A DNA stretch of 64,000 nucleotides, from NCBI RefSeq assembly GCF_030408635.1, contig NZ_CP047198.1, positions 1,612,001 through 1,676,000 on the forward strand. Direction: 5' to 3'. Shown piece by piece: positions 1 through 64,000 of the stretch. How positions within the stretch are numbered: position 1 is the first letter of the stretch; each line of letters begins with the position of its first letter. The stretch comes from Corynebacterium coyleae (GTDB lineage: Bacteria > Actinomycetota > Actinomycetes > Mycobacteriales > Mycobacteriaceae). The notes below the pieces were generated by a model. The model was not told the origin of the DNA. It worked only from the letters and a program-made list of their open reading frames with translations, and did not search any database. The translations under genes were made by a program, and so were the position numbers.

Positions 1-310
1 GATCGCGCATGTAGTACAGCTTCGCACGACGGACGTCACCCTTGCGGACGACCTCAATCTTCTCCAGGTTCGGGGAGTGCACCGGGAAGGTACGCTCAAC
101 GCCGATGCCGAAGGAAACCTTGCGGACGGTGAAGGTCTCGCGGATACCGCTGCCCTGGCGACGCACAACGAAGCCAGTGAACACCTGAGTACGGGTCACA
201 GAACCCTCGATAACCTTAACGTGAACGTCGAGGGTATCGCCCGGGCGGAAGTCCGGGATATCGTCACGGAGCTGGCCTGCGTCAACCAGATCAATAATGC
301 CGTTGCTCAT
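1..310 (-). CDS. rplS: 50S ribosomal protein L19, partial (3' end outside window)
   Basis: The minus-strand frame from the ATG at 310 reads [17 protein letters not shown] and continues through [16 protein letters not shown], the conserved N-terminal part of L19, to an YYMRD-like stretch at the window edge. About 103 residues are present, and the last few residues and the stop codon lie outside. L19 sits at the 30S-50S interface of the ribosome. A GAAAAGGATTGC ribosome-binding region precedes the ATG. The gene follows tex by 114 bp and has its own predicted promoter, as expected for a highly expressed ribosomal protein. Confidence 0.95.
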
Positions 311-406
311 GAAAGCAATCCTTTTCGTTTTCGGACAGAGGACCCTGGCGGCACTTCCCTAATCAGGGCGCTCGGCCGGTTCGTGTCGATTACAACAACC
401 TGCAGC

Positions 407-435
407 ATTCTACATACTGCCCGGTCACTTCCCAA
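407..435 (-). promoter_or_regulatory. Predicted sigma-A-type promoter of rplS
   Basis: On the minus strand TTGGGA (435-430) and TAGAAT (412-407) are separated by 17 bp. The -35 hexamer lies in the last codons of tex. Transcription would start near 400 and give a leader of about 90 nt before the rplS ATG. Confidence 0.5.
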
Positions 436-2743
436 ATCCGGCACGCTTGAGCGCGTCCGCCATCGAGCCAGATGCTTGACGACGATCACCGCCCCGGTTC
501 TGGTTTCGCCCCTGGCGCTGCTTCTGACCGCCACGGTTCTGGCCACGGCTCTGCCCGCTGCGTTGTTTCTGGCTGGTGGTCTGGCCGGGCTGGCCAGGCT
601 CGTCGTCAAGCCGCAGGCTCAACCCAATGCGGTTGCGAGCGACATCCACATCCATCACCTTGACCTTGACCACCTCGCCGGAGCGCACCACCTCGTGCGG
701 GTCAGAGACAAACTTGTGGCTCATCGCGGAGACGTGAACCAGACCATCCTGGTGCACACCCACATCCACGAACGCGCCGAAAGCGGCAACATTGGTCACG
801 GTTCCCTCGAGGATCATGCCGGGCTTGAGATCCTTGACCTCGTTGACGCCTTCCTTGAACTCCGCAGTTTTAAACTCAGGGCGCGGGTCGCGCCCCGGCT
901 TGTCCAGCTCGGCGAGAATGTCGGTCACGGTAGGCACACCGAAAGTGTCGTCAGCGAAATCCGCCGGCTTGAGTTTGGTGAGTACCGCCGTGTTGCCAAT
1001 GAGTTGCTCGGTGTTCAGACCCGTCGCCTGGGCGACGCGCTCCACCACCGGGTAAGCCTCCGGGTGTACCGCTGAGCCATCGAGCGGGTTCTTCCCGCCC
1101 TGGATACGCAGGAAGCCAGCGGCCTGCTCGAATGCCTTCGGCCCCAGACGCGGAACCTTGCCCAACTCCTTGCGGGTAGCAAAACTGCCGTGCTCGTCGC
1201 GGTACGCCACGATGTTCTTCGCCACCGTGCCGGACAGACCAGCGACACGCTCAAGCAGCGGTGCCGAAGCGGTATTGACGTCCACGCCAACCGAGTTCAC
1301 CGCATCCTCCACCACAGCGTCCAACGTCTGTGCGAGCGCCGTCTGATTCACGTCGTGCTGGTACTGGCCCACGCCGATCGACTTCGGGTCAACCTTGACC
1401 AGTTCCGCCAACGGGTCCTGCAGGCGGCGCGCAATGGACACTGCGGAGCGCAGCGAGACATCCATGTCTGGGAACTCTTCGGCTGCGATCGGGCTTGCCG
1501 AATAGACCGACGCGCCTGATTCGGACACAACCACCGGAGTCGGGCGCTTGCCGCCAGCCTGTGCGATGAGGTCCGCTACCTCGCCGGCGAGCTTCTCCGA
1601 CTCGCGCGAGGCGGTGCCGTTGCCAATGGCGATGAGTTCCACCCCGTGCTGGGCAGCCAGCGAAGCCAACTCCGCGCGCGACGCGTCCCAACGGTTCTGC
1701 GGCTGGTGCGGGTAGACGATTGTCGTGGCCAGCACCTTGCCGGTGCCGTCCACAACCGCACACTTCACGCCGTTGCGGTACCCCGGATCAAGCGCGAGTG
1801 TGGAGCGCTGGCCTGCGGGGGCCGCGAGCAACACGTCACGCAGGTTGGTCTTGAACACCTGCAGCGCGCCCTCCTCGGCCTTTTCCTTCAGACGCATGCG
1901 GGTATCCAGGTTGGCCGACACCTGCAGTTTCGTGCGCCAACCCCACTGCACCGCCTTGGCCAGCCAGGCAGAGTCTTTCACCGGCAGATCGAAACGATCC
2001 GCGATCATGCCCTCAAAGACGGCCTCGTCGCCCGGGTCGAGGTTGAGCGTGAGCACGCCCTCGTTCTCACCACGCAGCAACGCCAGAATGCGGTGGCTGG
2101 GCAGTTTGTCAAACGGCTCCGAGAAGTCGAAGTAGTCCGCGAACTTCGCACCTTCCTGTTCTTTGCCCTCAACGACCGAGGAGCGCATGGTGCCCTGCTC
2201 GTACACGCGGTCACGCACCGCACCGACCAGGTCGGCGTCGGTGGCGAACCGGTCCACCAAAATCGAACGAGCACCGTCGAGTGCAGCCTTCGTGTCCGGG
2301 AATCCTTCGGAGAGGAACCTCTCGGCGAGGGTTTCGGGGGTGGCGGTGGGGTCGTCGATAAGCAACTGCGTCAAATCCTCAAGACCTGCCTCGCGGGCGA
2401 TATCCGCCTTAGTCTTGCGACGCTTCTTGTAGGGCAAGTACAGGTCCTCAACACGCGCCTTCGTATCGGCTGCGAGAATCTCGCGTTTGAGATCGTCGGT
2501 AAGTTTGCCCTGCTCCTCAATACTTTCGAGCACCGCGGTCTTGCGCTCAGCGAGCTCGACGAGGTAGATGTTGCGCTCCTCAATGTGGCGCAACTGCCCG
2601 TCGTCGAGCCCACCGGTGGCTTCCTTGCGGTAGCGGGAAATGAACGGCACGGTGTTGCCCTCGGCGAGCAGTTTCAGCGCCTGCTCGACCTGAGATTCCC
2701 GAATGTTGAGTTCGTTCGCGATGGTGACTGCGATTGATGTCAT
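425..2743 (-). CDS. tex: Tex family RNA-binding transcription accessory protein
   Basis: The product has 772 residues, the usual Tex length. The N-terminal helical part ([31 protein letters not shown], written here in part) matches Tex_N. A YqgF/RNase H-like core follows around 320-450 ([20 protein letters not shown]), then helix-hairpin-helix repeats around 490-560 ([15 protein letters not shown]). A C-terminal S1 domain lies near 640-715 ([21 protein letters not shown]), followed by a basic Gln/Arg/Gly-rich tail of about 50 residues. Tex proteins bind nucleic acid and affect transcription; the exact role in corynebacteria is not established. It lies 36 bp downstream of the DcuB-like gene. 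Confidence 0.93.
2348..2363 (+). repeat. Interspersed motif copy GGGGTCGTCGATAAGC
   Basis: Exact 16-mer inside tex, encoding the LLIDDP linker on the opposite strand. It is one copy of the dispersed family described in the findings. Confidence 0.5.
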
Positions 2744-2779
2744 TCGGGCGATCTTAGTCGCGCCCTTGTTGTGCCAGCT

Positions 2780-4165
2780 TTACAGCAGCACCTGCGCCAG
2801 AATCGAGCCCACCACGCACGAAGTGAACACCGAGATCGCACCCGGAATCAGGAACGAGTGGTTGATCACGAACTTGCCAATTCGGGTGGTGCCGGTGCGG
2901 TCGAAGCCGATGCAAGCCAGGTCGGACGGGTAGGTGGGCAGGATCCAGTAGCCATACGCCGCGCCGTAGAAGCCGACAATGACCTTCGGGTCGATGCCCA
3001 AGGCAAGCCCGATCGGGGCGATGGCGACCAGCGCCGCAGCCTGGGAGTTCACCAACTTGGACACAATCAGCAACACGATGGCGTACGCCCACGGGGCAGC
3101 TTCCACAACAGAACCGAGGCTGGATTCGAGCTGGTCGATGTGCGCCGCGAAGAACGTATCCGCCATCCAGGCCACGCCAAACACGGAGAACACCGCGGTC
3201 ATGCCCGCCTTAAATACCGGAGTCGAGGCGATCTTCTTGTGATCTACCTTGCAGAACAGCAAGATGATCGCACCGGCAAAGAGCATCACCATCTGGATGG
3301 CGAGGTTCATGGACAGCGGTTTCATGCCACCGTCGCCGTCGTCGAACGCGGGACGCAGGCCCTCAAACGCACCGAGAACAACCACGAACGCGATCGCACC
3401 GAGGAAGATCCACACCGCGTTGCGGGCGGACTTTGGAAAGACCTCGCCCAAAAGCGAGTGGCTGGACTGCTTGATGGACTCCGCAAACGCCGGATCTTGC
3501 ATACGCTCCTGGAACACCGGGTCCTTGTCCAGGTCCTTGCCGCGACGCAGCGACCACAGCGCGGCCAGGATGACACCGGAAAGCGAAGCCGGAATGGCAA
3601 CCATAAGAATCTGCGGGATCGAATACGCCTTATCGATCACTCCGGCGTTCTCCGCCAAAATCGACGCGAGCGACACGGTGGCAACCGACACCGGCGAGGC
3701 AGTAATACCCATCTGCGCCGAAGTAGAAGCAACCGCCATGGGACGCTCCGGGCGAATTCCCTTCTTCACCGCGATGTCTTCGATAATCGGGAACATGGTG
3801 TAGACCACGTGGCCGGTACCGCACAGCACAGTGAGGAACCATGTGGTCACCGGAGCCAGCAGGGTGATCCGTTCGGGGTGGGCGCGAAGGAGCTTCTCGG
3901 CTTGCTGCATCATCACCTCCAATCCGCGCGATTGTTGGAGGGTCGCCGCACAGCCGATGACTGCGATGATGGTGAGCATAACGCCCACCGGTGGTTCGCC
4001 CGGCTCCAGACCGAAGACGAAGACCATGAGCATAAGGCCGATGCCAGAGATCAGACCGAGCCCAAGGCCCCCGTACCGCGTACCGAGCAGAAGAGCGCCA
4101 AGAATAACGGCGATTTGAAGGACAATTGCGAGCCCCGAGGTGGGGTCGAGCACTGACGCGAGCAT
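2780..4165 (-). CDS. dcuB: DcuB-type anaerobic C4-dicarboxylate transporter
   Basis: This is a polytopic membrane protein of about 461 residues. Diagnostic Dcu blocks are LCGTGHVVYTMFPII, RPERPMAVASTSAQMGI, the cytoplasmic RGKDLDKD stretch, SKLVNSQAAALVAI, and near the C-terminus ILPTYPSDLACIGFDRTGTT followed by IGKFVINHSF. By recall these resemble E. coli DcuB more than DcuA. The family exchanges fumarate, malate or aspartate for succinate, typically under oxygen limitation. I chose the ATG at 4165 because AAAGGA lies 6 nt upstream; the longer frame has no ribosome-binding site. It sits between trmD and tex, an unexpected neighbourhood. The direction of transport in this organism is inference. 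Confidence 0.88.
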   Translation of the reverse strand: MLASVLDPTSGLAIVLQIAVILGALLLGTRYGGLGLGLISGIGLMLMVFVFGLEPGEPPVGVMLTIIAVIGCAATLQQSRGLEVMMQQAEKLLRAHPERITLLAPVTTWFLTVLCGTGHVVYTMFPIIEDIAVKKGIRPERPMAVASTSAQMGITASPVSVATVSLASILAENAGVIDKAYSIPQILMVAIPASLSGVILAALWSLRRGKDLDKDPVFQERMQDPAFAESIKQSSHSLLGEVFPKSARNAVWIFLGAIAFVVVLGAFEGLRPAFDDGDGGMKPLSMNLAIQMVMLFAGAIILLFCKVDHKKIASTPVFKAGMTAVFSVFGVAWMADTFFAAHIDQLESSLGSVVEAAPWAYAIVLLIVSKLVNSQAAALVAIAPIGLALGIDPKVIVGFYGAAYGYWILPTYPSDLACIGFDRTGTTRIGKFVINHSFLIPGAISVFTSCVVGSILAQVLL

Positions 4166-4243
4166 GGGTGTCCTTTCGTTTTGCAACGCGTGTAACACAC
4201 CCAACTCTAAGCGAACAATGATCTGACCTTTAAATTATTGTGG

Positions 4244-4256
4244 GGTGATTTTCACC
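4244..4256. promoter_or_regulatory. Short inverted repeat upstream of dcuB
   Basis: GGTGATTTTCACC (5-bp arms, 3-nt centre) lies in the 104-bp gap between trmD and dcuB, about 80 bp before the dcuB ATG. It could be an operator or a weak hairpin. No T-run follows on either strand, so I do not call it a terminator. Confidence 0.25.
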
Positions 4257-4269
4257 ACCTCAGCAGGCA

Positions 4270-5349
4270 TTACCCTGCCGTGTACCCGCTCCACTGCGTG
4301 CCCTTCGGCAACGCATCCGCAACCGCTTGCGTCGCATCCTCCAGCGACAGCGCGGTTCGCCCTTTTACCGTAAGCGTCGTTTCGTTCCGCTCGATCGTCT
4401 CCGCGCGGTAGCCTGCCTGTTTCAGCGCCCGTCGCAGTTGCTTTGCGACGACCCGCTGTCCGCCCACCTCGAACACCGACACAACCTCACGCGAATCCAG
4501 CATGAACCGGTCCTCTTCACTGAGCTCCACCTGTTCGAGCAATTCGGGCCTGACGGCACGGGTGCGTTTCAGCGACTGCTCACGACGCCACGCATCAACC
4601 TTCTTGTGGTCGCCAGAGGTAAGCACCTCCGGAGCCTCGATCCCCCGCCATACTCGTGGTTTTGTGTAACTCGGCCCCTCAAGCAACCCATCCGAGAAGC
4701 TGTCCTCCTCGTGGCTTTCAGTGTTGCCAAGCACTCCGGGGATCAACCGGGTGACTGCCTCCGCGATGACTAGCACGGCGACCTCGCCACCAATGAGTAC
4801 ATAGTCACCAATGGACACCTCACGCACCCGGTAGCGCTGCTTCGCATCCTCGAAGACACGCTGGTCGATTCCCTCGTAGCGCCCGCAAGCGAACACAATG
4901 TGTTCCTCGCGCGACCAGGCACGGGCATCCGCCTGCGTAAATGGCTTTCCGGCCGGTGTGGGAACGAGCAACAGCGGCTTTGAGGCGTCATCGCCTGCCA
5001 CTGGGGATTCGTAAGGGCGTGGTGCAACGTTTGCGACATCGTCGTGACGCAACTTGTCATTCCGGTGCTTGGCCGCCGAGTCCAGCTCCGTGCCTGTGCG
5101 TCCCGCAGCGATATCGTCGAGCGCCGGCCCCCACACTTCCGGCTTCATCACCATGCCAGGACCACCGCCCAGAGGGGGCGCGTCTACCGACTTGTGGTTA
5201 CCCGTCGCCCAATCACGCAGGTCATGCACTCCGACAGACAGGATGCCCTGCTCAATCGCCTTGCCCAGCAGCGCGTGGCGCAACGGGTCCAAGTACTCCG
5301 GGAAAATGGTGACGACATCGAGGCGAAGCACCGGCTTCGAGTTAGACAT
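4270..5349 (-). CDS. trmD: tRNA (guanine-37 N1)-methyltransferase with C-terminal extension
   Basis: TrmD methylates G37 next to the anticodon using S-adenosylmethionine. The SPOUT core is clear: VVTIFPEYLDPLRHALLGKAI, PPLGGGPGMVMKPEVW, the knot region HIVFACGRYEGIDQRV and VREVSIGDYVLIGGEVA. The product is about 359 residues, far above the usual 230-280. About 35 extra residues sit between residues 85 and 122 (RTGTELDSAAKHRN onward), and about 80 extra residues follow the normal end at the C-terminus (from roughly VVSVFEVGGQ). The first insertion is usual in corynebacteria as far as I recall; the tail I do not recognise. The ATG at 5349 has GGAGGG 8 nt upstream and overlaps the rimM stop by 8 bp, so the two are co-transcribed. 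Confidence 0.93.
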   Translation of the reverse strand: MSNSKPVLRLDVVTIFPEYLDPLRHALLGKAIEQGILSVGVHDLRDWATGNHKSVDAPPLGGGPGMVMKPEVWGPALDDIAAGRTGTELDSAAKHRNDKLRHDDVANVAPRPYESPVAGDDASKPLLLVPTPAGKPFTQADARAWSREEHIVFACGRYEGIDQRVFEDAKQRYRVREVSIGDYVLIGGEVAVLVIAEAVTRLIPGVLGNTESHEEDSFSDGLLEGPSYTKPRVWRGIEAPEVLTSGDHKKVDAWRREQSLKRTRAVRPELLEQVELSEEDRFMLDSREVVSVFEVGGQRVVAKQLRRALKQAGYRAETIERNETTLTVKGRTALSLEDATQAVADALPKGTQWSGYTAG

Positions 5350-5842
5350 CAAGCAGTCCCTCCGGCGGCGTAATCACCAGGTAGCCCTCAGCGAGGTCGA
5401 TATCCGGCACGAAATCCATAACAAACGGGACGAGGACTTCCTTGCCGTGATAGTCGATCTCCAAAATCTTGCGATTCGACGCGTCCATCACACCGGTAAC
5501 CTCGCCCACCTCATCGCCGCCGTGACGGACTTTGAGGCCGATAAGTTCGTGGTTGTAGTACTCGTCGGAATCCTCGTCGCGCTCCAGAGGTTCTGCAAAA
5601 AACTTCATACCACGCAGACTGTCCGCGGCAGTGCGGTCTGGAACCTCCTCAAAACTGACGAGGAGGCGCTTCTGGTGTGGCCGAACCGTCTTCACAGTCA
5701 AGTGCTGTTCCTTGCCAGCCTGGCGGCCAGTGAGCACCTCGCCGACAACAATGTGGTCTTCAGACTCGTCGGCGAGTAGCTCGACTGCTACCTCACCCTT
5801 CACGCCATGCGACTTCACGACGCGGCCAATGTTGAGCTCCAT
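5342..5842 (-). CDS. rimM: Ribosome maturation factor RimM
   Basis: The product has 166 residues, standard length. The N-terminal RimM domain (MELNIGRVVKSHGVKGEVAV) is followed by a PRC-barrel-like C-terminal half (LIGLKVRHGGDEVGEVTGVM and VLVPFVMDFVPDIDL). RimM assists 30S head assembly and binds S19. It sits directly upstream of trmD with an 8-bp overlap, as in most bacteria. Confidence 0.95.
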   Translation of the reverse strand: MELNIGRVVKSHGVKGEVAVELLADESEDHIVVGEVLTGRQAGKEQHLTVKTVRPHQKRLLVSFEEVPDRTAADSLRGMKFFAEPLERDEDSDEYYNHELIGLKVRHGGDEVGEVTGVMDASNRKILEIDYHGKEVLVPFVMDFVPDIDLAEGYLVITPPEGLLDV

Positions 5843-5883
5843 AATCGGCTACGGTAGCAGCCCCACAAATTGCCCTTGTCGGC

Positions 5884-6663
5884 CTACCAGACCTTGTCGC
5901 CACGAACTGTGGCGTCGAAGCCGCCGTCGATAAAGACAACCTGGCCGCACAGGTGGGTATTCTCCTCACTGGTCAGCCATGCAATGAAGCTGGCCGCAGC
6001 CTCTGCCGGCATCCAACCGTTCAGCGGCATCGGCACCTGTGCCAACTGCGCACGACCTTCGTCGGTGTTGCGCAGCTCTTCAGTCATCGGGGAAATCACA
6101 ACGGCCGGCGCAATAGCGTTCAGCGCAATGCCCTTGCCAGCCCACTCCTCGGAGATCGCGTTCTTGCGCACCCAACGAGCAATGGCCTGCTTAGAGGACG
6201 AGTAGTTAAGGTATGCAACCTCGGGGCCCTGGTCAGCAAGTTCCTGACCACGCTTGACGGTGGCTTCCTCATCACCAGCAAGCATCGCTTCAATCAACTG
6301 GTCATCCGCCGGCTGCAGTGATGCGATCGACGCCGTCACCACAGCGCGCGGCGCATCCGACTTCTCCAGCAGCGGACGAAGCCCCTCAAGCGTTGCCACC
6401 GCGCCGAAGTAGTTCACCTGCGCGGTCTTCGGCGTCGGCGCCTGCATACCGGCATTCGCAATGACGCCGTCGAGCTTCCCTTCGGAAAGCTTGGTTGCCT
6501 CATCGACGAGTGCCTGCCGGCCCTCAACAGTTGTGAGGTCCGCATTGATATCCGCATTCGCAATATCGGCAGTAATCACCTTGTGACCGCGAGAGGTAAG
6601 CAACTCCGCAGTCGCCTTGCCAATGCCGCCCGCGCCACCAGTCACCAAAAACGTACGAGCCAT
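5884..6663 (-). CDS. Short-chain dehydrogenase/reductase (SDR) family protein
   Basis: This is a classical 259-residue SDR. The nucleotide-binding motif TGGAGGIGKA is at residues 8-17, the NAG motif at about 69-71, and the YSSSK catalytic Tyr/Lys pair near 155-159. It probably uses NAD(P)H, but the substrate cannot be told from sequence. A strong AAGGGGAG site precedes the ATG. It sits between rpsP and rimM, where many bacteria have a KH-domain gene; no KH gene is present here. The rpsP terminator lies upstream, so it may have its own promoter or rely on readthrough. Confidence 0.85.
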   Translation of the reverse strand: MARTFLVTGGAGGIGKATAELLTSRGHKVITADIANADINADLTTVEGRQALVDEATKLSEGKLDGVIANAGMQAPTPKTAQVNYFGAVATLEGLRPLLEKSDAPRAVVTASIASLQPADDQLIEAMLAGDEEATVKRGQELADQGPEVAYLNYSSSKQAIARWVRKNAISEEWAGKGIALNAIAPAVVISPMTEELRNTDEGRAQLAQVPMPLNGWMPAEAAASFIAWLTSEENTHLCGQVVFIDGGFDATVRGDKVW

Positions 6664-6735
6664 GATCCGCTCCCCTTTCGATTAGGAAATGTCTGCATGC
6701 CCAACCGTACGCAAGTTTTGCAAAGCTGCAGCACG

Positions 6736-6774
6736 AAAAACCCCGCACCGGCACGAAATGTGTGCGGTGCGGGG
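6736..6774 (-). terminator. Rho-independent terminator of rpsP
   Basis: CCCCGCACCG (6741-6750) and CGGTGCGGGG (6765-6774) form a perfect 10-bp stem. On the minus strand it is followed by TTTTT (6740-6736), 20-odd bases after the rpsP stop. Confidence 0.85.
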
Positions 6775-6788
6775 TGTCGTCGATAAGC
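6773..6788 (+). repeat. Interspersed motif copy GGTGTCGTCGATAAGC
   Basis: Non-coding copy between the rpsP stop codon and its terminator stem. The leading GG is shared with the stem arm. Confidence 0.45.
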
Positions 6789-6795
6789 GAAAGGC

Positions 6796-7305
6796 TTATG
6801 CCTCCTCGGCCGGAGCCTCCTCAGACTCAGCCTCTGCAGCCTCGCCCTCAGCCTCTGCAGCCTCGGCCTCTGCGGCAGCTGCAGCCTCAGCAGCTGCCTT
6901 AGCCTCAGCGTCTTCCTTAGCCTTCTTGCGCTTCTCGGTGATCGCCTCAGCGGTCGGGCCGTTCTTAGCCTCTTCCAGAGCCTGGTTGAACAGGTCGAGC
7001 TTGGACGGCTTCTCCTCAGCAACCTTGAGGGTGCCCTCAGCACCGTCGAGGCCCTTGTGCTTCTGCCAGTCGCCGGTCACCTTCAGCAGCGCGAGCACCG
7101 GCTCGGTCGGCTGTGCGCCGACACCCAGCCAGTACTGAGCGCGCTCGGAATCGATGCGGATGAGCGACGGCTCTTCCTTCGGGTGGTAGATGCCGATGTT
7201 CTCGATGACAGCACCGTCACGACGGGTGCGAGCATCAGCGATGACGACACGGTACTGAGCGTTGCGGATCTTGCCAACGCGCTGCAGCTTGATCTTGACA
7301 GCCAT
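6796..7305 (-). CDS. rpsP: 30S ribosomal protein S16
   Basis: The N-terminal 80-90 residues ([41 protein letters not shown]) are canonical S16. The 169-residue product ends in a long Ala/Glu-rich low-complexity tail, from about residue 130, common in actinobacterial S16 and presumably disordered. AAAGGAAG lies before the ATG at 7305. The gene has a predicted promoter about 155 bp upstream and a strong terminator just downstream. Confidence 0.97.
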
Positions 7306-7391
7306 GGTGTACTTCCTTTAGGTCACTGGGCAGTGCAGACACTCGCCGCTTCTCGACGAGCCGGTTCAACCCTTCTTATTTACCCTGCGCG

Positions 7392-7423
7392 TGCCTGGCC
7401 GGTCGACCATCCCCTCCCAGGCA
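7392..7423 (-). promoter_or_regulatory. Inverted repeat in the rpsP 5' leader
   Basis: TGCCTGG (7392-7398) and CCAGGCA (7417-7423) can pair across 18 nt within the predicted rpsP leader of about 150 nt. A second element, GGATCC-AGAC-GGATCC, lies near 7434-7449. The intergenic span 7306-7696 also holds the divergent promoters; I see no RNA gene in it. Confidence 0.3.
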
Positions 7424-7460
7424 ACCTGAGAAGGATCCAGACGGATCCGGCGCGTACGCA

Positions 7461-7488
7461 GTTATAGACTTGTCGTGCCAAACGCCAA
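7461..7488 (-). promoter_or_regulatory. Predicted promoter of rpsP
   Basis: On the minus strand TTGGCG (7488-7483) and TATAAC (7466-7461) are separated by 16 bp. Transcription would start near 7454. Confidence 0.5.
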
Positions 7489-7635
7489 CAATGACGTCAG
7501 ACAACCTTTGACACCTTACGGGCTAAAACCCCAAGGCACCAAACTCCCGCACGGCAATGCCTTGCAATGCCCCGGTGTGGCTGGTTCGGTCATGCAAAGT
7601 TCAGACTGTATGGTCTTTACCGATTGCGACGCGCA

Positions 7636-7665
7636 TTGCCAGCTGCAATACACGTCGCCTGTAAC
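7636..7665 (+). promoter_or_regulatory. Possible promoter of the acyltransferase gene
   Basis: TTGCCA (7636-7641) and TGTAAC (7660-7665) are 18 bp apart, 32 bp before the ATG at 7697. The match is moderate and other placements are possible. Confidence 0.3.
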
Positions 7666-7696
7666 GAAATAGAAGTAGTTGACAAGGTTGGACACG

Positions 7697-9892
7697 ATGG
7701 CAGGACAATCGGCACAGTCGACAAAAGGCTCGACCGCATACCGCGTCGACCTCGATGGGCTGCGTGGATACGCCATCGCACTCGTCGTCCTGTTCCACGT
7801 CTTCGTCGGACGTGTCTCTGGTGGCGTCGACGTCTTCCTGCTGCTGTCCGGTTACTTTTTCCTTGGCGGGCAACTGCGATACGCCCTGCGTCCGAACCCA
7901 AACCTGAACCCGTGGTGGCCCCTGTGGCGCACCATCCGCCGACTCGTACCGGCGCTCGCACTTGTCATCGTCAGCGTTGTCCTTCTCGTTCTCGCGTTTA
8001 CGCCAGAACTGATGAGCCAGCAGCTCGCGAGCCAAGTCACAGCGTCGATGCTGTACTACCAAAACTGGGAACTCATCGCCCAAAATGCCGACTACGCTGC
8101 AGCAAGCCAGGAAACATCCCCGCTACAGCACCTGTGGTCAATGTCGGTCCAGGGCCAGTTCTACATCTTCGGCATCCTCATGGGCACCCTATTGGCTGTT
8201 GCAGTATCGAAGCTCAAAGCCAACCCTGTCTGGGCGCGACGCGTAGCCATCGGAGTGCTGGCACTCATCACTATCGCCTCCTTCGCCTGGGCCTCCCGCT
8301 TCGGTTTCGTCGGCACCGGCGCCAACTACTACTCCACGTTCTCTCGCGCATGGGAACTCTCCCTCGGCGCACTGCTCGCCTTCGTACCAGCCGAGCGATT
8401 CTTCCCACAGCGTTTCGCCTGGTTCACTGCGCTACTCGGCGTCGCAATGATCACCATCACCGGCATCGTTATCCCAACGTCGCTCGCATTCCCCGGCCCC
8501 CTCACACTGCTGCCACTGACCGGTGCCGCACTGGTCATCCTGTCAGGCAACAGCAACGCTGTCTCCGGCGTGCTGGCATCTGCACCCATGACCTGGCTGG
8601 GCAAGATCGCTTACTCGCTCTACCTTTGGCACTGGCCGCTTTTGATCATCGTCACCGCCCTCGGCGGATACGCCGTTCCCCCAGCATGGCTCGGCGCATG
8701 TGTCATCGCCGTGTCCCTCGCCCTCGCACACATCACCCACATGCTGGTGGAAGATCCACTACGCCAGCATCGTGCGCGCCCGCGTGCCATGGATACGCCG
8801 GTGCGCGACGCGGGGTCGTCGCTACGCACGTGGCCCGGAAAATTCCGCGCAACGGGTGGTGTGCTCACCGCCGCTTTGTTTGCCGCAGCACTTGCCATCC
8901 AGCCAATCTGGAACGATCGTATCGACGACGCCGACAAACCCCTCGACCCCGCCATCTACCCAGGCGCACTCGCACTCGCCGGCGCCGAAGTCCCCGACGT
9001 CGAAGCCCGACCAGACCCGAACCTGGTTGCAGGCATCTACCCACCAATCGGACTGGACAACTGCATGGTCTTCCTCCCCGAAGGCCCAGACATCATGCCG
9101 GGACCTCACTGCGTATACGGTGACCTGGAAGCCGACACCACCATCGCACTGGTCGGCGGCTCCCACATCGAACCATTCGGCATCCCACTGGACATCCTTG
9201 GCAAACGCCACGGCTTCAAAGTTGCAACATTCGTGCGCCAAGAATGCCCACTCGTCGTCGGAGGCCCCTGGGACCCCGCCAACGCCGACATTGTCTCGCC
9301 AGAATGCGCAGAATGGGGCGAGAACGCGTTCGCAGAACTCGTCGAACTCAACCCTGCCATGGTGATCTCCACCTCCACACGCCCCGCAGGTCACGCAGGC
9401 GGTGGCATCGCCTCTCAGGACTACGTGCCTGACGCATACGCAAACTTCTGGCAACGCCTCGCTGAATACGGCATCCCATTCGTCGGCCTGCGCGACAACC
9501 CATGGATGTTCAACCCCGACGGCGACCCAATGGACCCCAACCTGTGCCTCGTAGCCGGATACTCCGAAGCCGACTGCTCCATGGACGCACACGTGGTCTA
9601 CTCCCCTGAAGACCCTGCGAAGTACTTCCTCGACGGCGGCTACAACCAGTGGGAAATCGACACCGCCAGCTGGTACTGCATCGACGGCATCTGCCCGCCG
9701 CAGATCGGCAACATTTACATCTACCGCGACCAGAATCACATCTCCAACGCGTACGCCGAATCGCTCGCCCCATTGATGTGGGAAGAGCTCACCCCGATCT
9801 TCAACAAGCTTGGGCTTATCGACGACACCACGCTGGCCCCCGAAACCGCCACCGACTCTGCCCAAGATGGCGAAGAGGCCAACACCCTCTAA
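7697..9892 (+). CDS. Acyltransferase-3 / SGNH-domain envelope acyltransferase (OatA-like)
   Basis: The product has about 731 residues from the ATG at 7697 (AAGG 10 nt upstream); TTG codons at 7679 and 7688 are alternatives. Residues about 15-360 form a multi-spanning acyltransferase-3 domain starting RVDLDGLRGYAIALVVLFHVF, with WSMSVQGQFYIF and the LWHWPLLI block. After a final membrane helix near 390-405, an extracytoplasmic SGNH domain runs to the C-terminus. Its nucleophile block reads ALVGGSHIEPFG (GGS instead of the usual GDS), and the DxxH block is RDQNHIS near 690. Such proteins move acetyl or other acyl groups across the membrane onto peptidoglycan, mycolates or glycans; the acceptor is unknown here. 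Confidence 0.85.
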   Translation: MAGQSAQSTKGSTAYRVDLDGLRGYAIALVVLFHVFVGRVSGGVDVFLLLSGYFFLGGQLRYALRPNPNLNPWWPLWRTIRRLVPALALVIVSVVLLVLAFTPELMSQQLASQVTASMLYYQNWELIAQNADYAAASQETSPLQHLWSMSVQGQFYIFGILMGTLLAVAVSKLKANPVWARRVAIGVLALITIASFAWASRFGFVGTGANYYSTFSRAWELSLGALLAFVPAERFFPQRFAWFTALLGVAMITITGIVIPTSLAFPGPLTLLPLTGAALVILSGNSNAVSGVLASAPMTWLGKIAYSLYLWHWPLLIIVTALGGYAVPPAWLGACVIAVSLALAHITHMLVEDPLRQHRARPRAMDTPVRDAGSSLRTWPGKFRATGGVLTAALFAAALAIQPIWNDRIDDADKPLDPAIYPGALALAGAEVPDVEARPDPNLVAGIYPPIGLDNCMVFLPEGPDIMPGPHCVYGDLEADTTIALVGGSHIEPFGIPLDILGKRHGFKVATFVRQECPLVVGGPWDPANADIVSPECAEWGENAFAELVELNPAMVISTSTRPAGHAGGGIASQDYVPDAYANFWQRLAEYGIPFVGLRDNPWMFNPDGDPMDPNLCLVAGYSEADCSMDAHVVYSPEDPAKYFLDGGYNQWEIDTASWYCIDGICPPQIGNIYIYRDQNHISNAYAESLAPLMWEELTPIFNKLGLIDDTTLAPETATDSAQDGEEANTL
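9814..9829 (-). repeat. Interspersed motif copy GGTGTCGTCGATAAGC
   Basis: Read on the minus strand, inside the last 30 codons of the acyltransferase gene, where it encodes GLIDDT. Confidence 0.4.
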
Positions 9893-9914
9893 AGTGCTGG
9901 CCTCTCCCCCCTTT
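9875..9914 (+). terminator. Hairpin at the 3' end of the acyltransferase gene
   Basis: GAGGCCA-A-CAC (9875-9885) pairs with GTG-C-TGGCCTC (9894-9904) around an 8-nt loop that contains the stop codon. CCCCCCTTT follows. The T-run is short, so efficiency is uncertain. Confidence 0.45.
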
Positions 9915-9950
9915 GATCTGTGAAGCGTTCGCGCTGCGGCGCGCTGCGCG

Positions 9951-11579
9951 CTAGAAGAACTTCCCCTTCTGCATACGCTTCATCGCCTCGTTGAAATCGA
10001 GGTTGTTGAGATCCATGCCCTGCATGCCCGCAGGAAGCTGGCTCTGCAACTTTTCCAAATCCTTCATATCCGGCATACCGCCACCCATGCCCGGCATTCC
10101 TGGCATTCCTGGCATCCCTGGCATCTTCGGCATGCCCTGATTTCCACCGCGCTTCACCGGCTTGCGCTTGCCGTTCTTGCCCCGGCGCCCCTTCGGCTTC
10201 TTCTTAGTAGCGCTTCGGCCCATGCCAGGCATACCCGGCAAGCCGAACTGGCTGGCCATCTGCCCCATCATCTTCTTCGCCTCGAAGAAGCGCTCCACCA
10301 ACTGGTTCACATCCGAGACCTTCACACCGGAACCGTTAGCGATGCGCTTGCGGCGCGATGCGTTCAAAATCTTCGGATCCTGGCGCTCCTGAGGAGTCAT
10401 ACCGCGAATGATGGCCTGGATACGGTCGAGCTGCTTCTCGTCGACCATGTCCGCCATCTGGTTCATCTGCTTGCCGCCAGGCATCATCTTGAGCAGGTTG
10501 CCAATCGGCCCCATGCGACGAATCATGAGCAACTGGTCGAGGAAGTCCTCCAGTGTGAGTTCGCCGGAAGCCAACTTGGTTGCGGCTGCCTCAGCGTCCT
10601 GCTCGTTATAAGTCTGCTCAGCCTGCTCAATCAGCGACAGCAGATCACCCATGCCGAGAATACGGCTGGACATGCGGTCCGGGTGGAACACGTCGAAGTC
10701 GTCGAGCTTCTCGCCAGACGACGCAAACAGAATCGGCTTGCCCGTGACCTCACGGATGGACAGCGCGGCACCGCCACGGGCGTCGCCATCAAGTTTGGTC
10801 AGTGCAACACCAGTGAAGTCGACGCCAGCAGCGAACGCCTCGGCGGTAGACACCGCATCCTGACCGATCATCGCATCAATAACGAAAATGACCTCATCCG
10901 GATTCACTGCATCACGGATGTTGCGGGCCTGAGTCATCAGGGTCTCATCGATACCGAGGCGGCCCGCAGTATCGATGATGACCACATCGTTTTTGTTCTG
11001 CTTGGCGTGCTCAATACCCTGCTGCGCCACCGCAACCGGATCACCGTGCGAGGTGCCCATCTCGTGCTCATACGAGTCGATGGACGTACCCGGATCCGGG
11101 GCAAACGTCGGCACACCAGCGCGCTCACCAACAATCTGGAGCTGCTGCACCGCACCCGGACGCTGCAAGTCACACGCCACCAACATCGGGGTGTGGCCCT
11201 GCTTAGCCAAGTGCTTAGCCAACTTACCTGCCAGGGTGGTCTTACCAGCACCTTGCAGACCGGCGAGCATAATCACGGTCGGCGGGTTCTTCGCCAAATT
11301 CAACCGGCGAGTCTCACCGCCGAGAATGTTTGTCAGTTCCTCATCAACAATCTTGATGACCTGCTGCGCCGGATTCAGCGCTGCCGAAACATCGGCACCG
11401 AGGGCACGCTCCTTGACGCGCTTAATAAACGCACGCACAACCGGAAGCGACACGTCCGCCTCCAGCAACGCGATACGAATCTCGCGAGCCGTGGCGTTAA
11501 TATCCTCCTCGGTGAGCTTGCCCTTGCCTCGCAGACCACCCAGGGCTGATTGGAGGCGGTCGGACAGTGACTCGAACAC
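9951..11579 (-). CDS. ffh: Signal recognition particle GTPase Ffh (SRP54)
   Basis: Ffh binds 4.5S RNA and signal sequences and delivers ribosomes to FtsY. The N-domain starts FESLSDRLQSALGGLRGKGKL. The G-domain has GLQGAGKTTLAGKLA, DTAGRLGID and TKLDGDARGG. The C-terminal M-domain is Met-rich (IRRMGPIGNLLKMMPGGKQM) and ends in a long Gly/Met/Pro tract rich in PGMPGM repeats. I chose the GTG at 11579: GGGAG lies 10 nt upstream, whereas the GTG at 11588 abuts it. In C. glutamicum amtB-glnK-glnD lie between ftsY and ffh; here ftsY and ffh are direct neighbours. Confidence 0.96.
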   Translation of the reverse strand: MFESLSDRLQSALGGLRGKGKLTEEDINATAREIRIALLEADVSLPVVRAFIKRVKERALGADVSAALNPAQQVIKIVDEELTNILGGETRRLNLAKNPPTVIMLAGLQGAGKTTLAGKLAKHLAKQGHTPMLVACDLQRPGAVQQLQIVGERAGVPTFAPDPGTSIDSYEHEMGTSHGDPVAVAQQGIEHAKQNKNDVVIIDTAGRLGIDETLMTQARNIRDAVNPDEVIFVIDAMIGQDAVSTAEAFAAGVDFTGVALTKLDGDARGGAALSIREVTGKPILFASSGEKLDDFDVFHPDRMSSRILGMGDLLSLIEQAEQTYNEQDAEAAATKLASGELTLEDFLDQLLMIRRMGPIGNLLKMMPGGKQMNQMADMVDEKQLDRIQAIIRGMTPQERQDPKILNASRRKRIANGSGVKVSDVNQLVERFFEAKKMMGQMASQFGLPGMPGMGRSATKKKPKGRRGKNGKRKPVKRGGNQGMPKMPGMPGMPGMPGMGGGMPDMKDLEKLQSQLPAGMQGMDLNNLDFNEAMKRMQKGKFF

Positions 11580-11634
11580 GGTGTGCACGCTCCCTTTTGC
11601 TTCTAGCGGAAAAGAATCCCCACAAGACTAGCGC

Positions 11635-11668
11635 GCGCCCCGGGTGATGGGCACATCACCGGGGGCGC
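11635..11668 (-). terminator. Strong hairpin between ftsY and ffh
   Basis: The arms 11635-11648 and 11655-11668 pair at 13 of 14 positions (GCGCCCC-G-GGTGAT with ATCACC-G-GGGGCGC) around a 6-nt loop. It lies just after the ftsY stop on the minus strand. Only a weak T-rich stretch (CTAGTCTTG) follows, so it may be a terminator or an mRNA-stabilising hairpin. Confidence 0.5.
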
Positions 11669-11684
11669 GGGGTCGTCGACAAGC
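11669..11684 (+). repeat. Interspersed motif copy GGGGTCGTCGACAAGC
   Basis: Exact copy lying between the ftsY stop codon and its 3' hairpin, the same placement as the copy behind rpsP. Confidence 0.5.
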
Positions 11685-11690
11685 AAGCGC

Positions 11691-13328
11691 TTAGCCGAGA
11701 AGAGCGTCGACGAAACTCTCAACCTCAAACGGCGCAAGATCGTCCGCGCCCTCACCAAGACCAACCAGCTTTACCGGCACACCAAGTTCCTCCTGAACCT
11801 GGAAAACGATACCGCCCTTGGCGGTGCCGTCGAGCTTGGTCAGCACCACACCCGTGATGTCAACAACCTCACGGAAGACACGCGCCTGCGCAATGCCGTT
11901 CTGCCCCACCGTCGCGTCGAGCACCAGCAACACCTCATCGACGTTGCTCTTCTTCTCCACGACGCGCTTGACCTTGCCCAGCTGATCCATCAGACCCGTG
12001 GAGGTGTGCAGGCGGCCCGCCGTATCGACGAGCACCACATCAGCACCCTCGTCAACACCAGTTGCCACAGCATCGAAGGCCACCGAAGCCGGGTCCGCAC
12101 CCTCCTTGCCACGAACCGTGGAAGCGCCGACGCGCTTGCCCCAGGTCTCCAACTGGTCCGCAGCCGCCGCGCGGAACGTATCCGCAGCACCAAGCACCAC
12201 CGAGTGCCCCATAGACACGAGCACACGAGCAAGCTTGCCGGTAGTCGTCGTCTTACCGGTGCCGTTGACACCGACAACCAAGATCACGGCCGGTTTGCCG
12301 TCATTCGGCATCGCCTTAATCGAACGGTCGAGCTCCGGACGGGCAGCCTCAATCAGAGTTTCGCGCAGCATCGCACGAGCCTGCGCTTCGTTTTCCACAC
12401 CACGCTCAGCGATCTTCTCGCGCAGGTTGTCCGTGATCTTCATCGTCAGACCCGCACCGAGATCGGCCAAGATCAGCGTGTCTTCAATCTCCTCCCACGC
12501 GTCCTCGTCCAGATCGCCAGCGGAAAGAATGCCAAGCAGACCCTGGCCGATGGCGTTCTGAGAACGGGAAAGGCGGCCACGAAGCTTGCCCATGCGACCT
12601 GCTGCTGGAGCGATGTCATCGATCGGTTCGCTCGCGGGGGCCTCAACAACGACAGCCTCATCGGAAACCTCAGCGCCATCCTGGAGCGCCTCTTCAGCAC
12701 CCTCTTGAGCCACTACAGCAGCCGCAGCAGCCTCCTCTGCCTCCGCCGTGTCTGGCGTGTCTGGCGCATCGGGCGTTTCCGATTCGGCCTCAGGGGTTTC
12801 TGCCTCATCGACAGCAGGTTCCGGCTCCGGTTCTGGAGCTGGCTTCGGCTCTGCTACCGGCTCAGGTTCTGGTGCCGGCTCCGGTTCTGGCACGGCACAT
12901 TCTTCAACGACAGGCTCCTCCACAGGCCGCTCGGACGGCTCTGGCTGATCTACCTCCGTGCTGGTGGTGTCGTCGACAAGCAATGGCTCTTCATCAGGCG
13001 CAACTGCTTTCTCGATAACAGTCTTCGGCTCCTGCTCGGCCTTTTCAGGCTCGACTACCGGCAGAACCGGCTGGTCACGACGAATCGGCTCCGGCTGCTT
13101 CGGCTGAGCATCCGCCGGTGCGAAATTGAAACCGCCCTTCGCCTGATAATTGCCGGATTTCTCCTGCTGAGTGAGCTCCTTCGGCTCCTCCGGCTTCTCA
13201 AACGAAACGGTCTTCGATTCCTTGCGCTTCTTCCCCGCAACGACGATGCCCACGATGATCAGCACGGCAACGACGACCGCAACCGCCACCCAAAGGGCCG
13301 GGGAGTTCATCAACTCAGTGGTATTCAT
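11691..13328 (-). CDS. ftsY: SRP receptor FtsY
   Basis: FtsY is the membrane-associated GTPase partner of Ffh. The ATG at 13328 gives MNTTELMNSPALWVAVAVVV: a short N-terminus and one transmembrane helix (about residues 11-32). A long acidic, Pro/Glu-rich linker follows (about residues 40-240, with many EPEP units). The NG domain occupies the C-terminal 300 residues: VVGVNGTGKTTTTGKLARVL, DTFRAAAADQL, VDTAGRLHTSTGLMDQLGK and TKLDGTAKGG. The product has 545 residues; the linker explains the excess over short FtsY proteins. The longer frame upstream of 13328 lacks a ribosome-binding site. Confidence 0.95.
   Translation of the reverse strand: MNTTELMNSPALWVAVAVVVAVLIIVGIVVAGKKRKESKTVSFEKPEEPKELTQQEKSGNYQAKGGFNFAPADAQPKQPEPIRRDQPVLPVVEPEKAEQEPKTVIEKAVAPDEEPLLVDDTTSTEVDQPEPSERPVEEPVVEECAVPEPEPAPEPEPVAEPKPAPEPEPEPAVDEAETPEAESETPDAPDTPDTAEAEEAAAAAVVAQEGAEEALQDGAEVSDEAVVVEAPASEPIDDIAPAAGRMGKLRGRLSRSQNAIGQGLLGILSAGDLDEDAWEEIEDTLILADLGAGLTMKITDNLREKIAERGVENEAQARAMLRETLIEAARPELDRSIKAMPNDGKPAVILVVGVNGTGKTTTTGKLARVLVSMGHSVVLGAADTFRAAAADQLETWGKRVGASTVRGKEGADPASVAFDAVATGVDEGADVVLVDTAGRLHTSTGLMDQLGKVKRVVEKKSNVDEVLLVLDATVGQNGIAQARVFREVVDITGVVLTKLDGTAKGGIVFQVQEELGVPVKLVGLGEGADDLAPFEVESFVDALLG
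12966..12981 (+). repeat. Interspersed motif copy GGTGTCGTCGACAAGC
   Basis: Lies in the variable acidic linker of ftsY, where it encodes LLVDDT on the minus strand. Confidence 0.45.
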
Positions 13329-13422
13329 GCGTTCTAGTGTGCCAGCCGCCACGACACAAGGTGGAACAGCAATAGACACATTGCTTATCGACGAATCAAC
13401 GCTGCAGGTCAGGCCCATACAT

Positions 13423-13438
13423 ACGAACGGGTGTTCTA
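13423..13438 (+). promoter_or_regulatory. Candidate LexA (SOS) box upstream of the DUF222/HNH gene
   Basis: ACGAACGGGTGTTCTA matches the actinobacterial SOS box TCGAAC-N4-GTTCGA at 10 of 12 fixed positions. It is 81 bp before the ATG of the HNH gene. The same 190-bp gap also serves ftsY on the other strand. Confidence 0.5.
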
Positions 13439-13518
13439 ATGCGTGGCGATCGTGTCGGCCTGGTCTGTAGCTTCATTTTCAACTCAGTTAGCAGCACACG
13501 TAGCCGAGAGGGGGACCC

Positions 13519-15009
13519 ATGACAACCATCATCGACCAACACGTCAACCAGATCACCGCTGGACTAGAAGCGCTGTCCAACCTCATGATGGAACCCGAAT
13601 CCCTCCACCTCCTCGGCACCCACCAAGCAATAGAACGGCTACACGGCTCATTGCCACTGCTCGGAAACGTCAACGCCGCCTTCGCACATCTCTGCACAAG
13701 GGACAACGCCGGATCCCTGGTCGGCGCCAACCATCCCGTGGAATACCTCACGCAACGCCTCGGCCTCTCCCGTGCCCAGGCGTTCGACCTCCTCAACCAC
13801 GGCAAGCGCCTCTTCGGCGAGCCCGATATCCCAGCCCCACCAACTAACCCGGAACAAACCGAAGAGGAAAAGCGCGCCGCAGAAGAAGAAGCACAACGAC
13901 GCAAAGAACAAGAAAAGAAAGCCCAGGAACGCGCCCGCAAGGCTGCACGAGAAAAGAAAGCCTCCGAAGAAAAGAAGCGCATTATCTCCAACGCGCTCAA
14001 GGACCTCAACGAACACGCCAACCCGGGCTACCTCGAGTGCTACTCCCAAGCCATGGAAGCCGCAGCACGCATGACCCCCGAAGAGCTCCGGAAGTTTGTC
14101 ACCGACCTCGTCCGCAAAGCCAACCGCGCGGGGCTGGACTACGAAAAGAAAAAGGACCCCCTAGCCGCGTTTAAAAAACGAGGCATCTCCTTCGGACCCA
14201 CCGATGCAGACGGCGGCTCCTACGCCCGGCTCTACCTTGACGCCGCATCACGCGCAAAATTCGAAGCAGCCCTCGCCGCCGGAGAAGCCCCCGGCTCTCA
14301 CCTACCCGACGGCTCCAAAGACACCCGCACGAAACAACAACGCCGCTTCGACCAACTCATGCACATCCTGGATAACTACTCCCAGGCACGTATCACGCGG
14401 GACCGCGGCATCGGAACCGTTGTGGTGACACTGACCCTGGAAGATCTGGTCGGTGCTGATTGGCAAACACGCTTTTCCACCAATACCAGTGTGGATCTCA
14501 CTGCCCTCGACATTCTTCACCTGGGCTTAGCAGGAGACACTTTTGCTCTCCAACTCGACTCTGCAACCGGTGTGCCACTATCACTCGGACGCGCCCGCCT
14601 CGCGTCGATTGAACAGCGCCTCGTCCTACTCGCTACCCAAGGTGTCTGCGCCTGGAACGGGTGCACCAAACCTGGCGTCGAACTCGAAGCCCACCACCTG
14701 CAGTCCTACCTCCACGGAGGTGTCACTGACCTCAATAACCTGATACTGCTATGTCGCGAACACCACAGATGCAACAACGACAACAGAGACGGAGCCGGTG
14801 GTAAGGGACACTTCGAAAAAGACCCCGACACCTGGGACATCACCCACCATCCAGCCGACGGCGGGCCACCGACCACGACCAGCACATGGCAGTTCGAACA
14901 GTCACCCGGTCAGCGGCATAAACGAAAAATTCGGGACAAACACCCAAGTTTCGACGACCAAGAACTACCGGGAACAGATCCACCCCTGTTCGCACCGGAC
15001 ACCGGGTAG
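13519..15009 (+). CDS. DUF222 / HNH endonuclease domain protein (13E12 repeat family)
   Basis: The 496-residue product has the DUF222 helical region in its first half. It is interrupted at about 115-160 by a highly charged Glu/Lys/Arg coiled-coil stretch (EEEKRAAEEEAQRR onward). A C-terminal HNH domain lies near 370-425: CAWNGCTKPG, ELEAHHLQSYLHGG, DLNNLILLCREHHRCNND, with two Cys pairs and the HH and HH catalytic and metal residues intact. These proteins are multicopy in actinobacteria; nuclease activity is presumed and function is unknown. GAGGGGG precedes the ATG. It lies opposite in orientation between ftsY and smc, suggesting insertion, with an SOS-like site upstream and a minisatellite downstream. 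Confidence 0.88.
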   Translation: MTTIIDQHVNQITAGLEALSNLMMEPESLHLLGTHQAIERLHGSLPLLGNVNAAFAHLCTRDNAGSLVGANHPVEYLTQRLGLSRAQAFDLLNHGKRLFGEPDIPAPPTNPEQTEEEKRAAEEEAQRRKEQEKKAQERARKAAREKKASEEKKRIISNALKDLNEHANPGYLECYSQAMEAAARMTPEELRKFVTDLVRKANRAGLDYEKKKDPLAAFKKRGISFGPTDADGGSYARLYLDAASRAKFEAALAAGEAPGSHLPDGSKDTRTKQQRRFDQLMHILDNYSQARITRDRGIGTVVVTLTLEDLVGADWQTRFSTNTSVDLTALDILHLGLAGDTFALQLDSATGVPLSLGRARLASIEQRLVLLATQGVCAWNGCTKPGVELEAHHLQSYLHGGVTDLNNLILLCREHHRCNNDNRDGAGGKGHFEKDPDTWDITHHPADGGPPTTTSTWQFEQSPGQRHKRKIRDKHPSFDDQELPGTDPPLFAPDTG

Positions 15010-15021
15010 CCATCTTGCGCT

Positions 15022-15091
15022 GTGCTACGCCCCAGGTGCTACGCCCCAGGTGCTACGCCCCAGGTGCTACGCCCCAGGTGCTACACCCCAG
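15022..15091. repeat. 14-bp minisatellite (5 copies) at the smc 3' end
   Basis: GTGCTACGCCCCAG is repeated head to tail at 15022, 15036, 15050, 15064 and 15078 (the last with one change, CACCCC), plus a degenerate sixth unit to about 15106. The smc stop codon (15083-15081) lies within the fifth copy, and the last residues of Smc (PAGAAPGV) come from the repeat. Confidence 0.9.
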
Positions 15092-18000
15092 GCGCTGCAC
15101 CGGCAGGTTGCATGCGTTGAGACAGCACTCGAGTGACGCCATCGCCACGCATAGTCACGCCATAAAGCACGTTCGCAACATCCATCGTTGGCTTCTGGTG
15201 CGTGATCACAATGAGCTGCGAATCCTGACGGAGTTCCTCCAGAAGGGCAATGAGCCGGCGCAGGTTGACGTCGTCGAGCGCCGCCTCAACTTCGTCGAGC
15301 ACATAAAACGGACTTGGACGCGCACGGAAGATAGCGACCAGAAACGCCAAGGCTGTCAGCGATTTTTCACCACCGGAAAGCAGCGAAAGCCGCTTGACAC
15401 GCTTCCCCGGTGGCCGGGCCTCAATTTCAATGCCGGTGGCCAACATGTCGTCTGGCTCGGTGAGCACCAAGCGCGCCTCACCACCCGGGAAGAGCGTCTG
15501 GAACACTCGCGGGAACTCGGCCTCCACATCCGTCCAGGCATCGGTGAACAACTGCAAGATCTGTGCGTCAACGTCCTCGATCACACCAGTGAGGTCTTTG
15601 CGCGCCTGAATAACATCATCAAGCTGCGTAGAAAGAAACGAATACCGCTCCTCCAACGCCTTGTATTCCTCCAATGCCAGCGGGTTGACCTTACCCAGCG
15701 CGCGCAGATCCTTTTCTGCCCGCTTGAGACGTTTCTCTTCTGCTTCGCGGTCAAAGTCCTCACCTGGGGTGTACCCATCAAGCAGATCGGCTACGGCGAT
15801 GCCCAGGGTGGAGGTGATGTTGGCTTCGGCTTCGTCGATACGCACCTGTGCTTGCGAGCGGGCAATATCGGATGCGTGTGCGTTGTCGGTCAATCGAGAC
15901 AATTGTTGGCGCGTGGCATTGACCTGCTGACGAGCTTGCTGCAACTGCCCCTGCAGGCTTGCGGTCTGGGCGGAGAGCTCATCGCGTTGCGCCGTCGCGC
16001 GTGCCAACGCGTCCTCGATTCGGGCGGCAAGGTCGCGCGCGTGCTTCTCGACGACCCCCGCTAGCTCCGCCTCTGCTCGACGCCTTGCCATCGCAGCGTC
16101 ATGGCGGGCTTTCGCCTGACGTTCTTGCTCGGCTTGGCGGCGTAGCGCGTCTCCCTTGCCCGCTTCCGCCTCTGCCCGCTGTTGTGCAGTACGCGCGGCG
16201 AGAACGGCCTCCATTTCCATGGATTTGATGTGGTTTAGCGCGTTTCGGGCAGCGTCGCGTTCGGCAGATGACGGCTCCTCGGGTGAGGCGGATACATCCG
16301 TGTCCACTCGGGTGAGACGGTCGCGAGTTTCTTCCAGTTCGGCGCGGCGTTGCGCAAGCCGTGCGTCAGCTTCGTTGGCGCGCTGCGCAGCTCGTTCGTG
16401 CTCCGACTTGTTCGCTTCAGCTTGCTTGACCAGGCGGGTGCGATCGCGTCGCCAGGCTTCGAGTTCGGTGTCGTGTTCTCGAAGAGACGCACGCGCCGAC
16501 GCGGCGTTGACTCGGGCTTCTTCCGCCGCAACCTTCGCACCTTCAAACGTGCCTGCGAGTTCGCTGAGTTGTTGGCGGGCCGTTTCAAGTTCCACGCGAG
16601 CAGCCTCGATGCGGGCGGAGACTTCAACCGTGGTTGTATGCCCGGAGCCGGCTGCGATCCAGCCTTCGCCGACAAGTACGCCGTCGTGTGTGACGGCTCG
16701 TAATCTCGGGTCTTGTTCGACGACGGCACGAGCCAGCTCAACATTTTTTGCGACCACAGTGTCAGCGAGCAAACGTGTCACCGGACCAGCCACTGCTTCG
16801 TCCAGCGTGACGTGGTCGAGCAGCCAGTCCACCTCAACGTCGGTCTCCAGGCGCCATGTGGAGCCGCCTCGTGTATCGACGACCACCGTACGACTCGCAT
16901 TCCCCAACCGCGACACCGTCTCGTCGGACACATCACCTGCGAGCGCTTCGGCATAGTCGCCGAGGGCCGCCGCAAGCGCCGTTTCCAAACCTGCCTCTGT
17001 AGTCAGCAAACCCGCTAGCGGTGAGAAACCGTCGAGCAATTCGGCGGCATCCATTTTCGGCGTCTGCTCAGACAGCGTTGCAATGCGCGATTCAAGCGTT
17101 GCTACGTTGCGTTCGTGTTCGCGCTGCTCAGCACGAAGTTGCTCTAGGCGCTTCTCTGCAGCGTCAGATTCGGTGTGGGCGCGGGCGAATGCGGCGTCGA
17201 GTGGAGCGCGTTCCGCCTGAAACGCCGCGATGCGTTCCTCAACGGACACAACCTCAGCGTCAGCTTGGCGTGCACGTTCACGGGTTTCTTGAAGCGTCTC
17301 GTCGAAACGCCGAATCTCCTCCTCAGCAGCTTCAACCGCTTGCGCCTGCGATTCTTCTTGAGCAAGCAGTCGCACTACGCCTTCGCGACGGTCCGCGATC
17401 GCACGCACCTGCGCCATGTGTTCGCGCTCAGCTTCATCGAAAGCTTCCTGTCGTTCCGCGACTTCTTCTCGTACCGTTTCCAGCTGTTCTGCTGCTTCTT
17501 CGGCTGCTTCGACGGCTTCCGCGTAGCGTTCGTCGGCAATCCGTGCCCGTGCTTCGAGGTCTTCCGGGTCTTGCCCGGCATAGGCAACATCGGCGTTGTG
17601 GCTCCGAGCACGCTCCGATGCGATGCGTTCCGTAGCACTCGCCCGTTCCGCCAGCGTCGATAGCGCAAACCACACCTGCTGTGCTTCTTGTGCTTTGGGC
17701 TGTACTTCCTGCTGCTGTGCTTCGATGCTCTCCTGCGCTTCGGTGTATTCCTCGAGTTGCGCGGTAACGGTTTCTACCTGTTCTTCGAGGAGTTCGGCGG
17801 CGCGGGCGGCGTCGGAAAGCTTCGCTCGCAAACGCACGACTTGGTCACCTGCGAGCTTGAGTTTGGCGTCGCGCAGTTCGGCCTGCACCGCCGCCCCACG
17901 CTTCGCGGCTTCTGCCTGCCGCGCCAACGGTTTGAGTTGCTTGCCCAGTTCGTCGGTGAGGTCGGTGAGGCGATCCAGGTTCGCCTGCATGCCGACAAGT

Positions 18001-18539
18001 TTGCGCTGTGCCTTCTCTTTACGACGACGGTGCTTCAGTACACCAGCGGCTTCTTCGATAAACGCGCGACGTTCTTCAGGGCGCGAATCAAGGATTTCGG
18101 AGAGTTTGCCCTGGCCGACAATGATGTGCATTTCGCGGCCGATACCGGAGTCGGACAGCAGCTCCTGAATGTCCATGAGACGTGCTTTGGAGCCGTTGAT
18201 TTCGTATTCGGACGCACCGTCGCGGAACATGCGGCGAGTGATTGCTACATCGGTGTAGTCGATGGGCAATCGTTTGTCGGTGTTGTCGAAAGTAAGCGTG
18301 ACTTCGGCACGTCCGAGTGGTTTGCGCCCGCCGGCACCGGCGAAGATGACGTCTTCCATCTTCCCGCCACGCAGGTTTTTCGCACCTTGCTCGCCCATCA
18401 CCCACGCGAGTGCATCGACGACGTTGGATTTTCCCGAGCCGTTCGGCCCGACGACGGCGCAGATGCCCGGCTCGAATTTCATGGTTGTCGCGGACGCGAA
18501 GGACTTAAATCCTTTGAGCGTCAGCGATTTCAGGTGCAT
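15081..18539 (-). CDS. smc: Chromosome segregation protein SMC
   Basis: The 1152-residue product has the standard SMC layout. An N-terminal ATPase half has Walker A GPNGSGKSNVVDALAWVMGE (residues about 33-52). A first coiled coil runs to about 480, then a hinge with GDVSDETVSRLG and GSTWRLETDVEVDWLL, then a second coiled coil. The C-terminal half has the signature LLSGGEKSLTALAFL and Walker B PFYVLDEVEAALDDVN. SMC condenses and segregates DNA, with ScpA and ScpB encoded elsewhere. It is 31 bp downstream of acyP and converges on the DUF222/HNH gene. Confidence 0.97.
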   Translation of the reverse strand: MHLKSLTLKGFKSFASATTMKFEPGICAVVGPNGSGKSNVVDALAWVMGEQGAKNLRGGKMEDVIFAGAGGRKPLGRAEVTLTFDNTDKRLPIDYTDVAITRRMFRDGASEYEINGSKARLMDIQELLSDSGIGREMHIIVGQGKLSEILDSRPEERRAFIEEAAGVLKHRRRKEKAQRKLVGMQANLDRLTDLTDELGKQLKPLARQAEAAKRGAAVQAELRDAKLKLAGDQVVRLRAKLSDAARAAELLEEQVETVTAQLEEYTEAQESIEAQQQEVQPKAQEAQQVWFALSTLAERASATERIASERARSHNADVAYAGQDPEDLEARARIADERYAEAVEAAEEAAEQLETVREEVAERQEAFDEAEREHMAQVRAIADRREGVVRLLAQEESQAQAVEAAEEEIRRFDETLQETRERARQADAEVVSVEERIAAFQAERAPLDAAFARAHTESDAAEKRLEQLRAEQREHERNVATLESRIATLSEQTPKMDAAELLDGFSPLAGLLTTEAGLETALAAALGDYAEALAGDVSDETVSRLGNASRTVVVDTRGGSTWRLETDVEVDWLLDHVTLDEAVAGPVTRLLADTVVAKNVELARAVVEQDPRLRAVTHDGVLVGEGWIAAGSGHTTTVEVSARIEAARVELETARQQLSELAGTFEGAKVAAEEARVNAASARASLREHDTELEAWRRDRTRLVKQAEANKSEHERAAQRANEADARLAQRRAELEETRDRLTRVDTDVSASPEEPSSAERDAARNALNHIKSMEMEAVLAARTAQQRAEAEAGKGDALRRQAEQERQAKARHDAAMARRRAEAELAGVVEKHARDLAARIEDALARATAQRDELSAQTASLQGQLQQARQQVNATRQQLSRLTDNAHASDIARSQAQVRIDEAEANITSTLGIAVADLLDGYTPGEDFDREAEEKRLKRAEKDLRALGKVNPLALEEYKALEERYSFLSTQLDDVIQARKDLTGVIEDVDAQILQLFTDAWTDVEAEFPRVFQTLFPGGEARLVLTEPDDMLATGIEIEARPPGKRVKRLSLLSGGEKSLTALAFLVAIFRARPSPFYVLDEVEAALDDVNLRRLIALLEELRQDSQLIVITHQKPTMDVANVLYGVTMRGDGVTRVLSQRMQPAGAAPGV

Positions 18540-18570
18540 TTGCGCAATATTACCCGCTCGGGCGCGGCTT

Positions 18571-18855
18571 TTAACGTTCGTCGAATCCTACCGCACCCTT
18601 CGGTGCGCTGTACTGGGCTTGCACATGGTCCACGCGCCCAGGGCGCCCCGAACCAGAGGGTGTTTCCCGCAAGAGCTTTTCAAGCTTTTCGACGCCACCC
18701 TGCTCCCCCTCCGCAACCACTTCAACGCGGCCATCTGCAAGGTTCTTGGCGTATCCCGCAAGCCCAAGTTCGAGGGCGCGGGAGCGTGTCCACCAGCGAA
18801 ACCCCACCCCCTGGACTTCGCCGTGGACGTGGGCGGTCATGCGTTTCTCAGCCAT
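18571..18855 (-). CDS. acyP: Acylphosphatase
   Basis: A 94-residue acylphosphatase. The phosphate-binding VHGEVQGVGFRWW carries the catalytic Arg, and YAKNLADGRVEVVAEG carries the catalytic Asn. The enzyme hydrolyses acyl phosphates such as acetyl phosphate. It lies between the AGCS symporter (18 bp) and smc (31 bp), all on the minus strand, probably one transcript. Confidence 0.95.
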   Translation of the reverse strand: MAEKRMTAHVHGEVQGVGFRWWTRSRALELGLAGYAKNLADGRVEVVAEGEQGGVEKLEKLLRETPSGSGRPGRVDHVQAQYSAPKGAVGFDER

Positions 18856-18873
18856 ACCGCCCGAGAATACAAC

Positions 18874-20355
18874 CTAGATGCGGTCCTCTGCGCTGCGTCG
18901 GGTGACGGGGTCGGAGCCGTCCCAGAACTCAACGTTCTTGACTTCCGGCAGCATGTCGCGGTGGAAGACAGGGTCTTCTCCTCGGCGACGCTGTTCGTTG
19001 TAGTTCTTCAGCAGCTTCAGCGCTACCCCGCCGAGCGGAACGATTGCGATGATGTTGAAAAGCGCCAGAAGACCGGCCATCGTGTCGCCGAGGGCCCAAA
19101 CGAGCGGCACAGATCCGAACGCACCGAAGATGACGAAGCCGAGAACAACAATGCGGAACGTGGTCAACGCGGACTTGGAGTCGGTGAGGTACTGCAAATT
19201 AGCTTGCGCCAAGTAGTAGTTACCGATCACGGAAGAAAACGCCAGGAAGAACAGGATGAATGTGATGGCGTGTGCGCCCCAGGCGCCGACAGAATCGGCG
19301 AGTGCAGACTGCGTCAGCGAGGCACCCTGGATGTCATCGCGGCCATAGGTGATTGCGGGGCCGAGCAGTACAACAAACGCGGTGATGGAGCACACGAGCA
19401 GGGTGTCAAAGTACACGCCGAGGGCCTGCACAAGTCCCTGCTTAACGGGGTGAGACACGGTCGCAGTCGCGGCAGCATTTGGTGCCGAACCCATGCCTGC
19501 CTCGTTGGAGAACAAACCACGACGCATACCGTGTGCGAAGGCTGCGCCAACGGTCGCGCCCGCAACCTGCTTGAGGCCGAGAGCGTGGCCAACGATGAGT
19601 TCGAACATGCCTGGGATCTCGCGCCAATTGATCACCAGCACTGCGAGGCCAATCAAGATGTAGGCACCGGCCATGAACGGAACGATCACCTGGGTCCAAG
19701 ATGCAATGCGGGTAACGCCACCGAAGATGATGAGCGCGGTGAGTGCGGCGACGACACCAGCCACGATGGTTTTCACAGCGACAGAGTCGTTGCCCAACGA
19801 GCCGGAAACCGCTTCAGCGATGGAGTTGGTTTGGATGGCGTTGTACACAAAGCCGTAAGTGATGGCGAGGAAGGCAGAGAACAGCACCGCGAGTGGCTTC
19901 CATCCAAGGCCGCGGGTCATGTAGTACGCCGGGCCGCCGTGGTAGTTGCCGTCGCTGTCCTTGGTTTTCCACAGCTGGGCCAGCGTGGATTCGACGAATG
20001 CGGTCGCACCACCGAGCAAGGCGAGCATCCACATCCAGAACACCGCACCCGGGCCACCGATGGAGATTGCCAGTGCGACACCGGCGATGTTGCCGGTGCC
20101 GACACGAGAGGCGGCAGAGATGGTGAAAGCCTTGAAGGCCGACAAGCCACCGTACTCTTCATCGAGGTCTCGACCTTCGCGGTCTTTGCCCTTCGGGGTT
20201 TCTGCAACGGCTTTGAGCATGTCCGGGAACATGCGGATTTGAACGAATAATGTGCGCAAGCCGAAGTAGATGCCGGCAGCAACGAGGAACCACGGTACGA
20301 GGCTCCAAATCACGCCATTGAGCGATCCCTCGACAAATGAGGTAGCTGAATCCAT
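18874..20355 (-). CDS. Sodium:alanine/glycine symporter (AGCS family)
   Basis: The 493-residue membrane protein shows AGCS signatures: RVGTGNIAGVALAISIGGPG, FWMWMLALLGGATAFVESTLAQ, GGPAYYMTRGLGW and FSNEAGMGSAPNAAATA. Family members import alanine or glycine with Na+. I chose the ATG at 20355 (MDSATSFVEGS); a TTG-started extension to 20385 is possible and neither has a strong ribosome-binding site. It heads the string with acyP and smc. Confidence 0.92.
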   Translation of the reverse strand: MDSATSFVEGSLNGVIWSLVPWFLVAAGIYFGLRTLFVQIRMFPDMLKAVAETPKGKDREGRDLDEEYGGLSAFKAFTISAASRVGTGNIAGVALAISIGGPGAVFWMWMLALLGGATAFVESTLAQLWKTKDSDGNYHGGPAYYMTRGLGWKPLAVLFSAFLAITYGFVYNAIQTNSIAEAVSGSLGNDSVAVKTIVAGVVAALTALIIFGGVTRIASWTQVIVPFMAGAYILIGLAVLVINWREIPGMFELIVGHALGLKQVAGATVGAAFAHGMRRGLFSNEAGMGSAPNAAATATVSHPVKQGLVQALGVYFDTLLVCSITAFVVLLGPAITYGRDDIQGASLTQSALADSVGAWGAHAITFILFFLAFSSVIGNYYLAQANLQYLTDSKSALTTFRIVVLGFVIFGAFGSVPLVWALGDTMAGLLALFNIIAIVPLGGVALKLLKNYNEQRRRGEDPVFHRDMLPEVKNVEFWDGSDPVTRRSAEDRI

Positions 20356-20407
20356 GGCGGGCAGCTTATCCCTGGGTTGTCTCAATTACCCAACGTGATC
20401 GAGCGCA

Positions 20408-20914
20408 CTACCCCTCTATGGATTTGGTCTGTACCTCTCCGGGTTGGATTGGCCCGTGGGTGCCAAACTCGCGTTGCCAGTACAGCAGCGGGCAGTTTGC
20501 GGTAACTTCGGTGGCAGTGACGTCAACCAAGACGAGGAAGTGGTCCCCTGCTTCGATGATGCGGCTAACGTTGCCGGCGATCCAGGTGTGGTCGCCGGCA
20601 AGTTTCGGTGCGCCGTCGGCAATGCGCCAATCCACCCCCGCGAAACGATCCTCGAGCTTGTCAGCGAACCTGCGCGCCAACTCGTTCTGTTCGGTGGACA
20701 GCACGTTGATACCGATCGGTGAGCCGATCTCCAACCTCGCGAGCAGCGATGACTTCTGGTCTAGCGAGACCAGCACCATCGGTGGTTCGAGAGAAAGTGA
20801 CATGAATGCGCTGACCGTTGTGCCGTGTGCCGATGCTTGCGTCCCTGTCGTCACAATGGCAACTGCAGCGGCAACCTGGGACATCGCGACTTTGAACGTC
20901 TGCTGATCAACCAT
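20408..20914 (-). CDS. Flavin reductase family protein (FMN-binding)
   Basis: The 168-residue single-domain protein matches flavin reductase-like FMN-binding proteins: FKVAMSQVAAAVAIVTT, HGTTVSAFMSLSLEPPMVLVSLD, SPIGINVLS and a C-terminal LLYWQREFG. Such proteins supply reduced flavin to two-component monooxygenases or act as flavoproteins in their own right. No monooxygenase gene is nearby. It starts 11 bp after the mutM stop and is probably the last gene of the sepIVA-mutM transcript. Confidence 0.88.
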   Translation of the reverse strand: MVDQQTFKVAMSQVAAAVAIVTTGTQASAHGTTVSAFMSLSLEPPMVLVSLDQKSSLLARLEIGSPIGINVLSTEQNELARRFADKLEDRFAGVDWRIADGAPKLAGDHTWIAGNVSRIIEAGDHFLVLVDVTATEVTANCPLLYWQREFGTHGPIQPGEVQTKSIEG

Positions 20915-20924
20915 GTCTTCTAAC

Positions 20925-21746
20925 CTAGAGCACTTGGCAAACCGGGCAGTAATAACTGGAACGGCCGTTGATCACGGTGCGGGCGATCTCCGTTCCGCAT
21001 CGCGCACAGGGTTTTCCGGCTTGACCGTATGCATTGAGAGAGCGTGCGAAGTATCCGGAGGCTCCGTTGACGTTGACATAGAGGGCATCGAAGCTCGTTC
21101 CGCCTTGCTCGAGCGCCCGGGCCATTACGTCACGCGATGCCTCAAGCACTGCTTCGGCGTCGCGTTGTCGCATGGTGCGCGCTTTACGCCAGGGTTTGAG
21201 GTTTGCAGACCACATTGCTTCATCGGCGTAGATCGAGCCGATTCCACTGACAATTTCTTGGTTGAGCAGCACCGTTTTCAGAGCCGAATTCTTCCGGCGC
21301 ATCGCGCGCGCTGTCTCTCGCACATCAAATGCATCCTCGAAAGGGTCCGGCGCAATATGGCCCGCAGGACGAGGCACCCCGTCGACGAGGTCGGTGTATT
21401 GCCAGAATCCGAACGTGCGCTGGTCGACGAAACACAGCTCACATGTGCCCATGTCTGCGCGAATTCGCAAATGCGGCGATGTCACTTCGCCATGCTTTGC
21501 GACGAGCATCTGTCCACTCATCCTCAAATGCACCAGCACCGCTGCCCCATTGTCCAGCAGTAGCCACAAGTACTTGCCCCGTCGGCCCGTATCCACGACG
21601 GTACGTCCCGGCAGCACACGCTCAAGATCAACTTCGTTGCCACGCGATGCACGTGGGTGAAGCACTTCGACGCGGCCGAACGTGAGGCCGACTATGTGTT
21701 GTTGGAGCCCCCGGCGGACCACCTCAACTTCTGGCAGTTCAGGCAT
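20925..21746 (-). CDS. mutM: Formamidopyrimidine-DNA glycosylase (Fpg/MutM)
   Basis: The protein removes 8-oxoguanine and nicks the abasic site. The mature N-terminus PELPEVEVVRRGL provides the catalytic Pro2-Glu3. GRRGKYLWLLLDNG has the conserved Lys, and VSGIGSIYADEAMW is the helix-two-turns-helix region. A C-terminal zinc finger CARCGTEIARTVINGRSSYY-CPVC follows. The product has 273 residues. The ATG at 21746 overlaps the rnc stop by 8 bp, which fixes the start. Confidence 0.96.
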   Translation of the reverse strand: MPELPEVEVVRRGLQQHIVGLTFGRVEVLHPRASRGNEVDLERVLPGRTVVDTGRRGKYLWLLLDNGAAVLVHLRMSGQMLVAKHGEVTSPHLRIRADMGTCELCFVDQRTFGFWQYTDLVDGVPRPAGHIAPDPFEDAFDVRETARAMRRKNSALKTVLLNQEIVSGIGSIYADEAMWSANLKPWRKARTMRQRDAEAVLEASRDVMARALEQGGTSFDALYVNVNGASGYFARSLNAYGQAGKPCARCGTEIARTVINGRSSYYCPVCQVL

Positions 21747-22506
21747 GTCCCAGGGTGGCCTCGGCAGCGTGGTCGCGCAGGTATACCAGTGCTTGTTGGG
21801 CCGCTTCCTGCTCCGCGAGTTTCTTGTTCGGCCCCACGCCCTTACCTCGCACGACACCGTTGATCAGCGTTTCGGCGTGGAAGGTTTGCTCGTGGTCCGG
21901 ACCGGTCGCCTCAGAGCGATACTCTGCAACAGGGAGCTTCAGTTCTGCCACACGAACTTGCAGTGCGGTCTTCCAGTCCTTGTTCTTTTTGCTTACCGTG
22001 GCGTGACGCAGTTTCTCGTCAAAAAGCCGCAGGATCACGTCGCGGGCAGTCGCGAATCCATGCTCGAGATATATCGCGCCGAGCACAGCCTCTGTTGTGT
22101 CGGCAAGAATCGACTCTTTATCGCGCCCACCAGTCAGTTCTTCACCTTTGCCAATGAGAACGTGCTGGCCGAGGTTGATCTCACGGGCGATGTCGGACAA
22201 GCCGTAACGCGACACAATCGCTGCGCGCATTGGAGAAAGATCGGACTCGGGACGCGACGGGTAAAGCTCAAAGAGCTTAGTTGCCACGGTCAGACCTAAG
22301 ATGGCGTCGCCGACGAACTCGAGTCGCTCGTTGTTGGGCAGTTGGTTGTGTTCGTTGGCGAACGAGCGGTGAGTCAGCGCAAGTTTGAGATTGTCGCGCT
22401 CGATGTTGACGCCCAGTTTTTCCAGCAGTGGCGCATGGTCTACTGCCCCATAGGCGTCTTCCCATGCCTGTTCGGCGTTGGCGGGTTTCCTGCGTGAACG
22501 GCTCAC
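21739..22506 (-). CDS. rnc: Ribonuclease III
   Basis: RNase III cleaves double-stranded RNA, including the rRNA precursor. The signature NNERLEFVGDAILGLTVA and the second acidic block DTTEAVLGAIYLEHG form the catalytic site. A dsRNA-binding domain is at the C-terminus (QTFHAETLINGVVRGKGVGP and KKLAEQEAAQQAL). I chose the GTG at 22506: GGAGAAG lies 6 nt upstream and the GTGA overlaps the DUF177 stop by 4 bp. The longer frame has no support. Confidence 0.96.
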   Translation of the reverse strand: MSRSRRKPANAEQAWEDAYGAVDHAPLLEKLGVNIERDNLKLALTHRSFANEHNQLPNNERLEFVGDAILGLTVATKLFELYPSRPESDLSPMRAAIVSRYGLSDIAREINLGQHVLIGKGEELTGGRDKESILADTTEAVLGAIYLEHGFATARDVILRLFDEKLRHATVSKKNKDWKTALQVRVAELKLPVAEYRSEATGPDHEQTFHAETLINGVVRGKGVGPNKKLAEQEAAQQALVYLRDHAAEATLGHA

Positions 22507-23039
22507 AGGAACTTCTCCAGATCTGCCCAACGCGGGTCGACAAGGTTGTTTTCTTCGCCCGATACACCGTCCGGCACGGGAACGTCGGTATCGCCGGCGC
22601 ATTCTGGCTGGCAGGTCGGGTTGAACGGCAGGTTAAGCCCAGCTTCGTTCACAAACGCTTGCTCTAGGTCGACAGTATCGCCTTCGACACGGGCAATTTC
22701 GTCCCCCGAGCCACGGTCTTCTTCTTCCTCTGCGTCTCCGGTGATGAAATCATCTGAAGTGGAAAACACTTCGGAGATCTGGAGCGTTTCGGTGGGGGTC
22801 AGATCTTTAAGGCAGCGCACACACTGGCCTACAAATTCGGCAGTCAGGGTCGCATCGACCATGATGCCGGAGCCAAGTGGGGTCAGGGTGGCTTCTATCT
22901 TGACCTCTCGGCCTTCAGGAATAGCGATCATTTCCGGGCCGATACGCGACGGGGATGGCCCCGTCTGCGTCAGGGTTTCCGGCAGTCCATCGCCTTTGAG
23001 GACGCCGGAAACATCAAATACGAAAGGATTGTTAGCCAT
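22503..23039 (-). CDS. DUF177 (YceD-like) family protein
   Basis: The 178-residue product starts MANNPFVFDVSGVL. It has the DUF177 core GSGIMVDATLTAEFVGQCVRCLKDL, with the CxxC pair, and QAFVNEAGLNLPFNPTCQPEC near the C-terminus. The E. coli homologue YceD has been linked to 23S rRNA metabolism and usually precedes rpmF. Here rpmF is absent and rnc follows directly with a 4-bp overlap. Confidence 0.9.
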   Translation of the reverse strand: MANNPFVFDVSGVLKGDGLPETLTQTGPSPSRIGPEMIAIPEGREVKIEATLTPLGSGIMVDATLTAEFVGQCVRCLKDLTPTETLQISEVFSTSDDFITGDAEEEEDRGSGDEIARVEGDTVDLEQAFVNEAGLNLPFNPTCQPECAGDTDVPVPDGVSGEENNLVDPRWADLEKFL

Positions 23040-23073
23040 AGCCCTTTCAGACTACAACGAATCGCTTCCCTTG

Positions 23074-23808
23074 CTAGTACTCGTCGGCTTCACCCTGGCC
23101 ACGGCGAGCGCGGTCTGCACCGGAGACGCCCGCCCCACGACGCAGCGCGGAGCGGTCGGTGGAGACAGTGCGCAGCACGGTGTTGAGGGTCTCCTCGAAC
23201 TCTGCGAGCTTGGAGTCGACATAGTCGTCGCACTCTGCGCGCAGGCGGGAGGATTCAGCGTGTGCGTCTTCGACGAGGCGATGTGCCTCTTCGTCTGCGC
23301 GACGCATGACCTCAGACTCGGAGATCAAGCGCTTCTGCTCCTTCAGGCCCTGGTCGACGGAGCGCTGGTATTCCTCGTTGCCGGTTTCCACAAGGTGATC
23401 GGCTTCGCGCTGAGCACTGTTGATGGTGGTTTCTGCAATGTCGCGAGCGCGGGTGATCATCATGTTCGACTCTTCCTCGGCGCCCGAGACGAGTCGAGTT
23501 GCGTGGTCCTGGGCGTCCGACAGCACCGTCTCCGATTCGGCTTGGGCGTCGGAAACGATGCGACGGGCGTCCTCTTCGGCGTCGCCAACGAGAACGTCGG
23601 CGCGTTCCTGGGCCCCGCGCAGGATTTCGTCCTGCTTGTCCAGAACGTCCTGGGCGTCGTCTAGATCGCCGGGCAGGGCGTTGCGGAGGTCGTCGAGAAG
23701 AGCGAGCATCTCATTGCGGGGCACCATGCAGTTGGAGGTCATCGGCACGCCGTAGGCCTGCTCCATCGTCTGCACTAACTCATCGAGGGCTTCAAAAACG
23801 CGGTACAT
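23074..23808 (-). CDS. sepIVA: SepIVA/DivIVA-like cell division coiled-coil protein
   Basis: The 244-residue protein starts MYRVFEALDELVQTMEQAYG and is nearly all coiled coil, with repeated DAQ-E and AEEE-type heptads, ending in a short Arg/Gly-rich tail. Position and sequence match mycobacterial SepIVA, a DivIVA-related septation and polar growth factor encoded upstream of the DUF177-rnc-mutM genes. It is 34 bp upstream of DUF177. Its role in this species is inferred from mycobacteria. Confidence 0.85.
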   Translation of the reverse strand: MYRVFEALDELVQTMEQAYGVPMTSNCMVPRNEMLALLDDLRNALPGDLDDAQDVLDKQDEILRGAQERADVLVGDAEEDARRIVSDAQAESETVLSDAQDHATRLVSGAEEESNMMITRARDIAETTINSAQREADHLVETGNEEYQRSVDQGLKEQKRLISESEVMRRADEEAHRLVEDAHAESSRLRAECDDYVDSKLAEFEETLNTVLRTVSTDRSALRRGAGVSGADRARRGQGEADEY

Positions 23809-23834
23809 AGTTGCACAGCGTACTGGATGAAGCT

Positions 23835-25284
<1,450 letters not shown>

Positions 25285-25292
25285 TTGCCCGC

Positions 25293-26420
25293 ATGTCTTC
25301 CTCTTTCGACCCGGCTCCGTCGCCGAAAATCGTCATCGCCCCGGATTCGTTTAAGTCCACTGCTACTGCGCAGGAGGCTGCTGAATGGCTGGCAGAGGGT
25401 GTGACAAGCGTGATCCGCGATGCCCAAATCATCCTTGCCCCGATGGCCGACGGTGGCGAGGGCACGTCCGCGTTGTTTGAGGGGGAACGCATTTGCTTAC
25501 CGACGACCACAGCAGACGGTCGCCTTACCGAAGCCGAATACACATTCCACGCCCCCTCCTCCACCGCCTATATCGATGTGTCTGCTGCTTCTGGGTTGCC
25601 CGCTGTGGAAAAGCCGGCCCCGCTGACCGGCGACACTTACGGCACCGGTGTGCTCATCGCTGATGCGGAGACCCGCGGCGCGAAACGTATCGTGCTTGGT
25701 CTCGGTGGCACCGCAACGGTCGATGGCGGTACCGGCATTCTGGTGGCGCTCGGTGTCAACCCCCTCGACGCTGCTGGCTATCAGCTAAAACCTGGCGGTG
25801 GCGCGTTGGAAAACCTTGCAGATTTCGACACTGCCAAAGTCAATGTCCCTGCTGGCGCTATGGAGTGGGTGCTGCTCACTGACACGTCTGCACCAGCAAC
25901 AGGCCCGAACGGTGCAGCTCACGTGTTCGGCCCACAAAAGGGCGCGACCACCGACGATGTTGAACTCTTGGATCGTGGCCTTGCTCGACTGTGCGAGGTC
26001 GCAGAGATCGACCCCACAACCCCGGGGCTTGGTGCGGCGGGCGGCGTGGGCATCGGCCTGACATGGCTTTCCACCATGCTGCACGGGACCGATTCCCACG
26101 TGCTTATCGTGCCCGGCGCGCGCGTTGTCGCAGATTCCAACGGGCTGACTGAGCAGATCGATGGCGCTGCGTTGGTGATCACCGGCGAAGGTCGCTTCGA
26201 TGGACAGACAGGCACCGGCAAGGTGGCGTCTGTGGTCGGCGAGCTTGCTGCGGAAGCAGGTGCGGTATTCGCGATTGCTGCAGGGCGTTTCGACGAGCAG
26301 CCCGCCGACGGAACTCTCGCAGTGACGCTGCCCGAGATTGACGACGTCCGCGAGCAGCTCGTTCGCGCCGGTGCGGAGATTGCGGTCGCTTACCTCAACA
26401 CTTCAACTGTCCAGGGATAA
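25293..26420 (+). CDS. glxK: Glycerate kinase (type 1, GlxK/GarK family)
   Basis: The 375-residue product from the ATG at 25293 starts MSSSFDPAPSPKIVIAPDSF and shows PMADGGEGTSALFEG, GTGVLIADAETRGAKRIVLG-LGGTATVDGGTG and VVITGEGRFDGQTGTGKV-like blocks. It phosphorylates glycerate, in photorespiratory or glycolate-type salvage in other bacteria. The open frame extends back through gdhA, but that part is antisense. Its last 31 bp overlap the convergent gene at 26390. Confidence 0.93.
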   Translation: MSSSFDPAPSPKIVIAPDSFKSTATAQEAAEWLAEGVTSVIRDAQIILAPMADGGEGTSALFEGERICLPTTTADGRLTEAEYTFHAPSSTAYIDVSAASGLPAVEKPAPLTGDTYGTGVLIADAETRGAKRIVLGLGGTATVDGGTGILVALGVNPLDAAGYQLKPGGGALENLADFDTAKVNVPAGAMEWVLLTDTSAPATGPNGAAHVFGPQKGATTDDVELLDRGLARLCEVAEIDPTTPGLGAAGGVGIGLTWLSTMLHGTDSHVLIVPGARVVADSNGLTEQIDGAALVITGEGRFDGQTGTGKVASVVGELAAEAGAVFAIAAGRFDEQPADGTLAVTLPEIDDVREQLVRAGAEIAVAYLNTSTVQG

Positions 26421-26779
26421 ATCGACGGGGCCTCGAATTTGTCCTGGTCCTCGAGCGCCACGGGGTCGCGTGGCAGGTCGCGCTTGGGGGTCAGGATGCG
26501 TGAGAGCCCCATAGCGAGGCGGTTAATACTGTCCGCGCCTTCGGACTCGATGCGGTAGCGGTGGATTTCAGCGTCGTCTGCTGGCTCGCCGCGGTCGTGT
26601 TCATAGGTTTCGGCGAGCTGGGCGTGCACGGTGTCGTCGATACGCACTTGCTCCATTGTCACGCTGCCGGAGGTGAGCATCTCGCGGCGCACCAGGATGT
26701 CGAGGGCGCGCTGGAATGCGTCGCGTACCTCTGGAGCTGCCGCGGGTGGGACGAGGACGTCGAATTGAATGACAGACAT
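26390..26779 (-). CDS. Conserved hypothetical protein (129 residues)
   Basis: I do not recognise a family. The protein starts MSVIQFDVLVPPAAAPEVRD (ATG at 26779; 26785 is an alternative) and is a small acidic alpha/beta protein with no signal peptide or membrane segment. Segments include ILVRREMLTSGSVTMEQVR and DPVALEDQDKFEAPSIYPWT. It overlaps the glxK 3' end by 31 bp and is divergent from the DUF4921 gene 40 bp away. Codon use looks coding, but function is unknown. Confidence 0.7.
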   Translation of the reverse strand: MSVIQFDVLVPPAAAPEVRDAFQRALDILVRREMLTSGSVTMEQVRIDDTVHAQLAETYEHDRGEPADDAEIHRYRIESEGADSINRLAMGLSRILTPKRDLPRDPVALEDQDKFEAPSIYPWTVEVLR

Positions 26780-26819
26780 GGGCATAAGGCTAGACGCTCG
26801 GGGCGGTAGGGTGTCGTTC

Positions 26820-28172
26820 ATGTCTCACGCTGCTGTCAACCCGACGCCCGCGCAGCACACAGCGCTGCAACGTATGAAGGACGGCACGTTAAAGCAGGTC
26901 AACCCGTTCACCGGAACCCATGTGTGGACGGTGCCTGGCCGTGGCAACCGTCCGCTTCACACCCAGCCGAACGAACCTGCAGCACTTGGCCCCGGCGCGC
27001 ACACCGATACGTGTAATTTCTGCGCGGACCGCATGCTGCATACTCCCCCGGAGCGTTCGCGGCTGGTGACAACCAGCACGGGTTTCGACATTCTGCGCAA
27101 TGTCATGCCGGATGAACTCGATGCGACACAGGCCGACTTTCGGCGCGTGCCCAACCTGTTCGAGATCGTTTCTTACGACTACTGGCGCGAAAACTATGGT
27201 GCGGAAATGCCAAAAGATTGGCAGGAGCACATGGAGCGCTACCTGTCGGACCCGTCTGGCCGACACCACGTGTTGGATATTGTGCGCACGCGCTTGTCTG
27301 CGTCGGGTCAGGATCCGGATCTGCCGGACGAGCAACTGCTCAGCATCGCGCCTGCTTATTTTGGTGGTGGGCACGACGTAATCATTGCAAGGCGGCACTT
27401 TATCGACGACGCCCGCGACACCTCCGACCTCGCAGGCTCAGGCTCGCTCACTGCGGATGAGCACTACCAGTTCATCGCCTTCACCGTCGATTCGTTGCAC
27501 GACCTCATCACTCACCACCGTCACGCCCGCTATGTTGTGGTGTTTCAAAACTGGCTCGCCGCAGCCGGCGCGTCGTTTGAGCACCTGCATAAGCAGTTGG
27601 TTGCTATCGACGAGCATGGCGTCAACGCTGAGTCCGAAATCGCCAAGTTGCAGCAGCACCCGAACATGTACAACGACTGGGGTGTGAACCCCGCTTTCGA
27701 CAACAACCTGGTCATCGCGGAGAACGACCACGCCGTCCTAGTTGCCGGTGTGGGGCACCGCTACCCCACGATGACGGTGTATTCGAAGTCGGAAGCATGC
27801 GAGCCATGGCTGCACACTGACGACGAGGTCCGTGCCATGTCGGACCTGCTCCACGCCGCACACGCCGCGACCGGTACCCGTGTGGCCACGAACGAAGAGT
27901 GGCACTACAAACCACACGATGTCGAGGTGCCAATGCCGTGGCGTATCAATGTGAAGTGGCGCATCTCTACTGTTGCGGGTTTTGAGGGCGGCACGCAGAT
28001 CTTCGTCAATACGCTTTCGCCCTTTGATGTCCACGACCGCGTCACCACGGAACTGGAGCGCTTGCGTGCCGTGGGAACGGTCGCGCCTAGTATCCGTATA
28101 GGCCAAGAATGCACGCCTAGGCCGAACGTGCTGCGCTATACCCAAGGTTTGGCCCCGAACGTAGAGAGGTAA
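26820..28172 (+). CDS. DUF4921 family protein (galactose-1-phosphate uridylyltransferase-like)
   Basis: The 450-residue product starts MSHAAVNPTPAQHTALQRMK. A CNFC pair near 65-68 resembles the zinc-binding Cys of GalT-type proteins. The HIT-like block GASFEHLHKQLVAI lies near 250-263. PNLFEIVSYDYWRENYG and the C-terminal MPWRINVKWRISTVAGFEGG are also conserved-looking. The fold suggests nucleotidyl transfer on a sugar phosphate, but the substrate is unknown. It is 7 bp upstream of the M20 amidohydrolase and near glgP. Confidence 0.8.
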   Translation: MSHAAVNPTPAQHTALQRMKDGTLKQVNPFTGTHVWTVPGRGNRPLHTQPNEPAALGPGAHTDTCNFCADRMLHTPPERSRLVTTSTGFDILRNVMPDELDATQADFRRVPNLFEIVSYDYWRENYGAEMPKDWQEHMERYLSDPSGRHHVLDIVRTRLSASGQDPDLPDEQLLSIAPAYFGGGHDVIIARRHFIDDARDTSDLAGSGSLTADEHYQFIAFTVDSLHDLITHHRHARYVVVFQNWLAAAGASFEHLHKQLVAIDEHGVNAESEIAKLQQHPNMYNDWGVNPAFDNNLVIAENDHAVLVAGVGHRYPTMTVYSKSEACEPWLHTDDEVRAMSDLLHAAHAATGTRVATNEEWHYKPHDVEVPMPWRINVKWRISTVAGFEGGTQIFVNTLSPFDVHDRVTTELERLRAVGTVAPSIRIGQECTPRPNVLRYTQGLAPNVER

Positions 28173-28179
28173 CGAGACT

Positions 28180-29433
28180 ATGAGCAACATCGCCGACATC
28201 TTGGATACTTACCAGGTTGATGCAGCCTGGCAGCGCCGACTCTACGAGGAACTGCACGCTAACCCGGAGCTCTCCATGCACGAGGAGGAGACCTACCAGC
28301 GAATCCTGCATGAGTTGAAGCCGCTTGATTGCGAGGTTGTTGCCCCGATTGGCAAGTACGGCATCTGCGCAGTCTTTCGCAACGGCGAAGGCCCGACAGC
28401 GCTCTACCGAGCCGACTTTGATGGCCTTCCGGTCACGGAGCGCACCGGCGTACCGTTTGCTTCCCGCAAGGTGGTCACCACTGCGGATGGGCACACGACC
28501 GGCACGATGCACGCTTGCGGCCACGACATCCACACCACGGCTCTGCTGAGCTTGTGCCACGTCATGGACAACACGCGCGACCACTGGTCGGGCACGTTTA
28601 TCGCATTGTTCCAGCCTGGCGAGGAGCTGGCTGCGGGCGCCCAAGACATGGCCGATGGCGGCCTGGCTGAGAAGGTGCCCACCCCGGACGTGGTGTTGGG
28701 CCTGCACGTGATGCCTGGTCGCGCTGGCGAGGTCATGTCCAAGCCCGGCCCGCAGTTCGCTGCTTGTGATTCGATCAGGGTGCACATTCCCGGCCGTTCG
28801 GCCCACGGTTCGATGCCGCACAACTCGGTGGATCCCACGTTTACTGCCGCGATGATTATCGCTCGTCTGCAGGCGATTGTGGGGCGTGAGGTCAATCCGG
28901 CGGATTTCGCGGTGGTCACCGTCGGCAGCATGAGTGCTGGGCGCGCGATCAATATCATTCCAGGGTCTGCGGAGTTGGTGCTCAACTGCCGTTTCTACGA
29001 CGACAAGGTCAAGGCACGCGTGTATGCCGCCATCGAGCGTGTTGTCCATGCCGAGGTAGCTGCCTCGGGCGCGGAGGGCACGGCTGGCATCGAGTACTTT
29101 GCTCACGGCGAACTGTTGGACAACGACGAGGCGGTCTTTTCCGCAGTGCGCGCGAACTTCGATGCGGTGTTCGGTGAGGACTCGGTCACGTCCGATCCGA
29201 AGACGGTTTCCGAGGACTTCCCGATCATCGGTCAAACGTTTGGGGCGCCGTACCTCTTCTGGCTCATCGGTTGCACCCCGCGCGACGTGTGGGATCGTGC
29301 TGTCGAGGAGGATCGGGTTGCCGAGGATGTTCCGGTCAACCATATGCCGAACTTCCTGCCGGATTATGAGCCCACGATTTCTGCTGCCACACGCTCGGCC
29401 GCAGTTGCTGTCTTGACCTACCTAGCTGGCTAA
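28180..29433 (+). CDS. M20 family amidohydrolase (hippurate/N-acyl-amino-acid hydrolase type)
   Basis: The 417-residue metallopeptidase has GPTALYRADFDGLPVTE, the metal site MHACGHDIHTTALL, QPGEELAAGAQDMADGG with the Glu pair, and the dimerisation region SAHGSMPHNSVDPTFTAA. Members remove N-acyl groups from amino acids; some skin corynebacteria use such an enzyme to release odorants from Gln conjugates, but that assignment cannot be made here. AGAGG lies 8-12 nt before the ATG. It is probably co-transcribed with the DUF4921 gene. Confidence 0.9.
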   Translation: MSNIADILDTYQVDAAWQRRLYEELHANPELSMHEEETYQRILHELKPLDCEVVAPIGKYGICAVFRNGEGPTALYRADFDGLPVTERTGVPFASRKVVTTADGHTTGTMHACGHDIHTTALLSLCHVMDNTRDHWSGTFIALFQPGEELAAGAQDMADGGLAEKVPTPDVVLGLHVMPGRAGEVMSKPGPQFAACDSIRVHIPGRSAHGSMPHNSVDPTFTAAMIIARLQAIVGREVNPADFAVVTVGSMSAGRAINIIPGSAELVLNCRFYDDKVKARVYAAIERVVHAEVAASGAEGTAGIEYFAHGELLDNDEAVFSAVRANFDAVFGEDSVTSDPKTVSEDFPIIGQTFGAPYLFWLIGCTPRDVWDRAVEEDRVAEDVPVNHMPNFLPDYEPTISAATRSAAVAVLTYLAG

Positions 29434-29454
29434 CTGGCGGTACGCTTGGGCGCC

Positions 29455-31845
29455 ATGACGTTCTCCAAGCAGTCACCCGCATTTGAGCAGACGATCGCAG
29501 GCCATGTCCGTGGCTTTGCCGGCAAGTCGCCGCAAGCCGCGACAGTGAAGAAGTTTTGGACCGGCTTGTCGGCCGCTGTCGTTGAGCAGATCGCCGACGA
29601 TTGGGATGAAACCCGCAACGCCTACCGCAAGGCTCGTCGCGCTGCGTATTTCTCGGCGGAGTTTTTGCAGGGCCGTGCGCTGCTGAACAATCTGACAAAC
29701 CTTGGGCTCGTCGATAAGGCTGAGGCGGTGACCCGCGATTTGGGCCACGAGCTCTCCGACGTGTTGGAGGCAGAACACGACGCGGCACTGGGCAATGGCG
29801 GGCTCGGCCGCCTCGCCGCCTGCTTCTTGGATTCGGCAGCGACGCAGGACTATCCGCTGACCGGCTATGGCCTGCTGTACCGCTACGGGTTGTTCCGCCA
29901 GGAGTTCGAGGACGGCTTCCAGCGCGAGCACCCGGACCGTTGGAAGGAATCGTTCTACCCGTTTATCGTGCGTCGTGGCTCTGAGCAGCGCATTGTTCAT
30001 TTCGACGACATGGATGTGCGCGCAATTCCGTACGACATGCCGATCACGGGTTACGGCACGAACAATGTGGGCACACTGCGTCTGTGGGACGCTTCCCCGA
30101 TCGATGAGTTCGACTATGACGCGTTCAATTCTCAGCGCTTTGCCGACGCGATCCTTGAGCGCGAGGCTGTCCACGACATCACGCGTGTGCTCTACCCGAA
30201 CGACACCACGTACGCCGGCAAGTTGCTGCGCGTGCGTCAGCAATACTTCTTCGTGTCTGCATCGTTGCAGGAACTTATCGACGACTACCGCGCCGCCCAC
30301 GGCGACGACCTGCGCAACTTCCACAAGTACAACTCGATCCAGCTCAACGACACACACCCGGTGCTCGGCATTCCTGAGCTGATGCGTTTGCTTATGGACG
30401 AGCACGGACTCGGCTGGGACGACGCCTGGGAAGTCACCACCAACACGTTTGCCTACACCAACCACACGGTGCTGCAGGAGGCGCTGGAGACCTGGGAAGA
30501 GTCCATCTTCAAGCAGCTCTTCTGGCGCATCTGGGAGATTGTGGAAGAGATTGACCGCCGTTACCGCCTTGATATGGAGGCCCGCGGGGTGGATCCAGAA
30601 ACGGCGCACCACCACTCCCCGATCCACGACGGTCACGTCCATATGGCATGGATCGCCTGCTACGCCTCCTATTCGGTCAATGGTGTGGCTGCGCTTCACA
30701 CGGAGATCATCAAACGCGACACGCTCGGCTTCTGGCACGGGCTGTATCCGGAACGCTTTAACAACAAAACCAACGGTGTGACCCCTCGCCGTTGGCTGCG
30801 TATGTGCAACCCGCGTTTGTCTGAGTTGCTGGACCGTCTCGCGGGATCGGACGAGTGGGTCACCGACCTGTCCAAGCTGCAGGAACTACGCCGCTTCGCG
30901 GACGATCCGGAGGTCATGCGCGAGTTGCGGGAGATCAAGGCTGCAAACAAGCGTGACTTCGCCGAGTGGATCAGTGCCCGCCAGGGTGCGGTGATCGATC
31001 CAGACTCGATCTTTGACACCCAGATCAAGCGTCTGCATGAGTACAAGCGCCAGTTGATGAACGCCCTGTACATCCTGGATCTGTACTTCCGGATCACCAA
31101 GGATGGCGAGCACAACATTCCGAAGCGCACGTTCATCTTTGGTGCGAAGGCGGCCCCGGGTTACGTCACGGCGAAGGGCATCATCAAGCTCATCAACACC
31201 ATCGCTGAGCTGGTGAATAATGACCCCGTGGCGTCTCAGTACATCCACGTGGTGTTCGTGGAGAACTACAACGTCTCCCCCGCCGAGCAGATCATCCCGG
31301 CAACGGATGTCTCTGAGCAGATTTCCACCGCTGGCAAAGAGGCCTCGGGCACATCGAACATGAAGTTCATGATGAATGGCGCGCTCACGCTGGGCACGAT
31401 GGACGGGGCGAATGTGGAGATCGTCGATGCCGTCGGCGAGGACAATGCTTACATCTTCGGCGCCCGCGAGGAGGACCTGCCGGAGTTGAAGACGCACTAC
31501 AACCCGCGCCAGGTTGCGGAGCAGACCCCAGGGTTGATGCGCGCGCTCGATGCGCTTGTCGACGGCACCTTGGATGACCGTGGCACCGGAGCCTTCCACG
31601 ACATTCGCGCATCGCTTCTCGACGACAACGGCTACGGCGAGCGCGACGTCTTCTACGTCTTAGGCGACTTCGCTGATTTCCGTGCGACTCGCGATCGTAT
31701 GGCCGCTGACTACTACGCCGACCAGGACGAGTGGGCGCGGAAGTGCTGGATCAACATTTGCGAGTCGGGCCGGTTCTCCTCCGACCGCACCATCCGCGAC
31801 TATGCCGACGAGGTCTGGAAGATCAGCCCGACCCCGATCGACTAG
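29455..31845 (+). CDS. glgP: Glycogen/maltodextrin phosphorylase
   Basis: The product has about 796 residues from the ATG at 29455. Family-35 phosphorylase landmarks are RAAYFSAEFLQGRALLNNL, ALGNGGLGRLAACFLDS, GYGLLYRYGLFRQ, FIFGAKAAPGYVTAKGIIKL, and the pyridoxal-phosphate Lys in EASGTSNMKFMMNGALTLGT followed by DGANVEI. It releases glucose-1-phosphate from alpha-1,4-glucans. It ends overlapping the convergent GNAT gene by 4 bp. glgX lies about 14.6 kb away. Confidence 0.96.
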   Translation: MTFSKQSPAFEQTIAGHVRGFAGKSPQAATVKKFWTGLSAAVVEQIADDWDETRNAYRKARRAAYFSAEFLQGRALLNNLTNLGLVDKAEAVTRDLGHELSDVLEAEHDAALGNGGLGRLAACFLDSAATQDYPLTGYGLLYRYGLFRQEFEDGFQREHPDRWKESFYPFIVRRGSEQRIVHFDDMDVRAIPYDMPITGYGTNNVGTLRLWDASPIDEFDYDAFNSQRFADAILEREAVHDITRVLYPNDTTYAGKLLRVRQQYFFVSASLQELIDDYRAAHGDDLRNFHKYNSIQLNDTHPVLGIPELMRLLMDEHGLGWDDAWEVTTNTFAYTNHTVLQEALETWEESIFKQLFWRIWEIVEEIDRRYRLDMEARGVDPETAHHHSPIHDGHVHMAWIACYASYSVNGVAALHTEIIKRDTLGFWHGLYPERFNNKTNGVTPRRWLRMCNPRLSELLDRLAGSDEWVTDLSKLQELRRFADDPEVMRELREIKAANKRDFAEWISARQGAVIDPDSIFDTQIKRLHEYKRQLMNALYILDLYFRITKDGEHNIPKRTFIFGAKAAPGYVTAKGIIKLINTIAELVNNDPVASQYIHVVFVENYNVSPAEQIIPATDVSEQISTAGKEASGTSNMKFMMNGALTLGTMDGANVEIVDAVGEDNAYIFGAREEDLPELKTHYNPRQVAEQTPGLMRALDALVDGTLDDRGTGAFHDIRASLLDDNGYGERDVFYVLGDFADFRATRDRMAADYYADQDEWARKCWINICESGRFSSDRTIRDYADEVWKISPTPID

Positions 31846-32300
31846 TGGCGCACCATGCGTTTGGTGGTGATCTTGTCCCGCTCATGGGTTTTCGACTCAC
31901 CATCAAACGCAAAGCCTTGCTTGGTGTAGAAGGCCTGGGCGCGGTCGTTGAAGTCTGCCACCCAGAGGAATGCTGGTTCGCCGGGGTGGATGACGGCGTC
32001 GAGAAGCTTCGGCGCCACTCCGGTCCCTGCTGCGTCCTCGAGCAGGTACAGGTTGCGAAGTTCGGTGCGCTCGCCTGGGATGCCGTACGCCAACCCGATG
32101 ATCTTTCCGTCAAACTCCGCGATTGCGACGCGGCCGTTCGGGTTGCGGAAGTACTCGACCCACTGTTGTTCGAGTGCTGCGTGATCGTCGAGGACGTCGT
32201 CGTCAATATGCCCCCGGAATGCTTGGGCACGGGAGCGGTAGTGCATGTCGGCAATGGCGATGGCGTCTTGTGCGCTTGCTTGTCGGATGCTGGCGTCCAT
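31842..32300 (-). CDS. GNAT family N-acetyltransferase
   Basis: A 152-residue single-domain GNAT protein from the ATG at 32300 (MDASIRQASAQDAIAIADMH); a TTG three codons upstream is an alternative. VAIAEFDGKIIGLAYGIPGE, LRNLYLLEDAAGTGVAPKLLDAV (acetyl-CoA pyrophosphate loop region) and a C-terminal FYTKQGFAFDGES are typical. The substrate is unknown. It is divergent from pabAB with 29 bp between starts. Confidence 0.85.
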   Translation of the reverse strand: MDASIRQASAQDAIAIADMHYRSRAQAFRGHIDDDVLDDHAALEQQWVEYFRNPNGRVAIAEFDGKIIGLAYGIPGERTELRNLYLLEDAAGTGVAPKLLDAVIHPGEPAFLWVADFNDRAQAFYTKQGFAFDGESKTHERDKITTKRMVRH

Positions 32301-32329
32301 GCGCGTCAACGCTATACGATTCCGAATCG

Positions 32330-34174
32330 ATGATCCTGCTCATTGACAATTACGATTCATACACGTTCAACCTCGCCCACCTCATCGCCGAGGCTGCCGG
32401 CCGCGAACCACTCGTTGTGCCTGCTGGCGAGGGTGCTGACCTTCCACAGCGTGTGCGCGCCGGCGAGTTCAGCCACGTTGTGATCTCCCCCGGGCCAGGT
32501 ACCCCCGAACGCGAGGAAGACTTTGGTACGTCCCGGCGCGTGATTGAGGCTGCCGCCGATTCCGGGGTCCCGCTGCTGGGCGTGTGTCTGGGACACCAGG
32601 GTCTGGCGATGCTCGCAGGGGCCTCCGTCACTCGTGCTCCGGAGCCTCGCCACGGGTTCGTTTCCACAATTACCCATTCCGGTGAGGGCATTTTCGCTGG
32701 TATTCCGCAGGGTTTTCAGGTGGTGCGCTACCACTCTCTGCACGTCGAGGAAATCCCCGGCGTCACCGTGCACGCTCGCAGCGAAGACGGCGTCATCCAG
32801 GCGCTCAAGGTCGATGGCGCTCCGCATTGGGGTGTGCAGTTCCACCCCGAATCGGTGCTGACTGAGCACGGCGCCGCGATCATGCGTAACTTCCTCGGCG
32901 GCTGGCGGTTGCTGCACCGCGAGGTGCCCGGCGCACTCGACTGCCAGCGCGTCTTCAACGCGATCAATCGCGACGGCAACGATGCGTTTTTCCTCGATTC
33001 CGCCGACCCCCGCGGGCGTTTCTCCATCCTCGGAGACACCGCGGGCGCCCTGTCGCGCTCGTTTCGCTATTCGCTTGGTAGCGACCCCGATATCCTCCAC
33101 ACCCTCCAACGCGAACTGTCCGCCCCTCTCCACGACGCGCCTGACCTGCCCTTTACCGGCGGTGTCATTGGGTACCTCGGCTACGAGTGCGCGGAACTTA
33201 CGCTCCCGATCACGCTGCGCCACCGCTCGCCGTACCCGGATGCTTACTTTGTGCGCCCGCAATCGTTCATCGTTTACGACCACGAGGCCGAAATCTCCCA
33301 CTTGTGTGCACTCGCCGGCGACGGCACGGATGCACTCCTTGACCGCCTCGAGAAGGCCTTGGATGGGGCGGACGGTGAGCGGGGGTCGTCGATAAGCAAT
33401 GGTTCCTGGAGCAACCCCGACTACCTCGACTGCATCGAGCAGGCGCAGGACCTGCTGCGCGCCGGTGAGAGTTACGAGGTGTGTCTAACCGACACTTTCA
33501 CCGCCGAAGCGACCGGCGATATCTACTCCAGCCTGCGCGAACACAACCCCGCGCCGTACGCCGCACACCTGATCTTCGACGGCGTGGAGGTCGCCAGCGC
33601 CTCACCCGAGCGCTTCCTCACTGTGCGCGGTCGCGAGGTGGAGGCCAAGCCGATCAAGGGCACCATCGCCGCTGATCAGGACCCCGCATTGCTTCACGAC
33701 GACAAAACCCGCGCCGAAAACCTCATGATCGTCGATCTGCTCCGCAACGACCTTTCCCGCGTCTGCGAACCCGGCAGCGTACAGGTCCCGGGTCTGATGC
33801 AGGTGGAGTCGTATGCCACCGTGCACCAACTGGTTTCCACCATCACCGGGCAGCTACGCGAGGGAGCCACTGCCGTCGACGCCATCCGTGCCACCTTCCC
33901 GCCCGGTTCCATGACCGGCGCACCGAAACTACGGACGTGCGAAATCATCGACCGGCTGGAAACCTCCCCACGCGGCGTCTACTCAGGCGCGCTCGGCTAC
34001 ATCGGGTTCGACGGCCAAGCCGACCTGTCGGTGGTCATCCGCACCGCAGTACGCGCCGGCTCCACTGTGACAGTCGGTGCAGGTGGCGCGATCGTACTCG
34101 CCTCCGACCCTTCCGCTGAGCTCGCCGAGCGCAACCTGAAGGCCCAGTCCGTTTTAGGAGCGTGGGATGCGTAA
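32330..34174 (+). CDS. pabAB: Aminodeoxychorismate synthase, fused PabA-PabB
   Basis: The 614-residue fusion makes 4-amino-4-deoxychorismate for folate synthesis. Residues 1-190 are a class I glutamine amidotransferase (MILLIDNYDSYTFNLAHLI, nucleophile in LLGVCLGHQG, HPES near 180). The rest is the chorismate-binding PabB part, with the KPIKGT motif, LMIVDLLRNDLSRVCEPGSV, and FPPGSMTGAPKLRTCEI. The glutaminase triad and PabB residues look intact. The ATG at 32330 matches the family start; the upstream frame is antisense to the GNAT gene. It overlaps pabC by 8 bp. Confidence 0.95.
   Translation: MILLIDNYDSYTFNLAHLIAEAAGREPLVVPAGEGADLPQRVRAGEFSHVVISPGPGTPEREEDFGTSRRVIEAAADSGVPLLGVCLGHQGLAMLAGASVTRAPEPRHGFVSTITHSGEGIFAGIPQGFQVVRYHSLHVEEIPGVTVHARSEDGVIQALKVDGAPHWGVQFHPESVLTEHGAAIMRNFLGGWRLLHREVPGALDCQRVFNAINRDGNDAFFLDSADPRGRFSILGDTAGALSRSFRYSLGSDPDILHTLQRELSAPLHDAPDLPFTGGVIGYLGYECAELTLPITLRHRSPYPDAYFVRPQSFIVYDHEAEISHLCALAGDGTDALLDRLEKALDGADGERGSSISNGSWSNPDYLDCIEQAQDLLRAGESYEVCLTDTFTAEATGDIYSSLREHNPAPYAAHLIFDGVEVASASPERFLTVRGREVEAKPIKGTIAADQDPALLHDDKTRAENLMIVDLLRNDLSRVCEPGSVQVPGLMQVESYATVHQLVSTITGQLREGATAVDAIRATFPPGSMTGAPKLRTCEIIDRLETSPRGVYSGALGYIGFDGQADLSVVIRTAVRAGSTVTVGAGGAIVLASDPSAELAERNLKAQSVLGAWDA
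33382..33397 (+). repeat. Interspersed motif copy GGGGTCGTCGATAAGC
   Basis: Exact copy in pabAB, in the variable linker GERGSSISNGS ahead of the PabB catalytic half. Confidence 0.5.
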
Positions 34175-34910
34175 GTACGCCTGGCACGGCGCGTTTGTTC
34201 CACGTGACTTCCTTGACGGCCCCATCGACGTCGCAGATTCTTGGCGCCACTCCTCCGGCAGCACCAACGGCCTCAGCCTGCACATCGAGCGCTTCACTCG
34301 CACCGCCGGTCCGCTCCCCGCCGGGTTTGTCGACGCGATGCTGCCGCTGCTCAGCGAAGGCGAACTCTTCCCCCGCATCGCGCTCTCCTCAGGGCTTTTG
34401 CTTCTCGACGTCCGCCCCGCCCCATCCCCTCGCCCCACCACCTCACTGACCTACACGCAAGCCCCAGACCCGCGCACCCAGCCCGAGGTGAAGGGGCCCG
34501 ACTTCGGCTCTCTGCGGACCTATCGCGACCGGTATCAGGTGGCGGGAACGGACGACACGGTGGTCGTCGATAAGCATGGCGCCATGCTGGAAACAACCAC
34601 CGGCGCGCTGGTGATGTGGGACGGCGACACGCTGTGCATCCCCGACGGCGTGTGGCTGCCGAGTGTCACACTGCACCAGGTTGTCGCGCGCGCCGAGAAG
34701 TTAGATATGCGGGTGGAGCGCCGTCAGCTCAAACCCGAACTCGCCGCCAAGCACCCGTTGTGGTTCCTCAACTCGCTCCACGGCATTAGCCCCGTCAGCG
34801 AACTGCATGTAGGCGGCGATGTGATCACTCCGCCGGTCCACCCAAGTTTCAACGAGTGGCGCGACTGGTGGTGGGGCGGCTTTACACACGAATGGCACAT
34901 CGAGGCATAG
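34167..34910 (+). CDS. pabC: Class IV aminotransferase, probable aminodeoxychorismate lyase
   Basis: The 247-residue product belongs to the branched-chain aminotransferase/ADC lyase fold. EVKGPDFGSLRTYRDRY has the expected pyridoxal-phosphate Lys, and DKHGAMLETTTGALVMWDGD and IPDGVWLPSVTLHQVVARAE are conserved blocks. Position, overlapping pabAB by 8 bp, supports release of p-aminobenzoate and pyruvate from aminodeoxychorismate. Its stop codon is formed by a GGCATAG half-site of the palindromic repeat found just downstream. Confidence 0.88.
   Translation: MRKYAWHGAFVPRDFLDGPIDVADSWRHSSGSTNGLSLHIERFTRTAGPLPAGFVDAMLPLLSEGELFPRIALSSGLLLLDVRPAPSPRPTTSLTYTQAPDPRTQPEVKGPDFGSLRTYRDRYQVAGTDDTVVVDKHGAMLETTTGALVMWDGDTLCIPDGVWLPSVTLHQVVARAEKLDMRVERRQLKPELAAKHPLWFLNSLHGISPVSELHVGGDVITPPVHPSFNEWRDWWWGGFTHEWHIEA
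34560..34575 (+). repeat. Interspersed motif copy GTGGTCGTCGATAAGC
   Basis: Lies in pabC and encodes VVVDKH in a position where the family varies. Confidence 0.4.
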
Positions 34911-34932
34911 CGAAACACCGTGGGTCCCCAGG

Positions 34933-34986
34933 ACTATGCCGCTGCATAATCTCTACAACCGCCAACACGCTATGCCGCTGCATAGC
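34933..34986. repeat. Palindromic repeat pair between pabC and uvrA2
   Basis: ACTATGCCGCTGCATAAT (34933-34950) and GCTATGCCGCTGCATAGC (34969-34986) are reverse-orientation copies of the 18-mer array at 55635-55994. Half-sites also occur in the pabC stop (GGCATAG near 34903-34910) and at the uvrA2 stop (ACTATGCCG at 35028). Confidence 0.8.
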
Positions 34987-35028
34987 GTCGCACCACCGCC
35001 GGGTCCGAAACCCAGCGAGCCCCCGGGA

Positions 35029-37446
35029 CTATGCCGACCGCTCGGCGAGCACGCGCCCTGTTGCGGTGTCGCACTTTGCGAGCTCTGACGGGGTGCCCGA
35101 AGCCACAACTTGTCCGCCGTCGGCGCCAGCGCCGGGGCCCATCTCGATGACACGGTCCGCCTGCGCGATCACGGAGACGTCATGCTCGACCACGATCACG
35201 GTTTGGCCCGCTTCGACGAGGCTGTTGAGTTCCTTGACTAGCAGTGAGATGTCGGCGGGATGCAGGCCGGTGGTGGGCTCGTCGAGGAGGTACACGGTGT
35301 AGCCCCGGCGCGAGTTGCGGGAGCGCTGCAACTCGGTGGCGAGTTTGATGCGCTGTGCCTCGCCACCGGACAGTTCGGGCGCGCCCTGGCCGAGGCGCAG
35401 GTAACCCAGCCCCACGGCTTGCAGAGTTTCGACGGCGCGCAGGATCTTCGGTTCGTCGGCGAATACGTCCGCGGCTTCGTCGACGGTCAACTCCAGCACC
35501 TGAGCGATGGTGAGGCCCTCCCAGGTCACTTCGAGGGTTTCGTCGTTGTAGCGTGCACCGCCGCAGTCGGGGCAGGTGGTGTACGAGCCGGGCAGGAACA
35601 CTAGCTCGACTTCGATCTTGCCGGCACCGCCGCAGGTCGGGCACTGTCCTTGCTTGACGTTGTAGGAAAAGCGCGACACGCTCCATTTGCGTCGCTTTGC
35701 TTCGTCGGTTGCGGCGAAGAGTTTGCGCACGCCGTCGAAGAGTCCGGTGTAGGTGGCCAGGGTTGACCGCGGGGTGCGCCCGATCGGCTTTTGGGTAATT
35801 TGCACGACGCGGGTGACAGCGTCAAAGCCATCATGCTTATCGACGCCCCACTCGCCCTCCTGTCCCACCTCATCGTCTTCATCAACAACGGTAGAGGCGG
35901 CGTCGCGAAGGACACCGGCGAGAACGGTGCTGACCAGCGTCGACTTGCCTGAACCAGACACACCAGCCACGGCGGTGAACTGCCCCATCCCAAACGACAC
36001 ATCCAGGCCGTCGATGGAGCGGGCCGAGACACCGGACAGGGAAAGTTCGCCGGTTGCGGCGCGGGGGTCGTCGTTAAGCGAGAGCTTGCGGTTGGCAAGC
36101 GCGCGGGCAGTTGGCGCATCGCCGGAGTATTCGCTGGTGGGGCCGGAATAGACCACTTCGCCGCCGCGCTCACCCGCGAGCGGCCCGACGTCGACGAGCC
36201 AGTCAGTCTGGGCAACGAGTTCCATGTCGTGTTCCACCAAGAGAACGGAATTGCCTGCGTCGATGAATCGGCGGCAAATATCCAGCACCGCACCGCGCTC
36301 GGACGGGTGTAGGCCCGCTGACGGCTCGTCGAGCACATACGCCACACCGAACAGTCCGGAGCGCAGCTGCGAGGACAAACGGATGCGCTGCAACTCACCC
36401 GCGGACAACGTGGGCGCGGGCCGATCCAGGCTCAAGTGCGCAAGGCCCAAGTCGAGTGCGGACTGCACCGCGGGCAAAATCTGTTTGAGCAGCAAGTCTT
36501 CGGCGGAGCCCTCCGAGGGCTTCTGTGCCGCGAGTACCTCATAGACACGGTCGAGAGGCAAGGCGCCGAGCTCGTCGATGGGCATGCCAGCATAGGTAAC
36601 CTTGAGTGCTTCCGGGTTGAGGCGACGGCCGTGGCAGGTCTCGCAGACGCGTGACTCCATGTAGGACAGCACGCGTTTGCGCAGGGTATCGGACTGTGTT
36701 TCGGCGAGTGTATTGGTCAGATACGACGCCACAGATCGCCAGGTGCCTTTGTAGTTTCGCTGGATCTGGTCCGCGCCGCGCAAGGGTTTCACGGTCACCA
36801 CGGGGCGCTCGTCGGTGAACAGGATCCAGTCACGGTCCTTGTTCGGCAGATCCTGCCAGGGTGAATCGAGGTCGTAGCCCAGCGTCTGCAAAATGTCGTG
36901 GAAGTTCTTACCTGCCCACGCGCCAGGCCAGGCTTTAATCGCGCCCTCCTCGATGGATAGCGTCGGGTCCGGCACCATCGACTCTTCGGTTGGCTCGTGC
37001 ACGACACCTGTGCCCTGGCACGTCGGGCACATGCCTTCCGGCGTGTTGGGCGAAAACGAGTCGGAGTACAGCCCCTTCGGGTTATCGCCAGCGCGCGAGT
37101 ACAGCAGGCGGATGCTGTTGGACAGCGCCGAGACCGTCCCCACCGTCGAGCGCGCCCCGCCCCCGGAGGTGGACTGTTCGAGCGCCACGGTCGGCGGCAG
37201 TCCCTCAACCGCGCCGACCTGCGGGTCTACTGCAGAACCAATCAGGCGACGCGCAAACGGCGCCACCGACTCCAGGTAGCGCCGTTGTCCCTCCCCGTGG
37301 ATGGTGCCGAACGCCAGCGACGACTTGCCGGAGCCTGACACCCCTGTCACCGCAACGAGAGTGCCGCGTGGGATATCCACGTCCACATTGCGCAGGTTGT
37401 GTAGGTGGGCATCGCGTACTTGGATTCCGGCATGTGTTTCAGGCAT
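35029..37446 (-). CDS. UvrA2-type (class II) excinuclease ATPase subunit homologue
   Basis: The product has about 805 residues, shorter than UvrA (about 950), with two ABC ATPase halves. Walker A motifs are GVSGSGKSSLAFGTIHGEGQ and GVSGSGKSTLVSTVLAG. Signatures are LSAGELQRIRLSSQL and LSGGEAQRIKLATEL. Zinc modules are CPTCQGTG, CETCHGRRLNPEALKV and CPTCGGAGK with CPDCGGARYND. Class II proteins lack the UvrB-binding insert and have been linked to DNA damage or drug tolerance. The ATG at 37446 is 18 bp after pyk; a GTG at 37452 is possible. Confidence 0.9.
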   Translation of the reverse strand: MPETHAGIQVRDAHLHNLRNVDVDIPRGTLVAVTGVSGSGKSSLAFGTIHGEGQRRYLESVAPFARRLIGSAVDPQVGAVEGLPPTVALEQSTSGGGARSTVGTVSALSNSIRLLYSRAGDNPKGLYSDSFSPNTPEGMCPTCQGTGVVHEPTEESMVPDPTLSIEEGAIKAWPGAWAGKNFHDILQTLGYDLDSPWQDLPNKDRDWILFTDERPVVTVKPLRGADQIQRNYKGTWRSVASYLTNTLAETQSDTLRKRVLSYMESRVCETCHGRRLNPEALKVTYAGMPIDELGALPLDRVYEVLAAQKPSEGSAEDLLLKQILPAVQSALDLGLAHLSLDRPAPTLSAGELQRIRLSSQLRSGLFGVAYVLDEPSAGLHPSERGAVLDICRRFIDAGNSVLLVEHDMELVAQTDWLVDVGPLAGERGGEVVYSGPTSEYSGDAPTARALANRKLSLNDDPRAATGELSLSGVSARSIDGLDVSFGMGQFTAVAGVSGSGKSTLVSTVLAGVLRDAASTVVDEDDEVGQEGEWGVDKHDGFDAVTRVVQITQKPIGRTPRSTLATYTGLFDGVRKLFAATDEAKRRKWSVSRFSYNVKQGQCPTCGGAGKIEVELVFLPGSYTTCPDCGGARYNDETLEVTWEGLTIAQVLELTVDEAADVFADEPKILRAVETLQAVGLGYLRLGQGAPELSGGEAQRIKLATELQRSRNSRRGYTVYLLDEPTTGLHPADISLLVKELNSLVEAGQTVIVVEHDVSVIAQADRVIEMGPGAGADGGQVVASGTPSELAKCDTATGRVLAERSA

Positions 37447-37464
37447 GCCCACCAGGGTAACGCG

Positions 37465-38889
37465 TTAGGGGTTTCGCGTGTCCTCGCCGAGTTGGTGCAC
37501 GAGGATCGTGTTGGTAGTACCGGCGACGCCTGGCGGGGTGCCTGCAACGACCACCATGGTGTCGCCTTCGTGGTACTGGTCCATGGCCAGCAATTGCTTG
37601 TCCACAACTTTGACCATCTCGTCGGTGCTGTTGACCTCATCGCACAGGAACGTCTCCGCACCCCAGGTCATGGCCAATTGCGAACGCACCTGCTGCACCG
37701 GTGTGAAAACGAGCAGTGGCAGGTCCGGGTGCAGACGCGCCACGCGGCGTGCAGTATCGCCGGAGGTCGTAAACGTGACAATGGCACGCGCGTTGAGTCG
37801 CCGCGCAATGTCGTTCGCCGAGTAGGACACCACGCCACGCTTGGTGCGCGGAATGTGGTTCAGCGGCGGGACGTTGCCCATCGTTTCCGCAGAACGCACG
37901 ATGCGGCTCATGGTGCGTACCACGTTGTGTGGATCCACGCCGACGGATGTCTCGCCGGACAGCATCACGGCATCCGCGCCGTCGAGCACCGCGTTGGCTA
38001 CGTCGGAGGCCTCCGCACGGGTGGGGCGGGAGTTCTCAATCATCGAGTCGAGCATCTGCGTAGCGACGATCACCGGCTTCGCATTCTCACGCGCAATCTG
38101 AATCACACGCTTCTGCACAGCCGGCACCTGCTCGAGCGGGATCTCCACACCCAGGTCACCACGAGCGACCATCACGGCGTCGAACGCAAGGATGATGGAT
38201 TCCAGAGCGTCGACTGCCTCGGGCTTTTCCAGCTTTGCGACGACCGGAACGCGCCGGCCCACCTCATCCATGATCTCGTGCACGAGATCGACATCAGACG
38301 GCGAACGGACGAACGACAACGCGATAATGTCCACGCCGAGCTTCAGCGCGAACCGCAGATCTTCCTTGTCCTTCTCGCTCAGTGCAGGCACGGAGATGTC
38401 CATACCGGGAAGCGACACGCCCTTGTTGTTCGACACCGGGCCGCCTTCGGTGACGCGACAGACTACGTCGTTGCCGTCGATGTCGGTGCAGACGAGGCCG
38501 ACCTTGCCGTCGTCGACAAGCAAACGGTCCCCCGGCTTCGCATCCTTGGCCAGCTGCTTGTACGTCGTAGACACACGGTCGTGCGTACCCACGACATCGT
38601 CGACGGTGATGCGGACGGTTTCGCCCGTCTCCCAGTAGGTTTTGCCGTCGCCTTCAAAGCGGCCAAGGCGAATCTTCGGGCCCTGCAAGTCCGCCAAAAT
38701 GCCGACCGCATGGCCGGTCTCATCGGTGGCTTCGCGCACCCAACGGTAATTCTGCTCGTGATCCGGGTAATCGCCGTGCGAAAAGTTCAGGCGCGCAACA
38801 TCCATGCCGTCGCGCACGAGCCCCACGATCGCATCCTTGCTGGCCACAGCGGGACCGAGCGTACAAACGATCTTCGTTTTCCTATCCAC
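37465..38889 (-). CDS. pyk: Pyruvate kinase
   Basis: The 474-residue product converts phosphoenolpyruvate and ADP to pyruvate and ATP. Landmarks are [30 protein letters not shown], the active-site Lys block [30 protein letters not shown] and [11 protein letters not shown] chose the GTG at 38889 because AGGTGAGG lies 9 nt upstream and the family starts there. The start overlaps the lgt stop by 8 bp, as in other corynebacteria where lgt-pyk are adjacent. Confidence 0.97.
38506..38521 (+). repeat. Interspersed motif copy GCCGTCGTCGACAAGC
   Basis: Lies in pyk and encodes LLVDDG, a conserved stretch, so this copy may be fortuitous. Confidence 0.3.
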
Positions 38890-39841
38890 GTTTTCCAACC
38901 TCACCTTCGTAGGCTTCTCGCGTGTCTTCCACCGCAACACGGTACTCCGGATTATCCTCTTCTGCCGTGGACGGTGCGTTGTAATCCGGATCGACCTCTT
39001 CCGGGGTCTCGCGCCCCTTCGGTGTGCGCATGAACATCACCACCGCGATGATGAACAAGATTGCGGTCATCCAGGTGTTGACGCGCAGGCCGAGGATGAG
39101 CGTGGCTTCGTCGCTACGCATCAGCTCGATGAAGAACCGGCCAAGGGTATAACCCGCGACATAGAGCCAAAACACGCTGCCATGGCCAAGGCGCCGGCGG
39201 CGGTCAATCCAGATGAGCAGGAAGAACACCGCAACGTTCCAGATCAGCTCGTAGAGGAACGTCGGGTGCACGCTCGCGATCACCTCACCGGTGGACCGGC
39301 CGGTCAGCGGCGCGAACTCCCCCGCCTCGTTGACGCGGTAGTAAATATCCAGCGCCCACGGCACATTGGTTTCGGCCCCATAGAGCTCCTGGTTGAAGTA
39401 ATTGCCCAACCGGCCGATGCCTTGGGCGAGAATCACCGTCGGCGCAACTGCATCCGCAAGTGGCGCGAACGGAAGGCCCTTGCGGCGCATCATCACCCAC
39501 ACGCACAGGGTTCCCAGCGCGACTGCGCCGATGATGCCCAACCCACCCGAGGTGATGTCGAAGGCCTTCCACGGGTTCTTGCCCTCACCGAAGTACTTAT
39601 CGTAATCCGTGATCACGTGGTAAAGGCGCCCGCCGATAATGCCGGTCGGGATAATCACGATCGCTGCATCCCAGATCGTCTCCGGATTACCACCGCGGGC
39701 CTTGTAGCGACGCAGGGAAATCAACAGCGCGACAACAATGCCCGCCATGATGCACAGCGCATAGGCACGAATCGGAATCGGTCCGAGCTGCCACACCCCC
39801 TGCGGCGGGGAAGGAATGTTTGCCAGAAGTGTTGTTTGCAC
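38882..39841 (-). CDS. lgt: Prolipoprotein diacylglyceryl transferase
   Basis: Lgt attaches diacylglycerol to the lipobox Cys of prolipoproteins at the membrane. The protein of about 319 residues has seven predicted membrane segments. It contains the signature [37 protein letters not shown], and [16 protein letters not shown]. The C-terminal 50 residues are acidic and cytoplasmic. The start could be GTG 39841 or TTG 39847; neither has a clear ribosome-binding site. Substrates in this window include the lipoproteins at 44964 and 61735. Confidence 0.95.
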
Positions 39842-39859
39842 GCCCAACAGTGTGCCAGT

Positions 39860-40678
39860 TTAATTCCGCGATGGACAGGCTGGGTGCTGTCCCGCGGCCG
39901 CCAAAGAGCGGGTTGCCTCGTACACATCGCCAGACGCCATCACAGCCTCCGCTGCCAACACGGCATCCGCACCACACGCGGCGGCGTCCATCAGGTCACG
40001 CGGAGTGGTCACACCACCCAGGCTGATCTTGATCACTTCGGTGGGAAGCCCCGGCGCGATATCCGCAAAGGCGTTGCGGTTGAGGTCGTTGGTGTCAAAG
40101 GTCCAGGAGTTCACCGCGATCACACTCACGCCGGCCTTAAGGGCCCGATCCGCCTCCGCTGGCGTGCGCACCTCGGCCACACCGACCATGCCCAGCGATT
40201 CCACTCGGTCCAGCAGTGCCTCCAGGCGCGGCTGTTCGAGGATGCCTACCTGCAGCGGGAGCATGTCGGCGCCGTAGCAGCGGGCCTCGTGGATCTGGTA
40301 CGGGTCGACGATGACATCGCGACACACCATCGGCAGGCTTACGGCTGCGCGGGCGTTGGCCAGATCTGCCAGGGAGCCGTCGAAACGCAGCCGCTCTGTC
40401 TGGCAAGCGATGAGGTGGGCGCCACCGCGCTCGATGTCTTGGGCAACCGACTCGATCGAGCGTCTGCCTACCGCGGTTGGGCCAAAAACTGGCGAGTTGC
40501 GTTTGATCTCCACGATGACCCCGCAGCCGTGGCGCAAAAGTGCTGCTTTAGCATCGCGGGTTGGGGGCATGTCGCGCGAGCGGGCCTTGATTTCCTGGAA
40601 CGGCACGACCGCTTCGCGTTTTTCGACATCACGGAGCACACCAGCGACAACGTTTGATACTGCGCTCGGTGCCGACAT
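39860..40678 (-). CDS. trpC: Indole-3-glycerol-phosphate synthase homologue lacking catalytic residues
   Basis: The 272-residue TIM-barrel protein is clearly IGPS-related: VIVEIKRNSPVFG, DVIVDPYQIHEARCYGAD, DLNRNAFADIAPGLP. However, compared with E. coli or Sulfolobus TrpC, the general-acid Lys (RKDF/CKDF block) is Arg120 in CRDV. The Arg of NNRDL/NSRDL is Trp192 in NSWTF. The catalytic Glu-Ser of SESGI is Leu220-Gly221 in SLGGV. Glu57, Lys59, Glu169 and Asn190 remain. I infer a paralogue without normal IGPS activity. The frame is intact and sits in the TIGR02234-trpC-lgt-pyk string. The symbol reflects homology only. Confidence 0.8.
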   Translation of the reverse strand: MSAPSAVSNVVAGVLRDVEKREAVVPFQEIKARSRDMPPTRDAKAALLRHGCGVIVEIKRNSPVFGPTAVGRRSIESVAQDIERGGAHLIACQTERLRFDGSLADLANARAAVSLPMVCRDVIVDPYQIHEARCYGADMLPLQVGILEQPRLEALLDRVESLGMVGVAEVRTPAEADRALKAGVSVIAVNSWTFDTNDLNRNAFADIAPGLPTEVIKISLGGVTTPRDLMDAAACGADAVLAAEAVMASGDVYEATRSLAAAGQHPACPSRN

Positions 40679-40701
40679 GCGCCTACCTCCAGGTGATACG
40701 G

Positions 40702-40717
40702 CCTATAGCGCTATAGG
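40702..40717. promoter_or_regulatory. Perfect 16-bp palindrome upstream of the trpC-like gene
   Basis: CCTATAGCGCTATAGG lies right after the stop of the TIGR02234 gene and 24 bp before the trpC-like ATG. It could be an operator overlapping a TATAGC or TATAGG -10 element, or an RNA hairpin. Confidence 0.5.
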
Positions 40718-41383
40718 TTAGCGGTTGCCCTGCGTAGGACGAAAATCCTCGTCACCAGTTTCGGTCGGGTCGATATCCGCGTCGAGCGCATCCCACATCA
40801 CGCGTCCGGAATCCGGCTCCTCTTTCAGGTCGTGACGGATGGTTTCTTTGCGCACAGCTTCCTTCTCGTATTTGTGTTGCTTCGGCGCATCCTCGCCAGG
40901 CTTGACGACGAGCATCGCACCGCCAATCACCCCCAGCACACATCCCACGATCGTGAGTACTGGGCCTACCACAGCAACGTCGGCGGCGGTGATCTCCGCC
41001 CAGTTCGCAATAGCAGCGGAGGACGTATCCGTGGCTGCCTGTTCCGCCCCTGCCGTCAAGATGGCGTGGATACGCTCATGGTCAGCACCACGCGCCAGAA
41101 GCGCTGCTGCTGGGATGACAGCAGCAGCGGCGGCGAGCGCGCAAATTCCGCCGATAACACGACGACCGACCTTGCGCAACGCAAACGCGGCAATCGCACC
41201 GGCGAGCAGCAGCACCGCCACTGCGGTGATCTCGGTGGACCACTCCGCGCCGGTGATGGTTGCTACACCTTCGCCGGAGAGGTCGTCGTTGTACTTCGCG
41301 GTCACCCAGTCCATGCGGGAAAAGCCCCACATCACCGCACCCGCCACACCGAGCAGCAGTGCACCGGTTTTGTTCTTCTTCAT
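40718..41383 (-). CDS. TIGR02234 family (Trp-region-associated) membrane protein
   Basis: The 221-residue protein has four hydrophobic segments (about residues 7-24, 52-70, 77-97 and 136-160) and an acidic cytoplasmic tail ending DEDFRPTQGNR. The start MKKNKTGALLLGVAGAVMWG and the GADWSTEITA-like segment match the actinobacterial family found next to trpC and lgt. Its function is unknown. It is 17 bp downstream of the IMPase gene. Confidence 0.8.
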   Translation of the reverse strand: MKKNKTGALLLGVAGAVMWGFSRMDWVTAKYNDDLSGEGVATITGAEWSTEITAVAVLLLAGAIAAFALRKVGRRVIGGICALAAAAAVIPAAALLARGADHERIHAILTAGAEQAATDTSSAAIANWAEITAADVAVVGPVLTIVGCVLGVIGGAMLVVKPGEDAPKQHKYEKEAVRKETIRHDLKEEPDSGRVMWDALDADIDPTETGDEDFRPTQGNR

Positions 41384-41399
41384 CTAAAGCGTCCTTCCG

Positions 41400-42188
41400 C
41401 TACTTTGCAACCATCTGGATCGCATCGAGCACAGTACGATGCGCACGCGGTGTACCGATAACCACACCGGCGGTGGTCGGAGTCCATTCCGAACCATCAA
41501 ACGCGCTTGCGTTCGCCCCTGCACTGCGCGCCAACAACACACCAGCTGCGTTATCCCAGATGTGCGGGGAAAAACTGACCGCAGCCTGGTAGATCCCCTG
41601 CGCGACGAAGGCCAGGTCAACGCCGACCGATCCGCTGATGCGCGGCCGCAGGTGCGAATCCGTGAGTGCGCCTGCCAAGTCGAGACGGAACGATGCTGGG
41701 TATCGCTGCCTATCCGCCGAGGCCAACGAGCCAATCCCGACCTGCTCCGCAGCGGAAGTCAGCGCACCAACCGGTGGCAAGGCGTTGCCGTTGAGGTGCA
41801 CGGGCTCGCCATCGACCGCGGTGAGGCGCATGTTCAGCAGCGGCGCATCGGTAATCGCTGCGACCGGTTTTCCACCAAGCAGCAGCGTGCACAGGATGGC
41901 GCAGTTCGGATTGCCGGACGAGTAGTTCGACGTACCGTCGATCGGGTCAACAACCCAGCACGCCTCCGGATCAAACGACCCGCCTTGTTCCTCGCCGTAC
42001 ACCGCAATGCCAGTCGTGTCCGTCAGACGCTTGCGCAACAGCTTCTCAATGATCAGATCAGCCTCTGTGGCAAAGTCGCCGGCCCCCTTGCGCAGTGCAG
42101 GAGCAGCCCCCACTTTGTCGACGAATACCTCACGCGCCTCATCAACCGCGCACAATGCAGCATCAAGCAGCTCCGCCGGCTTATGCAT
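41400..42188 (-). CDS. impA: Inositol-monophosphatase family phosphatase (ImpA/HisN-like)
   Basis: The 262-residue product has the IMPase metal sites intact: GEEQGG (Glu-Glu), WVVDPIDGTSNYSSG (Asp-Pro-Ile-Asp-Gly-Thr), and the late HIWDNAAGVLLARSAGA with WD. Substrates may be inositol-1-phosphate, histidinol phosphate or other small phosphomonoesters. In C. glutamicum the equivalent impA lies between hisA and hisF, which are missing here. GGAGGTG precedes the ATG, which overlaps the hisH-like stop by 8 bp. Confidence 0.88.
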   Translation of the reverse strand: MHKPAELLDAALCAVDEAREVFVDKVGAAPALRKGAGDFATEADLIIEKLLRKRLTDTTGIAVYGEEQGGSFDPEACWVVDPIDGTSNYSSGNPNCAILCTLLLGGKPVAAITDAPLLNMRLTAVDGEPVHLNGNALPPVGALTSAAEQVGIGSLASADRQRYPASFRLDLAGALTDSHLRPRISGSVGVDLAFVAQGIYQAAVSFSPHIWDNAAGVLLARSAGANASAFDGSEWTPTTAGVVIGTPRAHRTVLDAIQMVAK

Positions 42189-42834
42189 GAGACACCTCCG
42201 GCTGCAGCTGCTGCACCCAGTTGCCCAGCACGCTCACACCAACCTCACCGGACATGGCTGGGTCGAACGCCATCGCCCACAATGGCCCATTTTCTACAGC
42301 GGCAAGGATGCGCTCGCCGTTGATGTCTGCCCAAGACAGTTTCGGGTAGGCGATGAAGTCATCCTCTGCCAACGGGAACGACTTCACGGCTTGTGGCGCG
42401 TCGAAGAACACGTCTCCAACAATTCCGGCCAGCAGCTTCGAACCATCTGCCGCCACGACGGGGTACTCCCCCGCTTCAAATGCTGCCTCCACAACTTGGC
42501 CCGGCCACTCCCCAAGCCCTGGTGTGGTGCGGCTGCCGGTCACGGCGTCGTCGAAAAGCACGTGCATTCCAGTGCCGACCGCAAGCAGTGCCCTACCCCC
42601 TGCCAGACGCTGGCCTACGATGCGATCCCCTTTGATGCGCTTGATCGCCGCAGCAGCGTCTACAAACGATGCCCCACCAGGCAAGACAAGACCGCTTGCC
42701 TGCACAGCCTTGTCGGGGTCAGTGGTGGCAAAAGCATCAGCACCTGCATTCGCCAAAGCACTGACAAGGCTGGTGGTCTCACTGCCGAAGTAATCAAGTA
42801 CCGCGACTGTCGGGCTTGCCGGGGTGTTCGTCAT
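42181..42834 (-). CDS. hisH: HisH-like protein with the glutaminase triad lost
   Basis: The 217-residue protein aligns to the glutaminase subunit of imidazole-glycerol-phosphate synthase: VAVLDYFGSE, GLVLPGGASF, RIVGQRLAGGRALL, GLGEWPG, AAVENGPLW and GVSVLGNW. The nucleophile Cys of the GICVGMQ elbow is Gly87 (AVGTGMH). The His and Glu of FHPEKSG are Asp191 and Ala193 (FDPAMSG). The HMGWN block is not recognisable. It therefore cannot hydrolyse glutamine by the known mechanism. HisF, its partner, is not encoded nearby. The frame is intact and embedded in the operon, so a non-enzymatic or new role is likely. The symbol marks homology only. Confidence 0.85.
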   Translation of the reverse strand: MTNTPASPTVAVLDYFGSETTSLVSALANAGADAFATTDPDKAVQASGLVLPGGASFVDAAAAIKRIKGDRIVGQRLAGGRALLAVGTGMHVLFDDAVTGSRTTPGLGEWPGQVVEAAFEAGEYPVVAADGSKLLAGIVGDVFFDAPQAVKSFPLAEDDFIAYPKLSWADINGERILAAVENGPLWAMAFDPAMSGEVGVSVLGNWVQQLQPEVSHA

Positions 42835-42861
42835 GGTTGCGTAGTGTATCCGCTCCCCCGA

Positions 42862-44175
42862 TTACTGGTTCTTCGGCTGCTTCTTATTCTTCGACGGATA
42901 ACGACGCGGCGCCTGCACAGCCTTCAAACGAGCCGACAGATTGTTAACTTCCACCACACGGTGGCGGCCCAACTGACGGTCAAGCAACGTGACAATCAGC
43001 CCAATCGCGATGACACCGGATGCGATGCCGAACATCGGCGCGAACGCCATCGTGGCAATGAGCATGCCGTAGAAGGTAGAACCCAGGCCCGTCCCGCCGT
43101 CGAAAGCAATGTTCCAGATAGCAGAAGCTTCCGAGGTCTTCGAGCGCGGCAGGCGGTAGAACATCATGGTCAGTGCCTCGTTTTGCACCGCGCCGAAGCC
43201 TGCGCCGTAACACAGGGCGGCCAGCAGCATGGTCCAAACCGGTAGCTCAAGCGCCAAGATGGCTGCCATGAGCAACACGCCGAGTGCACAAAGGACCTGG
43301 CATGGGATGAGCACGGTGCCAGGCTGCCCACGACGGTCCATGATCTTGCCTGCCGTGTAGCGCGAGATCATCGACGCAAAGTTCATCACGCCGAGCATTA
43401 CGCCGCCCATCGCGGCACCCGTGGCCGGGTCGAGATCACGCATGGAGACCGGCAAGAAGTTCGTGATCGCACCGTAAGCAGTGGTCACAAACATCAACGC
43501 GAGTGCCGGCACGAGCACCAGATGCCACATGGGCACATGGACCATGTTTGTGGTCTCTGGCTCGGGATCCGGTGGTGGAATAGCAGGGATCGCCGCACAG
43601 GCAATGAGCGAGATGCCACCGATCGATGCGGCGATAATATACACGGCGTCGTACCCAATCCTGTCCACCAGGGCTAAGCCCGATGGCAGCGCAATCATCT
43701 GAGCAAGGCCGACAACACCACCGAAAATTCCCGTGGCACTGCCGAGCAGGCGCAGCGGTACCAGCTCCGCGATAATCGCCGCTTCAGCCACGGACAATGC
43801 ACCGAAGCCGATGCCACGAATCGCACTAACCGTCAGCAGCGGCGCTGCATCCATGCCGATGATGTACCCCAACGCCGGGATACCCAGAAGCATTGAGGCC
43901 ACTGCCATGATGATGCTGTAGCCGAACCTCCGCAGAGCCCACGGCGTACAAACCTGCGTGAGCACTGTTGCCAGCATGAACACACCAGTGGACAGCCCGG
44001 CAAGGGATGCAGACTGTCCGGCATCGATGACGGCTGTGGGCACTACCGGCAACAGAAGCGACCAGGCGGCGAAGGCGGATGCAACGGCGACGAGCACCGG
44101 GATCAAACCACGGGCCCGCCACACATTGGTTAGCGAATCAACCTCGTCGCGGGTAAGGGGCCGAACTCCGAACAT
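42862..44175 (-). CDS. Major facilitator superfamily transporter
   Basis: The 437-residue protein has 12 predicted membrane segments in two halves, with the MFS loop RRFGYSIIMAVASML and a matching second-half loop KIMDRRGQPGTVLIP. A basic C-terminal tail ends RYPSKNKKQPKNQ. The substrate is unknown. In C. glutamicum an MFS gene holds the same position in the his cluster, so an amino acid or peptide substrate is possible, but this is inference. It is 27 bp upstream of the hisH-like gene and 1 bp after the small membrane gene. Confidence 0.87.
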   Translation of the reverse strand: MFGVRPLTRDEVDSLTNVWRARGLIPVLVAVASAFAAWSLLLPVVPTAVIDAGQSASLAGLSTGVFMLATVLTQVCTPWALRRFGYSIIMAVASMLLGIPALGYIIGMDAAPLLTVSAIRGIGFGALSVAEAAIIAELVPLRLLGSATGIFGGVVGLAQMIALPSGLALVDRIGYDAVYIIAASIGGISLIACAAIPAIPPPDPEPETTNMVHVPMWHLVLVPALALMFVTTAYGAITNFLPVSMRDLDPATGAAMGGVMLGVMNFASMISRYTAGKIMDRRGQPGTVLIPCQVLCALGVLLMAAILALELPVWTMLLAALCYGAGFGAVQNEALTMMFYRLPRSKTSEASAIWNIAFDGGTGLGSTFYGMLIATMAFAPMFGIASGVIAIGLIVTLLDRQLGRHRVVEVNNLSARLKAVQAPRRYPSKNKKQPKNQ

Positions 44176-44176
44176 C

Positions 44177-44356
44177 TCACATCACCTCCACCAACATCAG
44201 CACACCACCTAGGGCTGCCATAACTGCAAGAAGCGCGAGGACGGCAGTCACCGCTCTTGAGGAGCCGTTCTGATACGACGACCACACTCCACCGACGAGG
44301 ATGCCTGCAAGGAGGAACAGCAAAAGAATGAAGAATGTGTTTCCGGCACCTGTCAC
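44177..44356 (-). CDS. Small membrane protein (59 residues)
   Basis: The GTG at 44356 is preferred because AGGAGG lies 7 nt upstream; the longer frame begins at a TTG (44389) without a ribosome-binding site. The protein starts TGAGNTFFILLLFLLAGILVGG and has two hydrophobic helices with a short polar loop (SSYQNGSSR). It immediately precedes the MFS gene. A similar small protein occupies this place in C. glutamicum by recall. Function is unknown. Confidence 0.72.
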   Translation of the reverse strand: MTGAGNTFFILLLFLLAGILVGGVWSSYQNGSSRAVTAVLALLAVMAALGGVLMLVEVM

Positions 44357-44442
44357 TGGGCGAACCTCCTGCGTTATTGGCGCGTTCAAGCTGTGTACGC
44401 CGTCAGTGTAACGACGCAGTCCGATTCCGGCCGTTCGGGGCC

Positions 44443-44961
44443 TTACAGACGGCTGTCGTCATCCCCGCGTGGTTCACGCGCATAGGCGCGCAGGTTGCCG
44501 ATCCAAAACACCAGACCAGCTGTCAGCGGCGCAACAGCCCACCCGACCCCCGGCGAAACCGGCGGGACAAGCGTGAAGCTCGATCCGGTTTCCAAGACAT
44601 CGTGGGTAGGCCTGGGGTGCAGTTTGAGGCTCAACCAGTCACCAAACAAGTAGATCGAGATCGCGCCGAGTACGGCAACGGTCATGATCCACAGCATCCA
44701 CCACACAGAACCGCCGACCCTGCCGCGGCGCACGCTGCGCCACCCCACGGCGCCAAGCACCACCCCGAGCAGGAGTGCCAGCAGCACAAACCACGCAAAC
44801 CCTGTGAACTGTACATTCACAGGGCTTGCCACTTCGTCGACCCCGATACCGCCGTTTTCTGTGATCACGCCGACGTATGCGGGACGAAGACCACCCCAGG
44901 CGAAACCTCCAGCGATACCGAGGAGCAGGGCTAGCGCGAGCAGCCCTGCACCAGATCCCAT
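44443..44961 (-). CDS. Hypothetical membrane protein (172 residues)
   Basis: Four hydrophobic segments (about residues 4-25, 54-73, 84-104 and 140-158) separate short polar loops; a polar end AREPRGDDDSRL follows. FTGFAWFVLLALLLGVVLGAVG and WWMLWIMTVAVLGAISIYLFG are characteristic stretches. I do not recognise the family with certainty. The ATG at 44961 is 2 bp after the lipoprotein stop, so the two are probably translated from one mRNA. Confidence 0.75.
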   Translation of the reverse strand: MGSGAGLLALALLLGIAGGFAWGGLRPAYVGVITENGGIGVDEVASPVNVQFTGFAWFVLLALLLGVVLGAVGWRSVRRGRVGGSVWWMLWIMTVAVLGAISIYLFGDWLSLKLHPRPTHDVLETGSSFTLVPPVSPGVGWAVAPLTAGLVFWIGNLRAYAREPRGDDDSRL

Positions 44962-44963
44962 CA

Positions 44964-45674
44964 CTAGTTGCAGAACTTCCAGCGGCCGTCTTCCTTCTCG
45001 AAGATCATGACCTGGGTTTCTTCACCGTTTGCGTTCTTTGCAGTCAGGTTGGCAGACGCACGGTTACCGTCCACACGAACGTCGGAGATGCTGACCTCGG
45101 ACTTCGGCAGCTCGAGCGCCTGGCCCTGCTGCTCAGCAAGGCGGCCCGCCTCTTCAACCTGCTCAAGGGTCAGACCCTGACGCTCCAGTTCCTCCATCAT
45201 CGGGTCAGCGACTGCCTTACAGGAATTGTCCAAGATGGTGCGGGTCCAGTCAGCGAAAGAACCCGGGTTCAGCACAGCACGTGCAGTGTCTTCCATCTGC
45301 TTGCGGTCTTCGTCGGTGCCTTCCTGTGCGCCCTCGAGCGGCTGGTTGGTGTTTTCCGGCATGCCGTTCTCAAACGGATTGGCAAGGGTCGGCGCCTCGC
45401 CCTGGTTGCCGCCCTCTTCCTTCGACTCCTTCTTCTTCGAAGTCGTGGCGGTTGCCTTCTTCTCGTCCTTCTTTGCGTCGTCCTTCTTTCCTTCGCTCTT
45501 ATCGGCATTCTCGGACACCGTGGACTCGACAGCCGTATCGGCCGGAGCAGCCTCAGCAGCGGTGGACAGCCCTCCGGACTTGCCTTCGTCGGAGGATCCG
45601 CATGCCGAAAGCGGAAGTACGAGCATTGCTGCAGCTACGCATGCTGCCATGCCGGACGTAGTGTTCATCTTCAT
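44964..45674 (-). CDS. Putative lipoprotein
   Basis: The signal peptide MKMNTTSGMAACVAAAMLVL ends in the lipobox LSAC (Cys at about residue 25). A Lys/Glu/Ala/Ser-rich linker runs to about residue 110 (repeated KDEKK and SKKKE). A C-terminal globular domain of about 110 residues follows (GSFADWTRTILDNSCKAVAD, VMIFEKEDGRWKFCN), resembling small secreted NTF2-like or DUF4878-type domains. GGAAGG is 8 nt before the ATG. It is predicted to be lipid-anchored outside the membrane; the function is unknown. Confidence 0.82.
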   Translation of the reverse strand: MKMNTTSGMAACVAAAMLVLPLSACGSSDEGKSGGLSTAAEAAPADTAVESTVSENADKSEGKKDDAKKDEKKATATTSKKKESKEEGGNQGEAPTLANPFENGMPENTNQPLEGAQEGTDEDRKQMEDTARAVLNPGSFADWTRTILDNSCKAVADPMMEELERQGLTLEQVEEAGRLAEQQGQALELPKSEVSISDVRVDGNRASANLTAKNANGEETQVMIFEKEDGRWKFCN

Positions 45675-45753
45675 CTTTGACTACCTTCCTAGTTTCACCC
45701 CATCCGTTCGCTGGACGCGGGCAACCGTCTTGAGCGTGGATTGGCGCCACGAC

Positions 45754-45807
45754 GGGACGTTCGTCCCAAAGAGTACCAACGCAACGCTTACCTGACGGTT
45801 GAACGTC
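45754..45807. promoter_or_regulatory. Candidate operators between the lipoprotein and TetR genes
   Basis: GGGACGTTCGTCCC (45754-45767) is a palindrome with 6-bp arms around a 2-bp centre. A related inverted repeat, GACGGTTGAACGTC, lies at 45794-45807. Both share GGACGTTC on one strand. They lie centrally in the 210-bp divergent region and may bind the adjacent TetR regulator. Confidence 0.4.
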
Positions 45808-45884
45808 CGTACTATTGTTCTGAATGGTTCCTGTGAAGTCACGTAAACCCATGTTTCGGCCACTTCGGTCTAGGGTGGTGTGTC

Positions 45885-46442
45885 ATGCAATTGTCTCGCG
45901 AGCGCATCACGCAGGCGGCGCTTGAGCTGCTGTCTGGGTACGGTTTGGCTGATGTTTCCATGCGGCGTGTGGCGTCGTCGCTGGGCGTCGCCCCCGGCGC
46001 GTTGTACTGGCATATCGCCAACAAGCAGGAGTTGCTCGCGTCGTTGGCGGAGCATATTGTGCGCCCGCTCATGAGCGATCCAGTTGCCGACCCAGCTGAG
46101 CTAAGTCGCGCGCTGCGGGAAGCGGTGCTCGGCATCCGCGATGGCGCAGAGGTGCTTGTGGCTGCAGTGAGTCAGCCGGACGCTGAGGTTCGCGCCCAGT
46201 TGTCGGAATTGTTTATTGCGTCGGTGCGTGAGTATTCGGGTGAGGGGTCGTCGTCAAGCGAGATGCGTGCTGTGGCTCTCGGCCTGTTGCATTTGACGCT
46301 TGGGGATGCCGCCGTGCACCAAGCAAGCACACAACTTGCGGAAGCGACCGGCAGTGTTTCGGACACGTACGAAGACGATTCTGCGCAGACGCATGCTGCG
46401 GCCGTGAAGTTTTTGCTGGACGGTTTGGCGCAGCACTCGTAG
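45885..46442 (+). CDS. TetR family transcriptional regulator
   Basis: The 185-residue product has an N-terminal TetR helix-turn-helix: RITQAALELLSGYGLADVSM, RRVASSLGVAPGALYWHIAN, KQELLASLAEHI. The C-terminal ligand domain is divergent, with no effector suggested. It is divergent from the lipoprotein gene and upstream of glgX by 39 bp. Inverted repeats between it and the lipoprotein gene are candidate operators. One interspersed motif variant (GGGGTCGTCGTCAAGC) lies within it at 46244-46259. Confidence 0.9.
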   Translation: MQLSRERITQAALELLSGYGLADVSMRRVASSLGVAPGALYWHIANKQELLASLAEHIVRPLMSDPVADPAELSRALREAVLGIRDGAEVLVAAVSQPDAEVRAQLSELFIASVREYSGEGSSSSEMRAVALGLLHLTLGDAAVHQASTQLAEATGSVSDTYEDDSAQTHAAAVKFLLDGLAQHS

Positions 46443-46481
46443 CCCGGGCAGTGTCGAGCGGGTGCACTATGCTCGGGCAGC

Positions 46482-48671
46482 ATGACTGAGACGACGCATC
46501 CGGATCTGCAGCAGCAAGTCTGGCCTGGCTCCGCACATCCGCTGGGCTCGACGTTTGATGGGGCGGGGACGAACTTTGCACTGTTTTCGGGGGTTGCTGA
46601 TGCAGTTGAGCTTTGTCTTATCGACGACACCGGCGCCGAAACGCGTATCTCCCTCGACGAGGTGGATAACCATGTCTGGCACGCTTACCTGCCCGGTGTT
46701 GGCCCAGGTCAGCGTTATGGCTACCGCGTGCACGGGCCGTGGGACCCGGCCGACGGCAAGCGTTGCGATCCCAGCAAGCTGCTCGTGGACCCGTACGCGC
46801 GCGCCTTTGATGGGGAGTTTGATCAGCATTCCTCGCTGTTTTCCTACGACGTCAACGCAGAAGAACCTGGTACCGGTCGCAATGAAGAAGACTCGCTCGG
46901 CCACACGATGTTGTCGGTGGTGATCAACCCGTTCTTCGACTGGGGCGACGACCGCGCGCCGAAGATCCCTGATGAGGAGATGGTGATCTACGAGTGCCAT
47001 GTCAAGGGCATGACACAGACCCACCCGGGCATTCCTGAGCAGTTGCGCGGCACCTATGCGGGTATGGCGCACCCGGTAATGGTGGATTACCTCACCGACC
47101 TTGGTGTGACCTCGATTGAGTTGCTGCCGGTGCACCAATTTTTGCAAGACGACCGCCTACTCAAACTCGGGTTGCGCAACTACTGGGGCTACAACACGTT
47201 CGGTTTCTTCGCCCCGGAGCACAGCTACGCCTCCTCCTCTGCCCCTGGCGATGCCGTGGCCGAGTTCAAACAGATGGTGCGCGCCTACCACGAGGCCGGC
47301 ATCGAGGTGATCCTGGATGTGGTATACAACCACACCGCGGAGGGCAACCACATGGGCCCGACAATTGCGTTTCGTGGCATTGATAACGAGGCGTATTACA
47401 GGCTTGTCGACGACAACCGGTTCCTCTATATGGACTACACCGGCACTGGTAACTCGTTGAATGTGCGCTACCCGCACTCCCTGCAGTTGATTATGGATTC
47501 GCTGCGCTACTGGGTCACCGAGATGCACGTCGACGGGTTCCGCTTCGACCTCGCCTCGACCCTCGCGCGCGAGTTTTCAGACGTGGACCGTCTGGCCACC
47601 TTCTTCGACTTGGTTCAACAGGACCCGGTGGTGAGCCAGGTCAAACTCATCGCCGAGCCGTGGGATGTGGGCGAAGGCGGCTACCAGGTCGGTAACTTCC
47701 CTGCCCTGTGGAGCGAGTGGAACGGCAAGTACCGCGACACCATGCGTGACTTTTGGCGCGGCGAGGACTCCACTCTCGGCGAGTTCGCCTCCCGCCTGAC
47801 CGGCTCGTCGGACCTGTACCAACACAACGGGCGCCGCCCGACCGCGTCGATCAACTTCATCACCGCACACGACGGGTTTACCTTGAACGACCTGGTCAGT
47901 TACAACGACAAGCACAACGAAGCCAACGGCGAAGACAGCCGCGATGGCGAGAACCACAACCGGTCCTGGAACTGTGGTGTGGAGGGCCACACGGACGACC
48001 CTGTGGTGCTCGACCTGCGAGCACGGCAACGCCGCAACTTCCTGACCACACTCTTGCTATCTCAGGGCACCCCGATGCTCGCTCACGGCGACGAGATCGC
48101 ACGCACCCAGGGCGGTAACAACAACGTGTACTGCCAGGACAACGAGACGGCTTGGATGGACTGGTCCAACCTTGAAAGCGCAGCAGACCTGCACGAATTC
48201 ACGCGTCGGCTCATCGCTTTGCGCCGAGATCATCCGGTGTTTCGCCGCCGCAGGTTCCTCGAGGGCGGTGCGCTTGGCGACGACGAACACGGCCGAGAGA
48301 TCGCTTGGCTCACCCCCGACTGCCGTCTCATGACACAAGACGATTGGAACGCCGCCTTCGGCCGTGCACTTATGGTTCACCTCGATGGCGAAGCGATCGC
48401 GGAACCCGATAGCCGCGGCCAGCGCATCGTGGACGATTCATTCCTTCTCATGTTCAACGCCCATTATGAGGACATTGACTTCACTGTTCCCGGCGCAAAG
48501 TTTGGCGACGAATGGGAGATCGTCGTCGATACGACTGGCCCCCTCGGCTACCGTGAAGGCGCACAGCCCATCGGTCCGGATTCGACTGTCACCGTCGGCC
48601 AGCGCTCGACCGTGGTGCTGCGCCGTACGCAACCGCCCGCTGGAGCGGGCCGAAAGGAAGACAACGCCTAA
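46482..48671 (+). CDS. glgX: Glycogen debranching enzyme GlgX
   Basis: The 729-residue GH13 isoamylase-type enzyme removes short side chains left by phosphorylase. An N-terminal carbohydrate-binding domain begins PLGSTFDGAGTNFALFS. The catalytic barrel has VILDVVYNHTAEG, DGFRFDLASTLAR (nucleophile Asp), KLIAEPWDVGEGGYQVG (acid Glu) and NFITAHDGFTLNDLVSYN. It is functionally linked to glgP in this window. Its stop TAA directly abuts the ATG of the exonuclease gene. Confidence 0.96.
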   Translation: MTETTHPDLQQQVWPGSAHPLGSTFDGAGTNFALFSGVADAVELCLIDDTGAETRISLDEVDNHVWHAYLPGVGPGQRYGYRVHGPWDPADGKRCDPSKLLVDPYARAFDGEFDQHSSLFSYDVNAEEPGTGRNEEDSLGHTMLSVVINPFFDWGDDRAPKIPDEEMVIYECHVKGMTQTHPGIPEQLRGTYAGMAHPVMVDYLTDLGVTSIELLPVHQFLQDDRLLKLGLRNYWGYNTFGFFAPEHSYASSSAPGDAVAEFKQMVRAYHEAGIEVILDVVYNHTAEGNHMGPTIAFRGIDNEAYYRLVDDNRFLYMDYTGTGNSLNVRYPHSLQLIMDSLRYWVTEMHVDGFRFDLASTLAREFSDVDRLATFFDLVQQDPVVSQVKLIAEPWDVGEGGYQVGNFPALWSEWNGKYRDTMRDFWRGEDSTLGEFASRLTGSSDLYQHNGRRPTASINFITAHDGFTLNDLVSYNDKHNEANGEDSRDGENHNRSWNCGVEGHTDDPVVLDLRARQRRNFLTTLLLSQGTPMLAHGDEIARTQGGNNNVYCQDNETAWMDWSNLESAADLHEFTRRLIALRRDHPVFRRRRFLEGGALGDDEHGREIAWLTPDCRLMTQDDWNAAFGRALMVHLDGEAIAEPDSRGQRIVDDSFLLMFNAHYEDIDFTVPGAKFGDEWEIVVDTTGPLGYREGAQPIGPDSTVTVGQRSTVVLRRTQPPAGAGRKEDNA
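47402..47417 (-). repeat. Interspersed motif copy GTTGTCGTCGACAAGC
   Basis: Read on the minus strand inside glgX, encoding LVDDN. Confidence 0.3.
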
Positions 48672-50033
48672 ATGATTTCCGCTCATGGTGCAACGTTGAC
48701 TGTGACCAACGACGCCCTCACCGTGACCCCAACTGCCCTCCTCGCCTCGCTGCGCGGCGACTCCTCGGACCGCACCGTTAGTATTGCGGATATCACCGGC
48801 GTGGATATCACCGAAGGTGACGCATGGTCGCCGACCAAAGTGGATGTTGCCACCACCGGTGCTCCGCTGACCGTCTGGTTCGCACCGGGAGACGTCGATG
48901 GCGCAAAGAAGCTACGCACGCTTCTCGACGACGCCAAGCACGGCAAGGCCCCCACCACCGCTACCGCCGACGGCGGAGCAGGCATTCCTGGCTTCTCCTT
49001 CGTCGGTTTCGATGTGGAAACCGCGAACCGTCGCTGGGGCTCGATCTGTCAGATCGGGTTGGTCAAGATTGTCGACGGCGAAGAGGTCGAGCGAAAGTCT
49101 TGGTTATGTAAGCCGCCTGCCGGTTTAGACGAGTTCGAATCCGGCAACGTTGCTATCCACGGCATTTCTGCTGAGGATGTCACTGATGCCCCAGACGTGC
49201 GCGACTGTATCGCGGAAATGACCACCTTTGTCGGGGATTTACCCCTTGTCGCGCACAACGCACAGTTCGATGCCGCCGCACTTCGCGATGCTTGCTTGGC
49301 CTCCTCCATCGCCGTCCCGAAGATGCTGTTCGCGTGCACGTTGGCACAGGCCCGCGCTACCAAGCTGGATGTGGCAAACCACAAGCTTCCAACCCTTGCG
49401 CAGCACTTCGGCGTTTCCTTGGACAACCACCACGATGCCTGCGAAGATGCCGCTGCGTGCGCCGGTGTGATGGTTGGTCTCGCCCGGGAGGCCGGCCACA
49501 CCGGCAGCCTGATGAGCTTCATCCACGACACCGGGTTCACGCTCGGATCGATCGACGACGCCCGCGTCACCCCTGTCCTCCGCGACCGCTCCGGTGCCGG
49601 CCGCGCGGTGCAGGCGAAGCAGGTCGCCGAAGGTGGTGTCGCTGCTGCCGTTGCCGCCACCGCCGAGCCACGTGGTTCCAACCAGGCCGGGCCGGTGAAG
49701 AAGGAGCGCAAACCCGCTCCGTGGCAGTCGGTGGCCACCCCGGACACCGTGCCGGAGCCAGATGCTCAAGCCGACCCGAACGCTCCTCTGTACGGCGAGC
49801 ACGTCACCTTAACCGGTGAGTTCGAACCGCACGATAAGGGCGAGTTGTGGGACGCGATTGCGAAGCAGGGCGCGCAGGTGGGCAAGAACGTCACCAAGAA
49901 AACGACCATCCTGGTTGTCGGCGAATGGTCGAGTGTGACCTCGAAGGAGAAACGAGCCCGCGAACTGCAGGAAAAGGGCCAGGACATTCAGATTTGGCAG
50001 GCCCCGAAACTCCTCAAGGTACTCGGTCTGTAA
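48672..50033 (+). CDS. DnaQ-type exonuclease with N-terminal PH-like and C-terminal BRCT domains
   Basis: The 453-residue product has three parts. Residues 1-95 are a small beta-rich domain (ALTVTPTALLASLRG, DITGVDITEGDAWSPTKVDV) resembling DUF4429/PH-like modules. Residues about 110-280 are a DEDDh 3'-5' exonuclease: FVGFDVETANRRWGSICQIG, VAHNAQFDAAALRDA, and HHDACEDAAACAGVM. A linker follows, then a BRCT domain at about 375-453 (GEHVTLTGEFEPHDKGELWD, VTKKTTILVVGEWSS). This suggests a repair-associated exonuclease rather than the replicative proofreader. AAAGGAAG is upstream; the ATG abuts the glgX stop. Confidence 0.88.
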   Translation: MISAHGATLTVTNDALTVTPTALLASLRGDSSDRTVSIADITGVDITEGDAWSPTKVDVATTGAPLTVWFAPGDVDGAKKLRTLLDDAKHGKAPTTATADGGAGIPGFSFVGFDVETANRRWGSICQIGLVKIVDGEEVERKSWLCKPPAGLDEFESGNVAIHGISAEDVTDAPDVRDCIAEMTTFVGDLPLVAHNAQFDAAALRDACLASSIAVPKMLFACTLAQARATKLDVANHKLPTLAQHFGVSLDNHHDACEDAAACAGVMVGLAREAGHTGSLMSFIHDTGFTLGSIDDARVTPVLRDRSGAGRAVQAKQVAEGGVAAAVAATAEPRGSNQAGPVKKERKPAPWQSVATPDTVPEPDAQADPNAPLYGEHVTLTGEFEPHDKGELWDAIAKQGAQVGKNVTKKTTILVVGEWSSVTSKEKRARELQEKGQDIQIWQAPKLLKVLGL

Positions 50034-50085
50034 AAAGTTTTGGTTCGGATGGAACCGGGGCGGTGTTGGCTACGTCTAACTGAGT

Positions 50086-50688
50086 ATGTACGTAGTAGAA
50101 ACTCTTCCCCGCCCTGTCCACCAAGATGCTATTGAATTGCGGCTGGCGCGTCGCGACGACGTCGCGCCATCGTCGTCGTCACGTTCCTGGCTCACGCCTG
50201 GCTTTTCGGCCTCGACCGCGTTTATCAACCTTGCACCGCGCCTGGTGTGTGTCTTTACCGTCGACGACGGTCCGGCGCTGACCCACCAACAAATCGGTGA
50301 GCTCACGCCGAGCATGAACCAGCTCTGGAATGGTGCCGCTGACCGGTTGGCGAAGCGGGCGCTCGTCGACACGGGCGTCGAGTTTTTGGTGCGCAATCCC
50401 GCTGCCGCGCTGGAGCAGACCGGCCTTCCGCCCGGTTTAGAGGTAGGTGGACACGGTGTGCCACCCACCGCGTGGCTCGCTCACCCGAAAACGTTTACGG
50501 TGATGCACCGCCATTTCCAGACGGTGCTCGACCCCCACCACGAGCTGGTCTACGCCACCCGCGACGACCAGGAACTGTTTATCTTCGACGCACCGCTGCA
50601 TCACGTCCGCGACATCCTGGGGCGCGGCGCGCTGATGACATACTCGGTCGGCTTCCCGCTAATGCACGATCCGCCAGTTTCCGGGTAA
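50086..50688 (+). CDS. Hypothetical protein (200 residues)
   Basis: I do not recognise a family. The protein has no signal peptide or membrane helix. It contains a Ser run (APSSSSRSWLTPGFSASTAF), FINLAPRLVCVFTVDDGPAL, an internal FTVMHRHFQTVLDPHHELVY block with several His residues, and FIFDAPLHHVRDILGRG near the C-terminus. It lies 53 bp after the exonuclease gene and 14 bp before the alarmone synthetase gene, so they may be co-transcribed. Confidence 0.7.
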   Translation: MYVVETLPRPVHQDAIELRLARRDDVAPSSSSRSWLTPGFSASTAFINLAPRLVCVFTVDDGPALTHQQIGELTPSMNQLWNGAADRLAKRALVDTGVEFLVRNPAAALEQTGLPPGLEVGGHGVPPTAWLAHPKTFTVMHRHFQTVLDPHHELVYATRDDQELFIFDAPLHHVRDILGRGALMTYSVGFPLMHDPPVSG

Positions 50689-50702
50689 GCTCACCCGCCG
50701 AC

Positions 50703-51734
50703 ATGAGTACTTCAAAACAACCGGCCAAGCGAAACAAGGAAGCTGACGACACAATCGCACGTCTCGGCTCCACCTACTTCGCTTGGGTAAACGCACACGA
50801 GGACGTGGCGATGACCTTCCGCCACGCCCTCCATGAACTCATGCGCGATGCCGGCGTGAATTTCGACCGCGTAGATGCACGAGTAAAGTCCTGGACCTCG
50901 TTGAAGGAAAAAGCCCGCAAAACTCGCGACGGTGAGTTGCTCTACCCCGACCCGTGGCACGACATCAAAGACATCATCGGCGCCCGTATCACCGTGCTGC
51001 ACTCGACCGAGATCCCTGCAGTGCAGCGCCTGCTCGCCGACGAGTTTGAGGTGTTGCGCAGCGTGGACAAAGCCGAAGAAACCCGAGTCGCCGGCAACTT
51101 CGGCTACGGCTCGCACCACCTTGTCGTCCGTGTTGAGGAGCAATCCGAGGGCCTTGAGGAGTTCGTCGGCCAAGTCTTCGAGGTGCAGATTCGTACAGTG
51201 CTGCAGCATGCGTGGGCGGAGTTTGAGCACGACATCAGGTACAAACGCTCAGCGGAAAAACTCGACCCGCAGGTGGACCGCGCGTTCACCCTCGCCGCGG
51301 GACTTATCGAGCTAGCCGATCAGCAGTTTGACCAAATTTCAACCTTGGCAGACCCGCAGGAAAAGGTGCACACCGACGTGGACACCGAAATCTCGCCTGA
51401 GACACTGCCGGGCATTCTGACCGTGTTGCTTGGCAGCCAGTTTCCGCTCTCACGCGCGGGCGACTACCGCTTCCTCACCGAGTTGCTGCGTGCCCACGGC
51501 ATTGAGCTTGTCTCGGACGTTGCGGACCTGACCAACCCAGCAGACATCGAGGCTGTCTCCAACTCGATGAACTACTCATTCGTCCCGGGGCAAGTGCGCA
51601 TTATCGACGATCTGCTGCTCAACCGGTTCGGCACCGAACACATCGAGAAAACCTGGGATTCGGGAAACCGCCCAGAGGTGCGCCGCAAGCGGCTCAACGG
51701 CCGTCTAGCCCGGCTACGCGGCAGCATCGATTAG
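50703..51734 (+). CDS. Small alarmone synthetase (RelA/SpoT synthetase domain protein)
   Basis: The 343-residue protein has a (p)ppGpp synthetase domain but no HD hydrolase or TGS/ACT region. Motifs are RVKSWTSLKEKARK (ATP-binding RxKxxxS), DIIGARITVLHSTEIPAVQ, NFGYGSHHLVVRVEE, and FEVQIRTVLQHAWAEFEHDIRYK. The catalytic residues look intact. C. glutamicum has comparable small synthetases. The ATG at 50703 begins MSTSKQPAKRNKEADD; the long frame upstream is out of context with the preceding gene. Confidence 0.9.
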   Translation: MSTSKQPAKRNKEADDTIARLGSTYFAWVNAHEDVAMTFRHALHELMRDAGVNFDRVDARVKSWTSLKEKARKTRDGELLYPDPWHDIKDIIGARITVLHSTEIPAVQRLLADEFEVLRSVDKAEETRVAGNFGYGSHHLVVRVEEQSEGLEEFVGQVFEVQIRTVLQHAWAEFEHDIRYKRSAEKLDPQVDRAFTLAAGLIELADQQFDQISTLADPQEKVHTDVDTEISPETLPGILTVLLGSQFPLSRAGDYRFLTELLRAHGIELVSDVADLTNPADIEAVSNSMNYSFVPGQVRIIDDLLLNRFGTEHIEKTWDSGNRPEVRRKRLNGRLARLRGSID

Positions 51735-51740
51735 CTGCGT

Positions 51741-52124
51741 TTAGTCCCGCCGCCCCATGAGGCGGTCGATTTCGCGGCGTTCCTTCTTCGTGGGGCGCCC
51801 AGTTCCGCGATCGCGCACAGGAGGTGCCGCGAAAAGTTCACGTGGCGGTGGCGGCGGACTGTGGTCGATGTAGCAGGTGCGCGCCACCGGTGCGCCAACG
51901 CGCTTCGACACCGTCGCTGTAACCTCGAGAATGTACTCGTGGTGGTTCTTCCATACCCGCACCGTGTCTCCCGGCACGACCTGGACGGCAGGTTTGACTG
52001 CCTTGCCACCGATCTTGACGTGCCCAGCACGAACGGCTTCGGCGGCCTGGCTGCGTGTTTTGAAGATCCGCACGGCCCACAGCCAGGCGTCGATACGGAC
52101 GGCTTTGCCTGACGGTTCGATCAA
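51741..52124 (-). CDS. S4-domain RNA-binding protein (Hsp15-like)
   Basis: The 127-residue product has an S4 RNA-binding domain at about 8-60 (VRIDAWLWAVRIFKTRSQAA, GHVKIGGKAVKPAVQVVPGD) and a basic C-terminal tail (GRPTKKERREIDRLMGRRD). E. coli Hsp15 rescues stalled 50S subunits carrying nascent chains. The start is a TTG at 52124 just after the small membrane gene; no ATG fits the domain. Confidence 0.87.
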   Translation of the reverse strand: MIEPSGKAVRIDAWLWAVRIFKTRSQAAEAVRAGHVKIGGKAVKPAVQVVPGDTVRVWKNHHEYILEVTATVSKRVGAPVARTCYIDHSPPPPPRELFAAPPVRDRGTGRPTKKERREIDRLMGRRD

Positions 52125-52128
52125 GGCG

Positions 52129-52362
52129 CTAGTAACGGTCCTGGTGGTTGACGATCTTTTGGACTTTGTTCCAATTCACAAAACCACCCGCAACTCCGAT
52201 GACGAGCCCAAGCACCAGAATCGTCCAGGACTGCATCAGCAGACCGAACGCGATGCCGCCGGCGAGGCCGCCGCCGGCCCACACCAGCGCGTCGCGCGAG
52301 TATTTGCGCACGGCGGCTTTTCGTTGGTCGATCGGGTTGTTTGGGCGCGGCTGCATAGTCAT
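52129..52362 (-). CDS. Small membrane protein (77 residues)
   Basis: From the ATG at 52362 the protein starts MTMQPRPNNPIDQRKAAVRK. It has two adjacent hydrophobic helices (LVWAGGGLAGGIAFGLLMQ, WTILVLGLVIGVAGGFVNW) and a short polar end. The topology resembles small AtpI-like or DUF proteins, but no family is certain. It sits between yigZ (11 bp) and the S4 gene (4 bp). No clear ribosome-binding site is present, so translational coupling is likely. Confidence 0.72.
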   Translation of the reverse strand: MTMQPRPNNPIDQRKAAVRKYSRDALVWAGGGLAGGIAFGLLMQSWTILVLGLVIGVAGGFVNWNKVQKIVNHQDRY

Positions 52363-52373
52363 GGCATGCAATT

Positions 52374-53024
52374 CTAGCGCGAAGTAGACAACTCGACCCA
52401 CCGTGGTCCGAGCGTTTTGCTTTCTGCTTGGCCTTGGGTGGCGGCGGCGAGGAGGTCGTCGATACGCTCACGCTCCCCCGGTTCGAACGCGAGCGTGTAC
52501 GTGGCGGCAGCTCCGTATTCGACGTCTACGACTTCCACCCCAGCGTTGCGTAGTTCTGCTTCGATTCGGCCGGCTTCAGCATGCGGAAGGTCCACGGCAA
52601 CTTGCTCACGCATGGCGCGTGTGGTGGTGACAACGCTCGGCAGTGTTTCAGACACCGCGTTCGTGTACGCACTCACGAGCCCACCCGTGCCAAGCTTGAT
52701 GCCACCGAAGTAGCGAATAACCACGGCGACAATGTCGGACATGCCTGATCCTTTGAGCACCTCAAGCATCGGCTTTCCTGCCGTGCCGGAGGGCTCGCCG
52801 TCGTCGGAGGAACGCTCGATTGGCTGTGCGTCGTCGACATGAACGATGAACGCCGAACAATGGTGGCGCGCATCCGGGTACGCCTCACGCGCAGCATGGA
52901 TGACCTCGCGCGCTTCCTCCTCAGTGGTGGCGCGCGTCACCCAGGTAATAAACCGCGAACGCTTGATCTCAAGTTCGTGGATGGCTGTCTCCCCAGCCTT
53001 GGGTCGGACGTAGGAAGTAACCAT
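52374..53024 (-). CDS. yigZ: YigZ/IMPACT family protein
   Basis: The 216-residue product matches UPF0029 at the N-terminus: KRSRFITWVTRATTEEEARE, ARHHCSAFIV, RSSDDGEPSGTAGKPMLEVL, and IVAVVIRYFGGIKLGTGGLV. A C-terminal DUF1949-like EF-G domain V-type fold follows. Homologues are linked to translation control in eukaryotes; the bacterial role is unclear. It starts directly after ilvA. Confidence 0.92.
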   Translation of the reverse strand: MVTSYVRPKAGETAIHELEIKRSRFITWVTRATTEEEAREVIHAAREAYPDARHHCSAFIVHVDDAQPIERSSDDGEPSGTAGKPMLEVLKGSGMSDIVAVVIRYFGGIKLGTGGLVSAYTNAVSETLPSVVTTTRAMREQVAVDLPHAEAGRIEAELRNAGVEVVDVEYGAAATYTLAFEPGERERIDDLLAAATQGQAESKTLGPRWVELSTSR

Positions 53025-54308
53025 TTAACCTGCAACGATGAAGTCGTACTCCGGCGTGCCGGGCTCCAAACGTCGGCAGCCGATCGGCGATCCGTCCATG
53101 CGCTCCAGAAGCGGGGCAAGGTCGTCCGCATGCGCCAATTCAATACCGACGAGCGCGGCACCGGTTTCGCGGTTGTTCTTCTTCAGGTACTCAAACAAGA
53201 CGATGTCGTCTTCCTCACCCAGGATCTCCCGCAGGAACATGCGAAGCTGTCCTGGCTCTTGGGGGAAGTTGACCAGGAAGTAGTGACGCAGCCCGCGGTG
53301 GACCAAGGAGCGCTCCATGACCTCCGCGTAGCGCAGCACATCGTTGTTGCCCCCAGAGATGATGCAGACGACGGTCGAGCCTGGCTTAATCGTCGTTTGT
53401 GCAAGGCCCGCAACCGACAGCGCACCCGCGGGCTCAGCGATGATGCCTTCGTTTTGATACAGCGAGAGCATCTCCGTGCACACTGCCCCTTCGTCGCAAG
53501 AAAACACCTCAGCACGATCTTTGTGTGCTTGGAACACCTGCCAGGGAGTGTCACCGATCCGCTTCACCGCCGCACCGTCTACGAATGGGTCGATAGATTC
53601 CAGCGTCACCGGCTCGCCCGCCTCAATCGCAGCGCGTAACGACGACGCCCCCACCGGCTCAACACCAACCACCCTCGTCGATGGCGACATGTCCGCCACA
53701 TACGACATCACACCTGACATCAGGCCACCGCCACCGACCGGCACAAGAACAGTGTCGAGCTGCTTGCCCATACTGGACAATTGCGCGACGATCTCGGCCG
53801 CGACGGTGCCTTGCCCGACCACGGTATTGCGCGAGTCGAACGGCTCAATCACCGTCGCTCCCCGTGCCGCAGCGTCTTCGCGCGCAGCCTGGGCAGCCTC
53901 GTCAAACGTGTTGCCCGTAACGACGAGCTCAATCGCATCACCGCCGTGCACCAAAATGCGGTCACGCTTCTGCTTCGGGGTGGGTTTCGGGACAAAGATC
54001 TTGCCCTGAATCCCAAGCGCACGGCACGCGTACGCCACGCCCTGGGCGTGATTGCCTGCCGACGCCGCCACTACGCCAGCCTCCCGCTCCTCCGGGGTTA
54101 GCTGCGAAATGCCAAAGTACGCCCCGCGAATCTTGTACGAACGCACATCCTGCAGGTCTTCACGCTTGAGATAAATCTCAGCACCGTACTGCTGAGACAG
54201 CCGCGGGCAGTACTGCAGCGGCGACGGAGTAATGACAGAAGAAATCCTTCCCTGCGCGAACTGGATATCGGCGGCATGGACCTCTTGGAATGTGTCAGAT
54301 GGGCGCAT
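53025..54308 (-). CDS. ilvA: Threonine ammonia-lyase (threonine deaminase)
   Basis: The 427-residue product makes 2-oxobutyrate from threonine, the first step to isoleucine. The pyridoxal-phosphate Lys lies in SYKIRGAYFG. SAGNHAQGVAYACRALG and VPVGGGGLMSGVMS are the phosphate and cofactor loops. A single C-terminal ACT-like regulatory domain starts near 330 (VHRGLRHYFLVNFPQEPGQL). It abuts yigZ. A GTTTGTTCAAAC inverted repeat lies 32 bp upstream at 54340-54351. TACACT 8 bp before the ATG on the minus strand might give a nearly leaderless mRNA. Confidence 0.94.
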   Translation of the reverse strand: MRPSDTFQEVHAADIQFAQGRISSVITPSPLQYCPRLSQQYGAEIYLKREDLQDVRSYKIRGAYFGISQLTPEEREAGVVAASAGNHAQGVAYACRALGIQGKIFVPKPTPKQKRDRILVHGGDAIELVVTGNTFDEAAQAAREDAAARGATVIEPFDSRNTVVGQGTVAAEIVAQLSSMGKQLDTVLVPVGGGGLMSGVMSYVADMSPSTRVVGVEPVGASSLRAAIEAGEPVTLESIDPFVDGAAVKRIGDTPWQVFQAHKDRAEVFSCDEGAVCTEMLSLYQNEGIIAEPAGALSVAGLAQTTIKPGSTVVCIISGGNNDVLRYAEVMERSLVHRGLRHYFLVNFPQEPGQLRMFLREILGEEDDIVLFEYLKKNNRETGAALVGIELAHADDLAPLLERMDGSPIGCRRLEPGTPEYDFIVAG

Positions 54309-54377
54309 GGTCGATCAGTGTACGCGCGACGAGCTTTCAGTTTGTTCAAACCTCGATTTACCCCGCTTCCACAGGAC

Positions 54378-54406
54378 TTAGACATATAGATGATTTGGGG
54401 TACACT
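54378..54406 (+). promoter_or_regulatory. Predicted promoter of the secreted-protein pair
   Basis: TTAGAC (54378-54383) and TACACT (54401-54406) are 17 bp apart. Transcription from about 54413 would give a leader of about 170 nt. Confidence 0.4.
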
Positions 54407-54500
54407 GCTCGCCGTGACCAAACCCCTGACTTCCAGGTGTTGGCCAATCCGATGCGGGGAACACTGAAAACATTGCCTATATCACTATGTTTTCTTCTGG

Positions 54501-54548
54501 GAACCTGCTAGGTTCTTCCGAGTGATCTGTCGAGCGCACGGTCGACAG
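54501..54548 (+). promoter_or_regulatory. Two hairpins in the leader of the secreted-protein genes
   Basis: GAACC-TGCTA-GGTTC (54501-54515) and CTGTCGA-N8-TCGACAG (54527-54548) lie 38-85 nt before the ATG at 54586. Neither has a T-run. They may stabilise the mRNA or regulate translation. Confidence 0.35.
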
Positions 54549-54585
54549 CGACAAACCCCCTAGATTTCCATAGGAGTTTTTCATA

Positions 54586-55047
54586 ATGAAGCGCATTTCT
54601 TCTGCAATGGTCGCTGCCGCGACCGCGCTGACCCTGGCTGTTACCCCGGCTTACGCTGAGGACGCCAAGAACACCGGCAACGAGGCCACCGACACCCACA
54701 CCACCGCTCCGGTTGACCAGCCCGAGGACAACAAGGGCGAGACCGACAAGCCGGGCGAGGGCGAAACCGACAAGCCGGGCGAGACCGAGCAGCCGGGCAA
54801 GGGCGAGGACAACAAGGACGAGACCAACAACCCGCCGGCTCCCCAGAAGCAGACTTCCGGTTCCTCCCAGGGCCACATCATCGGCGCAGTGTCTGGCACC
54901 CTCGCTGCGGTTCTGACCACCGGTCTGATCGTGTTCTCTGACCCGCGTGGCATCAACAAGATCATCGACGCACTGAACCGCGAGTTCCACCTGGGCATCC
55001 CGCACGTCCACGTGCCGCAGGTCCAGCTCCCGAAGCTCCCGTTCTAA
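54586..55047 (+). CDS. Secreted Glu/Lys/Pro-rich protein with C-terminal hydrophobic helix
   Basis: The 153-residue product has a Sec signal peptide (MKRISSAMVAAATALTLAVT, cleavage likely after AYA near 24). A disordered region of degenerate GETDKPGEG repeats spans about 45-85. A hydrophobic helix follows (HIIGAVSGTLAAVLTTGLIV, about 101-120), and then an amphipathic end IPHVHVPQVQLPKLPF. I recognise no family. AGGAG lies about 10 nt before the ATG. It is 29 bp upstream of a gene of the same design, and they share a predicted promoter and terminator. A cell-wall or outer-membrane surface role is inference. Confidence 0.82.
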   Translation: MKRISSAMVAAATALTLAVTPAYAEDAKNTGNEATDTHTTAPVDQPEDNKGETDKPGEGETDKPGETEQPGKGEDNKDETNNPPAPQKQTSGSSQGHIIGAVSGTLAAVLTTGLIVFSDPRGINKIIDALNREFHLGIPHVHVPQVQLPKLPF

Positions 55048-55076
55048 ACCTCCACCCCAGCTAGGAATATTCAAGC

Positions 55077-55571
55077 ATGAAGCTCCGCACTCTGTTGGTT
55101 TCCGCAGCCGGTGCCGCCGTCGCCGCTGGCGCTCTTGGCACTTCAGCTCTCGCTGCAGAGACCACCACATCCGAACCCACTTCGGCAACTACCACCGCCA
55201 CCTCGGAACCGGCACCGACGACGACCACTGAGGCGCCGGCGGAACCGACACCTTCCGAGGGCACGGAGGAAACCACCACCTCGACGACGACTACTGAGAC
55301 GTCGGAGGAAACCACCACCAACCAGTCGACCGAAACCACGACGAAGGAGACCACGACCGCTCCTACACCGACGAAGGTGACCGCTGAGCCTTCGGCAACG
55401 CTGGCTCCGCACGGAAGCATCGGCCCTGTCGATAACGAGGAAAAGATCCTGAAATCAATCACGACTATCAGCGTGATTGTGACGACGCTTGGTGCTGCAA
55501 TTGGCAGCCTGGTTGTCTTCATCAACTCGATCCCTGGTGGTCGCGAGGCACTGCGTAAGTTCTTCAAGTAA
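55077..55571 (+). CDS. Secreted Thr-rich protein with C-terminal hydrophobic helix
   Basis: The 164-residue product has a signal peptide (MKLRTLLVSAAGAAVAAGAL, cleavage likely after ALA near 27). A mucin-like Thr/Glu/Ser/Pro stretch of about 75 residues follows. A hydrophobic helix (SITTISVIVTTLGAAIGSLV) and a basic end GGREALRKFFK close the protein. The Thr-rich part could be O-mannosylated, as in other actinobacterial secreted proteins. AGGAA precedes the ATG. Layout parallels the gene just upstream, suggesting a functional pair. No family is recognised. Confidence 0.82.
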   Translation: MKLRTLLVSAAGAAVAAGALGTSALAAETTTSEPTSATTTATSEPAPTTTTEAPAEPTPSEGTEETTTSTTTTETSEETTTNQSTETTTKETTTAPTPTKVTAEPSATLAPHGSIGPVDNEEKILKSITTISVIVTTLGAAIGSLVVFINSIPGGREALRKFFK

Positions 55572-55592
55572 GACACGCGCTTCATCTCCTCA

Positions 55593-55626
55593 TGCCCGCT
55601 GTGCAATATGCCAGCGGGCATTTTGC
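55593..55626 (+). terminator. Rho-independent terminator after the secreted-protein pair
   Basis: ATGCCCGCTG (55593-55602) and CAGCGGGCAT (55613-55622) form a perfect 10-bp stem around a 10-nt loop, followed by TTT. It lies 22 bp after the second stop codon. Confidence 0.8.
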
Positions 55627-55634
55627 TGTGCCGA

Positions 55635-55930
55635 CTATGCAGCGGCATAGTTTCCCCTAACCCAACATCCCGGTTCCCAAGGCGTCACCCGACAAGCTCG
55701 CGGCGCGGTACGCCCGCAGAGAATCACCGAAGCCGACTATGCAGCAGCATAGTCACTACCGCTGGATCCTCGAGCCCGCGCACTATGCAGCGGCATAGTT
55801 TCCCCTAACCCAACATCCCGGTTCCCAAGGCGTCACCCGACAAGCTCGCGGCGCGGTACGCCCGCAGAGAATCACCGAAGCCGACTATGCAGCGGCATAG
55901 TCACTACCGCTGGAACCTCGAGCCCGCGCA
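55635..55930. repeat. 148-bp tandem duplication within the palindrome array
   Basis: 55635-55782 and 55783-55930 are direct copies that differ at only two positions by eye (A/G in the second palindrome, and GGATCC versus GGAACC in the following spacer). This implies recent duplication. Confidence 0.9.
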
Positions 55931-55994
55931 CTATGCAGCGGCATAGTCACCACCGCACGAGCCTCAAACGAGCACACTATGCAGCGGCATAGTT
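55635..55994. repeat. Array of six 18-bp palindromic repeats
   Basis: ACTATGCAGCGGCATAGT (7-bp arms, AGCG loop) occurs at 55635, 55737 (one change), 55783, 55885, 55931 and 55977. Spacers are 84, 28, 84, 28 and 28 bp. The array fills the convergent gap between the secreted-protein pair and dnaE; apart from the terminator nothing else is seen in 55572-55998. Confidence 0.9.
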
Positions 55995-55998
55995 TCCC

Positions 55999-58900
55999 CT
56001 AGCCCAAGATCCCCGCACCCAGGGTTGCCTTGAGATCACCCATCAGGCTCGCAGAACGGTGCACTCGCAAATGGTCGCCGAGGATCATCAGTTGACTGTG
56101 TTCGCCGTTGACCAGGTTGAGATAGACGTCTGAGTCGCCTGGGTTGTTCGACAGCACTCCCTTGAGTTTCGAAATGTTGTCGATGGTGCACTGGTCCGTC
56201 CGCAGCGTTAGACGAAGCGGTAGGCCAGCACCGTTGCCGGGGCCAAGTTCGGGGACTTTGACGTCGTCGCCAAACAAGCTCATGCGCTCGTCACGAATTG
56301 AGACATGTGCTCTGACCAAAATGATGTTGTCCTCCACAATTTGCGGAGCCACAAGCGCGTATACCTTATTGAAGAGCAGCACATCCACCTGTGCGCCGTG
56401 GTGATCCTCGATGGTCACAATCGCCCAGGGAGAACCGTCCTTCTTAGAGAAGCGTCGGTCCACATTCGAAATCAACCCACCGATGGTGACCTCTGCGCCG
56501 TTACGCAGTTCACCGGACAGGATGGTGGTGAGCTGCGTATCGGTCTGTGCATCGATGGCTTCCTCGTACCCATCAAGCGGGTGCCCGGACACGTATAGGC
56601 CAAGCATTTCGCGCTCGAGGGCGAGTTTGTGCTTACGGTCCCATTCGTCTTCAGGTACTTCAATGGCAAACGCAGAGTTCGCGGAACCGTCCTCGCCGCC
56701 AAGGCCCGCGAAGAGGTCGAATTGGCCCTTGTCAGCGGCCTTCTTCGTCGCCAAGACTGAGTCCACCGCGTCTTCCTGGATCAGCATCAAGCCTTTACGC
56801 GGGTGACCCAAAGAATCGAACGCGCCTGCCTTGATCAGCGATTCCGTGATGCGCTTGTTGCACGGAAGGAGATCGATCTTGTCCAGGTAGTCAGAGAAGC
56901 TGGTGAAGTGCCCCTTGGACTTGCGGGTCTCTTTGATGGACTCCACCACTTCCGCACCGACGTTTCGCACAGCCGCAAGTCCGTAACGGATGTCTTTGCC
57001 GACAGCCATGAAGTTCTCTTCAGACTCGTTAATATCTGGCTGCAACACGCTAATGCCCAAGTGGCGGCAATCCGCCAGGTAAATCGCGGACTTGTCCTTC
57101 TTATCACCAACAGAGGTCAGCAGCGCGGCCATGTACTCGGCGGCGTAATTCGCCTTCATGTAGGCAGTCCAGTACGACACCAACGCATAGCCTGCGGCGT
57201 GCGACTTGTTAAACGCGTACGACGCGAACGGCTCAATCGTTCCCCACAGTGCATCGACGGCTTCCTTGGAGTAGCCGTTTTCAAACATGCCGGCAGAGAA
57301 GGTTTCGTATTCCTTCGCCAGCACCTCCGGCTTCTTCTTACCCATGGCCTTACGGAAGCCGTCTGCCTGACCAGCCGTGTAGTTGGCTACCTTCTGCGAG
57401 ATGTTCATGATCTGCTCTTGGTAGACGATCAGGCCGTAGGTTTCGTCGAGAATCTCGCGCAGCGGCTCCTCAAGCTCCGGGTGAATCGGAGTGATCGGCT
57501 TGCGCCCATTCTTGCGGTCGGCGTAGTCCCAGTGAGCGTTCACACCCATCGGGCCCGGACGGTACAGAGCGAGCGAGGCGACAATATCGTTAAAGCCCGT
57601 CGGCTTCATGCGCTTGAGCAACTCTTGCATACCGCCGGAGTCGAGCTGGAACACACCGAGAGTGTCGCCGCGAGACAGCAATTCGTACACCGCCTCGTCG
57701 TCGGTGTCCAAGGCTTCAAGGTCGATGGTCTCGCCGCGGTTCTTCTCCACGTTCTCCAGCGCGTCGCCAAGCACTGTCAGGTTGCGTAGGCCGAGGAAGT
57801 CCATCTTCAGCAGGCCAATGGCCTCGCACGCCGGATAGTCCCAACCGGTAATGATCGCGCCGTCGGCAGGACGCTTCCACATCGGAATGTGGTCCATCAG
57901 CGGCACAGACGCCATAATCACAGCACACGCGTGTACGCCTGCTTGGCGCACAACGCCTTCAAGTCCACGGGCGGTTTCATAGATCTTGGCCACATCCGGA
58001 TCTGTCTCGATCAGCGAGCGAACCTCAGCCGCTTCCGCGTAGCGCTCGTGCTCCGGATCGGTGATGCCGGACAGTGGAATATCCTTCGCCATAATTGCTG
58101 GTGGCAAGGCACCGTTGATGCGGTCGGCCATCTGGAAGCCCGGCTGGCCGAAGTTCACCTTCGCCGAGTCCTTAATCGCCTGCTTTGTCTTCACTGTGCC
58201 GAAGGTGATCACCTGGGCGATCTTGTCCTCACCCCAACGCTCGGCGGCGTAGGTGATCATTTCGCCGCGGCGGCGATCGTCGAAGTCGATATCGATATCC
58301 GGTGCGGAGGGACGCTCCGGGTTGAGGAATCGCTCGAAGAGCAGGCCGTGCTCCATCGGGTCAATATTTGTAATGGTCAACGCATACGCAACCAACGAAC
58401 CAGCGGCGGAACCACGACCCGGACCAACGCGAATGCCGATCTCGCGAGCGTGCTTAATCAGCTCCGCAACGATCAGGAAGTAGGAGGGGTAGCCCTTCAT
58501 GTCGATGACGTCGATCTCGTAGTTCGCACGCTCGGTGTATTCCTGCGGAACCTCTCCCCCGTTGAAACGCTCCGACAGTCCGCGGCGAACCTCCTCACGC
58601 AGCCACGTCGTCGGGGTGTGTCCCTCCGGCACGTCCGCGATCGGCATGCGATCGTGCGGGTGTTCCTCCCACAACTCGCTGTAGTCGCCGACACGCTCCG
58701 CGATCCACAGGGTGTTGTCGCACCCGTCAGGCACGGTGGAGTCCCACAACTCACGCATCTGTTCGGCAGTCTTGATGTAGTAGCCGGAGCCATCAAACTT
58801 GAAGCGGTCCGGATCCAGCAGCGTCTTGCCTGTCTGGACACACAGCATTGCCTCGTGCGCGGGCGCCTGGGATTCGAGGACGTAGTGGCAGTCGTTGGTC

Positions 58901-59559
58901 ACCAGCGGCAGCAGTTCAAGCATCTCTCCGATGCGCAACAGGTCGTCGCGCACGCGGCGTTCGATGTGCAACCCGTGGTCCATCAGTTCAAGGAAGTAGT
59001 TGTCCTTGCCGTAGATGTCCTGCCACATCGCCGCAGCCTCCAACGCGGCGTCAAACTGGCCTAGACGCAGGCGAGTTTGCACGTCACCGGACGGGCAGCC
59101 AGTGGTCGCGATAATGCCGTCAGCATGCTCGGCGATAAGTTCCGCATCCATGCGAGGCCACTTGCCCAACTGTCCCTCGTACGACGCAAGGGAGCTCAGC
59201 TTGAACAGGTTGCGCAGACCCGTCGCGTTCTCGGCGAGCATGGTCTGGTGGAGGTATGCGCCGGACGCGGAGACATCGTCACGCTTTTGATCCGGCGTAC
59301 CCCACAGCACACGCTTCTTATTAAAACGAGAGTCCGGTGCCATGTAAGACTCAATGCCGATGATCGGCTTCACACCAGCATCGACCATGCGACGGTAAAA
59401 CGCATTGGAGCCGAACATGTTGCCGTGGTCGGTCATGCCGACTGCTGGCATGCCCTGGCGGGACACCTCCTCAGCCAGCAAGTCCACCTTTGCCATGCCG
59501 TCCAACATGGAGAACTCGGTGTGGTTATGAAGATGAACGAAGGAGGATTTTTTGGCCAT
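55999..59559 (-). CDS. dnaE: DNA polymerase III alpha subunit
   Basis: The replicative polymerase, about 1186 residues. An N-terminal PHP domain starts [20 protein letters not shown]. The polymerase core includes [14 protein letters not shown] and [16 protein letters not shown] with catalytic Asp residues. A tandem HhH region follows, then an OB-fold near 1000-1080 ([20 protein letters not shown]). ATG 59559 begins AKKSSF, as in relatives; ATG 59568 is possible. It lies 33 bp downstream of the ABC permease gene. Its stop codon is next to the last palindromic repeat. Confidence 0.97.
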
Positions 59560-59592
59560 GCGGCTCATCTTAGACGGCTACGCAAGTCCGAA

Positions 59593-60861
59593 TTATTCGT
59601 AGCGCAGCGCGTCGATGGGCTGCATCTTCGCGGCCTTCGACGCAGGGTATGCGCCGAAGAACACACCGGTCGCCAGCGAGAACAGCAGCGCGAACACCAC
59701 GGCTCCGATCGGCGGCCATGTCATTTCCAAAAGCGCCGAGCTGGCGATCATGCCGACAGCGCCACCCAGGATGACGCCAATGACGCCGCCGATGAGGCAC
59801 ACCAGCATCGCCTCGACGATGAACTGGACACGAATATCATTGTGGGTTGCGCCGAGCGCTTTACGCACGCCGATTTCGCGGGTGCGTTCAGTAACCGTGA
59901 TCAGCATGATGTTCATCACGCCGATACCGCCGACGAGGAGCGAGATGCCGCCGATTGCGGAGAGCACGGTCGACAGGGTGCGGAAGATCGTCGTCAAGCC
60001 TTCGAGGCTCGCTGAGATATCGAACACCTCGGCCTCGTAGTTGTCGTTACCGGCGTACATGCGATCCAGGTACGTTTGCAGGTCTGCGCGGAACGCCTCC
60101 GGGTCCTCATCCACAGCAGCACGCACGCTAAACGACGACACCCAGTCCGCCTCCAAGCCAACCCTGTCCGCGGCCGTGACCGGAATGTAGGCGTCCGCAA
60201 ACGCGGTTTCCCCGAACATGGGCTGGCTCTCCGATTTTTCCAGCACACCGATGATGGTGAACACCGCCGGCTTGCCGTGGATGATGAGGTCGAAGCGGGA
60301 GCCGAGCGCCTTGCTCGGATCGTTGTCGAACAACGCCTCGACCAGCTCTGGCGACACAACGGCAACGGGGCGACGACTATCAATGATGTCTTGATCCAAC
60401 CCGCGACCGTACTGAACCTTCAGGCCACGCATGTCGAGCGAGCTCGCAAGCGACGGGTAGATCGACACACTTGAAGTGTTGTCCCCGACCTGTGCGTCAC
60501 CACCACCGGAAAGCTCCAGATCGATGCCTTGCACGCGGTCGCCGAACGACGCTTGCAGCTCGTTGAGCTGATCAAACGTGACAGCATCGTTCTCGTTTGT
60601 CGGCGGGGCAAGATCAAACGCCGCAAACGGGTCCTCGGATTTCTCGCCTTCTTCCGCGCGTTCGTGCACCATCACCGGGTACGTGGTCGTGCCGGCGTCT
60701 TCCAGACCACCCATCACATCGTTCTCGAGGGCACGGCCCAACGTCATGATGATGATCACGGCCATGATGCCGATGATGATGCCCAAAAGCGTCAGCAGCG
60801 AGCGCAACTTGTTGGTATTCAGGCTGGACAGCGCCAACCGTAGCGATTCGCGAATATTCAC
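59593..60861 (-). CDS. MacB-type ABC transporter permease
   Basis: The 422-residue product has the MacB_PCD-FtsX layout. A first membrane helix after NIRESLRLALSSLNTNKLRS leads to LLTLLGIIIGIMAVIIIMTLG. A large extracytoplasmic domain spans about 45-280. Three C-terminal helices contain SLLVGGIGVMNIMLITVTER, TREIGVRKALGATHNDI and a final FGAYPASKAAKMQPIDALRYE. It forms an efflux complex with the ATPase directly upstream and the lipoprotein adaptor; substrates may be peptides, lipids or antibiotics. Confidence 0.92.
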   Translation of the reverse strand: MNIRESLRLALSSLNTNKLRSLLTLLGIIIGIMAVIIIMTLGRALENDVMGGLEDAGTTTYPVMVHERAEEGEKSEDPFAAFDLAPPTNENDAVTFDQLNELQASFGDRVQGIDLELSGGGDAQVGDNTSSVSIYPSLASSLDMRGLKVQYGRGLDQDIIDSRRPVAVVSPELVEALFDNDPSKALGSRFDLIIHGKPAVFTIIGVLEKSESQPMFGETAFADAYIPVTAADRVGLEADWVSSFSVRAAVDEDPEAFRADLQTYLDRMYAGNDNYEAEVFDISASLEGLTTIFRTLSTVLSAIGGISLLVGGIGVMNIMLITVTERTREIGVRKALGATHNDIRVQFIVEAMLVCLIGGVIGVILGGAVGMIASSALLEMTWPPIGAVVFALLFSLATGVFFGAYPASKAAKMQPIDALRYE

Positions 60862-61734
60862 CTAGTTCACCCCACCCGGCTGGCGCACACGAGCGATTTT
60901 TCCGTCCATCATTTCCACGATCCGGCCGGTTTCTTCAGCCAACTCCGGGTTGTGGGTAATAAACACGATGGCTTTGCCCAGTTCCTGGTTGAGTTCGTGG
61001 AACAGATCCATGACCATGCGTCCGGTTTTGGAATCCAGGGCGCCCGTGGGCTCGTCGGCAAGCAGCAGCCCTGGGTCATTGGCCAGGCTGCGTGCGATTG
61101 CCACACGCTGCTTCTGGCCACCCGAAAGTTCGTTGGGGTTGTGGTGCAACCGATCCCCCATGCCCATGCGATCCAGCAGTTCGGCGGCGCGCTCCTCGCG
61201 CTCGCGCTTCGGCACACCGGCGTACATCATCGGCATGGCCACGTTCTGCAGCGCGTCGATGCGGCCCACGAGGTTGAAGTTCTGAAAAATGAATCCGATG
61301 TTTTGGCTGCGGTAATGCGCCAGTTCCTTGTCCTGCTTCGCGTACACAGGTTCGCCGTTGAAGGCATACGCACCTTCCGTGGGGCGATCAAGCATGCCGA
61401 TTAGGTTCATCAACGTCGATTTACCGCAGCCCGAAGGACCCACGATAGAAACAAATTCGCCCTGTTCAGCGTAGAAATCCACGCCGTGCAGTACGGTCAG
61501 TTCGCTCGGCTCGCCAACGTTGTACGTCTTCACGATCCGGCGCATGTCGATCAACCTGCCGGTGTTCTCCATGCGCGGCTGCGTATCGACGACTTCCTCC
61601 ACCGGGACAGTTTCAACTACCGGTTCGTCTTCATCGGCTGGGTCTTCTTCGCCGTCGAGGAAGAACGGGTCGTGGGTGTCTGTCGTGTCGGTCAGGGTGT
61701 CGTCGTCAAGCGGACGCTTTTTCCTGCGAAACAC
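60862..61734 (-). CDS. MacB/LolD-type ABC transporter ATP-binding protein
   Basis: The 290-residue product has an acidic, variable N-terminal 65 residues, then a classical ATPase. Walker A is VGPSGCGKSTLMNLIGMLDR, the signature is ELSGGQKQRVAIARSLAN, and Walker B is LLLADEPTGALD. It starts 1 bp after the adaptor stop and ends 1 bp before the permease start. A motif variant (GGTGTCGTCGTCAAGC, 61696-61711) encodes LDDDTL in its N-terminal variable part. Confidence 0.94.
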   Translation of the reverse strand: MFRRKKRPLDDDTLTDTTDTHDPFFLDGEEDPADEDEPVVETVPVEEVVDTQPRMENTGRLIDMRRIVKTYNVGEPSELTVLHGVDFYAEQGEFVSIVGPSGCGKSTLMNLIGMLDRPTEGAYAFNGEPVYAKQDKELAHYRSQNIGFIFQNFNLVGRIDALQNVAMPMMYAGVPKREREERAAELLDRMGMGDRLHHNPNELSGGQKQRVAIARSLANDPGLLLADEPTGALDSKTGRMVMDLFHELNQELGKAIVFITHNPELAEETGRIVEMMDGKIARVRQPGGVN

Positions 61735-63324
61735 TTACGGCTGCTCCTTCTCGCCGTCTTGCTTCTTCTTGCCTTCGCGAGCCTCGCGGATCTTCTCCGG
61801 GTCGAAGTTCGGGTCGTTGATCTCAACGGTCTCCCCGATACGCTCGCGGTACTCGTCCGGCCAGTTCACAACAATATCGCCAGCCTTGAGGTCGCCGCCC
61901 GTAATGGCAATGTCGACGTCGTTGGACGCACCGGTTTTCACGATGCGTTCCTCGACCTTGCCAGAGGTCGCATCTTCGCCCTCGGTTGCCATGACGAGAA
62001 CCTTCTTCTTGCCGTCCTCCTCATACACGGCGTCGAGCGGGACGTTGAGCGCGTCCTTCGCCTCAGCGGTAATGATCTCCGCACGCGCGGTACCACCCAG
62101 CAGCAGACCTTCCTTGTCGCCGGTGATTTCGATCTCGACCGGGAACGTCACCTCGCTCGAATTTTGCGATCCGCCGCCGCCCATCGCCATGCCAGGAACC
62201 TCAGCAGAACCAGAACCGCTCGCGGCCGGCGCAATGCGCGTGACCTTGCCCTTGAACTGCTTCTTGCCAGTTGCGGTCGACGTGAAATCAACCCGGTCCC
62301 CGACAGAGATGTTTGGCACGTCCGACTCACGGACGTCTGCCCGGATGACCAGGGAGGAATCGTCGGCAATACTGAGCAATTTGCCTTGCGGGATGTCGCC
62401 TTCGTGCACGGAAACCTCGGTCACCAATCCCGCGATCGGGGCGTACACGGTGCCTTCACGGACTTGGTATTCGAGGGTGCCGTCGCCCTCGCCAAGCTGC
62501 GCCGACTCGGCCTGACGGGTAGCGGAGTTCACCTGCGCCTGCAACTGGTCACGTTCCTGCGCCGCCTGCGCACGTGCGGACTCAAGTTCCGCCTGAGCCT
62601 GCTGCAGCGCCGCCTGAGCCTCCTGCTTGCTCAAAGAACCACCAGCGAGCTGCGCCGGAGCTTGCGGAGCCGGTTGTGCCGGCTGTGCCGGTGGTGCTGG
62701 AACACCCGGCTTTGCCGTCGCATTGCCAAGCGAGGAGATCTGACCCGCCATCTGCTCCACAGCCGCCATGCCGCGGTTGATCAAGCGCGGGCCGCCCTCT
62801 GCAGCAACAGCAGCGTTGTAAGCCGCCTGCGCCTGGTCGACCTGCGCCTGGGCAGCAGCAATCGCCGGGTGCGTCCCGTTGTTAATGCTTGCCTGATACG
62901 CGTTCAACTGCTGCTGCGCCTGCTGCACGTTGGCCTGCGCATCAGCCTGCGCGTTCGCCTGCTGCTTTTGCTGGACCGCCAACTGGCGCTCCAGCTCCTC
63001 GGTATTCATGGCAACGAGGAACTGCTGCGCCTGGACCCTGTCGCCAGCCTTCACTGCAACACTCTTTACCTCAGACTGCACCGCGGAGGTGATGTTGACC
63101 GTGCGCACCGGCTCAATCTTGCCGGAGACGACAACACTGTCAGAGACGCCTTCCTGGGACACGACGGTGTAATCGCCGGGCTGCAGCCCGTCACCTTCGC
63201 CTTCGCCGTTGCCATCGCCACCGAATCCGCACGCGCCGAGCAGCAGTGCGGACGACGTGACAATTGCCAGGCTCACGCGTGTCAGCCGGCGACGTGCGGT
63301 CGAGTGATTGGTCTCGGAAGCCAA
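61735..63324 (-). CDS. Lipoprotein membrane-fusion-type adaptor (MacA/HlyD-like)
   Basis: The 529-residue protein starts at TTG 63324, chosen because GGGAGGAG lies 6 nt upstream and the signal peptide then has normal length. The lipobox is LLGAC. A biotinyl-lipoyl-like half (GKIEPVRTVNITSAVQSEVK, VKAGDRVQAQQFLVAM) leads into an unusually long Gln/Ala-rich coiled-coil hairpin, broken by a Pro-rich segment (PGVPAPPAQPAQPAPQAPAQ). Beta-barrel parts follow (GLVTEVSVHEGDIPQGKLLS, VPLDAVYEEDGKKKVLV). It probably couples the MacB-like pair to the outside of the membrane. Confidence 0.9.
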   Translation of the reverse strand: MASETNHSTARRRLTRVSLAIVTSSALLLGACGFGGDGNGEGEGDGLQPGDYTVVSQEGVSDSVVVSGKIEPVRTVNITSAVQSEVKSVAVKAGDRVQAQQFLVAMNTEELERQLAVQQKQQANAQADAQANVQQAQQQLNAYQASINNGTHPAIAAAQAQVDQAQAAYNAAVAAEGGPRLINRGMAAVEQMAGQISSLGNATAKPGVPAPPAQPAQPAPQAPAQLAGGSLSKQEAQAALQQAQAELESARAQAAQERDQLQAQVNSATRQAESAQLGEGDGTLEYQVREGTVYAPIAGLVTEVSVHEGDIPQGKLLSIADDSSLVIRADVRESDVPNISVGDRVDFTSTATGKKQFKGKVTRIAPAASGSGSAEVPGMAMGGGGSQNSSEVTFPVEIEITGDKEGLLLGGTARAEIITAEAKDALNVPLDAVYEEDGKKKVLVMATEGEDATSGKVEERIVKTGASNDVDIAITGGDLKAGDIVVNWPDEYRERIGETVEINDPNFDPEKIREAREGKKKQDGEKEQP

Positions 63325-63362
63325 GGGGTCTCCTCCCGGTAGCAGGCATATAACTCCGCAAA

Positions 63363-63881
63363 CTATACACGGCCCCCAGAGACGTTTCGGGTCAATGCAA
63401 ACGCTCCCCACACAGCATCAGAAGGCAATACTTCCACGGCGAAAACAGCTGGCTGTTCGGCAACCGCGCGGAGTTCATCGCCTGAACCGTAAACGATCAC
63501 TGCGTCAATTGGCTGCGTGGTTGCTTGCTGGAAGATTTCGTCACGTAGCTGCCCCGCCGGCGGTTCACCAACCGCGATAGGCGCTCCGCCGTCCGCGACC
63601 AGAGCACTCGCCCGGCGCGCCGGCGCAACCGCCACCGCAGCATCGTGAGCAGATAATGCTGTATCGAACGTCACAAGCGCGAACGCGGGGGCGTCGGCGG
63701 CACGCAAGGTTTCGTCGGCACGTTGCTTGTAGTTCTCTTCCCCGTCTTCGGGCCCGAGGGTGTCGCCTTGCAGCACAGATGGCAATGGTGGCGTCGCAAC
63801 GCCAATCGCCCACAACGCTGAGAGCGCAACAACAGCTGCAAGCAGCGTTGCGACGACCCGCCTACCCGTTACGGACCGCAT
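63363..63881 (-). CDS. Hypothetical membrane-anchored protein (172 residues)
   Basis: The ATG at 63881 gives MRSVTGRRVVATLLAAVVAL, an N-terminal membrane anchor, followed by an extracytoplasmic domain of about 140 residues (AFALVTFDTALSAHDAAVAV, PIDAVIVYGSGDELRAVAEQ). I do not recognise the family. It overlaps the rluD-like 3' end by 20 bp and lies 38 bp before the adaptor gene, so it is probably in the same transcript. Longer starts would be antisense-free but lie within rluD. Confidence 0.72.
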   Translation of the reverse strand: MRSVTGRRVVATLLAAVVALSALWAIGVATPPLPSVLQGDTLGPEDGEENYKQRADETLRAADAPAFALVTFDTALSAHDAAVAVAPARRASALVADGGAPIAVGEPPAGQLRDEIFQQATTQPIDAVIVYGSGDELRAVAEQPAVFAVEVLPSDAVWGAFALTRNVSGGRV

Positions 63882-64000
63882 CAAGCGCCACACGAAGGTC
63901 CTCCGGATACTCGGAGGTGACCTCCATATATTCACCGGTACGCGGGTGGACGAACCCAAGGCTGGTGGCATGCAGCCACTGGCGCTTCAACCCGAGTTGC
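63862..64000 (-). CDS. rluD: RluA/RluD-family 23S rRNA pseudouridine synthase, 3' end only
   Basis: The minus-strand frame from the window edge to the TAG at 63864-63862 reads RQWLHATSLGFVHPRTGEYM followed by EVTSEYPEDLRVALDAVRNG, the characteristic C-terminus of RluA/RluD enzymes. About 45 codons are present; the catalytic Asp region lies outside. It is too short to appear as a long open frame but is clearly coding. Confidence 0.85.
   Translation of the reverse strand, partial: QLGLKRQWLHATSLGFVHPRTGEYMEVTSEYPEDLRVALDAVRNG

Follow-up and report, generated by a model that had tools for sequence, protein, structure and literature searches.

A HisH homologue without its catalytic triad has outlived HisF in a clade of Corynebacterium and is maintained under purifying selection

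Introduction

In textbooks, ammonia channelling and allostery are illustrated by the enzyme pair HisH and HisF. The window analysed here, a 64,000-nucleotide stretch of a Corynebacterium genome, contains an open reading frame for a HisH homologue without the Cys-His-Glu triad (hereafter HisH*, gene hisH*), raising the question of why a glutaminase subunit devoid of its catalytic residues should persist as a gene. The initial annotation of this DNA offered two answers, a pseudoenzyme with another role or a gene in early decay. Here, we weigh these answers against the genome around hisH*, its relatives across the genus, the selection acting on it and the distribution of constraint along the protein.

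Results

Loss of the catalytic residues within an intact frame

The initial annotation had read the Cys, His and Glu of the triad as replaced by Gly87, Asp191 and Ala193, which is exact, the three codons having been located in the DNA (Table 1). The frame is also intact, as had been stated, being a 217-residue open reading frame without an internal stop. Since HisH* contains no cysteine, and histidines at positions 91 and 216 only, no alternative triad is possible in this protein; a search for another intact triad on re-alignment found none, and a second triad is thereby ruled out.

The NCBIfam profile TIGR01855 aligns with residues 10–208 of HisH* (E 5.4e-17, 62.2 bits) without reaching its curated cut-off of 105.4, and a Pfam scan of the protein gave no match at E 0.001. 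Structure prediction with the window protein and 13 homologues was confident (pLDDT 89.4, pTM 0.88).

Table 1 Features of the hisH* locus, with positions in the window.
Feature	Position	Strand	Basis or remark
hisH* (HisH homologue without Cys-His-Glu, 217 aa)	42181..42834	-	Open reading frame and TIGR01855 profile
Gly87 codon GGC, slot of the nucleophile Cys	42574..42576	-	Alignment with 53 canonical HisH
Asp191 codon GAC, slot of the catalytic His	42262..42264	-	Same alignment with 53 canonical HisH
Ala193 codon GCC, slot of the catalytic Glu	42256..42258	-	Same alignment with 53 canonical HisH
Retained block 1, residues 70–83 (RxxGQRLAGxR)	42586..42627	-	92% of canonical-invariant positions kept in 12 species
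Retained block 2, residues 106–117 (GxGEWPGxV)	42484..42519	-	96% of canonical-invariant positions kept in 12 species
Retained block 3, residues 178–190 (AAVENGPLWA)	42265..42303	-	87% of canonical-invariant positions kept in 12 species
-10-like TACACT, likely leaderless promoter	42843..42848	-	9–14 nt before the hisH* ATG
MFS transporter gene, upstream of hisH*	42862..44175	-	Order conserved in relatives
impA (inositol monophosphatase family)	41400..42188	-	8-nt overlap with hisH*, where relatives have hisA
Trp-associated membrane protein gene	40718..41383	-	C. riegelii has hisF between this gene and impA; 16 nt remain here
trpC	39860..40678	-	Profile matches, synteny

HisF and HisA are missing from the genome

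The genome to which the window belongs is complete (2.51 Mb, one contig), and searches of the whole of it found no second HisH and no match to PF00977, the profile of HisA and HisF, for which the control was positive in 14 of 14 cases. A HisF or second HisH elsewhere in this genome is thus ruled out. HisB was not found in the complete genome either (genome-wide searches for HisB and HisD covered six genomes at most). HisH* has outlived HisF, its known partner; that HisF and HisA are both missing had not been visible to the initial annotation. Despite the missing HisA, HisF and HisB, an intact hisD is retained near C1:1.038 Mb (L074:8998-10296(+)), far from the old his locus; HisD is absent from the relatives G016 and G122.

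HisF-less genomes carry glycine in place of the nucleophile

A profile built from seven Cys-less HisH sequences was run on 242 Corynebacterium genomes and matched in 238. Twelve of these stand well apart (E 4e-106 to 3e-82), the next match being at 2e-71. This group includes C. mucifaciens, C. wankanglinii, C. haemomassiliense and the isolates Marseille-P4321, HMSC05H05 and MSK008; with Cys-less HisH in 12 species, an error in a single genome is ruled out. The presence of HisF was tested in 236 of the 242 genomes (151 + 5 + 80), and HisF was missing from 17, a genome being scored as HisF-less where the PF00977 match was absent, weak and partial, or HisA-like only. Five of the 12 gave no such match and seven a weak one (E 1.8e-4 to 8.2e-4), spanning roughly 50 to 95 model positions in the five for which positions are listed; that of G002, G186 and G187 exceeds the family threshold when adjacent pieces are summed with it. 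We read the five with listed positions as other TIM barrels.

An open HisH-like frame is present in 14 of the 17 HisF-less genomes, namely the 12 together with G037 and G144. The other three (G047, G084, G217) have no recognisable HisH: a HisH profile applied to all frames of at least 50 residues at the old locus gave nothing better than E 0.22, and a diverged copy there was rejected. Glycine occupies the Cys position in all 14, whereas the triad is kept in 53 of 53 HisF-bearing genomes inspected; we give no weight as evidence to the corresponding Fisher p of 1e-14, which ignores shared ancestry. The check proposed with the annotation, whether the same substitutions recur in other corynebacteria, shows recurrence for Cys to Gly and not for the whole triad, which is fully replaced only in the window (Gly-Asp-Ala), its nearest relative G016 (Gly-Asn-Ala) and G037 (Gly-Leu-His). 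His and Glu are retained, with Cys alone lost, in 10 of the 14, and G144 keeps Glu. Seven of the 14 proteins are free of cysteine, two of these (G187, G151) being read from a start chosen too late. G144 (L078:8849-9565(-)) has an apparently intact HisA beside its Cys-less HisH, and that HisH carries an Ala/Gly-rich insert before the remaining HTGWN motif.

The 14 Cys-less genes are not independent events, because the 12 form one clade, both in the HisH tree (support 100/100), where they nest among canonical HisH, and with four flanking proteins (100/99). G037 and G144 are placed elsewhere in the genus. Constraining all 14 to one clade was rejected on the concatenated flanking proteins (p-AU 1.75e-45) and not on the short HisH alignment alone (p-AU 0.066). 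As the single clade is rejected on the flanking proteins, we conclude that the replacement of Cys by Gly happened at least twice in the genus. HisF-bearing G111 falls beside G144 (94/89), a placement under which, though it is not decisive, G037 and G144 may represent two separate events.

hisH* remains in the old operon position

In C. riegelii (L032), the gene order is hisD-hisC-hisB-MFS-hisH-hisA-impA-hisF, followed by the genes for the Trp-associated membrane protein, trpC, lgt and pyk. Twelve genus members show the order MFS-hisH*-impA-membrane protein-trpC-lgt-pyk, with neither hisA nor hisF in between. In all 12, the spacing between the hisH* stop and the impA start (starts picked by script) ranges from -8 to +13 nt, and a TANANT hexamer occupies the -10-like position in 11 of the 12 clade members, G016 having TAAGCT. 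Similar boxes precede hisH in canonical relatives too, and for hisHA-impA-hisFI of C. glutamicum a leaderless transcript starting from hisH is reported in an excerpt of PMC3896937. The old leaderless promoter of hisH probably still drives hisH*, which would be the first cistron of hisH*-impA.

The same loci yielded several further observations. trpC is kept in 12 of 12 contexts despite the loss of HisA; the HisA of C. riegelii scores as bifunctional HisA/TrpF. Between G002 and G038 (L038, L040), impA is nearly identical (NG86 dS 0.04), while dS for hisH*, the MFS gene and trpC of this pair is 0.25–0.39, suggesting recent recombination over impA. Diverged open frames weakly similar to HisA were found just before impA in the HisF-less genomes G084 (L139:5584-6126(+), tblastn E 8e-4), G217 (L140:8055-8636(-), E 9e-9) and G037 (L077:8661-9224(-), E 1e-14), of which that of G037 alone has a Pfam His_biosynth match (23.3 bits); relics may thus be left behind by HisA as well as by HisH.

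HisH* is under purifying selection

The dN/dS comparison proposed with the initial annotation gave values far below 1: 0.110–0.208 by NG86 in seven pairs within the 12-species clade (G037 and G144 lying outside it). Values of dS above about 1, as for G070–G078 and G000–G016, are near saturation. All 95% bootstrap intervals fall within 0.041–0.298, and no bootstrap value exceeds 0.341. The same pairs gave 0.05–0.19 for impA and 0.05–0.09 for trpC, and three pairs of canonical HisH gave 0.073, 0.136 and 0.240. Selection on HisH* is thus weaker than on trpC, and in most pairs than on impA, yet it is clearly purifying. Between G000 and G016, HisH* is 66% identical, compared with 77–93% for six flanking proteins. 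Truncated sequences, namely Pyk in several rows and MFS of G078, were left out of the pairwise values. In a neutral simulation of the hisH frame, run without indels, the frame was still open in 5.3% of cases at 0.2 substitutions per site, in 0.7% at 0.5 and in 0 of 2000 at 2.

The pseudoenzyme proposed in the initial annotation is therefore supported, in that the catalytic residues are lost from an otherwise intact homologue whose Cys-less family is open and under purifying selection in 12 species of one clade. Its other suggestion, early decay, is disfavoured, because the Cys change is common to a clade whose members mostly share 45–50% identity with the window protein, and because every frame is still open where neutral evolution could be expected to have broken it.

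Constraint is concentrated in three blocks

We measured retention along HisH* as the share, kept in the 12, of positions that are invariant in six canonical relatives. Beside the three well-retained blocks in Table 1, retention was 39% for residues 2–24, 52% for 25–53, 23% for 54–69, 28% for 84–105, 28% for 118–157, 56% for 158–177 and 67% for 191–211. Of 95 positions conserved to at least 95% in 53 canonical HisH, 39 are lost, meaning that the residue is kept by three or fewer of the 12. Many of these lie in DYGAGN, the PGVG oxyanion strand, the nucleophile elbow, LPHMGWN, FYFVHSY and the Lys of HPEKSG, and several of the lost motifs would face HisF, as in T. maritima HisH. A role of HisH* as a glutamine sensor is unlikely, given that most members also have changes in the oxyanion strand and in the Gln that follows the elbow.

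Seven residues (R76, L77, G79, R81, W110, N182 and G183) are shared by all 14 Cys-less proteins and by all 29 sequences taken from other genera of the family; among the 53 canonical sequences, each occurs in 51 to 53. Four distinct solved HisH proteins, presumably from Thermus, yeast, Vibrio and Thermotoga, were aligned with them: all have other residues at W110 and N182, only the Vibrio protein shares R76, and three have Arg or Lys opposite R81. The kept residues are therefore more than generic HisH residues.

Discussion

Our analysis indicates that selection maintains HisH* in a 12-species clade as a folded protein that has no catalytic role and acts independently of HisF, a reading to which we assign a probability of roughly 0.9. 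In favour of our overall explanation we count the loss of HisA, HisF and HisB, the glycine at the Cys position in 14 of 14 HisF-less genomes with a HisH frame against cysteine in 53 of 53 HisF-bearing ones inspected, the low dN/dS, and the retention of 87–96% in the three blocks against 23–39% in residues 2–24, 54–69, 84–105 and 118–157. HisH* would no longer make ammonia, and it has no HisF left to serve. The nucleophile of the elbow sits in a strained turn, and as Gly relieves this strain, Cys to Gly would be the expected change once catalysis was unneeded. How such a protein acts is less certain. The likeliest mechanism, at about even odds, is a scaffolding or regulatory role exerted by binding at the three blocks and inherited from a second role of HisH in the family. 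Our most far-reaching proposal is tentative, falling somewhat short of even odds. It holds that the ordinary HisH of Corynebacterium and its family would have, beside its glutaminase job, a HisF-independent, non-catalytic function seated in RxxGQRLAGxR, GEWPGxV and VENGPL, which survived the loss of HisF in at least two lineages, HisH* being that function stripped of the enzyme. This second role would not be universal, as three of the 17 HisF-less genomes have no recognisable HisH. Counted against our explanation are the more relaxed evolution of HisH* relative to trpC and mostly to impA, and the possibility that the three blocks are a requirement of folding.

The alternative that we take most seriously, while holding it unlikely, is that hisH* is kept as the first, leaderless cistron, whose translation lets ribosomes ending it start impA by coupling, the protein being a by-product. 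The close spacing of stop and start in all 12 and the promoter box in 11 agree with this, as do the diverged HisA-like frame before impA in G084 and G217, which have no HisH, and the degenerate HisA frame kept in G037. Coupling alone does not require constraint over the whole protein, seen here as a dN/dS of 0.11–0.21, nor a pattern in which retention is highest in internal blocks and among the lowest at the N-terminus; moreover, in G144 it is the intact hisA, not hisH*, that precedes impA. Obligate partnership with ImpA, considered on the basis of co-loss, is unsupported, as impA is also kept in G047, G084 and G217. It is similarly doubtful, and if anything slightly more so, that selection acts on folding only, an expressed relic having to avoid misfolding and the blocks being the structural core of HisH in the family. 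The conservation of the blocks throughout the family's HisH and the confident structure prediction are in keeping with it, but the fold as such does not need W110 or N182, since the four solved HisH proteins have neither; of the 95 conserved positions, 39 have been lost, and it leaves unexplained why hisH* did not disappear altogether, as HisH did in G047, G084 and G217.

Slow neutral decay of a pseudogene is very improbable. HisH* does evolve faster than its neighbours, as seen between G000 and G016, but frames are open in 14 of 14 genomes, dN/dS stays far below 1 in seven pairs and simulated neutral frames are seldom open. Least probable of all, in our view, is that HisH* has kept glutamine hydrolysis or binding by relying on a different nucleophile or partner: although 10 of the 14 keep the His and Glu of the triad, all have Gly at the nucleophile, neither the window protein nor seven of the 14 (counting the two read from late starts) contain any cysteine, and the oxyanion strand and the Gln of the elbow are altered in most of the 12.

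HisH outliving HisF, a nucleophile lost in separate lineages and the fixation of distinct residues together point to a second function of a supposedly single-purpose subunit, if we read the retained blocks correctly, and the fixed residue set tells which residues to test. An annotation as HisH does not imply histidine synthesis. In a literature search of limited coverage, we found no description of a HisH that lacks either HisF or the cysteine. Pseudoenzymes of biosynthetic families are already known; the one here, derived from a class I glutamine amidotransferase, stands out for having outlived its partner.

Compared with canonical HisH, a class I glutamine amidotransferase, HisH* is homologous over its full length, occupies the same operon position before impA and the same promoter position, and shares the three conserved blocks; its descent is further evident from the nesting of the 12-species clade among canonical sequences. 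It differs in having neither Cys-His-Glu nor the LPHMGWN motif, in scoring below the cut-off of TIGR01855 and in the absence of HisF from its genome. The plant protein PDX1.2 acts on active paralogues, whereas the genome of HisH* encodes neither a HisH paralogue nor HisF. What the two share, going by excerpts of PMC6829848, is that PDX1.2 too is a catalytically dead, retained member of a biosynthetic enzyme family. A closer comparison is the HisH of C. glutamicum, from the same genus and locus, on which the relevant excerpts of PMC3896937 report that deletion of hisH causes no histidine auxotrophy (cited there as unpublished), that the gene complements an E. coli hisH mutant, and that the authors favour ammonia use by HisF as the explanation of its dispensability. 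There, in contrast to the genome of hisH*, HisF is present, and hisH is reported to complement; the likeness lies in a gene kept though unneeded for histidine under the reported conditions. This dispensability fits a second HisH role without proving it; such a function, if real, would help to explain why C. glutamicum keeps hisH, and it turns the reported dispensability into a testable question.
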